The notes under the pieces: generated by a model | Told to the model about the DNA's origin: nothing | What the model saw: the letters and a program-made list of their open reading frames with translations, nothing else | The model's database searches: none | Translations under genes and position numbers: made by a program | Source of the DNA: a bacterium | Lineage (GTDB): Bacteria; Patescibacteriota; Saccharimonadia; Saccharimonadales; AWTP1-31 | DNA length: 52,011 nt | Assembly (NCBI GenBank): GCA_030426125.1 | Contig: JAUHZB010000006.1 | Location: 1 to 52,011, forward strand | Reading direction: 5' to 3' | Shown here: in pieces, positions 1-52,011 of the stretch | Layout: each line of letters begins with the position of its first letter | Position numbering within the stretch: the stretch's first letter is position 1

Positions 1-93
1 TTCTCTTAAAGTTATGTTATATTGTTATGCTTATCTGTTTGTATTGTAACATGTAGCTACTCATAAACGGGAGCAACTTCAGCTATACGCAGA

Positions 94-1377
94 TCATTTG
101 TCAGTTAGGGCTTCTACACCTGGTAATTTATTGCCAGACATAAGATCAAGACTAGCCCCACCGCCTGACGATACGTGATCAAAAGAGGAAACCAAACCTT
201 CGTTTTCGATGTAGCCGACCGTATCACCGCCACCTACCAGCGTATATGGCCTGTTGCCAAACTTACCAAGCAATGCATCTACTAATGTATCTGTGCCGTG
301 AGCAAAAGGCCCAACAGGACCTTGCAAGGAATCAACTTCTGTAACTCCCATGGCGCCGTTCCAGACTACTGTTCTGCTTAGCTGAGTTACTCCGGCAACA
401 AAGGCTCCACTAAACGGACCAATATCGAGAATCATTTCGTTGTCAGCAATTTCTGAAAAAGATTTTGCCGGTTTCTTGGGATAGCTTTCTACTTCAGCTA
501 TCACGTGAGCATCCCAGTCAACTATTCTTGTACTAGCAGTCTTATCCATCTTAGTGGCTACTACGCCGTCTTGGGGTATGTAGAATATAAAGCCGCGTTT
601 TTTGTTCTCAGCTTTGGCCTTTTCAATAATCTGCCTAGCGAAAGGAACGTCATCTTTGTCTACTAAGCTTTTACCCATTTTTATCCCCTTAGCACTAAGG
701 AATGTATTAGCCATAGCCCCACCGACTACCAACACATCAGCTAGTTTTATAAAGCGATTTAACACAGCAATTTTATCAGCTATTTTAGCCCCACCGACCA
801 CGGCCATCATCGGACGCTGTGGTTTATCCATGACCGCCTCAATAGTAGTAACTTCTTTGGCCAACAATAGGCCGGCTAAACTGGTAAGGTGTTTAGTAAC
901 AGCATCCGTTGAGGCGTGAGCCCTGTGAACCACACCAAACCCATCCTGAACAAAAACATCCCCGTAGCTAGCTAGTTGTTTAGCGAACTCTTTATCATTG
1001 GCCTTTTCCTGCTTGTAGTAGCGCAAGTTTTCCAGCAACATCACTTCACCAGGCTTCAGCTGATCGACTTGCTGTTTGGTATCCTCACCAATACAGTCAT
1101 CGACGAATTTAACTTCCTGGTCTAGTAATTTGCCGAGACGCTTGGCTACTGGACGCAGGCTAAATCGCTGATCTTTGTTAGCCTCCGGTCGGCCAAGATG
1201 CGATATTATTACTACCGCGCATTTTTGCTTTAACAGATATTCAATGGTTGGCAGTGACTGTTCAATCCGGTAATCATCGGTGATTTTACCGTTTTCTACA
1301 GGCACGTTATAGTCAGCTCTGAGTAATACTTTTTTTCCTTTTAGGTTATAGTCTTTTATTGTCTTTTTGCTAAACAT
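94..1377 (-). CDS. pgk: phosphoglycerate kinase
   Basis: Full-length PGK: KKVLLRADYNVPVENGKITDDYRI, GGAKIADKIAVL, NGAMGV, GGGDTVGYIE. Confidence 0.97.
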   Translation of the reverse strand: MFSKKTIKDYNLKGKKVLLRADYNVPVENGKITDDYRIEQSLPTIEYLLKQKCAVVIISHLGRPEANKDQRFSLRPVAKRLGKLLDQEVKFVDDCIGEDTKQQVDQLKPGEVMLLENLRYYKQEKANDKEFAKQLASYGDVFVQDGFGVVHRAHASTDAVTKHLTSLAGLLLAKEVTTIEAVMDKPQRPMMAVVGGAKIADKIAVLNRFIKLADVLVVGGAMANTFLSAKGIKMGKSLVDKDDVPFARQIIEKAKAENKKRGFIFYIPQDGVVATKMDKTASTRIVDWDAHVIAEVESYPKKPAKSFSEIADNEMILDIGPFSGAFVAGVTQLSRTVVWNGAMGVTEVDSLQGPVGPFAHGTDTLVDALLGKFGNRPYTLVGGGDTVGYIENEGLVSSFDHVSSGGGASLDLMSGNKLPGVEALTDK

Positions 1378-1404
1378 TTGCCACCCGCTTTTATTTAAAT
1401 AAAG

Positions 1405-2838
1405 TTAAAGAACTCGTACCTTTATTGTATCAGTAGTACCGACGACTCCTGGGTACTTACCAGAAACAGTCACCACAATATCGTGTTTTTTGAGCACCTT
1501 GTTACTATGCAACCAGTTGGTAAGTTTAGTAGCCGCTAATTTATCTGCCGGACGGTTGTAGCTTTTAACACCGTATACTACTGCCAATTGCTGAGCAGTA
1601 TGACTATTTGCGGTAACCGCAATTAGTGGGATATCTGAGCGACCAGCAGCTATCTGTAGCGCCGTATTACCGCTCTGGGTTTCAGCCACTATAGCTCGAG
1701 CATCTAGGTCGTTAGCCAACTTAATAACTACGTCACAAATTGCTGAGCTTAGAGGAGTTTCAGGGTTTAGGTTGTCGAAACTAACCGATACTGGATTTTC
1801 CCGCTGAACATGCAAAATGACCCGCTTCATAATCTCTACTGATTGAATGGGATATTTTCCACTAGCAGTCTCGTCGCTTAGCATCACACAGTCAGCCCCT
1901 AGCACTACTGCTGTAGCAATGTCCGATACTTCGGCTCTAGTCGGTTCTGGTACTTCGGTCATGCTGGCGAGCATCTGGGTAGCCACAATAGACGGAGTGT
2001 CATACTTTATGCCCAGCCCAATAATTTTTCTTTGCATTACCGGCACTGATTCTGGCTGAGTCTCAATAGCTAAATCTCCCCTAGCGACCATCACCATGTC
2101 GGCCTCTTCAATAATACCCTCGACATTCTCCACCGCTGACTTAGTCTCGATCTTAGCAATTACCTTAGCCTTGCTACCTAGGCTTTTAAGAATATTTCGG
2201 ATCTTTGTAATGTCTGAGGAATGTTGTACAAAACTTAGAGCAACGTAATCTAAATCCATATCCACGCCAGCGGTAATATCGCTACGGTCTTTTTTGGTAA
2301 TAATATCGCCCTTAAAATCGGTATCCGGTAGGTTGATGCCTTTTCTTTTTACTAATACTCCATCGTTTTGAGCTCTAACGTGCACAACCCCGTCTTTAAC
2401 AGAAGTAATAACAGTCCTAATTCGACCGTCGAATAACAGTAACTGTTCGCCTCTTTTTACCTTTTTGGAAATATCGTACTGCAGAGGTATGATGTCATCT
2501 CGTAGGTAGTCGGCGCCTTTTTTAAAGCGAAAGCTTTGCCCAGTTCGAATATTAATAATACCGTCAAAGTCACCAACTCTAATTTTTGGACCTTGCAAGT
2601 CCTGAATTATAGCTACTGGCTTTCCATATTCTTTACTGGCTTTTCTAATCCATTTAACAAACTTTGCATGGCTTTGATGATCACCATGGCTAAAGTTTAG
2701 TCTAAAGCCATTGGCGCCTGCCTTTAGCATCGCTAGCACCGACTTATAGCTATCGGTTGATGGCCCAACAGTTACTATGATCTTGGTTCGCTTAAAATCT
2801 TTAATCGGCACATTTGGCGTGCGTCCAGTTATATCCAT
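1405..2838 (-). CDS. pyk: pyruvate kinase
   Basis: KIIVTVGPSTDS, GANGFRLNFSHG, IQDLQGPKIRVG, MVARGDLAIE, ATQMLASM..PEPTRAEVSDIATAV. Confidence 0.97.
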   Translation of the reverse strand: MDITGRTPNVPIKDFKRTKIIVTVGPSTDSYKSVLAMLKAGANGFRLNFSHGDHQSHAKFVKWIRKASKEYGKPVAIIQDLQGPKIRVGDFDGIINIRTGQSFRFKKGADYLRDDIIPLQYDISKKVKRGEQLLLFDGRIRTVITSVKDGVVHVRAQNDGVLVKRKGINLPDTDFKGDIITKKDRSDITAGVDMDLDYVALSFVQHSSDITKIRNILKSLGSKAKVIAKIETKSAVENVEGIIEEADMVMVARGDLAIETQPESVPVMQRKIIGLGIKYDTPSIVATQMLASMTEVPEPTRAEVSDIATAVVLGADCVMLSDETASGKYPIQSVEIMKRVILHVQRENPVSVSFDNLNPETPLSSAICDVVIKLANDLDARAIVAETQSGNTALQIAAGRSDIPLIAVTANSHTAQQLAVVYGVKSYNRPADKLAATKLTNWLHSNKVLKKHDIVVTVSGKYPGVVGTTDTIKVRVL

Positions 2839-2959
2839 ATCATATATATTCTAAATGATTATGCTTAGATTAACCAACTCTAAATGACCAACCAGCACTA
2901 TCAGCAATATGCGCTGAACAACATCGCCGCTAAACTATCGACCGCCAGATCCTTAGGCT

Positions 2960-4210
2960 TTAGCTTTTTTTGGGCTTTTTAGCTGCCTTTTTCGAGTTTG
3001 GAGTTGGAGGTTGTAAACCGAACATTTCACTTAGCAAGGCACCAAGACCAAATATTCCAGATAATACTACTACAAAGAAACCGATAATTGGCAGAACACT
3101 AAGTACAACAAGTAGTAAAGCACCGACTAACATTACTAGCATCTGTGATTGACCCTTGCTCCAGACTTTTCTACCGATTGAGTAGGCAAATGTTGGGCCA
3201 GACAACATTAACAGCACTAACCAGGCCAGTATGCCTAGAATTGCTAGTGGAATACCAACTACAGTTGCAAGTAACACACCAATAAGAACCGGGCCTAGGA
3301 ATATTCCAGCCAGACCAATAAGGAAGGTTTTGCCAGGATTAATTGCAATCCGACTATCTGTCGCTGAAAACAACCCTGGGAATAGCAAGACTAATACTAA
3401 GGCTAATATGGTCACCGCGAATAGCAGGTAAAGAACACCTATTGGCATAAATGCATTATTTACGTCTTTGTTTACTTCCGGTTGCAATCTGGTAATTTCG
3501 CCGTTAACCTCTGCTCGGTCTTGACGATCTAAGTCATTAGCACTAGTAAACTCAATGTCTCCGCCGACTCTTGCATCGGAGGTAAGTCTAAGATTCTCGA
3601 CATCACCGTTAATATTTCGTTTAACTTCACTGCTAAGCGTTACATTCTGACCAGCTACGGCTAAGTCTCTGCCGATAGGGCCATTTAGACTAATATCCTG
3701 TCCAGCAAGAAGAGCGTCCTGCTCGACTTTGGTCTGACTGTCGATTGTAAGGCTTTGACCAACAGCTCCAACCTTTTCAAGCATTGGGCTATCTATATTA
3801 ACCGTTTGACCAGCTAGCTTAACACTGCCCTCAACCTCCCCGGAGACGCGCAGCGTTTGGGCAGCGCAGAAAATATCGCCATTTACTGTACCCGACACTG
3901 AAACATTCATTCCGGCGCAATATACATCACCGTTAACTGTTCCAGCAATATCTATATTTCGACCAGCAGTAAACAATACTGAGTCAACCGTTTCGCCCTT
4001 AGCTACCGTTATATTGTCTCCCGATCGCACCGACTCAGCTAAACCACTGGCTGACACAAATATAAGTGAGCCGATAACCAGCAGTCCGGCTATTAATAAA
4101 TTCTTTCGCACGAAAACCCTCCACGTTTTATTACTAAATATACTAAAATTATACACCATCGAATGCAGCCAGTCGAAAAGGATAAAAATCATACTAAGAA
4201 ACATATTCAT
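2960..4210 (-). CDS. bactofilin/polymer-forming-like membrane protein with C-terminal TM helices
   Basis: Signal/TM N-terminus, beta-helix-like repeats (GTVNGDVYCAG..GTVNGDIFCAAQTLRVSGEVEGSVKLAG), several C-terminal TM segments. Confidence 0.75.
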   Translation of the reverse strand: MNMFLSMIFILFDWLHSMVYNFSIFSNKTWRVFVRKNLLIAGLLVIGSLIFVSASGLAESVRSGDNITVAKGETVDSVLFTAGRNIDIAGTVNGDVYCAGMNVSVSGTVNGDIFCAAQTLRVSGEVEGSVKLAGQTVNIDSPMLEKVGAVGQSLTIDSQTKVEQDALLAGQDISLNGPIGRDLAVAGQNVTLSSEVKRNINGDVENLRLTSDARVGGDIEFTSANDLDRQDRAEVNGEITRLQPEVNKDVNNAFMPIGVLYLLFAVTILALVLVLLFPGLFSATDSRIAINPGKTFLIGLAGIFLGPVLIGVLLATVVGIPLAILGILAWLVLLMLSGPTFAYSIGRKVWSKGQSQMLVMLVGALLLVVLSVLPIIGFFVVVLSGIFGLGALLSEMFGLQPPTPNSKKAAKKPKKS

Positions 4211-4244
4211 AGCTATATATACACTTACCTGATAATATTAAACT

Positions 4245-4553
4245 ATGGATGTAAATAGAGGCATTGAAGTTGGGCTAGAAAATATCCCGAGAACGAAAGT
4301 AGACCGCCTTGAAGAATTAACCGAAACACGGTGGCAAGAGCTGGCAAACTGCGTTGAATCCGATCCAAATATATTTTTTCCAGAAAATAAAAAAGATGAT
4401 AGAGAAGCTAAAGAAATTTGTAAACAGTGTGATGTTCGTACCGAATGCTTAGAATTTTCTTTACAAACCAATCAGGAGGTTGGTATTTGGGGTGGCAAAA
4501 ATGAGGATGAGAGACGTAGAATGCGTAGGCAACTAAGGGTCAGTGGTATTTAA
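4245..4553 (+). CDS. WhiB-like Fe-S transcriptional regulator
   Basis: Four-Cys pattern: ANC...CKQCDVRTEC (C-x2-C-x5-C) followed by VGIWGG and a basic tail DERRRMRRQLR. Confidence 0.85.
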   Translation: MDVNRGIEVGLENIPRTKVDRLEELTETRWQELANCVESDPNIFFPENKKDDREAKEICKQCDVRTECLEFSLQTNQEVGIWGGKNEDERRRMRRQLRVSGI

Positions 4554-4626
4554 TCGCTATTTATTTTCATATGAGTTCAATTCACGAAGTGTTCTTCTGC
4601 GCTATGCGACAATTATGAAATATTGA

Positions 4627-5034
4627 TTAATCTAATGCATATGCTGTGATCAAGAATTCACCATCAGTTTTTTCGATGCTTATTGAGAGTAATTTAGATT
4701 TTTCACTAACTTCCTCGATAAATTCCTGAGTTGTAATATAGCTATTTCCAGACTGATAGGTTTGAACTACCCCTGGTTGAAGATTAAGTTCATCAATTAT
4801 CTCTAACTCTTCACTAAAATCAGATAAAGGTTTCGCGTCCTGTAAAGCCTTAGGTAGCTGTTGATGTGCCTCTTTAATGTTATCTTCAGCTATTAATGAA
4901 CTAAACTCGATACTTTTTGAAAGGGCTTGTTCTCGGTCCTTATTAGTGAAATATCTATTTAGGTACCAACCAGCAGCAAACATTCCTACTAGTATTGATA
5001 TTGTGACTATTATGTATATTGTTTTTTTTAGCAT
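4627..5034 (-). CDS. hypothetical protein, N-terminal TM anchor
   Basis: Intact ORF; MLKKTIYIIVTISILVGMFAAGWYLNRYF anchor. Confidence 0.6.
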   Translation of the reverse strand: MLKKTIYIIVTISILVGMFAAGWYLNRYFTNKDREQALSKSIEFSSLIAEDNIKEAHQQLPKALQDAKPLSDFSEELEIIDELNLQPGVVQTYQSGNSYITTQEFIEEVSEKSKLLSISIEKTDGEFLITAYALD

Positions 5035-5063
5035 TTGTTAGCTCTCTTTCATTAATTATTATG

Positions 5064-6884
5064 TTATTCATTACGGATTCGATGAATTCTTTTAATCTTA
5101 TTGGGAGGATCAAATGTATATACAGAAATAGTTGGGATATCTCTCATGTAGTCTGACTTTGAAATAATGTCTTGGAAAGTCCATTTAATGTATAACCACC
5201 TTGATCTGGCTGCTACGGAAAAATACGCTATGTTGCAATGACCTTTTGATATACGCTTATCAAAAGACCATCCGGGTGTAAAGCCATTATTTTCGCCAGC
5301 CCGGAGAAGTTGACATTTCCCAACTCTCACAGTCTTACGTAATTGATCTGACTTTGCCTGTAGTGTAGCATTCGCTAACCATCTCTGTTGTGCTTGTACC
5401 GTGTTATTATGAGCATTCATTTTTTGCTGCAAAGCTTCTAGTAAATCGTTGCCTCTTTGAGCATAGAAAAATGCACAATCTTTCTGTCCATTTGCTACCA
5501 TTTCGCGATCTAATCTTGCTTTATTCTGAACATAGTAAACATCGTTTGCATGGGCAGTTGGCTTCCATACAGGACAACCTTTAATTGATTGCGATGCAAC
5601 ATCTCTAACGTTCCTAAAAGCATTATTTATTCTTTGCTTCGATGAGGCGTATGCTAACCAAAATTTATGACAGTCAGCAGGATACTTTTTTCCTTGATTG
5701 TTTACACCATTCTTGTATTGATTCATTCCGGCGTCACCGGAAGCTGTAGGGCAAGCATCATTACCAATAACACCATCAGATCCTGAAATTGCTACTGCTG
5801 TTTGTATTGGCTTGGAATTTGTACTGGGTTTATTCTTATTCATGGCATAGCCAATCCACTTCTCGTGACAAGATTTTGGATATTTCTTACCTTGGTTATT
5901 TACACCATTCTTGTATTGATTTAAGCCAGCGTCACCGGCAGCTGTTGGACAAGCATCATTACCGATTTTATCATTTGCGCTACTACTAGGTGCAGTCGTT
6001 GTTTGCTTAGCCGCATCCTGGTGTTTCTTTATTTGTTCTTGTTGAGTTTTAGCTGTTTCCTGTTTCTGTTGTTCTGTTTGTTGCTGGTTGATTGTTTTTT
6101 CTAGGTTTTCTCTTTGAATCTTACACCTATCACTAATAAAATTGGCCTCAATTGAACAATCATATGGATTAGGAGTAGTTACTGTTTTATCACCCTCTTT
6201 GTTAACAACTTGGTAATTTGGCTTATAGGCGTAGAAAGCTACGTACGGTGCCAGGTCATCCTTCTTCCAGCCGTTAGCTTTGCCTTTATCTTGGGCTAGT
6301 ACTCTTAATACCCATGCTCCATCGGTCGAGAAAATCGGCTGAGTATGATTTCCAGCCCTGGTCAATCGATAAACTGGCACCGTACCACCCGGCCTGGTGT
6401 CTTTAGTCCAAGCGTAAAATGCTACCCCTCCACTTTTTACCTTGCCTTTGTACTTGGCTTCTTTAGTGCTCTTCTGCTTCGGTGTAACCCAATCGTGATA
6501 GGTAGCTTCGGCGTTATGGACACGAGTTATGGGGACTGCTTTTTTGTAAGCATGCGCTGGTGCTCTAAATACTGTTCCATAATATACCCCCCACCCTCTA
6601 GAGCCTAAGTCCTTAGGTTCTGAGCCACGCGAGAGAATAGTGTCAGTACTACTTGCAACCTGATCTACATCACATATAGGAACGCCATCTTGTTTTTGAC
6701 AGTTATTAGGTGCTGCCTGACTGAAAACTAGAACACTAGCGCCAACTACGGATATAGCTAGTATTACTAATAAGCTTAGTAAAGGTTTCCTTTTGCTAAC
6801 CAGCAAGAAACTGAGTTTTTTGTTTTTTGCTTGGTTTACCCCACTTCGGGAACCTTGTTTGTTGTTTTGTTTTGTTTTTGGCAT
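5064..6884 (-). CDS. secreted/anchored surface protein with DUF5648-like region and two Cys-containing repeats
   Basis: Basic N-terminus + TM; VPVYRLTRAGNHTQPIFST..GW..VAFYAYKP resembles DUF5648 repeats (from memory); two copies of NDACPTAxGDAGxNQYKNGVNNQGKKYPxxCHxxWxxYA. Confidence 0.65.
   Translation of the reverse strand: MPKTKQNNKQGSRSGVNQAKNKKLSFLLVSKRKPLLSLLVILAISVVGASVLVFSQAAPNNCQKQDGVPICDVDQVASSTDTILSRGSEPKDLGSRGWGVYYGTVFRAPAHAYKKAVPITRVHNAEATYHDWVTPKQKSTKEAKYKGKVKSGGVAFYAWTKDTRPGGTVPVYRLTRAGNHTQPIFSTDGAWVLRVLAQDKGKANGWKKDDLAPYVAFYAYKPNYQVVNKEGDKTVTTPNPYDCSIEANFISDRCKIQRENLEKTINQQQTEQQKQETAKTQQEQIKKHQDAAKQTTTAPSSSANDKIGNDACPTAAGDAGLNQYKNGVNNQGKKYPKSCHEKWIGYAMNKNKPSTNSKPIQTAVAISGSDGVIGNDACPTASGDAGMNQYKNGVNNQGKKYPADCHKFWLAYASSKQRINNAFRNVRDVASQSIKGCPVWKPTAHANDVYYVQNKARLDREMVANGQKDCAFFYAQRGNDLLEALQQKMNAHNNTVQAQQRWLANATLQAKSDQLRKTVRVGKCQLLRAGENNGFTPGWSFDKRISKGHCNIAYFSVAARSRWLYIKWTFQDIISKSDYMRDIPTISVYTFDPPNKIKRIHRIRNE
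5665..5968 (-). repeat. Duplicated ~107 bp segment inside the 5064..6884 CDS (copies ~5665-5771 and ~5862-5968)
   Basis: Near-identical DNA, e.g. caccattcttgtattgatt...gcgtcaccgg.agctgt.gg.caagcatcattacc in both. Confidence 0.85.
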
Positions 6885-6921
6885 TATTTATTTTGCCTTT
6901 GTTTAATTGATTATGCTTAGG

Positions 6922-6950
6922 ATTGTATTAGCATGTAATGCTAATGTCAA
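6922..6950 (-). promoter_or_regulatory. Sigma70-type promoter whose 17-bp spacer is a palindrome
   Basis: Minus strand TTGACA-TTAGCATTACATGCTAA-TACAAT; spacer is TTAGCAT/ATGCTAA arms around TAC. Confidence 0.75.
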
Positions 6951-6980
6951 ATAACACAACAATTTAATTTATTATCATCT

Positions 6981-8471
6981 TTATAGTGCAAGACTAAATT
7001 CAAGTACTTGAGTGTCTTGTCCTTGACTAGCCGACAGAGTATATCCCTTAGAATTAATTACGTAGCTCTGCCCGCTCCTACTAGCTTGGATAAACGGCCT
7101 AGCGTTTCTAACCGCTTGAAATACTGCCATTCTTTTGGCTAGTAAATGGTAATTACTTTCAGATTTAAGCAAGGATAATGACGCTGGGTTTAATAATATA
7201 TCTGCACCATTATCTACAAGCTGTTTGTAGCTAGCGGTAGTAATAACCCCACTGCATGGCAGTGCACCATAACTGATACTTTTATCCTCAAAATTTCTTA
7301 TTGGTGTATTGCCTGGTTCTAGCTTGTATGAATATTTATAGAGATCATTGTATTCTTGCTTTCCGATCAAGCTAAACAAACTTGAAGTTACATAAGGCAA
7401 ATATTCGCCACCTGGTACCAATCTGCGCTTGGCTACTGAATATACCTCCGTTCCGGTTTTGTCGATAAATACTAAAATATTTTGTGCATCGGGGGATTTA
7501 CCTTCTAGTTTGGTAGTCACTATTAGACCCCTATCACTTAATTTGCCTAGCACCTGCTGGTATCTATTGTTCTGTTGAAGCTCGGAATACTCAGGCAGGA
7601 CTAATAAATCTATGTCCTTAGGCAATGAATCAACATTGGCTGGATTAGCCATAGTATCCTGTTCATTTAAATGGATGGCTGCCATATTAATCTTGCTTAA
7701 TCCGGAGGTTTGCTTGTTTAGATCAATACCATAACCTAGCCCAACAACCAACAAGAATATGGCAAATAATGTGCCGGCGAATATATACTGCTTTCTTATA
7801 GCAACTAAATATACTGCTAAGGCGCCGAAACAGACAATCAGACTTAGCCCGTAAAAGCCGAGTAGGCGTGAAGAAAATACCATCGACGTACTACTAGCAA
7901 TACTGCAGATCCCAGCAAAATTGTTCTGGTACCCAATACTACCACCTGGACCATAGCTAATTACCGAAAAGAACCAACCATTGACTATCTCGCAGGCGAC
8001 CCATAAAAAAGGAAAAGCCAGCAACCTGTAGTCTGGCTTCTTTATCCAAAAACCCATAAGTGGCAACAACATAAACCCGAGTGATGTAAACATACTGGTT
8101 ATCATCCAAGCACTTACTACTGCATATGAAGAAAACCAACCTGATACTAGGAACTGCCAGTTAGCAGGCTCAATACTTAAGAAAAATGAGTAAGCGAACA
8201 AGCTAATAACCAGTCCGCTTAGATAGAAATCAAGAAGTGCCCTCTTTTTATTTACCTTATATATATTGTGAAGATAGTAAATAAAAGGAAGTAGTCCGAC
8301 CAGTATCGACCATTCCAGCCCTGGAACTATAAAATTCAACCCAATGACTAAACTCCCCCCATATAACAGATAGCTTTGAAGGTGAGTGCAACCAACAAAC
8401 ATCTTCAATCCAATTTGGAGCCTAGAACCTATTGTATTTAGTCTATCCATATTGTCGGTATTGTATATCAC
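6981..8471 (-). CDS. apolipoprotein N-acyltransferase-like membrane protein (CN-hydrolase domain)
   Basis: Multi-TM N-terminus; nitrilase triad candidates LLVLPEYSE / AKRRLVPGGEYLPY / GALPCSGVI. Alternative start at internal Met8 (8450). Confidence 0.8.
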   Translation of the reverse strand: MIYNTDNMDRLNTIGSRLQIGLKMFVGCTHLQSYLLYGGSLVIGLNFIVPGLEWSILVGLLPFIYYLHNIYKVNKKRALLDFYLSGLVISLFAYSFFLSIEPANWQFLVSGWFSSYAVVSAWMITSMFTSLGFMLLPLMGFWIKKPDYRLLAFPFLWVACEIVNGWFFSVISYGPGGSIGYQNNFAGICSIASSTSMVFSSRLLGFYGLSLIVCFGALAVYLVAIRKQYIFAGTLFAIFLLVVGLGYGIDLNKQTSGLSKINMAAIHLNEQDTMANPANVDSLPKDIDLLVLPEYSELQQNNRYQQVLGKLSDRGLIVTTKLEGKSPDAQNILVFIDKTGTEVYSVAKRRLVPGGEYLPYVTSSLFSLIGKQEYNDLYKYSYKLEPGNTPIRNFEDKSISYGALPCSGVITTASYKQLVDNGADILLNPASLSLLKSESNYHLLAKRMAVFQAVRNARPFIQASRSGQSYVINSKGYTLSASQGQDTQVLEFSLAL

Positions 8472-8559
8472 CCATTGAAAGTACTACAAATAGCTAATGT
8501 TTCATTAATGTGGTACAATAGTTGCAATAATTCGTATTAAATAGTATAATATAGTTATT

Positions 8560-8868
8560 ATGTCAATCTACACAATGTCGTGCGAACAGCATACTGAACA
8601 TCGCATCCATAGCGATGATACTACTCTAGTTGTCGTTCAACCCCCTATCGATCCTGAAAATGTCGTCACGCACCCAGAATATGGCGAAGGCACAGCTTAC
8701 ATAACTGCGAAATGCCCGGGATCAAATGATGAGATATTGCAAAGAATCGTAGAATCACAAGTTATGTTTGAAGTACTAAAAGTTACTGAAGTAGACATTC
8801 AATTCATCCATCTTGATAAAATCATTGACTTCCCAAAGATAGAAGTTGGGCAGCACCAAGTAAATTAA
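8560..8868 (+). CDS. hypothetical protein
   Basis: 102-aa ORF with strong promoter TTGCAA(8522)-N17-TATAAT(8545) directly upstream. Confidence 0.65.
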   Translation: MSIYTMSCEQHTEHRIHSDDTTLVVVQPPIDPENVVTHPEYGEGTAYITAKCPGSNDEILQRIVESQVMFEVLKVTEVDIQFIHLDKIIDFPKIEVGQHQVN

Positions 8869-8934
8869 TCTAGATTGATTTCTGTGAAGAATATAATAGG
8901 TGAAGCTCACTTGCCTTCGAATAAAATTAGCAGA

Positions 8935-9753
8935 TCAGTAATTTAACGTATAGTCAACGACTTCCCAGGAATTGTTTTGCTTATTGAAATAAAGCAAACC
9001 ATAGAAATCTTGATCTGAATAGTTGGCTGTGTAGCTAATGGTTCCTTGATCTGGGTTGCTCGACTTCCATGTATCTCTTTTGATATTTATCGTGGCTTCA
9101 GGGGGCACAACACTAGTATCAGTCGCAATGTACTGATTATTATAAATACCTTCACTTTCGATCGATTTTATAGCCGTACAAACGCCTTGAGGCATATTCT
9201 CAACCCCACAATGTTTTGACTTGGTGGCCGACGGGGAACTTGAGTTGTTATTATTCTTTGGCCCATCCGATGACTTATTCTGAGTCTGAGAAAGTCCACT
9301 ATTGTCATTATTATTTGCCTCTTCGGACAATGGCGCCTTATTCGAGTCAACTTTTTCAGTTAACTCATTTGTTTCGGACGAAACTGAGCCGGAATCTTCC
9401 GAGTTACGATCTTTTAAAGCCATCCCTGCAACAATTAAGACTACAGCTAGCAATATAGCAACGAAAATAATAAGCATGCGTTTGCGTAATTTTTGACGCT
9501 TTTGATTTTTTTCAACGCTTGTTGCGGATATTATCGGTTGCTGAGATACATCAACAGATGGTTGATTATTCTTTGAGTCAACTAGATGACTATTATTAAT
9601 ATTATCTGGAGGTTGTTCAGGATTATTAGGCATGGGACTATTTGCTGTAGGTGCGCTCTGATTATTCGCTAAATTTTGCCCCAAGCTTGATTCAACACCC
9701 GGAGATATCGTATGATCAGTGTCTTTTGGACTAAAGTTTTCAGAATTACTCAT
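8935..9753 (-). CDS. hypothetical membrane-anchored protein with Asn/Ser-rich regions
   Basis: Cytosolic N-terminus, TM (MLIIFVAILLAVVLIVAGMAL), low-complexity linker, folded C-terminus. Confidence 0.7.
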   Translation of the reverse strand: MSNSENFSPKDTDHTISPGVESSLGQNLANNQSAPTANSPMPNNPEQPPDNINNSHLVDSKNNQPSVDVSQQPIISATSVEKNQKRQKLRKRMLIIFVAILLAVVLIVAGMALKDRNSEDSGSVSSETNELTEKVDSNKAPLSEEANNNDNSGLSQTQNKSSDGPKNNNNSSSPSATKSKHCGVENMPQGVCTAIKSIESEGIYNNQYIATDTSVVPPEATINIKRDTWKSSNPDQGTISYTANYSDQDFYGLLYFNKQNNSWEVVDYTLNY

Positions 9754-9798
9754 ACGGCAATACTGTTACCTTTATCTACAAGATACCGGCTTACGTGT

Positions 9799-10440
9799 TT
9801 ACTTACCACCGCCAGATGGAGCTGGTGCTTGAGGAGCCTGTTCTTCAGCCCACAATGAACTGACATTGACTAGTGCACTGCTGCCATTCTGCTGCTGGGC
9901 ATCAATAATTAACGATGGATAGCTATTTGACGGAGCATTTGATTTGGCTTGTTGAAAACCACTACATATAGTTTCATATGAGCTTTTACTAAACTTTAAT
10001 GTTGCTTTAGAAATGCCAACTGCTTCTATGATAGCCTTTCCTTTTCCTTTTACACTTGCACAGGTTCGATATAAATAATTCTTCTTTACAACAAAAGCAC
10101 TAGCCGTGTCATACCCACCCTGGACAGCGGCCGATGCATAGCCAGCTCCTGAAGGACATGCTAAAACCGCAACTTTAGTATTATTTTTTGAAGCATCAGA
10201 AACAGCTTTTGCTGAACATGGTGAGTTAGCTGTTAGCCTCATCTGCCCATTAGCAATGGTAGCTGAACCCAGACTTGTGGCAGCAAAACTTTGGTAAGTA
10301 AAATAAGTACCAACCCCAGTCAATACTAGTACTGTTATAATCAAACTTTTTTTTCGAATAGAAAGCGAATTAAATCTACTGATCAGGCTTTTTTTAGTCT
10401 TACTAGTGGCACTTTTTGTGACTTTTTTAGTTTTTGGCAT
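9799..10440 (-). CDS. hypothetical secreted protein with MPKTK-type basic N-terminus and TM/signal
   Basis: MPKTKKVTKSATSKTKKS...SLIITVLVLTGVGTYFTYQSFAA. Confidence 0.7.
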   Translation of the reverse strand: MPKTKKVTKSATSKTKKSLISRFNSLSIRKKSLIITVLVLTGVGTYFTYQSFAATSLGSATIANGQMRLTANSPCSAKAVSDASKNNTKVAVLACPSGAGYASAAVQGGYDTASAFVVKKNYLYRTCASVKGKGKAIIEAVGISKATLKFSKSSYETICSGFQQAKSNAPSNSYPSLIIDAQQQNGSSALVNVSSLWAEEQAPQAPAPSGGGK

Positions 10441-10521
10441 AGTGAGTTTTTTCCTTTTTTGTTATATTAGTTACATTGTAACGCATATGGTTATTATATC
10501 AAATATCAGATTACGCAAGAC

Positions 10522-11919
10522 TCATCTGCGGAGGATTAACTTTTTTAGTTTTGTTCGAAAAATTAATGCCAACAGTAATAATATGATTACGCCCAAGCTT
10601 ACTAACCATTCTCCGACAAGCGTATATACCGTCTTATCTGAGTTTGTTTTTATATTAGTATCAACTGCTCCTAATTCATTTATCTCAACTAACGTATTAC
10701 CATTATTATCTAGAGCATATGCTCGAGCAGAATTAGCCGATTGCAAAAAATAACGACTGTTTGCAACAGCCATAAATTTCGCCAAAGATTTTTGTTGCCA
10801 AGCAAATAGCACAGAGCCCTTAAAAATAGTCAAAGACGCGGAGTTACTCAGAACAGTTGCGTTGTTGTTACTAAATTCACGATAATCTTGAGGCGATATA
10901 ATACTGGAGCAAACTGCTGCCCCGATAATAACATCTTCCTTTACCTCAAATGGTTGCAGTTGTTCACTACTTCTTATAACGCTTTTAACGTTACTAAAAT
11001 AATCCAACGTACCCTTCTGGTTAGACGCCCGGAGCGCTGTTCTCAATATATAAGGCAGATCTTCACCCCCTGGAATCAGACGAAACTTATCCTGGTACCA
11101 CGTAATGCCGTCTTGACTATTACCATATACCATTCTATTCAAGTGGCCTGTTTCTCCCTCAGGATTAACTTCGAGCGAGCCTAAGAAATATGTAGTAGCT
11201 TGATCACTTTCAGTTCTTTCCAGCCGTTTATGTAGATTCCTACTATTAATTTCATCTAACCCGTATTCAGGATAAACAACCAAATCGCTATTTTCTTTGT
11301 TAACAGGTGGGACTTTGTGGTTTATAGTTTCACTTATTATGGTTGCTTTAAACTCTACTCCATTTACTTTTTTATAAAAATGCCACCCCCATAAAGACAG
11401 CAGCGTCAAAAAAAGGAACGGGAAAACAGCTAAACGCCTCCTATCTTTATCTACTAAGAGTATTAAGAAAAGCCATAAAAAACCCGCAAAACCAAAAAAC
11501 CCGATTATTCTAGTAGCGTAAATAAATGGTGTCTGAATAAACAATAGAGTCGCTGAACCAAGCGGTAATAGGCTATCCAATCTACCCTGTGGCCCTATCC
11601 AAAATACAGAAGGAATCCAAGCCACCAGGTAATCAAAGAGGGCCAGCAGTGGAATAAGGGCTATCATAATCCAATTTGGATAAATACTTAATAACCATCT
11701 GCACAGACGAATAGCCTGCCACATTATTAATGAGCTAATAGCCACATTGATAGTCAAAACAAAAGAAGCAATAATAAAGCCTTGGATCGAATTACCAGCT
11801 AAGTCAAGCGTGTCTGTAAATAATACCCAAGACCAGGCTATAGTGTACCAGCAGACCAACAGCAATAATAGAGGGCTAGCAGTTAATTTACGGTAGAAAC
11901 GAACCACATACTTACGCAT
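10522..11919 (-). CDS. second apolipoprotein N-acyltransferase-like protein
   Basis: Multi-TM plus nitrilase motifs VVYPEYGLDE / DKFRLIPGGEDLPY / GAAVCSSII. The ORF track start (12006) lies inside tRNA-Glu; internal Met30 (11919) is more plausible. Confidence 0.75.
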   Translation of the reverse strand: MRKYVVRFYRKLTASPLLLLLVCWYTIAWSWVLFTDTLDLAGNSIQGFIIASFVLTINVAISSLIMWQAIRLCRWLLSIYPNWIMIALIPLLALFDYLVAWIPSVFWIGPQGRLDSLLPLGSATLLFIQTPFIYATRIIGFFGFAGFLWLFLILLVDKDRRRLAVFPFLFLTLLSLWGWHFYKKVNGVEFKATIISETINHKVPPVNKENSDLVVYPEYGLDEINSRNLHKRLERTESDQATTYFLGSLEVNPEGETGHLNRMVYGNSQDGITWYQDKFRLIPGGEDLPYILRTALRASNQKGTLDYFSNVKSVIRSSEQLQPFEVKEDVIIGAAVCSSIISPQDYREFSNNNATVLSNSASLTIFKGSVLFAWQQKSLAKFMAVANSRYFLQSANSARAYALDNNGNTLVEINELGAVDTNIKTNSDKTVYTLVGEWLVSLGVIILLLLALIFRTKLKKLILRR

Positions 11920-11994
11920 ATTATCAAGCAAAACGTATATTTGTTTTCGATTTTTGGCACTCACTTTATCAAGTATAACAAACGGAAGTTGGGA

Positions 11995-12069
11995 TGGTGA
12001 CCTCAAGGGGAATCGAACCCCTATTGCCAGGATGAAAACCTGGTGTCCTAGCCGTTAGACGATGAGGCC
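11995..12069 (-). tRNA. tRNA-Glu(TTC), CCA encoded
   Basis: Cloverleaf ggcctca...ccagg TTTTCAT cctgg...ggttcgattcc...tgaggtcacca. Confidence 0.95.
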
Positions 12070-12147
12070 TTGGTTTAGCGTCGACTTCTTCTGTGTTTTT
12101 ACTCGAGGAAAAGACTACAAAAGTATACCATAACAGATAGAGAAATA

Positions 12148-12175
12148 AAAGACTCCCCAGTTTCCTGGAGAGTCT
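12148..12175. terminator. Hairpin, probable terminator
   Basis: agactccccag TTT.. ctggagagtct stem flanked by A/T-rich sequence. Confidence 0.5.
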
Positions 12176-12260
12176 AGTATAAGAATGAGCGGTCAGTCAA
12201 ACTACTCGTGTTTACCCACTCACCTTAGCATAGATTTTTAATCTATGCAATCTTATTCTC

Positions 12261-13373
12261 TTAAACTGATAGTTTTCGAGCTTTGTATGCCTTGTGCAAG
12301 AAAGCACCGATCATACTTACTGTAGCAAAGATGCCGAAGACATTTGCACCAGTATCTGGAAGTGTGCCAGAAGGTGGAACAACTACAGATGGAGGTGTTG
12401 GAGGAACTACTGGAGGCTGGTTGTCTTTAAAGACTACTGTCTTTGCACAGTCTTCACCGTTCACCCATTTAACAGTACCGTCAGCTAGTTTCACCTGAAC
12501 TCTAGCTTGAATAGTATATGTACCATCTTTATCTGTAGGATACTGATGAGTATCAGTCTGTTTGGTGCTTACTTCAGATCCATCACCCCAGTTAATTTCA
12601 TATCCAACTACAGTTGCGTTTTCAGTAACACCGTTAACTTTTACAGTTACTTTACGGTCATCTGTTACAACAAATGCACCTTCGTCTAGCTTACATGCAG
12701 CTGTGCTGATTACTGGTTTTGGTTGTTCTTTAACTTCAACTGTTAGAGTAACGTAAACTCGTTGTTCCCAGCAGCCCCAAACATCTCCATTTGGTGCGTC
12801 AGTACCGATAGCAGCACCAGTAGTTACAATTGAATCACTAAGTGCCTTTGATCCTGCTCGAGTGTATTGCTTGGCAGTTCCAGCTACGTAATTTAATTTT
12901 ACGGTCTTGCCGTCAGTACAAGCAATAGTCATACCATCATTAACGCTAGCTGCATTAGAGGCACTAATAGTAGCATTTGGATTAAAGGCAGAACTTGCAG
13001 TCGCGTTCTTTAGATCAACTATTACTTTAGAGTTCTTGGCAACACTAGGACCGTTTCCATTTCCGTTTTCGTATTGGCTAGCGCCATTGTGTACGTATAC
13101 ACGGAGTGTGAACCTTTTTCCTGTTTCACAAGTACTTCTAACGTCATTAACTGATGCGTTTGTGTCGCCTTCTACCTTACCTCTAAAGAAGTCGGCTTCA
13201 TTACCTTCAGATGGAACACCGGTATAGACATTGAAAGCCGGTGCAGGTGCTGGAGGTGTGCTATCTCCTGTATATGGGATTGCTGCAGTTACAGCTGGAG
13301 CAGAAGTAGCAATGGCCATTAATGTAGCTATTGTTAGAACTGATCCTTTTACGAAATTTTTTAGTAAATTCAT
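12261..13373 (-). CDS. LPXTG cell-wall-anchored surface protein with PKD-like domain
   Basis: Signal peptide; YEINWGDGSEVSTKQTDTHQYPTDKDGTYTIQARV; C-terminal LPDTGANVFGIFATVSMIGAFLHKAYKARKLSV sorting signal. Confidence 0.85.
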   Translation of the reverse strand: MNLLKNFVKGSVLTIATLMAIATSAPAVTAAIPYTGDSTPPAPAPAFNVYTGVPSEGNEADFFRGKVEGDTNASVNDVRSTCETGKRFTLRVYVHNGASQYENGNGNGPSVAKNSKVIVDLKNATASSAFNPNATISASNAASVNDGMTIACTDGKTVKLNYVAGTAKQYTRAGSKALSDSIVTTGAAIGTDAPNGDVWGCWEQRVYVTLTVEVKEQPKPVISTAACKLDEGAFVVTDDRKVTVKVNGVTENATVVGYEINWGDGSEVSTKQTDTHQYPTDKDGTYTIQARVQVKLADGTVKWVNGEDCAKTVVFKDNQPPVVPPTPPSVVVPPSGTLPDTGANVFGIFATVSMIGAFLHKAYKARKLSV

Positions 13374-13403
13374 TATATTATTCTCCTTAAATAGCTTCTT
13401 AAT

Positions 13404-14726
13404 TTAGTTTGGTGCACCTGGAATAGTTACTTCAGGACCTTTTTCGGTAGTTGTTGTAGTAGGCCGTTGGGTAGTTGTTGTAGTAGGCCGTTGGGTAGTT
13501 GTTGGGGTTGGGGGTTGAGTCGGAGTTGGAGTTGGGGGTTGAGTCGGAGTTGGAGTTGGGGGTTGAGTCGGAGTTGGAGTTGGGGTTGTTCCAGTGCCTG
13601 TTGGGGTTGTTCCAGTGGTGCCTGTTGGGGTTGTTCCAGTGGTGCCTGTTGGGGTTGTTCCAGTGCCTGCTGGGGTTTCACCAGTAGTTACTATTGAGGT
13701 TCCACCATTTGCAGGAGTTGTAGTTATTGTAGTTTCACCACTTGGAGTACGTACTTCAACAACTAAATCACCGTTGGCGTTTGTTCCAGTTGTAGTAACA
13801 TTTCCAGTTTCTTGATCAACAGTTGTATCTAATATTTCACCGCCTGCAAAAGGAGTGTCACCTTGTGGTACAGGACTATTAGTTGGATCAGTCTCTTCTG
13901 GCTCAAGATCACTTAGATCAAGACTTCCACCTTCACCTTCAGTTAGTCCAGTAAAGTAAATTTGACCTTCCTTACTAATTAATACTTCGTTATATCCAGT
14001 TTCACCTTCTCCACCATATTTAGATGTTTCGCGTCGTTTTAGTTCTAGCCCACCTAGATCGTTAGGAAGCACTACTCGCTCAAGTGATACGCCTGTAATA
14101 TTGAAGTCTTCATCCCTTTCAGCAACTAGTTGAGTAACTATAGCACCTTTAGCATTCCATAAATCAGTGTATTCAGCATCCTGGTTTAAAGTTTCAAGAA
14201 CTTTCTGACAGTCTTCAGCAGCAGCTTTATCGCCACCTTCAGCTGAATAGGCTGCGTATCGATCTGCGTATGTATTAAGGACTGAGTAGTTTGGGTTTAC
14301 AGCTTCACCATCATGAGAAGGAGCTCCAAAAGCAGCCATAGCTGCAGCCATTGAGGCTCGATCACCTTCATTTGCTAATGGACCATTTTCATTGAATAGG
14401 TTAGAAACATATTCTTTAACATCATCGCCATTACTTAGCTTTTCAGTAAACGGAAGGAAAGCAAAATCGTTATATTTTCCAGAGTTAGAAGCAGCATCTG
14501 CTTCTGTGAAATCTTCACAAGTTAATTCAGCAGGTGTTTTATCGTCAGCTGGTCCATCTCCACCGTCTCTATCAATGCAAGATACTACACCGAAACCAGC
14601 TCCAGCTACTAAAGCTACACCAGCTACACCAGCTACTATTTTGCTACGCAATGATAAAGAATTTCTTTCGTTCTGATCAGCCTCTTGATTAGCTGGCACT
14701 GCTCCTACGGGTTGTTGTTCACTCAT
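13404..14726 (-). CDS. hypothetical membrane protein with long Thr/Pro-rich C-terminal tail
   Basis: TM (IVAGVAGVALVAGAGFGVVSC), folded middle, GTTPTGTT/TPTPTQPP tail. Confidence 0.75.
   Translation of the reverse strand: MSEQQPVGAVPANQEADQNERNSLSLRSKIVAGVAGVALVAGAGFGVVSCIDRDGGDGPADDKTPAELTCEDFTEADAASNSGKYNDFAFLPFTEKLSNGDDVKEYVSNLFNENGPLANEGDRASMAAAMAAFGAPSHDGEAVNPNYSVLNTYADRYAAYSAEGGDKAAAEDCQKVLETLNQDAEYTDLWNAKGAIVTQLVAERDEDFNITGVSLERVVLPNDLGGLELKRRETSKYGGEGETGYNEVLISKEGQIYFTGLTEGEGGSLDLSDLEPEETDPTNSPVPQGDTPFAGGEILDTTVDQETGNVTTTGTNANGDLVVEVRTPSGETTITTTPANGGTSIVTTGETPAGTGTTPTGTTGTTPTGTTGTTPTGTGTTPTPTPTQPPTPTPTQPPTPTPTQPPTPTTTQRPTTTTTQRPTTTTTEKGPEVTIPGAPN
13445..13680. repeat. Compound minisatellite (about 24-27 bp units) encoding the Pro/Thr tail
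   Basis: gttgtagtaggccgttgggtagtt x2; ttgggggttgagtcggagttggag x3; gttggggttgttccagtg(gtg)cct x4. Confidence 0.9.
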
Positions 14727-14800
14727 CTATACTCTCCTTAACTCCTTTACCTACTGCCTCTCAATGCAAGTAGGAATTAGTTAATAATTTATACTCATAA

Positions 14801-14829
14801 ATAATAGCACGCATTATCTTATTTGTCAA
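14801..14829 (-). promoter_or_regulatory. promoter for 13404..14726
   Basis: Minus strand TTGACA-N17-TATTAT. Confidence 0.7.
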
Positions 14830-14842
14830 TATTATTCTTATG

Positions 14843-15673
14843 CTAGTTTAGCGTAAGCGTATTAACTCCTTGAGCTATTACATCATCGGCAATATTTAGG
14901 TCAATTCCGGCTTCCGAACTAGGCAGACTGACCAAACTAACAACGGTCATTCCCGCTGATTGCAATCGATCTACAACTAAGTTATGTCGTGCATCAAGCA
15001 TTTCATTGGCTTTAGCTAGATTTTTTGGCTTATCGGTGTCGATTTCTAGGTCACCGCCCAAGCCAATAACACCTACGTTGGCTGGAATTCGCCTCTCTAA
15101 TGGGTGATTAAGCTTAATTGCTAACGTTGAACTATAATCAGCTTGAACTTCGTGTAGAGGTAGCTTATGGAAATCACTCAACACTAAAGCTAAGCCACCC
15201 ATACACCGCATAGCCACCGACTGAGCCCTATATTCTTCGCTATTCTCTAAAGACTCTAGCTCAATATCACCTATATCTGCAGGTACAAGGCCGTCTACTC
15301 CTGTTGCATATCTATACAACTTATCGCCGACTCCAAGAGCTGACTCTAAACCAACGGCAATAGCAAGAGCTGCTCTTCGCTTAGACGAAGAAATTGCATC
15401 AATATCTGTCCTATTTCCATAGTCGTTGATCAGCGTGACTTCTGTTGGTCGCTTAGGTAGTACCTGATCTACATGGGGGCCACCAACAACCTCTTCCATA
15501 AAAGAGAAGGGTTTAATAGCCTCCGGATCATGAATAACAGGGTTAAATGGAACCTCACCGACAGCCAAACCAGGAACTCCTGATCTGACTCTTTCTTCTA
15601 TATGGCCACCCATACCAACCTTTAGGTTGGCTGCGACTTCGCTAATTGCAGCTTCGGTTCGTGAAAAACTCAT
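14843..15673 (-). CDS. hypothetical protein, possible divergent VWA/DUF58-like
   Basis: TLINDYGNRTDIDAISSSKRRAALAIAVGLESALGVGDKLYRYATG has VWA-like spacing without a DxSxS motif; next to a MoxR ATPase. Confidence 0.4.
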   Translation of the reverse strand: MSFSRTEAAISEVAANLKVGMGGHIEERVRSGVPGLAVGEVPFNPVIHDPEAIKPFSFMEEVVGGPHVDQVLPKRPTEVTLINDYGNRTDIDAISSSKRRAALAIAVGLESALGVGDKLYRYATGVDGLVPADIGDIELESLENSEEYRAQSVAMRCMGGLALVLSDFHKLPLHEVQADYSSTLAIKLNHPLERRIPANVGVIGLGGDLEIDTDKPKNLAKANEMLDARHNLVVDRLQSAGMTVVSLVSLPSSEAGIDLNIADDVIAQGVNTLTLN

Positions 15674-15722
15674 TACTCTTTATACCTATATATCTCAATT
15701 TATCGTAGAACTAAGAGCCCAA

Positions 15723-16787
15723 TTACTGAACGATTGCCTCGACAACGCCAGGAATTTGCTGGTAAGCAGATGTTGAAAGTGCACCTAAACGACCTGTAAC
15801 CATGTACCTAGTAGCCTCAACTAGTTGCTCTTCGTTAACGACCTGTTCACCACCTAAGAATGCCAAAGCCTGGGATAGCTGAATATGCTGTTTAGCAACA
15901 CGTCCCAGTGATTCTTCAATTTTTGGACTATTTAACTGCATTAGCGTATCAACTGTTGCACGCTCCATATTTTTAGCTCTTCCCTTTAAATGATCTGGGA
16001 TAGGCACACCCTTGTAGTCACGACGCATCTGCATTAGCTGGTCTCTAGTAGTAACAGGTTGAACCTGTTCAGGGGTGGGTACGAATCCATTATGGATTTC
16101 ATCTAGCATAGCCTCTTCTTCAACTGAATCCTGTTTTCCGACTCCAGCACCAATAGGAATTCGTGAAGCTAGGGCATGTGGCACTCTAAAAGTTGATTGG
16201 TGAGCCTCACCAGGGTTCATAGTTAGTACAGAATACAACAAGTCATCCATATTAATAGAGCCTGATGGGGTATTGATCATGCCATTCTCTAGGGCTTCTA
16301 GTAGCGTGTTAACGACGTAAGGGTTTGTTCGGTTGATTTCGTTTCCGTAAATAACCTTTGTTGTAGAGCTAAGTATAGAATCCACCTCAGTAACTCGGTC
16401 TTCACGCTCACTAACATCACCACGAGTAGTAGTTACTGAAGATTTTACCTCATCTCCAACTAATCGCTGAGGGGTAAGATCGGCATTTGGTGGTATTTCA
16501 CCAATGTCGTCTTGGCTTAGGCCTGCTATTAAACGGTAGCTATCGCCAGCTAGTGTGGTCTTACCTCCACCTGGCACACCAATATAAAGAACATTTTCTC
16601 CCATTACCATACCTGCTATTATGGCTGCTTTAGCTCGTTTTTCACCGATTAATAGATTATCCAACTGATGGATTGCTTCACTGTTAAATTCGGCAGCCAT
16701 ACCTGGTGTCACTAACCTAGGTTGCTGCTCATAGCCATTGAATGGTGGGGGCGTAGTTCCTTGAATAGTTCCTTGTGATACTGTCAT
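15723..16787 (-). CDS. MoxR-family AAA+ ATPase
   Basis: Walker A GVPGGGKTT; VIYGNEINRTNPYVVNTLLEALENGMI; TMNPGEAHQSTFRVPHALASRI. Confidence 0.85.
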   Translation of the reverse strand: MTVSQGTIQGTTPPPFNGYEQQPRLVTPGMAAEFNSEAIHQLDNLLIGEKRAKAAIIAGMVMGENVLYIGVPGGGKTTLAGDSYRLIAGLSQDDIGEIPPNADLTPQRLVGDEVKSSVTTTRGDVSEREDRVTEVDSILSSTTKVIYGNEINRTNPYVVNTLLEALENGMINTPSGSINMDDLLYSVLTMNPGEAHQSTFRVPHALASRIPIGAGVGKQDSVEEEAMLDEIHNGFVPTPEQVQPVTTRDQLMQMRRDYKGVPIPDHLKGRAKNMERATVDTLMQLNSPKIEESLGRVAKQHIQLSQALAFLGGEQVVNEEQLVEATRYMVTGRLGALSTSAYQQIPGVVEAIVQ

Positions 16788-16798
16788 AATTTTACTCC

Positions 16799-17725
16799 TT
16801 ATCTTCCTATACTATTACTATCTAATGTCATACTTGATCGCTTCTTCCGATACAGCCCAAAAGTTGCAACAGTTAAAGCTCCTGCTAGAATTCGTTTCGG
16901 CCAATCATTGGGAGCTGGATTTTTCAAACGACTTTCTTCGAGACTATCGCTAATTTGATCTACCATTTCTTCTACATTTGCTTCTTCAACGTCAAAATAT
17001 TCACCATTAGTTTGCTTGGTAACCTCTTTAAATCCTTCGACTGAACTTGGATTAGTAGTCTCACCTTCAACATTGGCTACAAATACAGGAATATTCTCGG
17101 CTTCAGTCCGAGCTAAAATATCCGCATTATTACCAAACGTATTTCCATTAGTAATAACTAACACACCCGATGCACTCTGGTTACCGATTTCTTTCCTGCG
17201 TGTTTCTTCGATCTTATCTACTGCTTGGTTAAAACCATCAGCTAATGGTGCATTACCAAATGGCTCATCTTCACCAACCTCAGTTGGCTGGGCAGTCTCT
17301 ACTGCGCCAGAACCAGCTACGTATGCTGTAGCCTCTACTTCATTTGGGTTGTCAAACGAAGCTGTCAATAGGTTGATACTACCAATAGCTGGCTGATCAC
17401 CCATTTCTGTTGCTCCAGAGTGATCGACAACAATACCAAGCTTCGGTGATTGAGCTTCAATATCGTTTGGTTCCCACACTTCGTTGTTTAGAAGACCAAG
17501 TGATGCACCAGCAAACACGATTGGTGTTAGCGCAAGAGCACCAACTCTACGTAATCTAGATACTTCTGGTTCCTGCAAGGCTATACCGATTTCACCAGAT
17601 AGTTGACTTCTATTATTAGAAACATTTCTACTGGCAATATATTCAGTAGCTAGACCAGCACCAGCGCCAGCCATAACACCTACATATTCAGAGTAGTTAC
17701 CAATGGTCTCAATAATTTGACTCAT
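16799..17725 (-). CDS. VWA-like membrane protein (BatA/B-like)
   Basis: LGIVVDHSGATEM, GVLVITNGNTFGNNADILARTEAENIPVFVANV, C-terminal TM. Start revised from 17761 to ATG 17725 because a TTGACA-N17-TATTGT promoter lies inside the longer ORF. Confidence 0.7.
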   Translation of the reverse strand: MSQIIETIGNYSEYVGVMAGAGAGLATEYIASRNVSNNRSQLSGEIGIALQEPEVSRLRRVGALALTPIVFAGASLGLLNNEVWEPNDIEAQSPKLGIVVDHSGATEMGDQPAIGSINLLTASFDNPNEVEATAYVAGSGAVETAQPTEVGEDEPFGNAPLADGFNQAVDKIEETRRKEIGNQSASGVLVITNGNTFGNNADILARTEAENIPVFVANVEGETTNPSSVEGFKEVTKQTNGEYFDVEEANVEEMVDQISDSLEESRLKNPAPNDWPKRILAGALTVATFGLYRKKRSSMTLDSNSIGR

Positions 17726-17778
17726 GTCATATACAATACACCAAAAGTGTAATTTTGTCAATAATATTCTAGTAATGT

Positions 17779-19962
17779 TTATCTGCTGGTCTCAGTAGTT
17801 TTTTCAGCTAAGTGACCCTTCTTCGGCATAGTAAAACCAAAAGTAGATCCTTTGTTCTCTTCGCTCTTAAATATTATCGCCCCACCTTGAGCAATTATGA
17901 CCTTTTTAGCCATAAATAGTCCTAGTCCAGTACCATCGGGACGGGCTTTCTTGGCATTTCCTGCTCTATAGAACTTGCTAAACAGATGATGTTGTTCGTT
18001 TTTCGGTACTCCTAGACCATCGTCAACAACTGTAAACTGGATACTATTACCTAGGTCCTCTAACTTCACTTCAATATGTCCGTCTTTAGGGGTGTAGTGG
18101 AGGGCATTATCTGTGAAGTTCATTATAACCTGCCGAATCTTGGTTTCATCTAGTGACATTACAGGGAATTTAGCTGGCTTTTTGTAAGTTAGCGTCTGAT
18201 TCTTACTATTAGCTACTTCTTGGAGTTGAGCCATTTCAGCCTCAATTACGTCAGCTAGCTGAGTTGGCTTATTCTCTATGACAAATTTACCAGTTCTAAG
18301 TCTAGAAACATTCAATAGGTCGGCTATAAGGTAAACCATCCTTTGACTACTTGAAAAGGCCTGATTAAGTAAGTCTTTTTGTTGCTTAGATATCTTGCCA
18401 ACGTCACCCTCAACGACCATGGATAGATAGCCTTTAACAGAGGTAAGCGGGGTTCTAAGCTGGTGAGAGGCCATACTGATGAATTCATCTTTAGTCTCAT
18501 CTAGTGCCTTTAGTTTTTCGTTGGCTTTACGGAGATCACGGGTAGCTTCATTTACTTTATCTTGCAAGGTAACTGTAAATTCTTGGATCTCTTCAAAACG
18601 TAGGGCGTTCTGGATGGCGATAACCAGCTCATTACTAATAATTTCAATAACCCGAATATCCTCTTTGCTGTAAGGATTTCCGCTTTTTTTACCCCCGAAG
18701 ATTAAGTAACCAATCTCTTGATGTGTAGAGCCAGTTGTGTACATCCTTTTTGCAACTGTAATATTTGACTCCAATAACTTCTTCTTTAATTTAGAATTCA
18801 CAGATTCAATTTCATCTGTGACGATTAACTTATGTCTTTGTTTATCCACTACATTAACCACCTCTACAATATCCTCCTGGTTTAACTCGATGTTACCGCT
18901 TCCAATGATTCTTTGTGGTATTTTCTTTGAGCCTTGAATACTAAACGCGCAAAACTCACACTTCATGGTTTCCTCAATTAACTCAGCGCTCTCCTGTAAC
19001 AAACTTTTTAATTCAATATTTCCTACTAGAACATTGTTTAGTGAGTTTAAAAATTGCTGAGGATCATAAGCATCTTGATAGAAAAGCTTATTGGAGACAC
19101 GATTGAAAAATTGTTTAATTTTTTCAAAACTAAATATTAATGGCACAACTAGTACAACAGATAGCACCTGTCTGGTTAATTCCTGATCAGGGGCATCAAA
19201 GATGTTATTCACCAAACCGAATAAACTTATACTGTAAATAAAAGCAAGTGTACCGATGATGAGAATATAGGCGACTGACCTTGCCACAGCAGCTTTAATA
19301 TCGAACATCTTTTTTGCAACAATAGCATATGCTATCAATCCTGAAAAAATTACTGAATACAACGGACTTAAAGTAACAAAGAACCTACTATCAAAAAATA
19401 TTGGAACAATAAAATTGCCCAATGGACCAATTGTGTACATCAAAATAACACCAAACAGGAAATACTGAAGCTGCACCCTCACACCCCCCTTAGCATTGAG
19501 GGTCCGTTTAATTAATAACACCAACCCGCCAAGAGCAAATATTAATGCGTGTGGAATAAAAAGAATCATGGCAGGACCGGGAACTGGTGAATTATTCTTA
19601 AAGTCAACAAATAAGAAAGAAGTTAATGCTGATATAGCAGTGATGATGGAATATGTTATCGCTATTATGTATCGTTTTTTCTTAAACAATCTGGATGATC
19701 CAGAGGGAAATACTCTTGACAATAAAAAGAAAAAAGTATTTTGTAAAACCACAAAAAGCATAATCCATCTTATCCAAACAAGAGTTGCCCCATCGTTAAC
19801 TGTATGTAATGAAAAATAAGTAGTTATAGACCAAAGCACTAAACTAACCGTTAAGCCTGCGAATAATTTACTTACTATACTTTTACTGTTCTTAATTAAT
19901 ACAACTAATGCTATTAGTGAGGTGGCAACTGTGCCAATAATCAAGATTCCGAATTCAATCAT
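17779..19962 (-). CDS. sensor histidine kinase with N-terminal multi-TM region and GAF-like segment
   Basis: DEFISMASHQLRTPLTSVKGYLSMV (H box), VIMNFTDNALHYTP, DDGLGVP, GTGLGLFMAK. Confidence 0.93.
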   Translation of the reverse strand: MIEFGILIIGTVATSLIALVVLIKNSKSIVSKLFAGLTVSLVLWSITTYFSLHTVNDGATLVWIRWIMLFVVLQNTFFFLLSRVFPSGSSRLFKKKRYIIAITYSIITAISALTSFLFVDFKNNSPVPGPAMILFIPHALIFALGGLVLLIKRTLNAKGGVRVQLQYFLFGVILMYTIGPLGNFIVPIFFDSRFFVTLSPLYSVIFSGLIAYAIVAKKMFDIKAAVARSVAYILIIGTLAFIYSISLFGLVNNIFDAPDQELTRQVLSVVLVVPLIFSFEKIKQFFNRVSNKLFYQDAYDPQQFLNSLNNVLVGNIELKSLLQESAELIEETMKCEFCAFSIQGSKKIPQRIIGSGNIELNQEDIVEVVNVVDKQRHKLIVTDEIESVNSKLKKKLLESNITVAKRMYTTGSTHQEIGYLIFGGKKSGNPYSKEDIRVIEIISNELVIAIQNALRFEEIQEFTVTLQDKVNEATRDLRKANEKLKALDETKDEFISMASHQLRTPLTSVKGYLSMVVEGDVGKISKQQKDLLNQAFSSSQRMVYLIADLLNVSRLRTGKFVIENKPTQLADVIEAEMAQLQEVANSKNQTLTYKKPAKFPVMSLDETKIRQVIMNFTDNALHYTPKDGHIEVKLEDLGNSIQFTVVDDGLGVPKNEQHHLFSKFYRAGNAKKARPDGTGLGLFMAKKVIIAQGGAIIFKSEENKGSTFGFTMPKKGHLAEKTTETSR

Positions 19963-20008
19963 TAGATATATTATAGTGTTAATGCTTGTTTTTAGAAAAA
20001 GTATTTTA

Positions 20009-21145
20009 TCAGGAATTAATTAACTTTTTAAAAAACTTATCTCTCGCTTCTTGAGTATCACCGTGATTAGGCTGTATATTTAATACTTCGTTGAATTTTA
20101 TATGCTTCCTTAAGCTTGGCATATCTTCAGATAATGCAATTCTTTTTGTTATATATGCAGCCAAACCACAAACGATATTTACTGTGCCGTACAGGTGAGG
20201 TCTTGAAACTAAAGTATTGCCGACTTCTGACAACGATTTAAAATTTCTGAAGGATATATGCTCTGGTCCCACTATTTTCATAGCATACTTGGCTTTATCA
20301 GATTCACTCATCTTTTTATGTAAAAGATCGTCTGTAATATCTCCCAACAAACCATGGAAAATATCAGCTTCTGGATGCAAGTCAAATCTTTCAATATCAA
20401 CTAAAATACTATCTTCCAAGCTAGTTAACATGACTACTGGTATTTTCGCTTTTTTGGCCTCAAGTCGTAATTTCACCTTCATAGAAAAGTCATCTACTAC
20501 ATCAAAAACGATATCAAGTTTGTTCATGCCAAAAATAAAATCGTTCAAATTATCGTCATTTAATCCCTTATCGAAAATTGACACTTCAGCATAGGGGTCT
20601 ATCTCATATATTTCCTGGGCAGTAACAACAGTTTTTTTCAATTCCACACTTGGAAGACCTACTCTTACTCTATTTAAATTGGTGGTTTCAAAAATATCCG
20701 TGTCAGCGACTTTTATGTTGCTTGAAATTCCACTATATATCAACGCTAGCGCTATTCCATTCCCAAATGATAATCCTGCTATTCCGGCATTAAAGTTTTT
20801 TAATATTTCTTTTTCCTTTTCCGTTATTAGGTGACTCGTGCGATTTGTCCTAAGATCGTAATACTCAGCATGAGGAAGCATGTGAAATAGTAAACCACTC
20901 CAAGGAAAATAAACATAATTACCGCACAAACCATCTGGACTTACTCTAGAATTCACAAATTCATCTAGTGCAAGCGGGTATTGTTCACTATTAATTAATC
21001 CGGGATTTTTTATTTCAAATGTTTCTCTAAGCTGAGATTTATAAATATCTCTAAAACCCCATAATTTCATGCTTTTTAATTTATCTAGTTGTTCTAAAGT
21101 GTACTTACCTTCTTCTAATATAAGCGGTTGAACTCTATCCTGCAT
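20009..21145 (-). CDS. ThiF/E1-like adenylyltransferase family protein
   Basis: AGIAGLSFGNGIALALIYSGI...VADTDIFETTNLNRVRVG...KTVVTAQEIYEIDPYAEV...DIVFDVVDDFSMKVKLRLEAKK. Confidence 0.85.
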   Translation of the reverse strand: MQDRVQPLILEEGKYTLEQLDKLKSMKLWGFRDIYKSQLRETFEIKNPGLINSEQYPLALDEFVNSRVSPDGLCGNYVYFPWSGLLFHMLPHAEYYDLRTNRTSHLITEKEKEILKNFNAGIAGLSFGNGIALALIYSGISSNIKVADTDIFETTNLNRVRVGLPSVELKKTVVTAQEIYEIDPYAEVSIFDKGLNDDNLNDFIFGMNKLDIVFDVVDDFSMKVKLRLEAKKAKIPVVMLTSLEDSILVDIERFDLHPEADIFHGLLGDITDDLLHKKMSESDKAKYAMKIVGPEHISFRNFKSLSEVGNTLVSRPHLYGTVNIVCGLAAYITKRIALSEDMPSLRKHIKFNEVLNIQPNHGDTQEARDKFFKKLINS

Positions 21146-21146
21146 C

Positions 21147-22679
21147 CTATTTTTCCTTTCTTACCCATTTCTGTTTAGTCCCCGGCCTAAAATACTCCGG
21201 GCTTTCGTATTCCCACAAAACAACATCTGGCTTTGCCTCATCGCCAATCATACCAAAGGTCTCCCTATATTCTGAACTCTCACTTAATAAAGCTTCGTGT
21301 AAGATTTTTTGTAACTTTTTAGTTAATTCTTCCGTTACTTTTTGGCCATACTTCATCTCTGCATGGATATTTAACTTTTGTCTACCTTTGTCTGTATAGT
21401 CAACATACATAGTGAATTTACCTGTGACAAGTTCCTCCAAATGACCGGCTTGTAACCCGCGTCGGATTGTATCTGGATAGATTAAGAAAGCATAATAGCT
21501 CACACTAAAGTCGTTTCTTTCATATACGTATACATAAGGTAGATTCCAGAGGGTTTCATTGAAGCTATACTTCTTAGACGCTTGATCGATGTCATAACCC
21601 AACTCTTTCATCGTTCTCTTTACCTGACTCCTATCGATGACTCCCCCATAATCTTTAAGATCGTATCTAACTAAAGGGATTCCACTATATGCACTACATA
21701 TCAGATTATCTCCGTCCTGCTCAAAGAAAAACAATTCAGGGTTATATTGAGTTAAAGTCGGCTGTTTAATAGGGTCTGGAAGTAAAGTCTTTAGCTTATT
21801 ATCGGATATTAAGGACCGCCTTACATATATACTCTCAGGGGTCTCATGCGACATAGTCCCTAAATCTACTGTTCCATAGTGATTTAAAGAGCTCTTATAT
21901 GGATCTTTTACGGATGTTTTCTTCAATACATAATCTCTGAAAGTTTCTGTAAATGCTTCCGCAGAATATACAACTCCTAAGTGATAATCTTCCCACTTAA
22001 TACCCTGTCTCTCGCCATCATCCAAAATATCTTTCAAAAACGGAGCATAAGCCCCGATTATCACTTGATCAAAACTACTGCCTAGTTGTTTTACTGCATT
22101 GATGACCTCTTGCTTGTGAATCCCTGGGGTAATCAAACTAAGATCATAGCCCCCATTTTCAGACACTATCTTCAGTGCTTCATATGTAAACAGTCCACCG
22201 ATCCACGCCCCCATCGGAAACGCTACAATGTACAAAGTACTCTTCTTGTTTATCTGAAAATTTGACCTTAAATATAACTCGGCCATCATTGCGTATTGCC
22301 AATCTTGTGATGTCTCCCTAGGAAAATAATATGGCTCACCTGTAGATCCAGACGTAGTGGATATCACCCACTGCCCATGATCAAATTCACCGTTCCAGCA
22401 TAATTCTTCTTTAGGGTACTTTCTTAAATAGTTATTTTTGTCTATTGTAGGTACTTTTTTAAAATCCTTAATACTGCGGATTTCTTGGTGTTTAATATTA
22501 TGATTCTTTAAGAAATCTTTATAAGCTGGGACGTTTTCGGCCATTTCATGAAACAGCTTTAAGGCTCTTCTTTCGCCCCTTTTTTGCCACAACTCTTCGG
22601 ACTCCGTAGCTAATCGATTATGTAATAATTCTGCACTTCTATAACCACGGGGCAAGAGTAATTTCGTCATATAAACCAA
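21147..22679 (-). CDS. PaaK-like adenylate-forming enzyme
   Basis: VISTTSGSTGEPYYFPR (P-loop), HYGTVDLG, SGIPLVRYDLKDYG. Confidence 0.8.
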   Translation of the reverse strand: MVYMTKLLLPRGYRSAELLHNRLATESEELWQKRGERRALKLFHEMAENVPAYKDFLKNHNIKHQEIRSIKDFKKVPTIDKNNYLRKYPKEELCWNGEFDHGQWVISTTSGSTGEPYYFPRETSQDWQYAMMAELYLRSNFQINKKSTLYIVAFPMGAWIGGLFTYEALKIVSENGGYDLSLITPGIHKQEVINAVKQLGSSFDQVIIGAYAPFLKDILDDGERQGIKWEDYHLGVVYSAEAFTETFRDYVLKKTSVKDPYKSSLNHYGTVDLGTMSHETPESIYVRRSLISDNKLKTLLPDPIKQPTLTQYNPELFFFEQDGDNLICSAYSGIPLVRYDLKDYGGVIDRSQVKRTMKELGYDIDQASKKYSFNETLWNLPYVYVYERNDFSVSYYAFLIYPDTIRRGLQAGHLEELVTGKFTMYVDYTDKGRQKLNIHAEMKYGQKVTEELTKKLQKILHEALLSESSEYRETFGMIGDEAKPDVVLWEYESPEYFRPGTKQKWVRKEK

Positions 22680-22743
22680 TTATACCTAGAATTATCAATA
22701 TGTCAGTTGTATATTACTCAACTACTTATGAAAACCCTCATAC

Positions 22744-22772
22744 TTTACATGTTATTGTTTTAGTTGTATAAT
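22744..22772 (+). promoter_or_regulatory. promoter for aminotransferase gene
   Basis: TTACAT-N17-TATAAT. Confidence 0.55.
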
Positions 22773-22811
22773 TCACAAATACTCGAATAATAATGATTTT
22801 CAAAAGTAAAC

Positions 22812-23951
22812 ATGTCTTTAATATCAAACAGACTAAATAATTTCGATAGTAGTGACTTCAGAGATGTCTTTTTAAGACAGCAATCAATAATTGATCCCAT
22901 CGATCTCAGCATAGGTCTCCCAGAGGATCTAACCCCTACCCCAATAAAAGAAGCTGGCATCAATGCGATAATGCAAGACAAGACCATATACACCCCTAGC
23001 AATGGTATACCTGAGCTAAGAGAAGCCCTATCTAACAAATTTAAGACTAAAAATAATATAAACGTAAGTCCAGAGCAGGTTGCGGTTGTCCCTGGGCTAA
23101 CAACTGGTCTGCTGCTTGTATATTTAGCTATTCTAGATCCTGGTGACGAAGTTATCGTTATGGAGCCAGCCTACCCACCATATACTTCGTTGGTTACTGC
23201 TATAGGCGGTAGGGTTGTAACCATCCCTACCTTTCCCTCTTTTCAGCCAGACATTCCATTAATTGAAGCAAGTATTACATCAAAAACTAAGGCTATAGTA
23301 GTTAACTCCCCTAACAACCCCACTGGTGCAGTTTACAGTAAAGAAACTCTGATAAAACTAGCTAAGATAGCTGATGAACACAATATATTGATTATCTCTG
23401 ATGAGATTTATGAACATTTTGTTTACGAAGGGGAACACTTCAGTATCGGAAGCATATACCCCAACACCATAACAATGAATGGTTTCTCGAAAGAATATGC
23501 AATGACTGGCTGGAGATTAGGCTACGTCGCTGGACCGCTTAAGATAATAGAAGCAATAAACGAACTTCAACAGTATATGGTCATGTCATCATCTTCTATA
23601 GCTCAATATGCAGCACTGGAAGCAATCAAGCAACCAGGCGGGCAGATGCGTAATAAATACCTAAAGAAACGTAACTATTTATTAAAAAGATTGACAGAAA
23701 TGGGTTATTCAGTTGAAGGAGCCCAGGGCGCATTTTATATGTTTATCCAAGCTCCGGCCGATATGGTCGATTTAGACTTTGTTGAAAAGGCCGCCGACCA
23801 TGATGTCCTAATCGTGCCCGGTAGGGCTTTTGCTAGCAGGCATGGTTATTTCAGAATTTCATATGGTAGCAGTATGGAAACGCTAGAAAAAGGTCTTGAC
23901 CAGATAGAGATAATTACCAGAGAGTTAAATAGCCGAAAAACTACTCTTTGA
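22812..23951 (+). CDS. PLP-dependent class I/II aminotransferase
   Basis: VVNSPNNPTGAVYSKE, ISDEIYEHFVY, MNGFSKEYAMTGWRLGYVAGP, FRISYGSS. Confidence 0.93.
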   Translation: MSLISNRLNNFDSSDFRDVFLRQQSIIDPIDLSIGLPEDLTPTPIKEAGINAIMQDKTIYTPSNGIPELREALSNKFKTKNNINVSPEQVAVVPGLTTGLLLVYLAILDPGDEVIVMEPAYPPYTSLVTAIGGRVVTIPTFPSFQPDIPLIEASITSKTKAIVVNSPNNPTGAVYSKETLIKLAKIADEHNILIISDEIYEHFVYEGEHFSIGSIYPNTITMNGFSKEYAMTGWRLGYVAGPLKIIEAINELQQYMVMSSSSIAQYAALEAIKQPGGQMRNKYLKKRNYLLKRLTEMGYSVEGAQGAFYMFIQAPADMVDLDFVEKAADHDVLIVPGRAFASRHGYFRISYGSSMETLEKGLDQIEIITRELNSRKTTL

Positions 23952-24003
23952 TGTAAACCAGACACTCAACCATATTCAATTTAACTATAGAGACCTACAA
24001 AGA

Positions 24004-24032
24004 TTGTCTTTAAAGACATTTTACTTTACTAT
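24004..24032 (+). promoter_or_regulatory. promoter with internal perfect palindrome, upstream of response regulator
   Basis: TTGTCT-N17-TACTAT; TGTCTTTAAAGACA palindrome at 24005-24018. Confidence 0.6.
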
Positions 24033-24038
24033 TTATTT

Positions 24039-24407
24039 ATGGCTAAAAAAATCGCAATAGTCGAAGATGACCTAGCTATCAGTACAATGTATCGGATTAA
24101 ATTCCAGCAAGAAGGCTATGATGTCGAATCTGCGGACAACGGTAAGGTCGGCTTAGAACTGTGCGGAAAAATGAACCCGGATATCGTCCTACTAGATTTA
24201 ATGATGCCCGAAATGACCGGTGAAGAAATGCTAACCGCAATGCGAAAAACCTCTTGGGGTAAAAACATAAAAGTAATCATCCTAACAAACATGGGTGAAC
24301 AAGAAATCCCTGAAAAAGTAAAACAACTAGATGTCACTTCGGTAATCCTTAAAGCCGATATGACCCCTAGGCAAGTAGCTGACGTAGTAAAAGGCGTAAT
24401 TAAGTAA
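24039..24407 (+). CDS. stand-alone CheY-like response regulator receiver
   Basis: IAIVEDDLAIS, IVLLDLMMPEMTGEEML, VIILTNMG, LKADMTP. Confidence 0.95.
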   Translation: MAKKIAIVEDDLAISTMYRIKFQQEGYDVESADNGKVGLELCGKMNPDIVLLDLMMPEMTGEEMLTAMRKTSWGKNIKVIILTNMGEQEIPEKVKQLDVTSVILKADMTPRQVADVVKGVIK

Positions 24408-24417
24408 CTCCTCTACA

Positions 24418-25743
24418 ATGAAAGTCGCCATATTAGGATACGGTACCCAGGGTAGATCTGCATACCAATATTGGAACAAAGGTAATGACATTACCATATG
24501 TGATCAGAATACAGACATAGATTTACCTAGTGACGTAGCAAAACAACTAGGCAATAATTACTTAGATAATCTTGAAAATTTCGACCTTATTGTCCGCTCC
24601 CCTTCAGTTCATCCCAAAGATATCATTAAAGCTAACGGCCAACGAATCAGCCGAAAAGTAACTACGGTAACTGAGGAATTCTTTAGAAACTGCCCAGCTA
24701 AAATAATTGGTGTTACCGGCACCAAGGGTAAAGGTACCACCTCTAGCCTAATCACTACAATCCTAAAAACAGCTGGCAAGACAGTTCACCTTGGTGGAAA
24801 TATTGGGGTACCACCGCTAGATATGCTAGATTATGAGATTCAATCTTCAGATTATGTAGTGCTAGAGCTAGCCAACTTCCAATTAATTGATCTAGGTGTA
24901 TCGCCTAGTATTGCAGTTTGCCTAATGGTAGTACCAGAGCATTTAGACTGGCATCGCGATATCGATGAATACATAGAGGCAAAACAGAATTTATTCCGAC
25001 ATCAAAGATCTAAAGATCTAGCAATTTACAACCGTCTAAATGTCCTATCCTGCGAGGTCGCCGAAGTATCGCCAGCTATGAAGATGTCATACGCCGTCCC
25101 GAATGAAGACCAAACAGGTGATGATCATAATGGCTGCTACGTAGAAGGCGACTCGATCTATATTGATGACCAAAAAGTGTGTCAAACTTCTGACGTTGCC
25201 CTCCTAGGAAGACATAACCTGGAAAATGCCTGCGCCGCTATTATGGCCACCTGGGAAATTATTGATCATGATCCAGAAATAATAATGAAAGCTCTGAGAT
25301 CATTCAAAGGAATGGAGTACCGACTTGAGCTCATAAGGGAACATCGGGGGGTGAAATACTATAATGATTCATTCGGTACAACCCCTGAAACTGCAATTGT
25401 GGCTATCAAAGCCATTCCTGGCCCCAAGATACTAATTGTTGGTGGCTCAGATAAAAAATCTAGCTATGACCAACTAGCCGAAGTTATTAAGCAAGAAAAT
25501 GTCAAAAAAGTAATTCAAATAGGAAAGATGGGACCGGTTATTGAAAAAGAGCTCCAGAGCATTGGTTTTACAGATGTTATTCCTGGCGGTACCTCAATGA
25601 AAGATATCGTGGAGACTGCCAGCCAACAAGCAGACGAAGGTGACACTGTGTTACTATCGACAGCTTGTGCCAGCTTTGACATGTTCAAAAACTACAAAGA
25701 TCGTGGCGATCAGTATAACCAAGCAGTCAGAAATTTAGCCTAA
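24418..25743 (+). CDS. murD: UDP-N-acetylmuramoylalanine--D-glutamate ligase
   Basis: IIGVTGTKGKGTTSSLI, VPEHLDWH, GRHNLENACAA, YNDSFGTTPETAI, GGSDKK. Confidence 0.92.
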   Translation: MKVAILGYGTQGRSAYQYWNKGNDITICDQNTDIDLPSDVAKQLGNNYLDNLENFDLIVRSPSVHPKDIIKANGQRISRKVTTVTEEFFRNCPAKIIGVTGTKGKGTTSSLITTILKTAGKTVHLGGNIGVPPLDMLDYEIQSSDYVVLELANFQLIDLGVSPSIAVCLMVVPEHLDWHRDIDEYIEAKQNLFRHQRSKDLAIYNRLNVLSCEVAEVSPAMKMSYAVPNEDQTGDDHNGCYVEGDSIYIDDQKVCQTSDVALLGRHNLENACAAIMATWEIIDHDPEIIMKALRSFKGMEYRLELIREHRGVKYYNDSFGTTPETAIVAIKAIPGPKILIVGGSDKKSSYDQLAEVIKQENVKKVIQIGKMGPVIEKELQSIGFTDVIPGGTSMKDIVETASQQADEGDTVLLSTACASFDMFKNYKDRGDQYNQAVRNLA

Positions 25744-25748
25744 TCTAC

Positions 25749-26417
25749 CTAATCTAACCCTGCCATTATCCGTTTAAGTTGCTTAGCAACCGGTAGTACC
25801 GGTTGAAGTACTGTAGCCTTGCCCGCTACAGTTTTCTGTATTTCTTCCTCGATCCAGTGGTAATGGGTACAGCCGAGCACAATAACATCGGCACCCTTTT
25901 GACAGGCATCCTTCATCTGCTTCTTAATAAGCTGATGCTCTACTTGGTTAGCTTCTATCATAGAAGACCATCTACTGCAGTCTGGCTCTAGAATATCTAC
26001 CTTCGATGCAAACTTTTCTTTGAGCCACTTATACCTATCGCTATCTAATGTTGCTGGAGTTGCACAAACCGCTATACAGTTATTCTTAGTTTGCTCAGCA
26101 GCCGTTTTTACCATCGGTTCCATGCCAATTAAGGGCACAGAAATAACCTTCCTTAGATGACTAATAATATTTGTGGTAACTGTATTACAAGCTATAACAA
26201 TAACTTCGCAGCCATCCTCTACCATTCTATGCAGTAATGGGGTTACTAGCTCTATCAACAGGTCTGGAGACTTGTTACCGTAGGGTATATTCTGAGTATC
26301 TTGAACAAGTTGTATTTGTATATTTTCCAAGTGTTCTTCTAAATAATTGGCAACGGATAAACCGCCAACTCCTGAATCAAAAACCCCAACCTGTATATTT
26401 TTCTTTTTAGGCTTCAC
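25749..26417 (-). CDS. murI: glutamate racemase
   Basis: IQVGVFDSGVGGLSV, NIPYG, VIACNTVTT, VLGCTHYHWI. Confidence 0.93.
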   Translation of the reverse strand: MKPKKKNIQVGVFDSGVGGLSVANYLEEHLENIQIQLVQDTQNIPYGNKSPDLLIELVTPLLHRMVEDGCEVIVIACNTVTTNIISHLRKVISVPLIGMEPMVKTAAEQTKNNCIAVCATPATLDSDRYKWLKEKFASKVDILEPDCSRWSSMIEANQVEHQLIKKQMKDACQKGADVIVLGCTHYHWIEEEIQKTVAGKATVLQPVLPVAKQLKRIMAGLD

Positions 26418-26722
26418 TATTGTTTAGTATATTTTAGTTGACGAAAAACAGCCAGTAGCACACCAAGTACCAACCAAAACAAAGCATAATATACCAAGCC
26501 TTGATCAAAATTTAGTCCAGCACTAAACTCCCCATTACCAGCAGGTACTCTGTACATCTCGAATAATCTAAATGGACCAAACCTTGCAGTTTGTATACCT
26601 TGCTCACTAGCCAACCTTGAGGCCAGACCTATGATTAAAGCAGCGAAGGTTAAAGCGCCAATTACAAGCATTGTTAAAATACTGGTAGCAAACCTACTTT
26701 TATTGTTCCTAAGCACCGCCAT
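26417..26722 (-). CDS. small two-TM membrane protein of the peptide/ABC operon
   Basis: Two hydrophobic helices; overlaps both neighbouring ORFs. Confidence 0.65.
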   Translation of the reverse strand: MAVLRNNKSRFATSILTMLVIGALTFAALIIGLASRLASEQGIQTARFGPFRLFEMYRVPAGNGEFSAGLNFDQGLVYYALFWLVLGVLLAVFRQLKYTKQ

Positions 26723-28046
26723 ATTTTCGTCTCCTATTTAACTCAATAATATAAATTAGAACCATAGCCAAAGCTGAAACTACTAACCAATTGATAAGCT
26801 GCTCAACAGCATTCTTGTCGGAGAAGCTAGCAACTCTAGGCAATAAAAAAATACTCGAAATAGCCAGCGCTGCCGACATAAATTGACTAGCCGTATCACT
26901 AACTCTAGGCACCAGTATGGTGCTCATCATGAGGCCAACGACTGAAGCAAATAGTTGAATAGAAAAATACATAACTATAAAAGTTATCGGGCTAACTGCG
27001 TAGCTAATTAAAGCTAGCAGTAAAGGCGCCCCAATAACTAACCCTAGCGTCGTTACGGCTATAAGTTCAGATTTAACTAAACCGCCTACCCCAGATAATT
27101 GAATAATTTCTGGGGGACAATAGCGAGCTATTACCCCACGAACATCGCAGGCGAAAGTCGCTGATAATATTGCAGTAAAAAATAGTAACTGGTAGGGATC
27201 TATGACCGCTTTACCTCGAGCAATAATAACCAGTGCACTAGAAAAACTAAGAGTTAAAGCTATCAGCAGTGATCCTTTAGTCCTCTTGTTACGCCACAAC
27301 TTCACAAGATACCAGCCCCAATATGGTATAACATTAGGAATAACAGATCTCGTTAAATGTCTAGGTGCCGACTCACCAATGCTCAGCCCACGCCTATACA
27401 ACTGCCAATGACCCAGAATTGGAGCTAGCAATATCAGACAGATAACCATAATAGTTCTGTTATTTTGATCAACTGTGGCCTGAAGTAAATTATCAAATAG
27501 CATACCAGTGGAGATAACAATAGAAATAAATAGCATATAACTAACATTCCTTTTCTTAAGCCTAATCAATAGACAGCCATAGCCAGAAAATAAGCCTAGC
27601 AACCAACCGCTTATTGCAATCACATTGGAAGCTAACATTACTGTAGCTGCTGAATTGATCACCAGTGACCCGAATACACCTACAAAGCTCAAGATAATTA
27701 TTATCGGGATCTCCATAGCCATCCAGCGGGAAAATTTTGTTATTCCCAGCATCTTTAGTATCCCACTATAGCCATAAACACTAGACTGATTACCGATAGA
27801 ATTCATGGCCATTACTACGAATCCGCCTATAATAAATCCAATCGCCAAAGACAAGCAAAAAATTACAGTATCAGGAAATCCAAATGGAAGTATTGCTCCT
27901 CTTACGGCTTTAGCTAAAACTGAGCCGAAGAAAATTGCAATAAACCCTCCGACTAGCAACTTCTTAACTACCGAAAACAACGGAGATAAACTTTGAGATG
28001 AAAAATGGACAATTAATACCGTTCTTATTATCGGCCAATTAAGCAT
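26709..28046 (-). CDS. polytopic membrane protein, probable ABC permease
   Basis: Many TM helices, next to and overlapping the ABC ATPase gene. Confidence 0.7.
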   Translation of the reverse strand: MLNWPIIRTVLIVHFSSQSLSPLFSVVKKLLVGGFIAIFFGSVLAKAVRGAILPFGFPDTVIFCLSLAIGFIIGGFVVMAMNSIGNQSSVYGYSGILKMLGITKFSRWMAMEIPIIIILSFVGVFGSLVINSAATVMLASNVIAISGWLLGLFSGYGCLLIRLKKRNVSYMLFISIVISTGMLFDNLLQATVDQNNRTIMVICLILLAPILGHWQLYRRGLSIGESAPRHLTRSVIPNVIPYWGWYLVKLWRNKRTKGSLLIALTLSFSSALVIIARGKAVIDPYQLLFFTAILSATFACDVRGVIARYCPPEIIQLSGVGGLVKSELIAVTTLGLVIGAPLLLALISYAVSPITFIVMYFSIQLFASVVGLMMSTILVPRVSDTASQFMSAALAISSIFLLPRVASFSDKNAVEQLINWLVVSALAMVLIYIIELNRRRKYGGA

Positions 28047-28773
28047 TGTAGACCTCCATAAACCTATTAGATAGGCTACCTGATCGATCTATAATATTCT
28101 CTATATAGTCGTTGAATACAATAGATCCTCTGGCGATCATCACAATCTCTTGTCCTAATCTCTCAGCCCAGTACAAATCATGTGTAGCTGCTATAATGCA
28201 ACTTCCTCCGTACATTTTGCGCCTCAATAACCTCTCGGCTCTATCTATAGCTACCGGATCTAGACCATTTCTAAGCTCATCAACAACTATAAAAAACGGA
28301 TCATGAATCAAGCCAGCAATGATCTGGACTTTCTTTTTATTTCCATGACTTAAGTCACCTAGCTGTTGATTGAAGCTATCAAATAACAAATCCTGTGCTA
28401 ATTCCTCAAGTCGTTTATTTGCGATTTTGGGGTCAATAGTTTTATAAATAGAAATTAATAAGGAGAAATATTCCTTAGCGGTTAGCTCTGGAATTATCCA
28501 ATCTTCATTATCCGGAATGAAACCAACCAATCTCTTAACCTCAACAGACTCTTTACTACTATCATATCCGCAGATATCAACCACTCCACTACTCGGCTTT
28601 ATTAAGCCAACTAAGCTTTCCATAAAAGTGGTCTTTCCGCTACCATTAGCTCCGACGATACAAGTCATACCGCCTGGTAAAAAACGAAGATATGGAATAT
28701 ATAGCTGGAATTTTTGACTACGCCTAACTTTCAGCTCATCAATAGTTAACTTTATTCTACGTCTTCGTCGCAT
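28039..28773 (-). CDS. ABC transporter ATP-binding protein
   Basis: Walker A GANGSGKTT; signature-like LGDLSHGNKKKVQIIAGL; Walker B FIVVDEL; TH switch. Internal start MRRRRRIKL preferred over 28815. Confidence 0.9.
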   Translation of the reverse strand: MRRRRRIKLTIDELKVRRSQKFQLYIPYLRFLPGGMTCIVGANGSGKTTFMESLVGLIKPSSGVVDICGYDSSKESVEVKRLVGFIPDNEDWIIPELTAKEYFSLLISIYKTIDPKIANKRLEELAQDLLFDSFNQQLGDLSHGNKKKVQIIAGLIHDPFFIVVDELRNGLDPVAIDRAERLLRRKMYGGSCIIAATHDLYWAERLGQEIVMIARGSIVFNDYIENIIDRSGSLSNRFMEVYNA

Positions 28774-29617
28774 AACGAGCCTCCTGAATAAACCCCCAAA
28801 TAACACGACCATCACTAAAACCAGGCATCCAGCTACACAGATGAAATATTGCTACACTTATTCCAATAATCCAGCTGAACCACAATGTGGCAAGCAGCGA
28901 TAGTGGCAAAATAAGAATCGAGACTAATGCCCCCGCGACTGGTCCGGACACGGCACTAAGCAGTTCATCCTTATGATCTAACGTTGGATGTAGCACCCCT
29001 ATCCTTGAGCCTCTAATCAGTAAAGCTGGTTTATATAAACAATGCCTTGGCTCTCTGGTCACAAAATAGATGTGCACTAATTCATGAACAACTGTACTGA
29101 TCAGCAGACAACCATAGAACGTGATTGTCACCCAAACTATAGTACTAACAGAGATATTTAGCCCGTAAGCAATGATAGCTGTGAATAGCATCAATATATT
29201 AGTCAACCTCATTGCCCTAATAACTGCCTGTATAGCTCCTGTAATATCTCCTTCGAATCGCTGTGACGGTTTATCTACTTTGACAAAATGAAGCTTCATA
29301 TTTGCCCTATAATACAAGTCATTTAGCGCAGAGCGCCTAGTCCTATCAACCTGCAGACCTCCTATACTATCCAAGAAATTAAATACAGTCTGTATAGTCT
29401 CGGTAGCTAAGTATCTATTTTGAAGCCTCCTACGAAGCTGCCACCAATATATTGGCTCAACTAGACCCTCGATGATATACACAGCAAACCTCGAAAGTTG
29501 ATGGCTAGCTCCATTGGCCCGGTCATAAATGTAACTACCCTTATGGATTAAACCTGACGACAAGCGCAGTTTGTCATCATCAGAAATTAATCCGGCATTA
29601 TAGGCGATAGCACTCAT
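28757..29617 (-). CDS. M50/site-2-protease-like membrane metalloprotease
   Basis: TVVHELVHIYFV (HExxH), SAVSGPVAGALVS, CSWMPGFSDGRVIWG (second metal-ligand DG motif). Confidence 0.75.
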   Translation of the reverse strand: MSAIAYNAGLISDDDKLRLSSGLIHKGSYIYDRANGASHQLSRFAVYIIEGLVEPIYWWQLRRRLQNRYLATETIQTVFNFLDSIGGLQVDRTRRSALNDLYYRANMKLHFVKVDKPSQRFEGDITGAIQAVIRAMRLTNILMLFTAIIAYGLNISVSTIVWVTITFYGCLLISTVVHELVHIYFVTREPRHCLYKPALLIRGSRIGVLHPTLDHKDELLSAVSGPVAGALVSILILPLSLLATLWFSWIIGISVAIFHLCSWMPGFSDGRVIWGFIQEARYATKT

Positions 29618-29814
29618 CACCTACACTTAAATGTTGCCTTGGCATTTTTCCAGTCCAACTCTATGCTTTTGGCACCCCGCCATCCGCAGATAATTATGGC
29701 CGCCAACCCGGTAGACCCGACTATAATCACCCAAGCTAGTGCTGCCACTATAACAGCAGATTCTTTAGTTTCATATCGATGAAATGGATCAGCGATAATT
29801 ATTGAATTATTCAT
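29617..29814 (-). CDS. 65-aa hydrophobic small protein, candidate precursor/substrate peptide
   Basis: SD aagaggg upstream of ATG 29814: MNNSIIIADPFHRYETKESAVIVAALAWVIIVGSTGLAAIIICGWRGAKSIELDWKNAKATFKCR; TGATG stop-start overlap with the protease gene. Confidence 0.65.
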   Translation of the reverse strand: MNNSIIIADPFHRYETKESAVIVAALAWVIIVGSTGLAAIIICGWRGAKSIELDWKNAKATFKCR

Positions 29815-30067
29815 ACACCCTCTTTTCTTTATGTGACTTTGCGGACAGCTGTGCCTGTATCCATTTGTAGTTCTATGGAAATTTATTGTCAATTTATCAA
29901 AATGGTTAATAATAACCATCATAATTTTGAGAAAATGCTATCTATCAAGAAAAATGGTGCAATTATTACACTGAATTTTTTGTAGTAAAAAAATGTTAAT
30001 CAAATGATTTACAGTCAATTAAATGTTACACACACAAAACATTGAGTTATAATATAAAGTATTAAGA

Positions 30068-30108
30068 CGAAAAGAGCCCCGAACGGTTAACTACCTAAGG
30101 CTCTCTTT
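30068..30108. terminator. Bidirectional hairpin terminator
   Basis: gaaaagagcc...ggctctcttttc symmetric stem with T-runs on both strands. Confidence 0.7.
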
Positions 30109-30921
30109 TCATTTATGGACCTGCGGATTTCTTGCTGAACGAATAACATTATCGAACAAAGCACAAACTGTCAGTGGCCCTACTCCACCCTTAAGCGGAG
30201 TGATAGTAATGTCTGGAAGCTCACGGACGGTGTTATCAACGTCGCCGATCAGGCCATTGCTGTCAGTCGCAACACCAGCATCAACAATTACAGCGTCTTC
30301 TTTTATCATGTCTTTTGTTATCAATCCTGGTACTCCAGTAGCTGAGATAATGATATCGGCTGACTTGCATTGCTCGCTTAGATCTCCGCTTTTTTTATCA
30401 ACCACAGAAACATCTAGATCTGATGTTTTCAGTAATTTCAAAAGAGGCTTACCGACTAAGCGTCCATGGCCAACTATCACAATTTTCCTGCCTGGTAAGT
30501 TTATGTTATAGCCCGCTAATAGCCATGAAATAGCGAGCGGTGTAGGTGCATCAAATTTCGTCCCTACTCCGAGACCGTCAACATCTTTACTCTTATCTAC
30601 TAGATTAAGTACCTTGTCAGTCTGAGATCTATCTGGGAGTGGAATCTGGACAATTACTCCGTGCACTGATTGATCCTGATTTAATGACTTTATTCTATCC
30701 TCGGCCTCAGCTTGCTCTATAGTATGAACATCGACAGTAATACCAATATCTGATCCATACTTCTGCTTTAATTTCATATAGCTATCTACAACTGGATCTG
30801 GGTTAGTACGAATAATAGCCAGCTTTGGCGTGACTCCTTTAGATTGAACCAAGGAGCGCACTTCAGTGGCCTGACGTTGTTTGATATAGCCAGCTAAGCT
30901 ACTGCCATCTAATATTTTCAT
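30109..30921 (-). CDS. folD: methylenetetrahydrofolate dehydrogenase/cyclohydrolase
   Basis: YMKLKQKYGSDIGI, GVIVQIPLPD, KDVDGL, IVIVGHGRLVGKPLLKLL, TPLKGGVGPLT. Confidence 0.95.
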   Translation of the reverse strand: MKILDGSSLAGYIKQRQATEVRSLVQSKGVTPKLAIIRTNPDPVVDSYMKLKQKYGSDIGITVDVHTIEQAEAEDRIKSLNQDQSVHGVIVQIPLPDRSQTDKVLNLVDKSKDVDGLGVGTKFDAPTPLAISWLLAGYNINLPGRKIVIVGHGRLVGKPLLKLLKTSDLDVSVVDKKSGDLSEQCKSADIIISATGVPGLITKDMIKEDAVIVDAGVATDSNGLIGDVDNTVRELPDITITPLKGGVGPLTVCALFDNVIRSARNPQVHK

Positions 30922-30981
30922 ATCTGTTATTTAACCATACATATTCGGTCTACAGAAATAAATGGAATTCTTTAGCAACTA

Positions 30982-31629
30982 TTAGAGTATTTCTTTAAGC
31001 TTTCTAATATCTTGTATATAGATCAAAGACCTAGAGACACGGATCAAGCCTTTTTTCTCTAGCCCATTAAGTTCTCGCCCTGTCGTCTCCCTTGTCGCGT
31101 TTATCGAGCTGGCGATGTCTTGATGCCTAAGAGGGACGTCAATTACTATCTCATTATCTATAACGTGGCCGAATCTAGGTTCTAAAGAAAGGATAAAAGC
31201 CACCAGCCTTTCTCTTACTGTCCGATACTCCAGCCCGATTATTCTCTCCGAATGAACCCGGTACATTTCTACTGCCATATCTAGAATAGGTGCTAACAAC
31301 TCCGGATCAGCTTCAATATTCTTTAAAAAGTCTTTACGGCTGATCCGCCACAACACCACATCATTTAATACTTGGTAGATTACACTTCTCTCCTGGCCAG
31401 TGACCGCCCAAATAAGCGGGAATACTTCGTCTTGTTGCCTTATCACTAGTAAGTTCTCTTCGCCGTACTTAGTGATATCGAAAGCCTTGACGGTACCAGA
31501 TTCAATGTAGAAAACCGCGTTATTGTGCTCTCCGGGGCGAACAACATACTCCCCTTTAGAATAAGAAAGCCGATTACCTTTCTTGAAGATATCGACTAAT
31601 TTAGCATTTTGTTCTTTTGAGCCCAACAT
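30982..31629 (-). CDS. Crp/Fnr-family transcriptional regulator
   Basis: cNMP-binding fold (GEYVVRPGEHNNAVFYIESGTVKAF) + HTH (RHQDIASSINATRETTGRELNGLEKKGLI). Start revised from TTG 31644 (which is the -10 region) to ATG 31629. Confidence 0.88.
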   Translation of the reverse strand: MLGSKEQNAKLVDIFKKGNRLSYSKGEYVVRPGEHNNAVFYIESGTVKAFDITKYGEENLLVIRQQDEVFPLIWAVTGQERSVIYQVLNDVVLWRISRKDFLKNIEADPELLAPILDMAVEMYRVHSERIIGLEYRTVRERLVAFILSLEPRFGHVIDNEIVIDVPLRHQDIASSINATRETTGRELNGLEKKGLIRVSRSLIYIQDIRKLKEIL

Positions 31630-31675
31630 GTATAGATTATACAATATTTTAAATAATCCTGCATCCGTATCGCAA

Positions 31676-31691
31676 AGTGAGGTTAATCACA
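31676..31691. promoter_or_regulatory. candidate CRP/FNR-type binding site
   Basis: aGTGA-GGTTAA-TCACa, one mismatch to TGTGA-N6-TCACA. Confidence 0.5.
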
Positions 31692-31762
31692 TAGACTTGG
31701 TGATTATGTTAGCTGTCACCCTGCATGGCGCTATATATAGTAATAGTTGAGAGGAGGGAGAC

Positions 31763-32365
31763 ATGGTGAGAGCAATAACAGTTCAAAAACAATTAAAGGC
31801 AATTGGTGCTTCATTTCCGTTTTTTGGGAGACCGGAAATAGATGAGCTACCAAAAATTATGGTTGATGGCGAGGTAATTCAACATATAATCTTTGGGCGT
31901 TATGAGGGGGGTTATGCCGTTCTTTGTGCAACCAACTTCAGAATACTATTAATAGACAAAAAACTACTGTTTTTAACAGTTGAAGACGTCCGTTACGACA
32001 TGATAGCTGAACTAGATTATGGTCATCAGTTCTTAGGAGCCACCATTCACATCCGAAGCTTTAGTAAGGACTTAAAATTCCAGTGCTTCAATAAACAAAA
32101 ACTACGTGACTTCACTAGTTTTATTCAGCAAAGAGTTATGGAGCTCCGTCAACACCACATCCAGCCACTCAATCAAGAAGAATCTACTATGCCAATACCT
32201 ATTCAGACTTTTAACGAACCAGACAACCAACTAACCCCCCAACAAGCTGCTTCTTTAATCCCGCTAAACCGCGAAAAATGGCATAAGGCCAACCCGGTCC
32301 CAAAAGCAAACAATCCATACGTGCAATCTCCACTACTTACCAGAAAACGAGTCGGGCGCTACTAG
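31763..32365 (+). CDS. hypothetical protein, possible bacterial PH-like domain
   Basis: gaggaggga SD; GEVIQHIIFGRYEGGYAVLCATNFRILLIDKKLLFLTVEDVRYDMIAELDYG. Confidence 0.65.
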   Translation: MVRAITVQKQLKAIGASFPFFGRPEIDELPKIMVDGEVIQHIIFGRYEGGYAVLCATNFRILLIDKKLLFLTVEDVRYDMIAELDYGHQFLGATIHIRSFSKDLKFQCFNKQKLRDFTSFIQQRVMELRQHHIQPLNQEESTMPIPIQTFNEPDNQLTPQQAASLIPLNREKWHKANPVPKANNPYVQSPLLTRKRVGRY

Positions 32366-32427
32366 ACTCAACAGAGGGCTAGCTAACAGATAGATTAGTT
32401 GTTATAATACATCCGTTGTAAATGCAA

Positions 32428-32502
32428 GCGGGTGTCGTACAACGGCTAGTATATGAGTTTTCCAAACTCAGGACGAGGGTTCGATTCCCTCCACCCGCAC
32501 CA
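32428..32502 (+). tRNA. tRNA-Gly(TCC), CCA encoded
   Basis: gcgggtg...tgagt TTTCCAA actca...ggttcgattcc..cacccgcacca. Confidence 0.95.
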
Positions 32503-32509
32503 AAAATAC

Positions 32510-32586
32510 GCCCCCGTAGCTCAGCTGGATAGAGCAGGAGACTTCTAAGCTCAAGGTCGCATGTTCGAATCATGCCGGGGGTACCA
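32510..32586 (+). tRNA. tRNA-Arg(TCT), CCA encoded
   Basis: gcccccgtagctc...CTTCTAA loop...gttcgaatcatgccgggggtacca; mismatched anticodon stem. Confidence 0.85.
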
Positions 32587-32644
32587 ACAGCATCTTAAAT
32601 CTGAATATTTTCAATCCAACAACTGTAAAGTACAACCAACGAGC

Positions 32645-32872
32645 CTATTTAATGAGATCTATCTGCTTGGCTAAATCCCGATCTTTGTTGGTGACTTTTT
32701 TCTCTGAGTGAGTCGTTAAACTAACTTTAACTTTACCCCAGCTAAGCTCAATGTCTGGGTGATGGTTTACTAGCTCAGCTAACTCCCCTACTTTATTAAC
32801 AAAGCTAAGAGCCGATTTAAAATCTTTAAACGAAAATTCTTTAGTTAAACTGTTATTTTCTTCATTCCACAC
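32645..32872 (-). CDS. pterin-4a-carbinolamine dehydratase-like
   Basis: FKSALSFVNKVGELAELVNHHPDIELSWGKVKVSLTTHSEKKVTNKDRDLAKQID. Confidence 0.85.
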   Translation of the reverse strand: MWNEENNSLTKEFSFKDFKSALSFVNKVGELAELVNHHPDIELSWGKVKVSLTTHSEKKVTNKDRDLAKQIDLIK

Positions 32873-32903
32873 AGCAAACTCCTATATACTCTTAAATTAA
32901 TAG

Positions 32904-33758
32904 TTACCCTACAGGATTGGCATACCGCCGACTGTATCTTATGTCTACTGCGTGAGATAGATCTCTTTGCATATTGGCGTGAAGCATCTCATTAAATTCA
33001 CCCGGGTCAGCAGTATCGGTAATTAGTGGCATCCCAAAAACCATATCGGCGTGTTTTGTGTCATAACCCAGGTCTTCATCCCCGATAAACAAACCAACAG
33101 ACAGAACCGCTACTCGCCTGTTGCCAATTAGTTCACTATGTATCTGTTGAAATCCAGACTTCAGTTCTCTAACTTTGTGATGGTGTTGTCCTTCTTGTAG
33201 TCTTTCACCCTCCGGGAAGCCAGCAACATCTAACCGATCCCGAACAGCTTTATTGACGCCAAGACGCCTAGATAATACTGAAGCCTCGACTCTGGCCTCA
33301 GCCAAGTCCTCACTAATTTCTTCACCATCCTTAGCGCGTACAACCGGGTAAGCTCCTAGTGCATCAATGGCATAACGTTGAGCTAAACCAACAATCCCCG
33401 GCTGATTAAATAACGATTGTTTGCCCATTATTGTAAAATTACCTCTCCGATTGCGCAGTGTGGGCACACGTTGGACTGCAGTGGCTAGGTTGTATTGATC
33501 AGTCTCACTTTTGGTATGATTAGATACCAATAAGAGCTGTGTACCGTCACGAACTTCAGCGTCAATCTGCTCCTCGGCACCTCTACCAAAAAATACATGA
33601 GGTCGAAAAATTTGTGATAACGCAAAATGAGCTACCTTGGCAAATGATTTATTAGGACCCCTATGATCATAATATTCAAAGACTTCGGGGTAATTTTCGA
33701 TTGAAACTTCGGGTCTGCTTGCTAAACGCTTCATTGCAAGGATTATACCAATATTCAC
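32904..33758 (-). CDS. PlsC-like acyltransferase
   Basis: LLLVSNHTKSETDQYN; GFPEGERL. Confidence 0.6.
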   Translation of the reverse strand: MNIGIILAMKRLASRPEVSIENYPEVFEYYDHRGPNKSFAKVAHFALSQIFRPHVFFGRGAEEQIDAEVRDGTQLLLVSNHTKSETDQYNLATAVQRVPTLRNRRGNFTIMGKQSLFNQPGIVGLAQRYAIDALGAYPVVRAKDGEEISEDLAEARVEASVLSRRLGVNKAVRDRLDVAGFPEGERLQEGQHHHKVRELKSGFQQIHSELIGNRRVAVLSVGLFIGDEDLGYDTKHADMVFGMPLITDTADPGEFNEMLHANMQRDLSHAVDIRYSRRYANPVG

Positions 33759-33787
33759 TGCCTACACCCAAAACCAAGACTCCTCTG

Positions 33788-33816
33788 TTGATACTTTAAC
33801 CCTTAACAGATATAAT
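33788..33816 (+). promoter_or_regulatory. tRNA-His promoter
   Basis: TTGATA-N17-TATAAT. Confidence 0.85.
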
Positions 33817-33827
33817 ACAGAGGTTGT

Positions 33828-33905
33828 GGTGCCTATAGCTCAGCTGGTTAGAGCGTCGGGTTGTGGTTCCGAAGGCCGTGGGTTCAAGTCCCATTAGGCA
33901 CCCCA
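33828..33905 (+). tRNA. tRNA-His(GTG), CCA encoded
   Basis: G-1 opposite discriminator C; loop TTGTGGT; ggttcaagtcc; taggcacccca. Confidence 0.95.
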
Positions 33906-34048
33906 GATTATCTATTAGCATTTTTCCTTTTATTACATATCGCTTTTTTTAACATATATTTTTTCAGCTAACTTTCAATTAAACCTCCTACTATGTAGTT
34001 GTTGCTAGGATCCAGCAATACAACACAAACTAAAAAAGGAGGATAACT

Positions 34049-34537
34049 ATTAAAGAACTAATTAAACGAACTTTAATCATTGGTGGAGTCGCCTCTACTA
34101 TCGGTTTAGCCGGTATCGGTGGAGCAGGTATAGCCAGTGCCGCAACGCCTAGCGACAGCGAGAGCCTAGTAGATAAGATTGCCAGCACTTTTAATCTAGA
34201 TAAATCCGAGGTTCAACAGGTATTTACCGAGAATCGTGAAGCTAGACAGCAGGAGCGTCAAGCCAAACTTAGCGAGACCCTTGATCAAGCCGTAGAAGAC
34301 GGTAAAATATCCCAAGATCAAGCAGACAAACTACTCGCCAAAATGGAAGAACAACGTTCTGAGCGTCAAGCTAATAGAGAATCCAATAAGGATTTATCTA
34401 AAGAAGAAAGACGCGAACAACACCAAGCTAATCGTGAAGAATTTAAACAATGGTTAAGTGACAACGACATCCCGGAAGATATTCTTCCAGGACCTGGCGC
34501 TGGACACGGACACCATGGTCACGGAATGGGGGTATAG
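34049..34537 (+). CDS. secreted protein with His/Gly-rich C-terminus; apparent ATT start
   Basis: SD aggagg (34037-34042) 6 nt before ATT: (M)KELIKRTLIIGGVASTIGLAGIGGAGIASAATPSDSESLVDKIASTFNLDKSEVQQVF...GHGHHGHGMGV. No ATG/GTG/TTG between the in-frame stop at 34031 and the signal peptide. Confidence 0.75.
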   Translation: MKELIKRTLIIGGVASTIGLAGIGGAGIASAATPSDSESLVDKIASTFNLDKSEVQQVFTENREARQQERQAKLSETLDQAVEDGKISQDQADKLLAKMEEQRSERQANRESNKDLSKEERREQHQANREEFKQWLSDNDIPEDILPGPGAGHGHHGHGMGV

Positions 34538-34585
34538 CATAACAAATATTAAATAGATGCCTTAACAGCCAAATCGCATTACCGT

Positions 34586-34619
34586 CAGACTGCTGGAGAA
34601 ATCCGGCAGTCTGTTTTTT
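34586..34619 (+). terminator. Rho-independent terminator
   Basis: cagactgctgg-agaaat-ccggcagtctg-tttttt. Confidence 0.9.
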
Positions 34620-34711
34620 GTTACCTACAACCATTTACTACTAATATAAGCTTGGACAGCTCTAATCTGTTATAATGTAAGCAAACAGTTAAGATAAATA
34701 AGGGGAGAATA

Positions 34712-36589
34712 GTGCTTAGAAAAGTGTCTAATTTTTTTACAGAATACAAACAATTTGGACTGGTTGTAATCAGCCTAATAGCCGCTGCTGGATTATACCT
34801 AGCTGGCCTATACACTGCAGCTAATTGGCTGCTAGCTATCGCAGCCCTACTAAATCTAATTCCACTAGTTTGGGGTATGATCCAAGATATTCGAGTTGGC
34901 ACTTATGGTGTAGATATTCTAGCGGCTACAGCCATACTGGCTGCCGTTCTCTACGGTGAATATCTAACAGCTATGGTTATAGTTCTAATGTTAACCGGTG
35001 GTGAATCTTTAGAAGATTACGCCGAAAAAAGAGCCCAGACTGAACTTACTGATCTACTCAAAAGGGCACCAACTAAAGCTCACCTACTTAAAGCAGGTAA
35101 ACAAAAAGATATTAAAGTTAGCGAAGTAAAAGTTAACGACAAGCTAATAATAAAGCCGGGAGAAGTTGTACCAGTTGACGCCATCATAATTAGTGGAACA
35201 ACTAGCCTTGATGAATCAAGTATCACTGGTGAAAGCTTACCAGTAACAAAAAATGAGAATGATCAAATCCTTAGCGGCTCAGTAAATATTGACGGTGTGC
35301 TAACCGTTAAGGCTACTCAAACTGCCAAAAACAGCCAGTACCAGCAAATAGTCCAACTGGTAAAAACAGCCACCGCTTCTAAGTCACCTTTCGTGAGAGT
35401 AGCCGACCGCTACAGCGTGCCTTTCACCCTATTTGCTTTTACTGTAGCTATAGGTGCTTGGGCTATATCTGGAGACAGTTTAAGGTTCCTGCAGGTATTA
35501 GTAGTAGCCACCCCCTGCCCGCTAATTTTAGCTGCACCTATTGCTCTTATCTCTGGGATGAGTCGTGCTGCTAAGAACGGAATTATTGCTAAGAAATCTT
35601 CAGCACTAGAGAAGTTGGCAGAAATAAAAACTATTGGTTTTGACAAAACTGGCACCTTAACTAAAGGTCAACCAGTGGTTAGTAAAATAACCAGCTATGG
35701 AAAGTATAAGAATGACGACATTATCCAATACGCAGCGACTCTAGAAAGCAAATCTAACCATATTCTAGCTAAAGCCATAACCGATGAAGCTACTAAACGA
35801 AACCTAAAAACCAAGAAGACTAAGCACATATCTGAACTAGCTGGCCTTGGCCTAAAAGCCAGTATTTCTGGACAGTCAGTCTTAGTTGGTCGATACAACC
35901 TACTAGAGCAAGAACATGTAAATTTTCCAGCTAAATTCAATCGATCTAGCATACAAAGTACTTCTGCCTTAGTAGCCATCAACGGACAACTAGCTGGTGT
36001 GATTAACTTCGAGGACGAAATACGCAGTGAGGCCAAGACAACGCTAAGACTTCTAAAAAACCTTGGTATAAAAAACTTACTCATGGTCACCGGCGATAAC
36101 AGTAAGACCGCTCAGAAAATAGCTAGCAAATTAGGAATTACAGATGTAGTCTCCGAAGCTCTACCAGCTGACAAAATTCGAGCTATTGAGGACGTCAAAC
36201 ATCCCCCAGTAGCCTTTGTTGGTGACGGAGTTAACGATGCACCGGTACTAGCTAGTGCTGACGTTGGTATTGCCCTAGGGGCCAAAGGTTCAACCGCAGC
36301 CAGCGAGTCAGCCGATGTTGTAATCATGGTTGATGATGTTAGTAAAGTGGAGTCAGCCGTCCATATATCCAAGCGGACGCTATACATTGCCAAGCAAAGT
36401 ATATTTATTGGTATTGGACTAAGCGTCGTTCTAATGGCCATCTTTGCTACTGGTAGATTCAAACCTGTGTATGGAGCTGCTCTTCAAGAAGTTGTAGATA
36501 TTGTAGTTATCTTAAACGCCCTCAGGGCTCATGGATCCTGGAAGAAACCGAAAATTAAAACGGCTAAACCACAGCCAGCTACTGCTTAA
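34712..36589 (+). CDS. P1B-type heavy-metal P-type ATPase (GTG start)
   Basis: SITGESLPV, VVATPCPLILAAPIAL, GFDKTGTLTKG, VTGDN, FVGDGVNDAPVLASADVGIA; SD ggggag. Confidence 0.93.
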   Translation: MLRKVSNFFTEYKQFGLVVISLIAAAGLYLAGLYTAANWLLAIAALLNLIPLVWGMIQDIRVGTYGVDILAATAILAAVLYGEYLTAMVIVLMLTGGESLEDYAEKRAQTELTDLLKRAPTKAHLLKAGKQKDIKVSEVKVNDKLIIKPGEVVPVDAIIISGTTSLDESSITGESLPVTKNENDQILSGSVNIDGVLTVKATQTAKNSQYQQIVQLVKTATASKSPFVRVADRYSVPFTLFAFTVAIGAWAISGDSLRFLQVLVVATPCPLILAAPIALISGMSRAAKNGIIAKKSSALEKLAEIKTIGFDKTGTLTKGQPVVSKITSYGKYKNDDIIQYAATLESKSNHILAKAITDEATKRNLKTKKTKHISELAGLGLKASISGQSVLVGRYNLLEQEHVNFPAKFNRSSIQSTSALVAINGQLAGVINFEDEIRSEAKTTLRLLKNLGIKNLLMVTGDNSKTAQKIASKLGITDVVSEALPADKIRAIEDVKHPPVAFVGDGVNDAPVLASADVGIALGAKGSTAASESADVVIMVDDVSKVESAVHISKRTLYIAKQSIFIGIGLSVVLMAIFATGRFKPVYGAALQEVVDIVVILNALRAHGSWKKPKIKTAKPQPATA

Positions 36590-37218
36590 GCGATAATATT
36601 TAGTAGATAAACTAAGGCAAGTGGCACCATCAAATTGTCGGTGCCATATACCCCGATACTTTCAATCAGGGTGGCAACGATGGGAATGAAGATAATATAA
36701 CTACCCAGACTAGGTAGTAAGTTTCCTGGCACCAAAATGGATAGCACAGCAAAAGAAGCCACCATAAAAACCAAACTACCCAGCCAACTCTTCGGTTGAC
36801 CTAAGATAGTGTAGCGGCTCTTTTTACCAAACTGACTACCGATTAGCCCCGCCAACCCATCGCATAGGCTCATGTGCAGTATGGCAATTGCAAAAATCCA
36901 AGGCTGGTCGGTCAGTGTAGCAGTCAGCCCAATACCAATGGCGTAAAGAATATCTCCCCAAGTAGCCCGCTTAATATCTATAATGGCATGGAAGATTTTT
37001 AGGTGGCGAGACAGCAACACTACTACTAGCAGAGCTGCACTAATTAACTGAATCTCACTAAAAGATATATAGAAGGGCCAAGTAGCTACATAACTACCAA
37101 TAACAATGTGTAGGCTTTTTCGAGCAGCCTCACCTCTTAATATCTTTGCTCTCCATAGAGCTTCGGAGGTGACTAGGGCAATAAATATAGGTAAAAGTGC
37201 AAGGCCAATCTTTAACAT
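36586..37218 (-). CDS. dolichol-kinase/phosphatidate cytidylyltransferase-like membrane protein
   Basis: GEAARKSLHIVIGS, LCDGLAGLIGSQFGKKSRYTILGQPKSWLGSLVFM. Confidence 0.7.
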   Translation of the reverse strand: MLKIGLALLPIFIALVTSEALWRAKILRGEAARKSLHIVIGSYVATWPFYISFSEIQLISAALLVVVLLSRHLKIFHAIIDIKRATWGDILYAIGIGLTATLTDQPWIFAIAILHMSLCDGLAGLIGSQFGKKSRYTILGQPKSWLGSLVFMVASFAVLSILVPGNLLPSLGSYIIFIPIVATLIESIGVYGTDNLMVPLALVYLLNIIA

Positions 37219-37314
37219 ATACTCTATTGTATACCCTAGCCCCCACCTAGGCCAAAGGACAAATTCAAAATTACCTGTAAAGCATTAAACTATCTAACTA
37301 GTTCAATTGTAAAG

Positions 37315-37800
37315 CTATTGCTCTTCGCCAACGCTGTTGGTATTAAAGTCTACACCAACGTTGTATGCTTCCCAAGCTGCTTGCTCTGATTCACTAAGTT
37401 CACTGGCTGCAGTTGCTTGAGTCTTAACGTCTGATCGATTTATCTCAACAACCTGGCCAACTGTTAGACTAGGTGATCCAGCGTTTACAGTTAGATTGGT
37501 TTCAGCTGCAATAATTTGGGCTTCACTAAGGTTTACTTCATTTTCGATACCATAAATCTGGACTGCTTTTCTGGCCATCTGGGTATAGGTGTCGCCTGGT
37601 TGAGCTACAAAACGATATACTTCTTTGTCTTTTTCGTCTGAAGTTTCTTCCTTGGCTTGGTCATCAGATTCTTCCTTTTGTTCTGCTTGACCTTCCTCTG
37701 CCGCATGGGCCTGAGCTGGGTTACTAAGTATCATTGCTCCGCCGAATAATAGTGCAAAGGCTAGCAAAGCTGATGCACTAAAGGTTAATAGTTTTTTCAT
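37315..37800 (-). CDS. secreted protein with LysM-like segment
   Basis: Signal peptide; YRFVAQPGDTYTQMARKAVQIYG...LSEAQIIAAETNLTVNAGSPSLTVGQVVEI. Confidence 0.6.
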   Translation of the reverse strand: MKKLLTFSASALLAFALLFGGAMILSNPAQAHAAEEGQAEQKEESDDQAKEETSDEKDKEVYRFVAQPGDTYTQMARKAVQIYGIENEVNLSEAQIIAAETNLTVNAGSPSLTVGQVVEINRSDVKTQATAASELSESEQAAWEAYNVGVDFNTNSVGEEQ

Positions 37801-37974
37801 TTACCCTCCTGATTTTGCCCACCACAATTATTAATATGTACTTAATATTTTACATAATAATTTGAATATAGCTAATGGTTTATGTTGTAATATGATTAAC
37901 AACCATAAGCTAGGCAAAAAAGTCAGATATCCAACAAATTAGATGTCATCCTTTAGCCAAAATATGAGTTCCCA

Positions 37975-38040
37975 AGCAGACTGCTACAAAGCCCCAAGTT
38001 TCATAAAATGAAACTAAGCTGGAAAGTCAGCAGAAGGGGG
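37975..38040 (+). promoter_or_regulatory. possible structured 5' leader
   Basis: Hairpin GTTTCAT-AAA-ATGAAAC; CCCC (37992-37995) can pair the GGGGG Shine-Dalgarno; CTGCT can pair with two alternative AGCAG copies. Confidence 0.35.
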
Positions 38041-38044
38041 AAAT

Positions 38045-38191
38045 ATGGAGCTAGAAATAAATCGATCATTCCTTGAATCAAAAAGTAGGAATGAAATATT
38101 TTTATATAGATTCTACATGTCAATTGGCCAAGCTATCATGCAGCTAGCGTTAAGTAAAAAGAAAAATGCCCAAAGGCTAAAAAGCGCTTAA
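38045..38191 (+). CDS. 48-aa small protein
   Basis: agaagggggaaatATG; MELEINRSFLESKSRNEIFLYRFYMSIGQAIMQLALSKKKNAQRLKSA. Confidence 0.45.
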   Translation: MELEINRSFLESKSRNEIFLYRFYMSIGQAIMQLALSKKKNAQRLKSA

Positions 38192-38220
38192 AAAATATAC
38201 CTATGTACGGCTACTACTGG

Positions 38221-38751
38221 TTATTTTTCTGATGGATCAAATAACTGCCCTTGAGGGCTTCTAATTTCAACTATACACTCTCCGGCAGTGCCTGGGATCT
38301 GATCTTCGCTAACACCTGCCGATAGTCCACAATCTATCTTAGGGCAATAGTTACCACCTGGGAAGCCCTCACATGTATTCATTATCTCGCGATAAAGCAA
38401 TCTGCCCTCATCGACACTAGGAGCCTCATCAACGGCTTGAAAGGCTTGTCTTAAACAATAATCAGCCGCTTTACAGGAGCCAACGGTCTGCCTTTCACCT
38501 TCTTTAGTATCCTCAATGACAGCCGTGTTGCAATTACCCATAGAGCATGCAAGCACGTGTCTTGTCTGCCCCTTGTAATACCGCTCGTCTCGCATTTCCT
38601 CAATTAAGCTTCTTTGTTTGGCGGTTATCTCAGGGTCGTCAGATTAGTAGCCCATAACCCCAAGAAGACAAAATCTGCTGACTCTATCATTGCCGAATAT
38701 ATCACAATCCGCTGTGTACCTTGCAATGTTTTTATCTGCTTCTGGGCTCAT
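38221..38751 (-). pseudogene. Cys-rich protein interrupted by a single in-frame TAA (38646-38644)
   Basis: SD gga + ATG 38751: MSPEADKNIARYTADCDIFGNDRVSRFCLLGVMGY*SDDPEITAKQRSLIEEMRDERYYKGQ..., continuous with ORF 38221..38595. Confidence 0.6.
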
Positions 38752-38858
38752 GGTGTCTCCTGTAGATTAAATAGTTTTATCAGTTACTTATATACTAATT
38801 CTTATTTATCTATATCCTAATGACAAACGCAAGCATAAGCTTAGCACCAATTAACTAT

Positions 38859-39563
38859 CTAAGACCTGGTCAACATCGAGTCCTTTGCCCGATCATTGAC
38901 TGTAGCTAATCCTGCCCCAATAATATCCTGGTATATTTTCCTTGGAGTAGACCTGATCAACCGAAGTCCCGGTCTGACAGCTGTCCTGGCAATCCTTATC
39001 TGATTGGCTCTAGTTGGTTCTACTAAAGTAAGTTGGTTACTATAGTCTTGTTCTAAGTCCACTGTTGCATCAATTACTACCCCAAACTGCATGAAATCAT
39101 GCAACCAGTCATTAAATCTACGGTCTTCTTCATTTGCCTCATCTATCTCTAAGAACCGAGCAGTCTCGGAACCTTCGATCAGAGCCAATGAACCAAGAAA
39201 AGTTGCACTATCAGTAGTTCTTTTAGCTAAAGCAATTTCTTTTACTCTACTAGCAGCGCTAACTATTCGTTGCACTTTCTGATACTCCCAACTTTCAGTA
39301 ATTTGTTGGGCATCAAAGCCATACCTATCTGTTGACAGTTCACCAGCAACAACTTCATCTAATAACTGATCAAAAGCAGTTGAGTTATCCGAAAATAGTC
39401 TAGTAGTATCATCAATCACGTTATCTAAGGCGTAAGCTGAAGATATTAAATATCGCCACTCAACAAATTGTTGTGGCTCAACATCAACACCCATGGCTGT
39501 GGCCGCGTCATACAGTATCTTACTGCCTCTTTCGTATTTATGTTCTGGATTACTTTCACTCAT
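38859..39563 (-). CDS. hypothetical all-helical protein (weak prenyl/squalene-synthase-like motifs)
   Basis: YALDNVIDD and VVIDATVDLEQDY. Confidence 0.5.
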   Translation of the reverse strand: MSESNPEHKYERGSKILYDAATAMGVDVEPQQFVEWRYLISSAYALDNVIDDTTRLFSDNSTAFDQLLDEVVAGELSTDRYGFDAQQITESWEYQKVQRIVSAASRVKEIALAKRTTDSATFLGSLALIEGSETARFLEIDEANEEDRRFNDWLHDFMQFGVVIDATVDLEQDYSNQLTLVEPTRANQIRIARTAVRPGLRLIRSTPRKIYQDIIGAGLATVNDRAKDSMLTRS

Positions 39564-39565
39564 AA

Positions 39566-40315
39566 CTAATAGGCCTCCTGTTCTTGTTTAGCCGACATCC
39601 TTAAGCGCCCGGTTACTGTTTTGCCCAGTAAAGAAAATGTATCCATTAAAATACGCGTATCTTCAGCAAAGGATGCTTTCTCCAAAATATATTCAGACTC
39701 AGTATCTATTCTCTGACTTAGGCGCTGGGCATCATCACCCTCAATCTCATAACCATGATGCATGACGGCGAAATTATCAAAAATACCAGGTAAAGCTAAG
39801 GCTCTAATCTTCAGCCATTCATCGGCATGTTTTGGACCAACTAATCTTCTAGCATTATCTGTGACTTCAGCAATTAATGGCCTAGGGCCAATTATTGCCA
39901 TTTCTCTACGGGCTACATTAATTAACTGTGGAGCCTCATCAATCCTCAGTAAACTCAATATCCTGCCGAGTTTACTCCTCCGGGGATCGTAATGTCGTCC
40001 ATTACTATGTGTTAAATCAGTTACACCCGGCATGGTTCTCAATTTGTTAATAACATATGGCTCCATCATATGACCCTGGCGTTCTTGGCGCAGTAACGGT
40101 TTCTCTTTGTCGATAAGACGCACACCAGCTGCGCCAGCAACTGTGGGCCCAATTGCAAACGGTAACACTGCAGCAGTCCAGACGAAGTCAAAAAGGTCTT
40201 TTCCTGGACCATGTAAATATGGCTGGCCAATTGGCATGTCTTCAGGGGAGAACAATTCTGGCTCGGCGAGTCGCTCTATTAGGTGGCTGTAATCAGGAGG
40301 TTGGTTATTGGGCAT
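39566..40315 (-). CDS. bacterial sugar transferase (undecaprenyl-phosphate sugar phosphotransferase family)
   Basis: DFVWTAAVLPFAIG; INKLRTM; RRSKLGRILSLLRIDEAPQLINVARREMAIIGPRPL. Confidence 0.85.
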   Translation of the reverse strand: MPNNQPPDYSHLIERLAEPELFSPEDMPIGQPYLHGPGKDLFDFVWTAAVLPFAIGPTVAGAAGVRLIDKEKPLLRQERQGHMMEPYVINKLRTMPGVTDLTHSNGRHYDPRRSKLGRILSLLRIDEAPQLINVARREMAIIGPRPLIAEVTDNARRLVGPKHADEWLKIRALALPGIFDNFAVMHHGYEIEGDDAQRLSQRIDTESEYILEKASFAEDTRILMDTFSLLGKTVTGRLRMSAKQEQEAY

Positions 40316-40446
40316 TTATGGATATTTCTAAAACCGGTCAATATGTTTAGTAGATTATATACACCTCTGTTGTGCACATTGCAAGCATAAGAGTGTTGAG
40401 AACCAATATCATCTAATGGTCCGACCAACAAAACGCTAGATATCTA

Positions 40447-40644
40447 CTATCTACAAAGATACCAAGGATCTACACCATCCTCGTCGACCTGTCCAATAAG
40501 TTCTGGGCGCCGTACGGATATATCTGACTTATCTACAAGTTGAGACATGAGAGAATAGGCTACAAAAATCTCCTCGTCTACCTCCTTGTAGTAATCGCGA
40601 TCGTCGACTGTTTTTCGTATTAGCGATACCGTCAGGTCAGGGCA
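40447..40644 (-). pseudogene. C-terminal remnant of an unidentified gene
   Basis: CPDLTVSLIRKTVDDRDYYKEVDEEIFVAYSLMSQLVDKSDISVRRPELIGQVDEDGVDPWYLCR* without a start. Confidence 0.45.
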
Positions 40645-40823
40645 TAGGAACGAGGACTACTCAAGAGATATTCGATATTGCCAGAGAGCAACTCCAAGCT
40701 AAAGGCATGGTTGCCTATGTGTATGATGATAACCTCGCAAGTCAGGCAGTCGTTAATAAGCATAGCTTTGAGAGACTCGATGAATTCGATGATGGCGATA
40801 GACGCTACGAACTGGAATTCTAA
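40638..40823 (+). pseudogene. C-terminal remnant of a GNAT acetyltransferase
   Basis: QGIGTRTTQEIFDIAREQLQAKGMVAYVYDDNLASQAVVNKHSFERLDEFDDGDRRYELEF*; Q-x-x-G-x-G motif A present, N-terminal half missing. Confidence 0.7.
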
Positions 40824-40837
40824 TTATATTACTGTAA

Positions 40838-40995
40838 GTTAGTGGACATGGTGTCCAAAACATGTCGCACATTGTGCATTCAGCGACGTGCCCTAACAGG
40901 GGTAGAGCCATTTATTTAGCGACAAAAGGCTTTGTCAAGGGCTACTGCTTGCAACCCCCACCCCTGCTAAAAAGCATATTATACAATGTCGCTAA
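40838..40995. other. dense inverted-repeat intergenic element, possible structured RNA or DNA site
   Basis: GTTAG/CTAAC; CATGTCGC/GCGACGTG; CAGGGGT/ACCCCTG; GACAAA-AGGC-TTTGTC; TTAGCGACA/TGTCGCTAA. Confidence 0.5.
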
Positions 40996-41915
40996 TTTTG
41001 CATTAAATCCTTGTCGAATAATGGCAGAATGTCGGATTTGAGCTGGTCCATTAGCGGGTTATTATCTTGAGTATTTGTGATTGTCCTAAAAGTGAGATTC
41101 AGCATAGAAACATCGGTACTTGATTTAACTATCGTAGAGTAATGGAGTATCATTGCTGGGAGCCTCTTGCCTGGAAGTCTACTTTTCTTCTTCCATATTT
41201 CTTTATGTCTATATATTAGTTGTTCGAGCTGTTCGGATATATATGCGTACGCCGTTTGTGGTGAATACGATGCAAGTAAGTATTCAGGGTCATTGATAAG
41301 CCTATTAACCGAGATAGCAACTACTCCAATGTATGATTGCTCTTTATTGCTAAGTGTTTTCTTAACTTGTTTCATCGCATCTTTTACATTTGCATTCAGC
41401 TTCTTCGCCGAACTCAGTCTTTTACATTCAATAACGTAATGTCTCCCGTCAACTATAAGTAGAATATCTGGATTAGGCTCCTGAAGGTAAGCCTCTAATC
41501 CTACATTCAAAAAGTCACATAGCAAGGACAGCTCAAACTGTACATTTCTTGATTCATTATTTGTAACGCTCTCGCTAACGGGGCTTAGCGATCCGCTTGA
41601 TAGCACTTTTATTTTCATAGCAAGCACTTCATCATCCTGCTTGCACTTATCTATGTTGTCTAGAATGTATTTCAATTCCAACATTTCACTCAACGCATAA
41701 TCTAGCTCAGCATTCTTGTTATACGTTTTAATGAACTGTTCGCTTTTAACCTTGTCTTGATACACAGGAATAAAACGCTCAATAAGGTCAAATGCCTGAT
41801 ATATACGATTGTGAGGACTTATAGAACCCTCAATGCCTAGCCTTTTTACTAATGCTTCGTAATCTTCTCTTGATTCAAGAATATCTCGATATGAAGTTAG
41901 GGGTATATTTTTCAT
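40992..41915 (-). CDS. PD-(D/E)XK nuclease-fold protein
   Basis: EPNPDILLIVDGRHYVIECKRLSS (PD...ECK); mostly helical N-terminus. Confidence 0.6.
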   Translation of the reverse strand: MKNIPLTSYRDILESREDYEALVKRLGIEGSISPHNRIYQAFDLIERFIPVYQDKVKSEQFIKTYNKNAELDYALSEMLELKYILDNIDKCKQDDEVLAMKIKVLSSGSLSPVSESVTNNESRNVQFELSLLCDFLNVGLEAYLQEPNPDILLIVDGRHYVIECKRLSSAKKLNANVKDAMKQVKKTLSNKEQSYIGVVAISVNRLINDPEYLLASYSPQTAYAYISEQLEQLIYRHKEIWKKKSRLPGKRLPAMILHYSTIVKSSTDVSMLNLTFRTITNTQDNNPLMDQLKSDILPLFDKDLMQN

Positions 41916-41936
41916 GACTAGTCATCACCTCAATCC

Positions 41937-42419
41937 CTACTTCTTATTCTTTTCCATTTCATTACGAACTACAACTGCAACCAAAGATGTAATGATAGTT
42001 GTTACTGGTAAGGTACTCCAAAACTTGTCCCACTTTTGGTCGCTAGTAGATTCAAAGCCGTTATCTGCATAGGTTATACAACTACCTCGTGGATCGTCAT
42101 CGTATTCTTCGCACGAGGGTCTTCCAAGGTTAATAGCCAGGAACCCACTAATTACTATTGCTGCGATAAATCCAACTATCAAAAATGGCAACAACTTTCC
42201 TTTTTCGGCATCCCTCTTTATCCATTCCCAGCCGAATGCGCCAACCAACAGCACTACACATATTACAGCTCCGATACCAAGCCCCCACAGAAACCCAGAT
42301 ATGGGGCTAGAATCACCTAAGAACTCCAGAATCGCACCCATGACACCGAACATAAACACGGGGATCAACATTAGCAGATAAAGTGCCTTCGGCATTTCTT
42401 TGTTTTTGTTTTCTGGCAT
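41937..42419 (-). CDS. hypothetical multi-TM protein
   Basis: Four hydrophobic segments. Confidence 0.6.
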   Translation of the reverse strand: MPENKNKEMPKALYLLMLIPVFMFGVMGAILEFLGDSSPISGFLWGLGIGAVICVVLLVGAFGWEWIKRDAEKGKLLPFLIVGFIAAIVISGFLAINLGRPSCEEYDDDPRGSCITYADNGFESTSDQKWDKFWSTLPVTTIITSLVAVVVRNEMEKNKK

Positions 42420-43078
42420 TAGCTAGCAGACTTTCGGTTAATGATTATCTCCGTAACTTCCATACTCTTTGGCAATTCGGTAATTTGCTTAACAAAGGTG
42501 GCTATATCAGATGGATTCATCCAGTTCTCTGGGTCTGAGATGTCTTTGCCAGTAACCTTCTTAGCAATATCTGAATTAAAACCACCGACACACAAACTCA
42601 CAACACGATTAGTGTCTTTAAGCTCAATTTGCAAGTTCTGACTGAAGCCTCGCATAGCCCACTTTGAAGCACCATAGGCAGCTTGGTCAGGATATGCCTT
42701 CAGTCCAACTGTAGATGCAACATTAACAATATCTGTACGATCATTCTTTAGCCGTTCTGCAAGGCCTGAAACAAGCAACATGGCAGCTCTTACATTAACC
42801 CCAAAAGTTCGGTCAATCTCACTAGCGGAAATACTATCTAATGACTCAAGACTCATTACACCTGCACAATTTACAAGTAACTCAATCGGCTCCCCCATTG
42901 CCAAAATCCGCTCAACCGTCTTTGTAATTTCTTGTTCCAGCAATAAGTCAGTCAGCAAATTATCATCAGCATACTCGCTTTTTCGACGTGATACATTGAC
43001 TACTTTCTTACCTGATTCTTTGTATGTTTTCGCAAGCTCAAGACCCAGTCCATCACTTGCCCCTGTAATAATTATCAT
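42419..43078 (-). CDS. short-chain dehydrogenase/reductase
   Basis: IIIITGASDGLGLELA, NCAGVMS, YGASKWAMRGF. Confidence 0.92.
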   Translation of the reverse strand: MIIITGASDGLGLELAKTYKESGKKVVNVSRRKSEYADDNLLTDLLLEQEITKTVERILAMGEPIELLVNCAGVMSLESLDSISASEIDRTFGVNVRAAMLLVSGLAERLKNDRTDIVNVASTVGLKAYPDQAAYGASKWAMRGFSQNLQIELKDTNRVVSLCVGGFNSDIAKKVTGKDISDPENWMNPSDIATFVKQITELPKSMEVTEIIINRKSAS

Positions 43079-43172
43079 AAATTAATGATAACAGCGAAAA
43101 TTAGTAATTTCCAGATACAACATATTTATCTTGCACACAAATTACTATTGATGGGCAAAACTACAGCTCAAA

Positions 43173-43196
43173 TTAAAAGAACCCTAGAAAGGGTTC
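43173..43196 (-). terminator. terminator downstream of tRNA-Pro
   Basis: GAACCCT..AGGGTTC stem followed by TTTT on the minus strand. Confidence 0.75.
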
Positions 43197-43218
43197 GTAA
43201 ATCGAATAATTTCATTCA

Positions 43219-43295
43219 TGGTCGGGGTGAAAGGACTTGAACCTTCGACCTCCGCGTCCCAAACGCGGCGCGCTAGCCAACTGCGCCACACCCCG
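43219..43295 (-). tRNA. tRNA-Pro(TGG), CCA encoded
   Basis: cggggtg...ccgcg TTTGGGA cgcgg...ggttcaagtcc...caccccgacca. Confidence 0.95.
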
Positions 43296-43388
43296 ATAGG
43301 TGTGATAATAAAATAACTCCGACATTATAGCAGAGTTAACAGCGGTCAGTACAGCCCTCGTCTATTTTCTCCAAATATTGTTTAAAAT

Positions 43389-44027
43389 CTAAAGATCAAT
43401 ATCTACCGGCTTATTGTTTTCAATCACAATAAACTTGGTGTTTTTTTGAGACAAACTATCCGCAAACCTACTGTATACGCTATCCTTCCACTGCTGATTC
43501 CACATCCAATCGTGCACTGGAATAACGTATTTAGGCGCTAATTGTAATGCCTTATCTAATGCCATTACAGTTGTACCCCAAGGTGCTTGTACCGGGAGCA
43601 GTAGAATATCTTTAGATGCGGATATATCTAGAGTGTCACCAACTATACTAAGTTTATCTTGGTAGTCTACTCTTAGGTTCTTACAGTTATTACCAAATGG
43701 TTCAACTTCAGCATGGTCCATCTCAGTAACTGTAAAGCCATCAACTGATTCATTAGTCAGTTTAGCTACTCCATAGGCACGTAAGGCCTCATGAGCGTCA
43801 GAAGCTGCGATCCATTGAGCATCCGGGAATTTACCTACTAAGGCTTCAACGAACGGCTTAGCTAAATGATCGCCGTGCTTATGAGTAGCAATAACTGCAT
43901 CTAGTTTTGGTAGGTTACTAAGCTCAATCCCCCCGAAATTCCAAGCCTGAATGCCGGGATCAATTAAAAAACAAAACTGCCCGTCTTCTACTAAAACGCA
44001 GGAATGCTCAAATTTTGTTATCTTCAT
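43389..44027 (-). CDS. UlaG-like metallo-beta-lactamase-fold hydrolase
   Basis: MKITKFEHSCVLVED..FLIDPG, VIATHKHGDHLAKP, GDTLD, VIPVHDW. Confidence 0.85.
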   Translation of the reverse strand: MKITKFEHSCVLVEDGQFCFLIDPGIQAWNFGGIELSNLPKLDAVIATHKHGDHLAKPFVEALVGKFPDAQWIAASDAHEALRAYGVAKLTNESVDGFTVTEMDHAEVEPFGNNCKNLRVDYQDKLSIVGDTLDISASKDILLLPVQAPWGTTVMALDKALQLAPKYVIPVHDWMWNQQWKDSVYSRFADSLSQKNTKFIVIENNKPVDIDL

Positions 44028-44091
44028 GTATACCCCTTTTCTAATATATTATCTTTACTTATGTACTGAGTTTACTGAGCATGCTATAAAG

Positions 44092-44274
44092 TCAGAACTT
44101 ATTCTTATAGTTCTGGCCGAAGGCCCCAGTAATAGCGGCTAGTAAGAAAATGATGAAGGCGATTAGAAATTTAGCTAGTATAGCTAAGACAATTGATACG
44201 GCTATCATGACCAGGGCTATAGTAATTAACTGGTGCTGTAGCTTAGGTTCTGGTGGTATATCTATATCTGACAT
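44092..44274 (-). CDS. small membrane protein
   Basis: 60-aa hydrophobic ORF. Confidence 0.45.
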   Translation of the reverse strand: MSDIDIPPEPKLQHQLITIALVMIAVSIVLAILAKFLIAFIIFLLAAITGAFGQNYKNKF

Positions 44275-44342
44275 ATATCCTCTATAAGATATTATACACC
44301 CTTAAAACCGATTCAATCTCGGAGACTAAAATTGTTGCCTAA

Positions 44343-45857
44343 CTACTTAGCGAATTCTATAGCTCGAGTTTCCCGAATTACATTAACTTTAATCGTTCCT
44401 GGATACTGCATAGTACTTTCGATCTTAGTAGCTATATCTCTAGCTAGCTTTATGGCTGAAAGATCATCTACGTTATTTGGTTTTACGAAAACTCGCACTT
44501 CACGTCCAGCACTAATAGCGTATGACTTATCTATACCATTAAATCCATTAGCAATGTTTTCTAGTTCTTTCATACGCTCTGCGAAGTTCTCAGCCGAGAT
44601 ATTCCTTGCCCCCGGGCGAGCCGCACTTATAGCATCTACTACTCGAACAATAACGGCTTCAGTACTAGTGGTATCAACATCATCGTGGTGCTGTTCAGCA
44701 GCCAGAGCAACTGCTTCCGGTGCTCCATACTTACGAAGCATTTCACCACTAATGTGATGGTGCTTGCCTTCCATCTTGTGAGTTAGGGCTTTTCCAAGAT
44801 CATGGACTAGGGCTGCATACTTAGTGACCTTAACGTCAGCACCAACCTCTTCAGCTATGATACCGGCTATATGGGCCATTTCAGTGGAGTGTTTTAGGAC
44901 GTTTTGCCCATAACTAGTTCTAAACTTAAGTTCTCCTAATAGCTGTAATACTTCTTTTGGAATTCCAAGTACTCCAACTTCCCTGGCTGCATCTTCACCA
45001 GCTCTAGTAATTTCTTTTTGAACATTAGTCTGTGCTTTGGCGACCACTTCTTCGATTCTACCCGGGTGAATACGACCATCTTTCATTAGCATTTCTAGAG
45101 CTACCTTGGCTACCTCACGGCGAACCGGGTCAAAAGAACTAAGGATAATCATACCAGGAGTATCATCTACCATGATATCTACTCCAGTAGCTCGCTGAAG
45201 GGCTTGGATGTTGCGTCCTTCTTTTCCAATTATTCGACCCTTCATTTCTTCGTCTTCTAACTTAACAGCTGATACTGTCCGTTCAGTTGTTACATCACTA
45301 GCCATTCGTTCCATGGCTGCTGTGATAATAACGGCGGCTTTTTCTTCAGCAGCGTCTTGAGCTTCGTTCTGTAGCTTGGCTACAAGTCCAGTTAGATCAC
45401 TCTTAATGTCTCTCTCTGTCATTTTCATTAGCTTGTCAGCAGCGTCTTCTTTAGTTAGTTTTGCAACTTTCTCTAGCTTCTCTTGCTGTTTCTTACGAAT
45501 TTCACGAATTTCGTTTTTCAGTTCTTCAACTTCGTCTTCACCTTTACGAAGCTTTTCATTACGCTTATCTAGCTGATCTAGCTTTTTGTCCAAAGTTTCT
45601 TGGCGCTCTAGAATTTTATCTTCTAGAACTTTTAGTTCTTTTCGGCGACTTTGCTCATCTTTTCTAGCATCATCGGCTAACTTCTTAGCTTCATCTCTCG
45701 CATCCTGTATTTGTTTGTCTGCCTCTTTCTTAGCTTTCTTCAGCTCTTTGTTAGCAGCCTCTTGAGCGCTACCTAATTTCTTTTTTGTTACTACTGTGCT
45801 GGTACCAAAACCAACACCAAGGCCAACCAAAGCTAGGCCAATGGTTATAGGATCCAT
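44343..45857 (-). CDS. rny: ribonuclease Y
   Basis: N-terminal TM, coiled coil, KH (GRIIGKEGRNIQALQRATGVDIMVDDTPG), HD (HDLGKALTHKMEGKHHHISG). Confidence 0.95.
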   Translation of the reverse strand: MDPITIGLALVGLGVGFGTSTVVTKKKLGSAQEAANKELKKAKKEADKQIQDARDEAKKLADDARKDEQSRRKELKVLEDKILERQETLDKKLDQLDKRNEKLRKGEDEVEELKNEIREIRKKQQEKLEKVAKLTKEDAADKLMKMTERDIKSDLTGLVAKLQNEAQDAAEEKAAVIITAAMERMASDVTTERTVSAVKLEDEEMKGRIIGKEGRNIQALQRATGVDIMVDDTPGMIILSSFDPVRREVAKVALEMLMKDGRIHPGRIEEVVAKAQTNVQKEITRAGEDAAREVGVLGIPKEVLQLLGELKFRTSYGQNVLKHSTEMAHIAGIIAEEVGADVKVTKYAALVHDLGKALTHKMEGKHHHISGEMLRKYGAPEAVALAAEQHHDDVDTTSTEAVIVRVVDAISAARPGARNISAENFAERMKELENIANGFNGIDKSYAISAGREVRVFVKPNNVDDLSAIKLARDIATKIESTMQYPGTIKVNVIRETRAIEFAK

Positions 45858-46069
45858 AGAATTCCTTTCATGATTCAGATAACAAAGACATCACTATCAC
45901 ATCTTTAGTCTTATTGATATCTGTTAGTTCAGTTTAATAAATATCACACGTGGACGCTAGAATAAGTCTCTTGTCCTGTGCTTAATTATAGATCAAGATT
46001 AATACATCGACAAACGATAACTATTTTCTAGCATTTGATAGCCTAGTACTACAGGCCTATTGTTAGCTG

Positions 46070-47590
46070 CTAGTTTGCTTCAATGCGACGTAAAGCTGCA
46101 TTAATTACAAAGTCTGGCTCAAAGCCAATTCCAACGGTTCGCTCAACTCGCCCGCCAACTGCTGATGCGCGATAATTAACTAGTTGTCCACTGGGAATTT
46201 CTTTAGATAACTGAACCGATCCGCCATCTGTCCCAAGATCTTTGTGATAATACGCTTTCACTAAAGATGGCCTATGAACTTCGTTATCTAAGCTAGAGAG
46301 CTTTTCTCCTGCTGGTAATATTTCAGCCTCCTCTAATAGAATTTCTAAAGCTTGATCACTTAAAACAGGCTGTAAGCCCCCGGCCTTTTCTATTTGAGCA
46401 CTACGCTCAGATTGTTCCGGTAATTCATATCTAGTACCGGCTCGGTCCTCGCGTTTGCCGTTCCCTAAATCAATAGACAAAGGCACACTATAAACTAAGT
46501 CACGATCAGTCCCACCTTGTAGTCCTATTAAATATCGCAAGCGATTTGCGTCTGGCTCTCCAGGGCGTTTAAACAATGGCAATTCGGTTGGATCTTTAAT
46601 AATATCAGTAGCTTGATCGATCAATTTATGCAGTCTCTGTGTCTGTTCAGCTACCAACTCAGCGTCTTCATTAAGTCCAGCCTCTTCTAATCTAGTTTTA
46701 ATGGCATCAAGTTTTTTGAAAACTAGTGCTTCAGGCGATTTTTCTTTATCTGCCAAAGCCTCTTCTTCAGCAGTATTTCGAACTCTTTCACTAATTGTGT
46801 CTATAGTCTTTTGCTCCTCAGGACTCAATTCTTTTGGCATACCGTGCATTAGTTTCGCAACGGCCTTATCACCAGCCCTAGTTACTTCTTTGTCGAGCTC
46901 ATCAATAGCTTCAGAGGAAGAAGAATCGGTTTCCGGGGAGATGTTGCCGCTAGCCATTTCTGAAATAGAGTCTTCAGCCTGCTCTGGCTCACCTTCAGAA
47001 GTAAGCATCGGTCTGTTTCCTTCACCAAGGTCGATAACTTCTTCATCTGATGCTGGCTTGTCGGGTTCTTGCTCATTATCAACACCGAGTGCGACGTCAC
47101 CAATCTCTTCAGCTGTCTCAGGGTCCGACGGTAGACTATCGGTTACCTGTCTTTCAGGGGTAGGATTACCGTCAACTCCAGGTTGTGGCGGTACCGATAT
47201 CTCATCAGCTCCTGGTTGAGGCGGTATAGATATTCTATCAGTAGCTACCTCCGGAGTTGTTATACCTATTTGCCTGGCATTTCCTGTAGACGAATCAGTT
47301 TCTTCTGTTTCTGGCGCCGGTGGAATTGATACTTCAGCTTTAGATTCCGGCATATCAACTACATGTGGTTCATCCATAGCATCACCAACAGTAGGTTGAT
47401 GGTGTCCTAAACCACCACTGCTCTCTATGGTTACTGGAGATTCAGATCGATCCAAATCAGGGTCAACTGGAGAAGATGCTATTAAATCAATTTCTTCAGG
47501 ATTTGGCACACCGGCACCTGCTGATGGTTGTGGTGGTATATTAGCTGATGGCGCAATAACATCGTCCATCCTTATATTTCCGTCATTCAT
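46070..47590 (-). CDS. hypothetical acidic protein with Pro-rich N-terminal repeats
   Basis: Repeats ISIPPQPGADEISVPPQPGVDG; intact 506 aa. Confidence 0.7.
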   Translation of the reverse strand: MNDGNIRMDDVIAPSANIPPQPSAGAGVPNPEEIDLIASSPVDPDLDRSESPVTIESSGGLGHHQPTVGDAMDEPHVVDMPESKAEVSIPPAPETEETDSSTGNARQIGITTPEVATDRISIPPQPGADEISVPPQPGVDGNPTPERQVTDSLPSDPETAEEIGDVALGVDNEQEPDKPASDEEVIDLGEGNRPMLTSEGEPEQAEDSISEMASGNISPETDSSSSEAIDELDKEVTRAGDKAVAKLMHGMPKELSPEEQKTIDTISERVRNTAEEEALADKEKSPEALVFKKLDAIKTRLEEAGLNEDAELVAEQTQRLHKLIDQATDIIKDPTELPLFKRPGEPDANRLRYLIGLQGGTDRDLVYSVPLSIDLGNGKREDRAGTRYELPEQSERSAQIEKAGGLQPVLSDQALEILLEEAEILPAGEKLSSLDNEVHRPSLVKAYYHKDLGTDGGSVQLSKEIPSGQLVNYRASAVGGRVERTVGIGFEPDFVINAALRRIEAN

Positions 47591-47653
47591 CTGTTTATTT
47601 CCTGTTTAGCTTAAGCATATACTATGAAAATTAAGCAAATCTGTCAATTTCGC

Positions 47654-48544
47654 TCAGATCTGTGATGCATATATCACTAATCTTTCCGGATAGTCGTTAC
47701 TGGTTGAATTTAGCTCACCAGTGCAGGTTATTAGATTTAATCCTGGCTTTCCTTCTTCGATTGGAAGCATAGCTTTGGCCATATCAGTCTCCTCAGTAGG
47801 TGTTACAGCGCTACTAACCACCTCGTACTTGAAAGTCTTGCCATCTCCGCGTTCAACTTCAATAATGTCACCAATAGCTAAAGTCTTTAGGCCGAAAAAT
47901 GCACCCTCAGTGGTTGGACCATGGACATGCCCATCAATTAGCATCGCGCCGGCTTGACCAGGTTTACTACTTTGGTTATACCAGCCTGTGTCATAAACAT
48001 TTCCTGGAGCCATTAGAGTTCCTTTATTGTCGAGGCCCATATTTATTATCCTAGATTTAACGCCTAGCTTATCTATGGATAAAATTCTAGGCATATCTGG
48101 GGCGACTTGGTAGCTAGCTAGATCATCATCGCTGGGCTTTTGTTCGACCGGTATCTCTCCATCCTCCTGGTTAGCTACTGCTTGAACCTGAGCTTCAACA
48201 TTCTTATTGGTTCTAAAGCCCATAAAGGCCACACCCAGACCAGCCATAAAGACAATTACAGCCATAGCGGTTATTACTCTAGGCATAGTTAGTAGTCGCT
48301 GCTTTTGCTTGGCAGCAACAGGACGAGCGGTAATGTTGCGTTGAATAACCTGAGATTGGCTAACCCGCTTAACTGGCGGTCGTACTGGAGCTGATGCCAC
48401 TGGAGTGGTTTTCATTTCTTGAATATCACTAATTAACTGCCTTGCCACCACACTAGGTTTAGTGGACATGTACGAACCCCGTCCGAATTGTTTAAATCGG
48501 CCATTGAACGTGGGATTGTCTAAACCTATTTTTTCTTGTGACAT
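47654..48544 (-). CDS. sortase
   Basis: MLIDGHVHGPT, LNLITCTGE, YPERLVIYA: His/Cys/Arg triad; TM at ITAMAVIVFMAGLGVAFMGF. Confidence 0.9.
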   Translation of the reverse strand: MSQEKIGLDNPTFNGRFKQFGRGSYMSTKPSVVARQLISDIQEMKTTPVASAPVRPPVKRVSQSQVIQRNITARPVAAKQKQRLLTMPRVITAMAVIVFMAGLGVAFMGFRTNKNVEAQVQAVANQEDGEIPVEQKPSDDDLASYQVAPDMPRILSIDKLGVKSRIINMGLDNKGTLMAPGNVYDTGWYNQSSKPGQAGAMLIDGHVHGPTTEGAFFGLKTLAIGDIIEVERGDGKTFKYEVVSSAVTPTEETDMAKAMLPIEEGKPGLNLITCTGELNSTSNDYPERLVIYASQI

Positions 48545-48624
48545 TTTTGTTTTCTAGCTTATGCTTAGACACATAATACTTAATTAATTACAGCGTTGTC
48601 AAGGTGAAAGAAAATCCAGGAAGA

Positions 48625-49068
48625 TTATTTTTTCTGCTGTGTAATGTGAACTGGCTGACCATAAAGCGGAGATACAAAACTACCACTTCTACTTCTTTGG
48701 GAGTCAGAGCTGTTCTTGGTTAATTTATCTATCCCGTCTTTAGCCCACTCTGACGTAACAGTAGAAGCATTGTCGCTAGGAGTGCCGCCAACAGAAACAA
48801 CCGGTATATCTAAACCACTTGCCAGAGAGTTAGCTAGGCTAGCTCCTATACGTAGCCCGGTAAAGCTTCCTGGTCCTTCAAAAAATACTATTCCTTCAAT
48901 GTCTGCCCAAGCCTTATTCTCTGCTTTGAGCAACTCTTCTAACTGTTTGTGAATAGTTTCAGCCAACTTACGATGCGCCTGCCAGCGAATAGTCTTAATT
49001 TCCGTAGTATCTTCAAACAGACCGATCTCAGCCTGCGGATTATCTGTCTTAAGAGTCAAAATTAACAT
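48625..49068 (-). CDS. tsaB: tRNA t6A modification protein TsaB
   Basis: MLILTLKTDNPQAEIGL; FFEGPGSFTGLRIGASLANSLASGLDIPVVSV. Confidence 0.88.
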   Translation of the reverse strand: MLILTLKTDNPQAEIGLFEDTTEIKTIRWQAHRKLAETIHKQLEELLKAENKAWADIEGIVFFEGPGSFTGLRIGASLANSLASGLDIPVVSVGGTPSDNASTVTSEWAKDGIDKLTKNSSDSQRSRSGSFVSPLYGQPVHITQQKK

Positions 49069-49142
49069 AGGGAAGATTATACACCTACAAGCCAGACCAA
49101 ACCATTTAATCTAACAATTGAACTAATAAACAAATGGTTAAC

Positions 49143-49496
49143 CTATAGGGCTTGGTATATAATGAATATCACTACCAATACGGCTACTACTGAAATAACA
49201 GCAACTATCGGCATCATCATATTTTTCTTAGGTCCGCTACTACTAGCGGAATTCATTGGCATGCTTCCCGAGGCCGGAGAAGCTGGCGCTTCTGGAGCTT
49301 TTGGTTCATCCATCTTTGGTGGCATCGCTGGTCCACCGCTTACTGGATTTGGGCCTGCTGGTTTGGGAGCCGGATCAGCTGGCATACTGCCTGCTGGTAC
49401 TTCTGGAGCTTTTGGTCCTTCTGGCGCTGGAGGCATTGCTGGCCGTCCGTTTGCTGGGCTAGGATTCGGGCTAGGGTTTGCTGATGATGGGTCCAT
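49143..49496 (-). CDS. Pro/Ala-rich tail-anchored protein
   Basis: Low-complexity N-terminus; C-terminal TM MMMPIVAVISVVAVLVVIFIIY. Confidence 0.6.
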   Translation of the reverse strand: MDPSSANPSPNPSPANGRPAMPPAPEGPKAPEVPAGSMPADPAPKPAGPNPVSGGPAMPPKMDEPKAPEAPASPASGSMPMNSASSSGPKKNMMMPIVAVISVVAVLVVIFIIYQAL

Positions 49497-49551
49497 AAAA
49501 ATTTTCTTCCTTGTTATGTTTATCTATATAACTAAAGTATAGCAAGGAATG

Positions 49552-50025
49552 TCAATCTGCAAAAACATAAGCTAGGGCAGACGGATATTTAATGCTTAAT
49601 CGACGATCATTGTCGGCTTCGCCACCACTAATTTCAATAAATATTCGCTCTTCTGGTAATACCTGCTTGACCACTTCGGCCCACTCTACAATTACCACCG
49701 TGTCTTTATCTTCCAGAGCCTCAGCTATTTCGTGTTGCATAATGCCGGCGTCTGACAAGCGGTAAAAATCATAGTGGAATATCTGCTTACTGGGCTTACT
49801 CTCGGAGACGTAGACCTTACTAACAGTAAAAGTTGGACTACTGACCCTGTCTTTACTACCCAAACCTTCAGCAATCCCTCTTACCAGGGTTGTTTTTCCG
49901 CCACCAAGGTCGCTGACCAACTCAATAACTTCACCGCCTTTAAGTTTACTTCCGATCTTTTTGCCGATTCGAACGGTTTCCTCGGAGTCGGCTGAAGAGA
50001 TTTCCAATGTCTGTACGGTACTCAT
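49552..50025 (-). CDS. tsaE: tRNA t6A modification ATPase TsaE
   Basis: ELVSDLGGGKTTLVRGIAEGLG, VSSPTF, HYDFYRL, VVIVEWAE; start likely ATG 50025 (MSTVQ). Confidence 0.9.
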   Translation of the reverse strand: MSTVQTLEISSADSEETVRIGKKIGSKLKGGEVIELVSDLGGGKTTLVRGIAEGLGSKDRVSSPTFTVSKVYVSESKPSKQIFHYDFYRLSDAGIMQHEIAEALEDKDTVVIVEWAEVVKQVLPEERIFIEISGGEADNDRRLSIKYPSALAYVFAD

Positions 50026-51277
50026 ATAACCCATATACTATCCCAAGACCGCCCACTCCGGCAATAATACCGGAATTTATTGGTCTAGACTGAGATTCAT
50101 CTTCGGAATCATCTTTATCTGCATCTTCTGATTCGCTAACATCGTCAACACTACCCAGAACGGCAGACTGATCACTGCCTTGTTCTGTATTTTCTTCACT
50201 ATCGGTTGAAAATAGATTCTTAGCATTTGGCGTAGGTCTTGCACTCCAACGCCACTTACTACCGTCGCTTGCAAAAGATAAGCCATCATCAGCTTTGCTA
50301 TAGCTGGCGCTATTATCTATAACTTGACCACTGGGAGCTAGCAGCTGTGCCTGACCCTCGCTATTAGATAGAATCAACCTGGTCTTTGACACATAAAAAG
50401 CTTGATACTGTCCAGGCCTCATCACTCCAGTTTTAAAAGTGTAGCTATAGTTTAGCTTACTGCCAGTGGATAGTTTCAACCCAACTAGTGAAATACTCCT
50501 ACTACTAGAATTGTGTAACTCAACGAATTCATGTTCCGAGTCAGTTAACGGTTTTGCCGGATTAGGCATCAGTTCGCTTATCTTTAGTCCTGAATAATCC
50601 TGCTTTGAATTGCTAGGCTTTGGTACTGGGACCGCCCTTTTAGCTCCACTCTTTAGCGTAGCTGTCTTCTTTGTTTTAGCGGAAACGACTCCCTCACCCT
50701 CAACAATAAAATCAGCTTTGTTATTGTTGCTATAAAGATACTTTCCCTGTTTATCCTTCTTGCGGATTATTTTCTTACCAGCCGGTGGAGCTTTTACTGC
50801 CTCACCAGCTGGATGCTTAGCACTACCCCAACCTACTAAATCATAAACACTAGGATTGGTCAGCGGTCCAGATACTAATTTTAAGTGTCCGCCACTAGCG
50901 GCTAATGTCGGGCTGTAATGCAGATCAGCTTTTGAGACCAAATAGTCCTTACTAGTAAGTAAGTAACTTTTATTGCCGGCTAACTCACCAACTAATGCAA
51001 TTTTCCGACTAGCTATAGTGAAGCTTTTAGGATTAGCCGAAAAGTATTCTATCCGAAACTCACTTAAGTCAATGGTTTTGCTAGTAGTGTTATATATTTT
51101 AATTTGCTCCTGACCGGCAGCCTGCTTACTACCGGTCTGAATTTCAGTAATCAGTATATCTGGTAGGCTAGCTGAACTTACCTTACTAGTAGGAATTAGG
51201 GTAAACCAAACCAATAGCGTACCAGCTAATAGCAAAGATAGTAGTTTCTTTGAGTAGAGCCAACAAAATTCATTCAT
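49946..51277 (-). CDS. lamin-tail-domain (LTD) surface protein, two LTDs, C-terminal TM
   Basis: ILITEIQTGSKQAAGQEQIKIYNTTSKTIDLSEFRIEYF and LKISELMPNPAKPLTDSEHEFVELHNSSSRSISLVGLKL. Confidence 0.8.
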   Translation of the reverse strand: MNEFCWLYSKKLLSLLLAGTLLVWFTLIPTSKVSSASLPDILITEIQTGSKQAAGQEQIKIYNTTSKTIDLSEFRIEYFSANPKSFTIASRKIALVGELAGNKSYLLTSKDYLVSKADLHYSPTLAASGGHLKLVSGPLTNPSVYDLVGWGSAKHPAGEAVKAPPAGKKIIRKKDKQGKYLYSNNNKADFIVEGEGVVSAKTKKTATLKSGAKRAVPVPKPSNSKQDYSGLKISELMPNPAKPLTDSEHEFVELHNSSSRSISLVGLKLSTGSKLNYSYTFKTGVMRPGQYQAFYVSKTRLILSNSEGQAQLLAPSGQVIDNSASYSKADDGLSFASDGSKWRWSARPTPNAKNLFSTDSEENTEQGSDQSAVLGSVDDVSESEDADKDDSEDESQSRPINSGIIAGVGGLGIVYGLYEYRTDIGNLFSRLRGNRSNRQKDRK

Positions 51278-51402
51278 AAAGTCAGCATACTACCGAAAAA
51301 TACTATTACAAAACATAAGCCACCTTAGCACAAGCTCTGCGATATTGCTTCCATTTTTATCCTTCCAGGGTGCTTTGCGCTTCCTGTATACTAATAATTA
51401 CA

Positions 51403-51936
51403 ATGTTGTTATTAACAAAATCTATCCTAGAACAACCAGTCATGAGTCTAAGGACAGGTGGTCAAGTAGCCCTGTCTACTAAAGCAATCATTGACCCCAA
51501 TAACCTAAAAATTGAAGCTTTCTACTGCAACGACTCCATTGAAAAAAAGAAAACTCTAGTTCTGGTTTACCGAGATATCCGTGATGTACTGCCAGCCGGT
51601 CTGGTTGTAGATGACCACAGCGTTCTAACCGAACCGGATGAACTGGTAAGGTTAAAAAAGACCATGAATCTTGACTTCGAATTAATTGGAAAGTCAGTGG
51701 TGACAGTTAATAAGCGAAAACTAGGTAAAGTAAACGACTATGCTGTTGAGCCAAAAAGCATGATGATCAAGAAATTATACGTCGGCCAATCACTAATTAA
51801 AAACTTCACCGGGGGAAGTCTGTCGGTCGATCGAAACAGAATAGTCGAGATAAATAACCGCCGAATAATTATTAAAGAACCACTTCAGCCTATAAAATCT
51901 GGAGCCCAAAAATCACCGGTATTTGAAGCGGCCTAA
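51403..51936 (+). CDS. PRC-barrel-like protein
   Basis: MSLRTGGQVALSTKAIIDPNNLKIEAFYC...KLGKVNDYAVEPKSMMIKKLYV; start revised from GTG 51370 to ATG 51403 downstream of TATACT. Confidence 0.65.
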   Translation: MLLLTKSILEQPVMSLRTGGQVALSTKAIIDPNNLKIEAFYCNDSIEKKKTLVLVYRDIRDVLPAGLVVDDHSVLTEPDELVRLKKTMNLDFELIGKSVVTVNKRKLGKVNDYAVEPKSMMIKKLYVGQSLIKNFTGGSLSVDRNRIVEINNRRIIIKEPLQPIKSGAQKSPVFEAA

Positions 51937-52011
51937 TTTTTAGATTGATCATTACTACTAAGTGCTAACTTAACATCATCGTAGTTATAGCCTTGTCTCA
52001 ATAGGTAGGCC
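51933..52011 (-). CDS. RecX-like C-terminus (partial, runs off window)
   Basis: AYLLRQGYNYDDVKLALSSNDQSKN*. Confidence 0.5.
   Translation of the reverse strand, partial: AYLLRQGYNYDDVKLALSSNDQSKN

What the first reader, a model, noticed from the sequence alone, without database searches (positions are those of the whole stretch)
25749..29814. Overlapping operon: hydrophobic peptide + S2P/M50 protease + ABC ATPase + permease + small TM protein + murI, a candidate peptide-export/toxin system
Seen: a 65-aa peptide gene stops in a TGATG overlap with an HExxH...SDG membrane protease. This runs on, always by overlap, into an ABC ATPase, a permease, a ~100-aa membrane protein and murI. Known: M50 protease + ABC ATPase + permease next to a short peptide is the architecture of Bacillus yydFGHIJ, which also has a radical-SAM enzyme, and peptide-export ABC modules often carry a small membrane immunity protein. 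Inference: the 65-aa product is processed by the protease and exported, and may be a bacteriocin or a signal in an epibiont. The last TM protein may confer immunity. Coupling to D-Glu synthesis is odd and may link the system to cell wall stress.
Basis: partly seen in the sequence, partly recalled or inferred. Interest (0 to 1): 0.82.

Follow-up and report, generated by a model that had tools for sequence, protein, structure and literature searches.

The report
Peptide maturation and export operon
A rare but well-conserved five-gene operon in tiny parasitic Saccharibacteria makes a 65-residue peptide, a membrane protease carrying a peptide-grabbing domain, and a transporter, so it very probably releases and secretes a small peptide whose role (toxin or signal) is still unknown.

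Summary
On the minus strand a 65-aa peptide gene, an M50 site-2-type protease, an ABC ATPase, a 12-TM permease, a two-TM protein and murI follow one another by short overlaps. The first five recur in the same order in seven Saccharibacteria loci (window included) of at least three families; an eighth genome keeps only peptide and protease. Among 391 genomes of the order, peptide and protease occur in exactly the same seven. murI does not belong: it is absent from the locus in most relatives. Every peptide has a ribosome-binding site, one TM segment and an invariant C-X20-C-[KR] C-terminus; in the closest pair it is the slowest-evolving gene of the set. New here: the protease's N-terminal ~92 residues fold like a RiPP recognition element (PqqD-like leader-binding domain), missed by Pfam. 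Best reading: a RiPP-like maturation/export module, in which an RRE guides a 65-aa precursor to an intramembrane protease and the ABC transporter exports or defends against the product. It resembles Bacillus yydFGHIJ in layout but is not one: the genome has no radical SAM protein. Toxin versus signal is undecided; the peptide's slow evolution does not suggest a diversifying bacteriocin.

The parts
29617..29814 (-). 65-aa precursor peptide gene: polar acidic leader (res. 1-18), TM segment (about 20-43), basic C-terminal loop closed by C43 and C64 (C-X20-C-R-end)
   Evidence: ORF; homologs and alignment A5; Cys spacing, charge and dN; held-out detection
29818..29824 (-). Shine-Dalgarno-like stretch AAGAGGG before the peptide ATG
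   Evidence: sequence; an equivalent in all 8 loci
29620..29688 (-). C-terminal segment CGWRGAKSIELDWKNAKATFKCR, with the peptide's most constrained features
   Evidence: invariant C43 G44 W45 and C64 in alignment A5; spacing of 20 invariant in 8 of 8
28757..29617 (-). M50 site-2-type protease with N-terminal RRE-like domain (286-287 aa)
   Evidence: invariant HExxH and DG in 8 homologs; profile matches MJ0392 site-2 protease 3b4r, E=2.2e-7; AF2 pLDDT 86; Foldseek
29345..29617 (-). RRE/PqqD-like leader-binding domain, about residues 1-91 of the protease
   Evidence: AF2 strands followed by three helices; 27 of 46 Foldseek PDB hits are RRE-bearing RiPP proteins incl. lasso B1 with leader (TMt 0.62-0.67) and PqqD (0.53)
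29072..29086 (-). HELVH zinc-binding motif (third ligand Asp of SDG at 28811-28813)
   Evidence: sequence; invariant
28039..28773 (-). ABC transporter ATPase (244 aa; family motif DELRNGLDP)
   Evidence: Pfam ABC_tran E=3.7e-17; alignment A3
26709..28046 (-). ABC permease, 445 aa, 12 predicted TM segments
   Evidence: hydropathy; a homolog matches ABC2_membrane_3 E=6e-5; AF2 pLDDT 76; weak Foldseek match to a mycobacterial efflux pump 8k1o/8k1p TMq 0.42-0.45
26417..26722 (-). Two-TM protein, 101 aa, with conserved GPxxLFxxxK-like motif between the TMs; candidate immunity or accessory subunit
   Evidence: conserved at the same place in 7 loci (alignment A7); 2 TMs
25749..26417 (-). murI (glutamate racemase): neighbour, judged not part of the system
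   Evidence: TIGR00067 E=2.9e-46 over cut-off; not beside the operon in G001, G191, G249, L018

Best explanation
A dedicated RiPP-like peptide maturation and export module. The 65-aa precursor's acidic N-terminal leader is held by the RRE domain of the M50 protease, which cuts the precursor at or within its hydrophobic segment. The cationic C-terminal segment, CGW...ATFKCR, probably closed by a C43-C64 disulfide, leaves the cell through the ATPase/12-TM-permease pair, or that pair (like EpeAB) protects the producer. The two-TM protein is an accessory or immunity subunit. The product acts outside the cell as a signal or an antimicrobial. Shown: gene set, order, co-occurrence, catalytic ligands, RRE-like predicted fold, invariant cysteines. 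Inferred: cleavage, export, disulfide, and function of the product.
For: Same five-gene order in 7 loci; peptide and RRE-M50 found in exactly the same 7 of 391 genomes (the two other M50 hits there are CBS-type S2Ps); invariant HExxH...DG and site-2 protease homology E=2e-7; N-terminal RRE-like fold; C-X20-C-[KR] in 8 of 8 and purifying selection; M50 proteases mature epipeptides and pearlins (PMC10885120); M50 Eep and ABC PptAB mature and export short hydrophobic pheromones (PMC5167397).
Against: No experiment. Foldseek E-values for the RRE are individually weak (0.14-10). No modifying enzyme in the operon. One single-contig genome (G151) keeps peptide and protease but has no close copy of the ATPase or permease, so the ABC part is dispensable. 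The charge bias (N-term acidic, C-term basic) would by the positive-inside rule leave the C-terminus inside before processing, so the topology is unresolved.
Confidence: 0.72

Rival explanations
1. The secreted product is specifically a bacteriocin or cannibalism-like toxin, with the ABC pair and/or the two-TM protein as immunity (works like EpeX/EpeAB).
For: Layout of epeXEPAB, where EpeAB is the autoimmunity transporter (PMC12871923); cationic C-terminus with two invariant cysteines.
Against: Within the genus the peptide is the slowest-evolving gene (dN 0.09 vs 0.21-0.48 for the others), and in G151 the putative immunity genes are missing while the peptide persists.
Confidence: 0.35
2. The product is a signalling peptide (pheromone-like) for kin or host, matured as by Eep/PptAB.
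For: M50 plus ABC pairing; strong conservation of the C-terminal segment.
Against: No cognate receptor or regulator is conserved in the operon; Eep and PptAB are general proteins, here the genes are dedicated and linked.
Confidence: 0.3
3. The peptide is a resident single-TM subunit or regulator of the transporter, and the M50 protease controls its level (regulated intramembrane proteolysis); nothing is secreted.
For: Single TM; high conservation; M50 enzymes commonly act in RIP (established knowledge).
Against: G151 keeps peptide and protease without a close copy of the ABC genes; an RRE domain is a precursor-recognition device known from RiPP enzymes.
Confidence: 0.17
4. Pearlin-like: the peptide is a reusable scaffold and M50 releases a modified residue from its C-terminus, as TglG does.
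For: M50 TglG/TmoG cut at the C-terminus of scaffold peptides (PMC10885120); invariant C-[KR] end.
Against: No PEARL/LanB-like gene in the operon; none found genome-wide, though that search lacked a positive control.
Confidence: 0.05

Closest known systems
Bacillus subtilis yydFGHIJ / epeXEPAB (epipeptide EPE)
   Same: Short precursor, membrane M50 protease, two-gene ABC transporter in one operon
   Different: No radical SAM epimerase in operon or genome; protease has an RRE-like domain (not checked for EpeP here); extra two-TM protein; precursor has a TM and C-X20-C end, with no convincing family match
Eep + PptAB/EcsAB pheromone maturation in Firmicutes
   Same: M50 protease plus ABC transporter that mature and export short hydrophobic peptides (PMC5167397)
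   Different: There general proteins for several peptides; here dedicated, linked, and with an RRE-like domain; the permease matches no Pfam EcsB model
RRE-guided leader proteases (lasso peptide B proteins)
   Same: RRE, separate or fused, directs a protease to the precursor leader (PMC10885120)
   Different: The lasso protease is a transglutaminase-like cysteine protease; here an intramembrane metalloprotease and no cyclase
Pearlin M50 proteases TglG/TmoG
   Same: Membrane M50 acting on a ribosomal peptide (PMC10885120)
   Different: No peptide aminoacyl-tRNA ligase found (weak control)

Membership tests
Epipeptide (yyd/epe) systems | Radical SAM epimerase | tested here: not met
   PF04055: 0 in the 98%-complete own genome, positive in all 14 controls
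Epipeptide (yyd/epe) systems | Membrane M50 protease beside the precursor | tested here: met
Epipeptide (yyd/epe) systems | Two-gene ABC transporter in the operon | tested here: met
Epipeptide (yyd/epe) systems | Precursor homologous to EpeX/YydF | tested here: inconclusive
   no NCBIfam or Pfam family matched convincingly; no direct alignment with EpeX made
M50 site-2-type proteases | HExxH plus distal Asp ligand in membrane helices | tested here: met
   invariant in 8 of 8; profile hit 3b4r E=2.2e-7
RiPP systems with RRE | RRE (PqqD-fold) domain | tested here: met
   predicted fold only: AF2 and Foldseek; PF05402 did not match
RiPP systems with RRE | Conserved precursor peptide co-occurring with the RRE protein | tested here: met
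   same 7 of 391 genomes
RiPP systems with RRE | Post-translational modification beyond proteolysis | tested here: inconclusive
   no modifying enzyme in the operon; a disulfide or an unlinked enzyme is not excluded
Bacteriocin | Killing activity with cognate immunity | not testable with these tools
   needs experiment
Pearlin | PEARL (LanB-like) enzyme | tested here: inconclusive
   PF04738: 0 hits in the own genome, but no control genome rang

The most novel reading that the evidence does not exclude
A previously undescribed class of ribosomal peptide system of candidate-phyla epibionts: an RRE-guided intramembrane protease that releases a conserved disulfide-looped peptide without any radical SAM or other modifying enzyme, used towards the host bacterium or kin.
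Probability: 0.33. Interest if true: 0.8.

Novelty: new variant of a known kind. Interest (0 to 1): 0.56.

Why it matters
Saccharibacteria live on other bacteria, and few secreted small molecules are known for them. This module names a concrete candidate peptide, its likely maturase and transporter, and a testable biochemical rule (RRE plus M50 in one protein). If right, it adds a fusion of a RiPP recognition element with a site-2-type protease to RiPP biology, and gives a handle on epibiont-host communication or conflict.

Tried and rejected
murI as part of the system: rejected, not conserved at the locus. yyd/epipeptide membership: rejected, no radical SAM in the genome. Firmicutes and other loci L020-L064 found with the ATPase motif: they contain neither the peptide nor the RRE-M50 at profile level, so they are ordinary ABC paralogs. 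Extra M50 hits G184/G111: CBS-domain site-2 proteases unrelated to the system. Extra weak peptide hits G061/G250/G261 (E about 1e-3): partial, and those genomes have no matching protease. Plasmid search for the peptide: none. Phylum-wide sample: only the own genome. Promoter scan: no more than shuffles. Permease fold search: unspecific beyond a weak match to an efflux pump. Weak NCBIfam match of three peptides to TIGR04061 (E=0.017): not pursued, too weak. Resemblance of CGWxGAKSI to the SkfA core: recalled from memory, not tested, treated as coincidence.

Full report
What is there. The window is a contig of a Saccharibacteria-like genome (G000, 0.9 Mb, 98% complete; relatives found by DNA scan are titled Candidatus Saccharibacteria).

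Is the peptide real? Yes. In the first three relatives with the protease, the ORF just upstream of it is the same peptide, and so in the more distant ones. A profile of seven peptides found the eighth, in a locus not used to build it, with E=1e-28 (L018). All eight share M1, E18, A27, G33, A39, C43-G44-W45 and C64, an exactly constant spacing of 20 residues between the two cysteines, and a single K or R after the last one. All have a Shine-Dalgarno-like sequence before the ATG. Against the same-genus genome, dN is 0.09 for the peptide, 0.21 for the ATPase, 0.32 for murI, 0.38 for the small membrane protein, 0.46 for the protease and 0.48 for the permease, with synonymous sites near saturation. 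The precursor is thus the most constrained product of the locus in that one comparison.

What belongs together. The order peptide > protease > ATPase > permease > small membrane protein is kept in the window, G005, G001, G006, G191, G249 and L018. G151, a one-contig genome, keeps the peptide and protease only; its best ATPase match is an ordinary paralog (3e-31, against 3e-107 in its sister genome G249) and it has no permease match. The peptide and the protease are found in exactly the same seven of 391 genomes of the order (peptide, ignoring three partial hits at E about 1e-3; protease, where two further hits are CBS-domain site-2 proteases). A random coincidence of two independent sets of seven would have probability about 4e-15; shared ancestry makes the true figure larger, but the carriers span families f1, f31 and f35. 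In a phylum-wide sample of 381 genomes only the own genome has the peptide. The system is therefore rare and patchy. In family f1 the carriers have it in the murD neighbourhood, while a non-carrier of the same family (G004) has other genes between folD and murD, so it behaves as a discrete unit. murI abuts it only in the same-genus pair, and lies about 0.9 kb away in G006; it is not at the locus elsewhere. I therefore exclude murI.

The protease. The metal ligands are invariant in eight sequences and a profile matches the solved site-2 protease MJ0392 (3b4r) with E=2.2e-7 over the catalytic half. AlphaFold2, from six sequences, gives mean pLDDT 86. The N-terminal ~92 residues form strands followed by three helices. 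Of 46 Foldseek hits in the PDB, 27 are (by my count and knowledge of these proteins) proteins of ribosomal-peptide biosynthesis that carry a RiPP recognition element: MibB, MadB, TigE, NisB, TbtB, McbBCD, lasso B1 proteins with bound leader (TM-score over the target 0.62-0.67), PqqD itself (0.53), TruD, SuiB, MccB and others. Each E-value alone is weak (0.14 to 10); it is the consistency that persuades. Pfam's PqqD model does not detect it, which fits the statement that PF05402 retrieves RREs of other classes incompletely (PMC7470986). An RRE binds the leader of a precursor peptide; its presence on the protease, beside a gene for a small peptide that always co-occurs with it, is the main argument that the peptide is its substrate.

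The transporter. The ATPase is a clear ABC protein with a family motif DELRNGLDP. The permease has 12 hydrophobic segments; one homolog matches ABC2_membrane_3; its model (pLDDT 76) gives only weak fold matches, the most sensible being a mycobacterial efflux pump. The last protein has two TM segments around a conserved GPxxLFxxxK-like motif and matches no family convincingly.

How it probably works. Leader bound by RRE, cleavage at or in the membrane segment by the M50 domain, release of a cationic C-terminal segment with two cysteines, export or self-protection by the ABC pair, accessory or immunity role of the two-TM protein. Cleavage, disulfide and export are inference. A topology problem remains: the leader is acidic and the C-terminus basic, so the C-terminus may sit inside before processing; that would make an exporter necessary, but G151 lacks the dedicated one.

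Comparison with the known. The layout is that of yydFGHIJ/epeXEPAB, in which EpeP is the M50 protease and EpeAB an autoimmunity transporter (PMC7026026, PMC12871923). But the defining radical SAM enzyme is absent from the operon and from the whole genome, although the search finds the family in all 14 control genomes. Eep with PptAB is a functional parallel for pheromones (PMC5167397). M50 proteases also act in pearlin pathways (PMC10885120), but no PEARL was found (weak control). I did not find a description of an RRE fused to an M50 protease, nor of this system in Saccharibacteria, in the searched library; that library lacks most subscription papers, and I read titles and abstracts rather than every paper.

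Verdict. Whether the product is a toxin or a signal is open. Limits: eight loci, mostly metagenome-assembled genomes; models from six sequences; sampled, not exhaustive, genome searches.

Noticed in passing
window 20009-22679 (-): Two-gene pair: a ThiF-family (E1-like) protein (PF00899 E=1e-14) and a PaaK-like adenylate-forming ligase (NF041878 E=8e-11, far below its cut-off), next to a histidine kinase-like gene; looks like a small adenylation pathway of unknown product.
   Followed up: partly
window 6981-8471 and 10522-12006 (-): Two diverged apolipoprotein N-acyltransferase-like/CN-hydrolase membrane proteins 2 kb apart, both below Pfam cut-offs.
   Followed up: partly
window 13404-14726 (-): 440-aa membrane-anchored protein with a long Thr/Pro-rich C-terminal repeat (GTTPTGTT, PTPTQPP, TTTTTQRP).
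   Followed up: no
L013 (G151) 8070-8264 and 7306-8142 (-): Peptide and RRE-M50 persist without a close copy of the dedicated ABC genes; a 243-aa protein of unknown kind follows instead.
   Followed up: partly
L079 (G004) 6185-8967: In a same-family genome without the operon, the folD-murD interval holds an L,D-transpeptidase-like protein (by sequence look only) and a 422-aa protein.
   Followed up: partly
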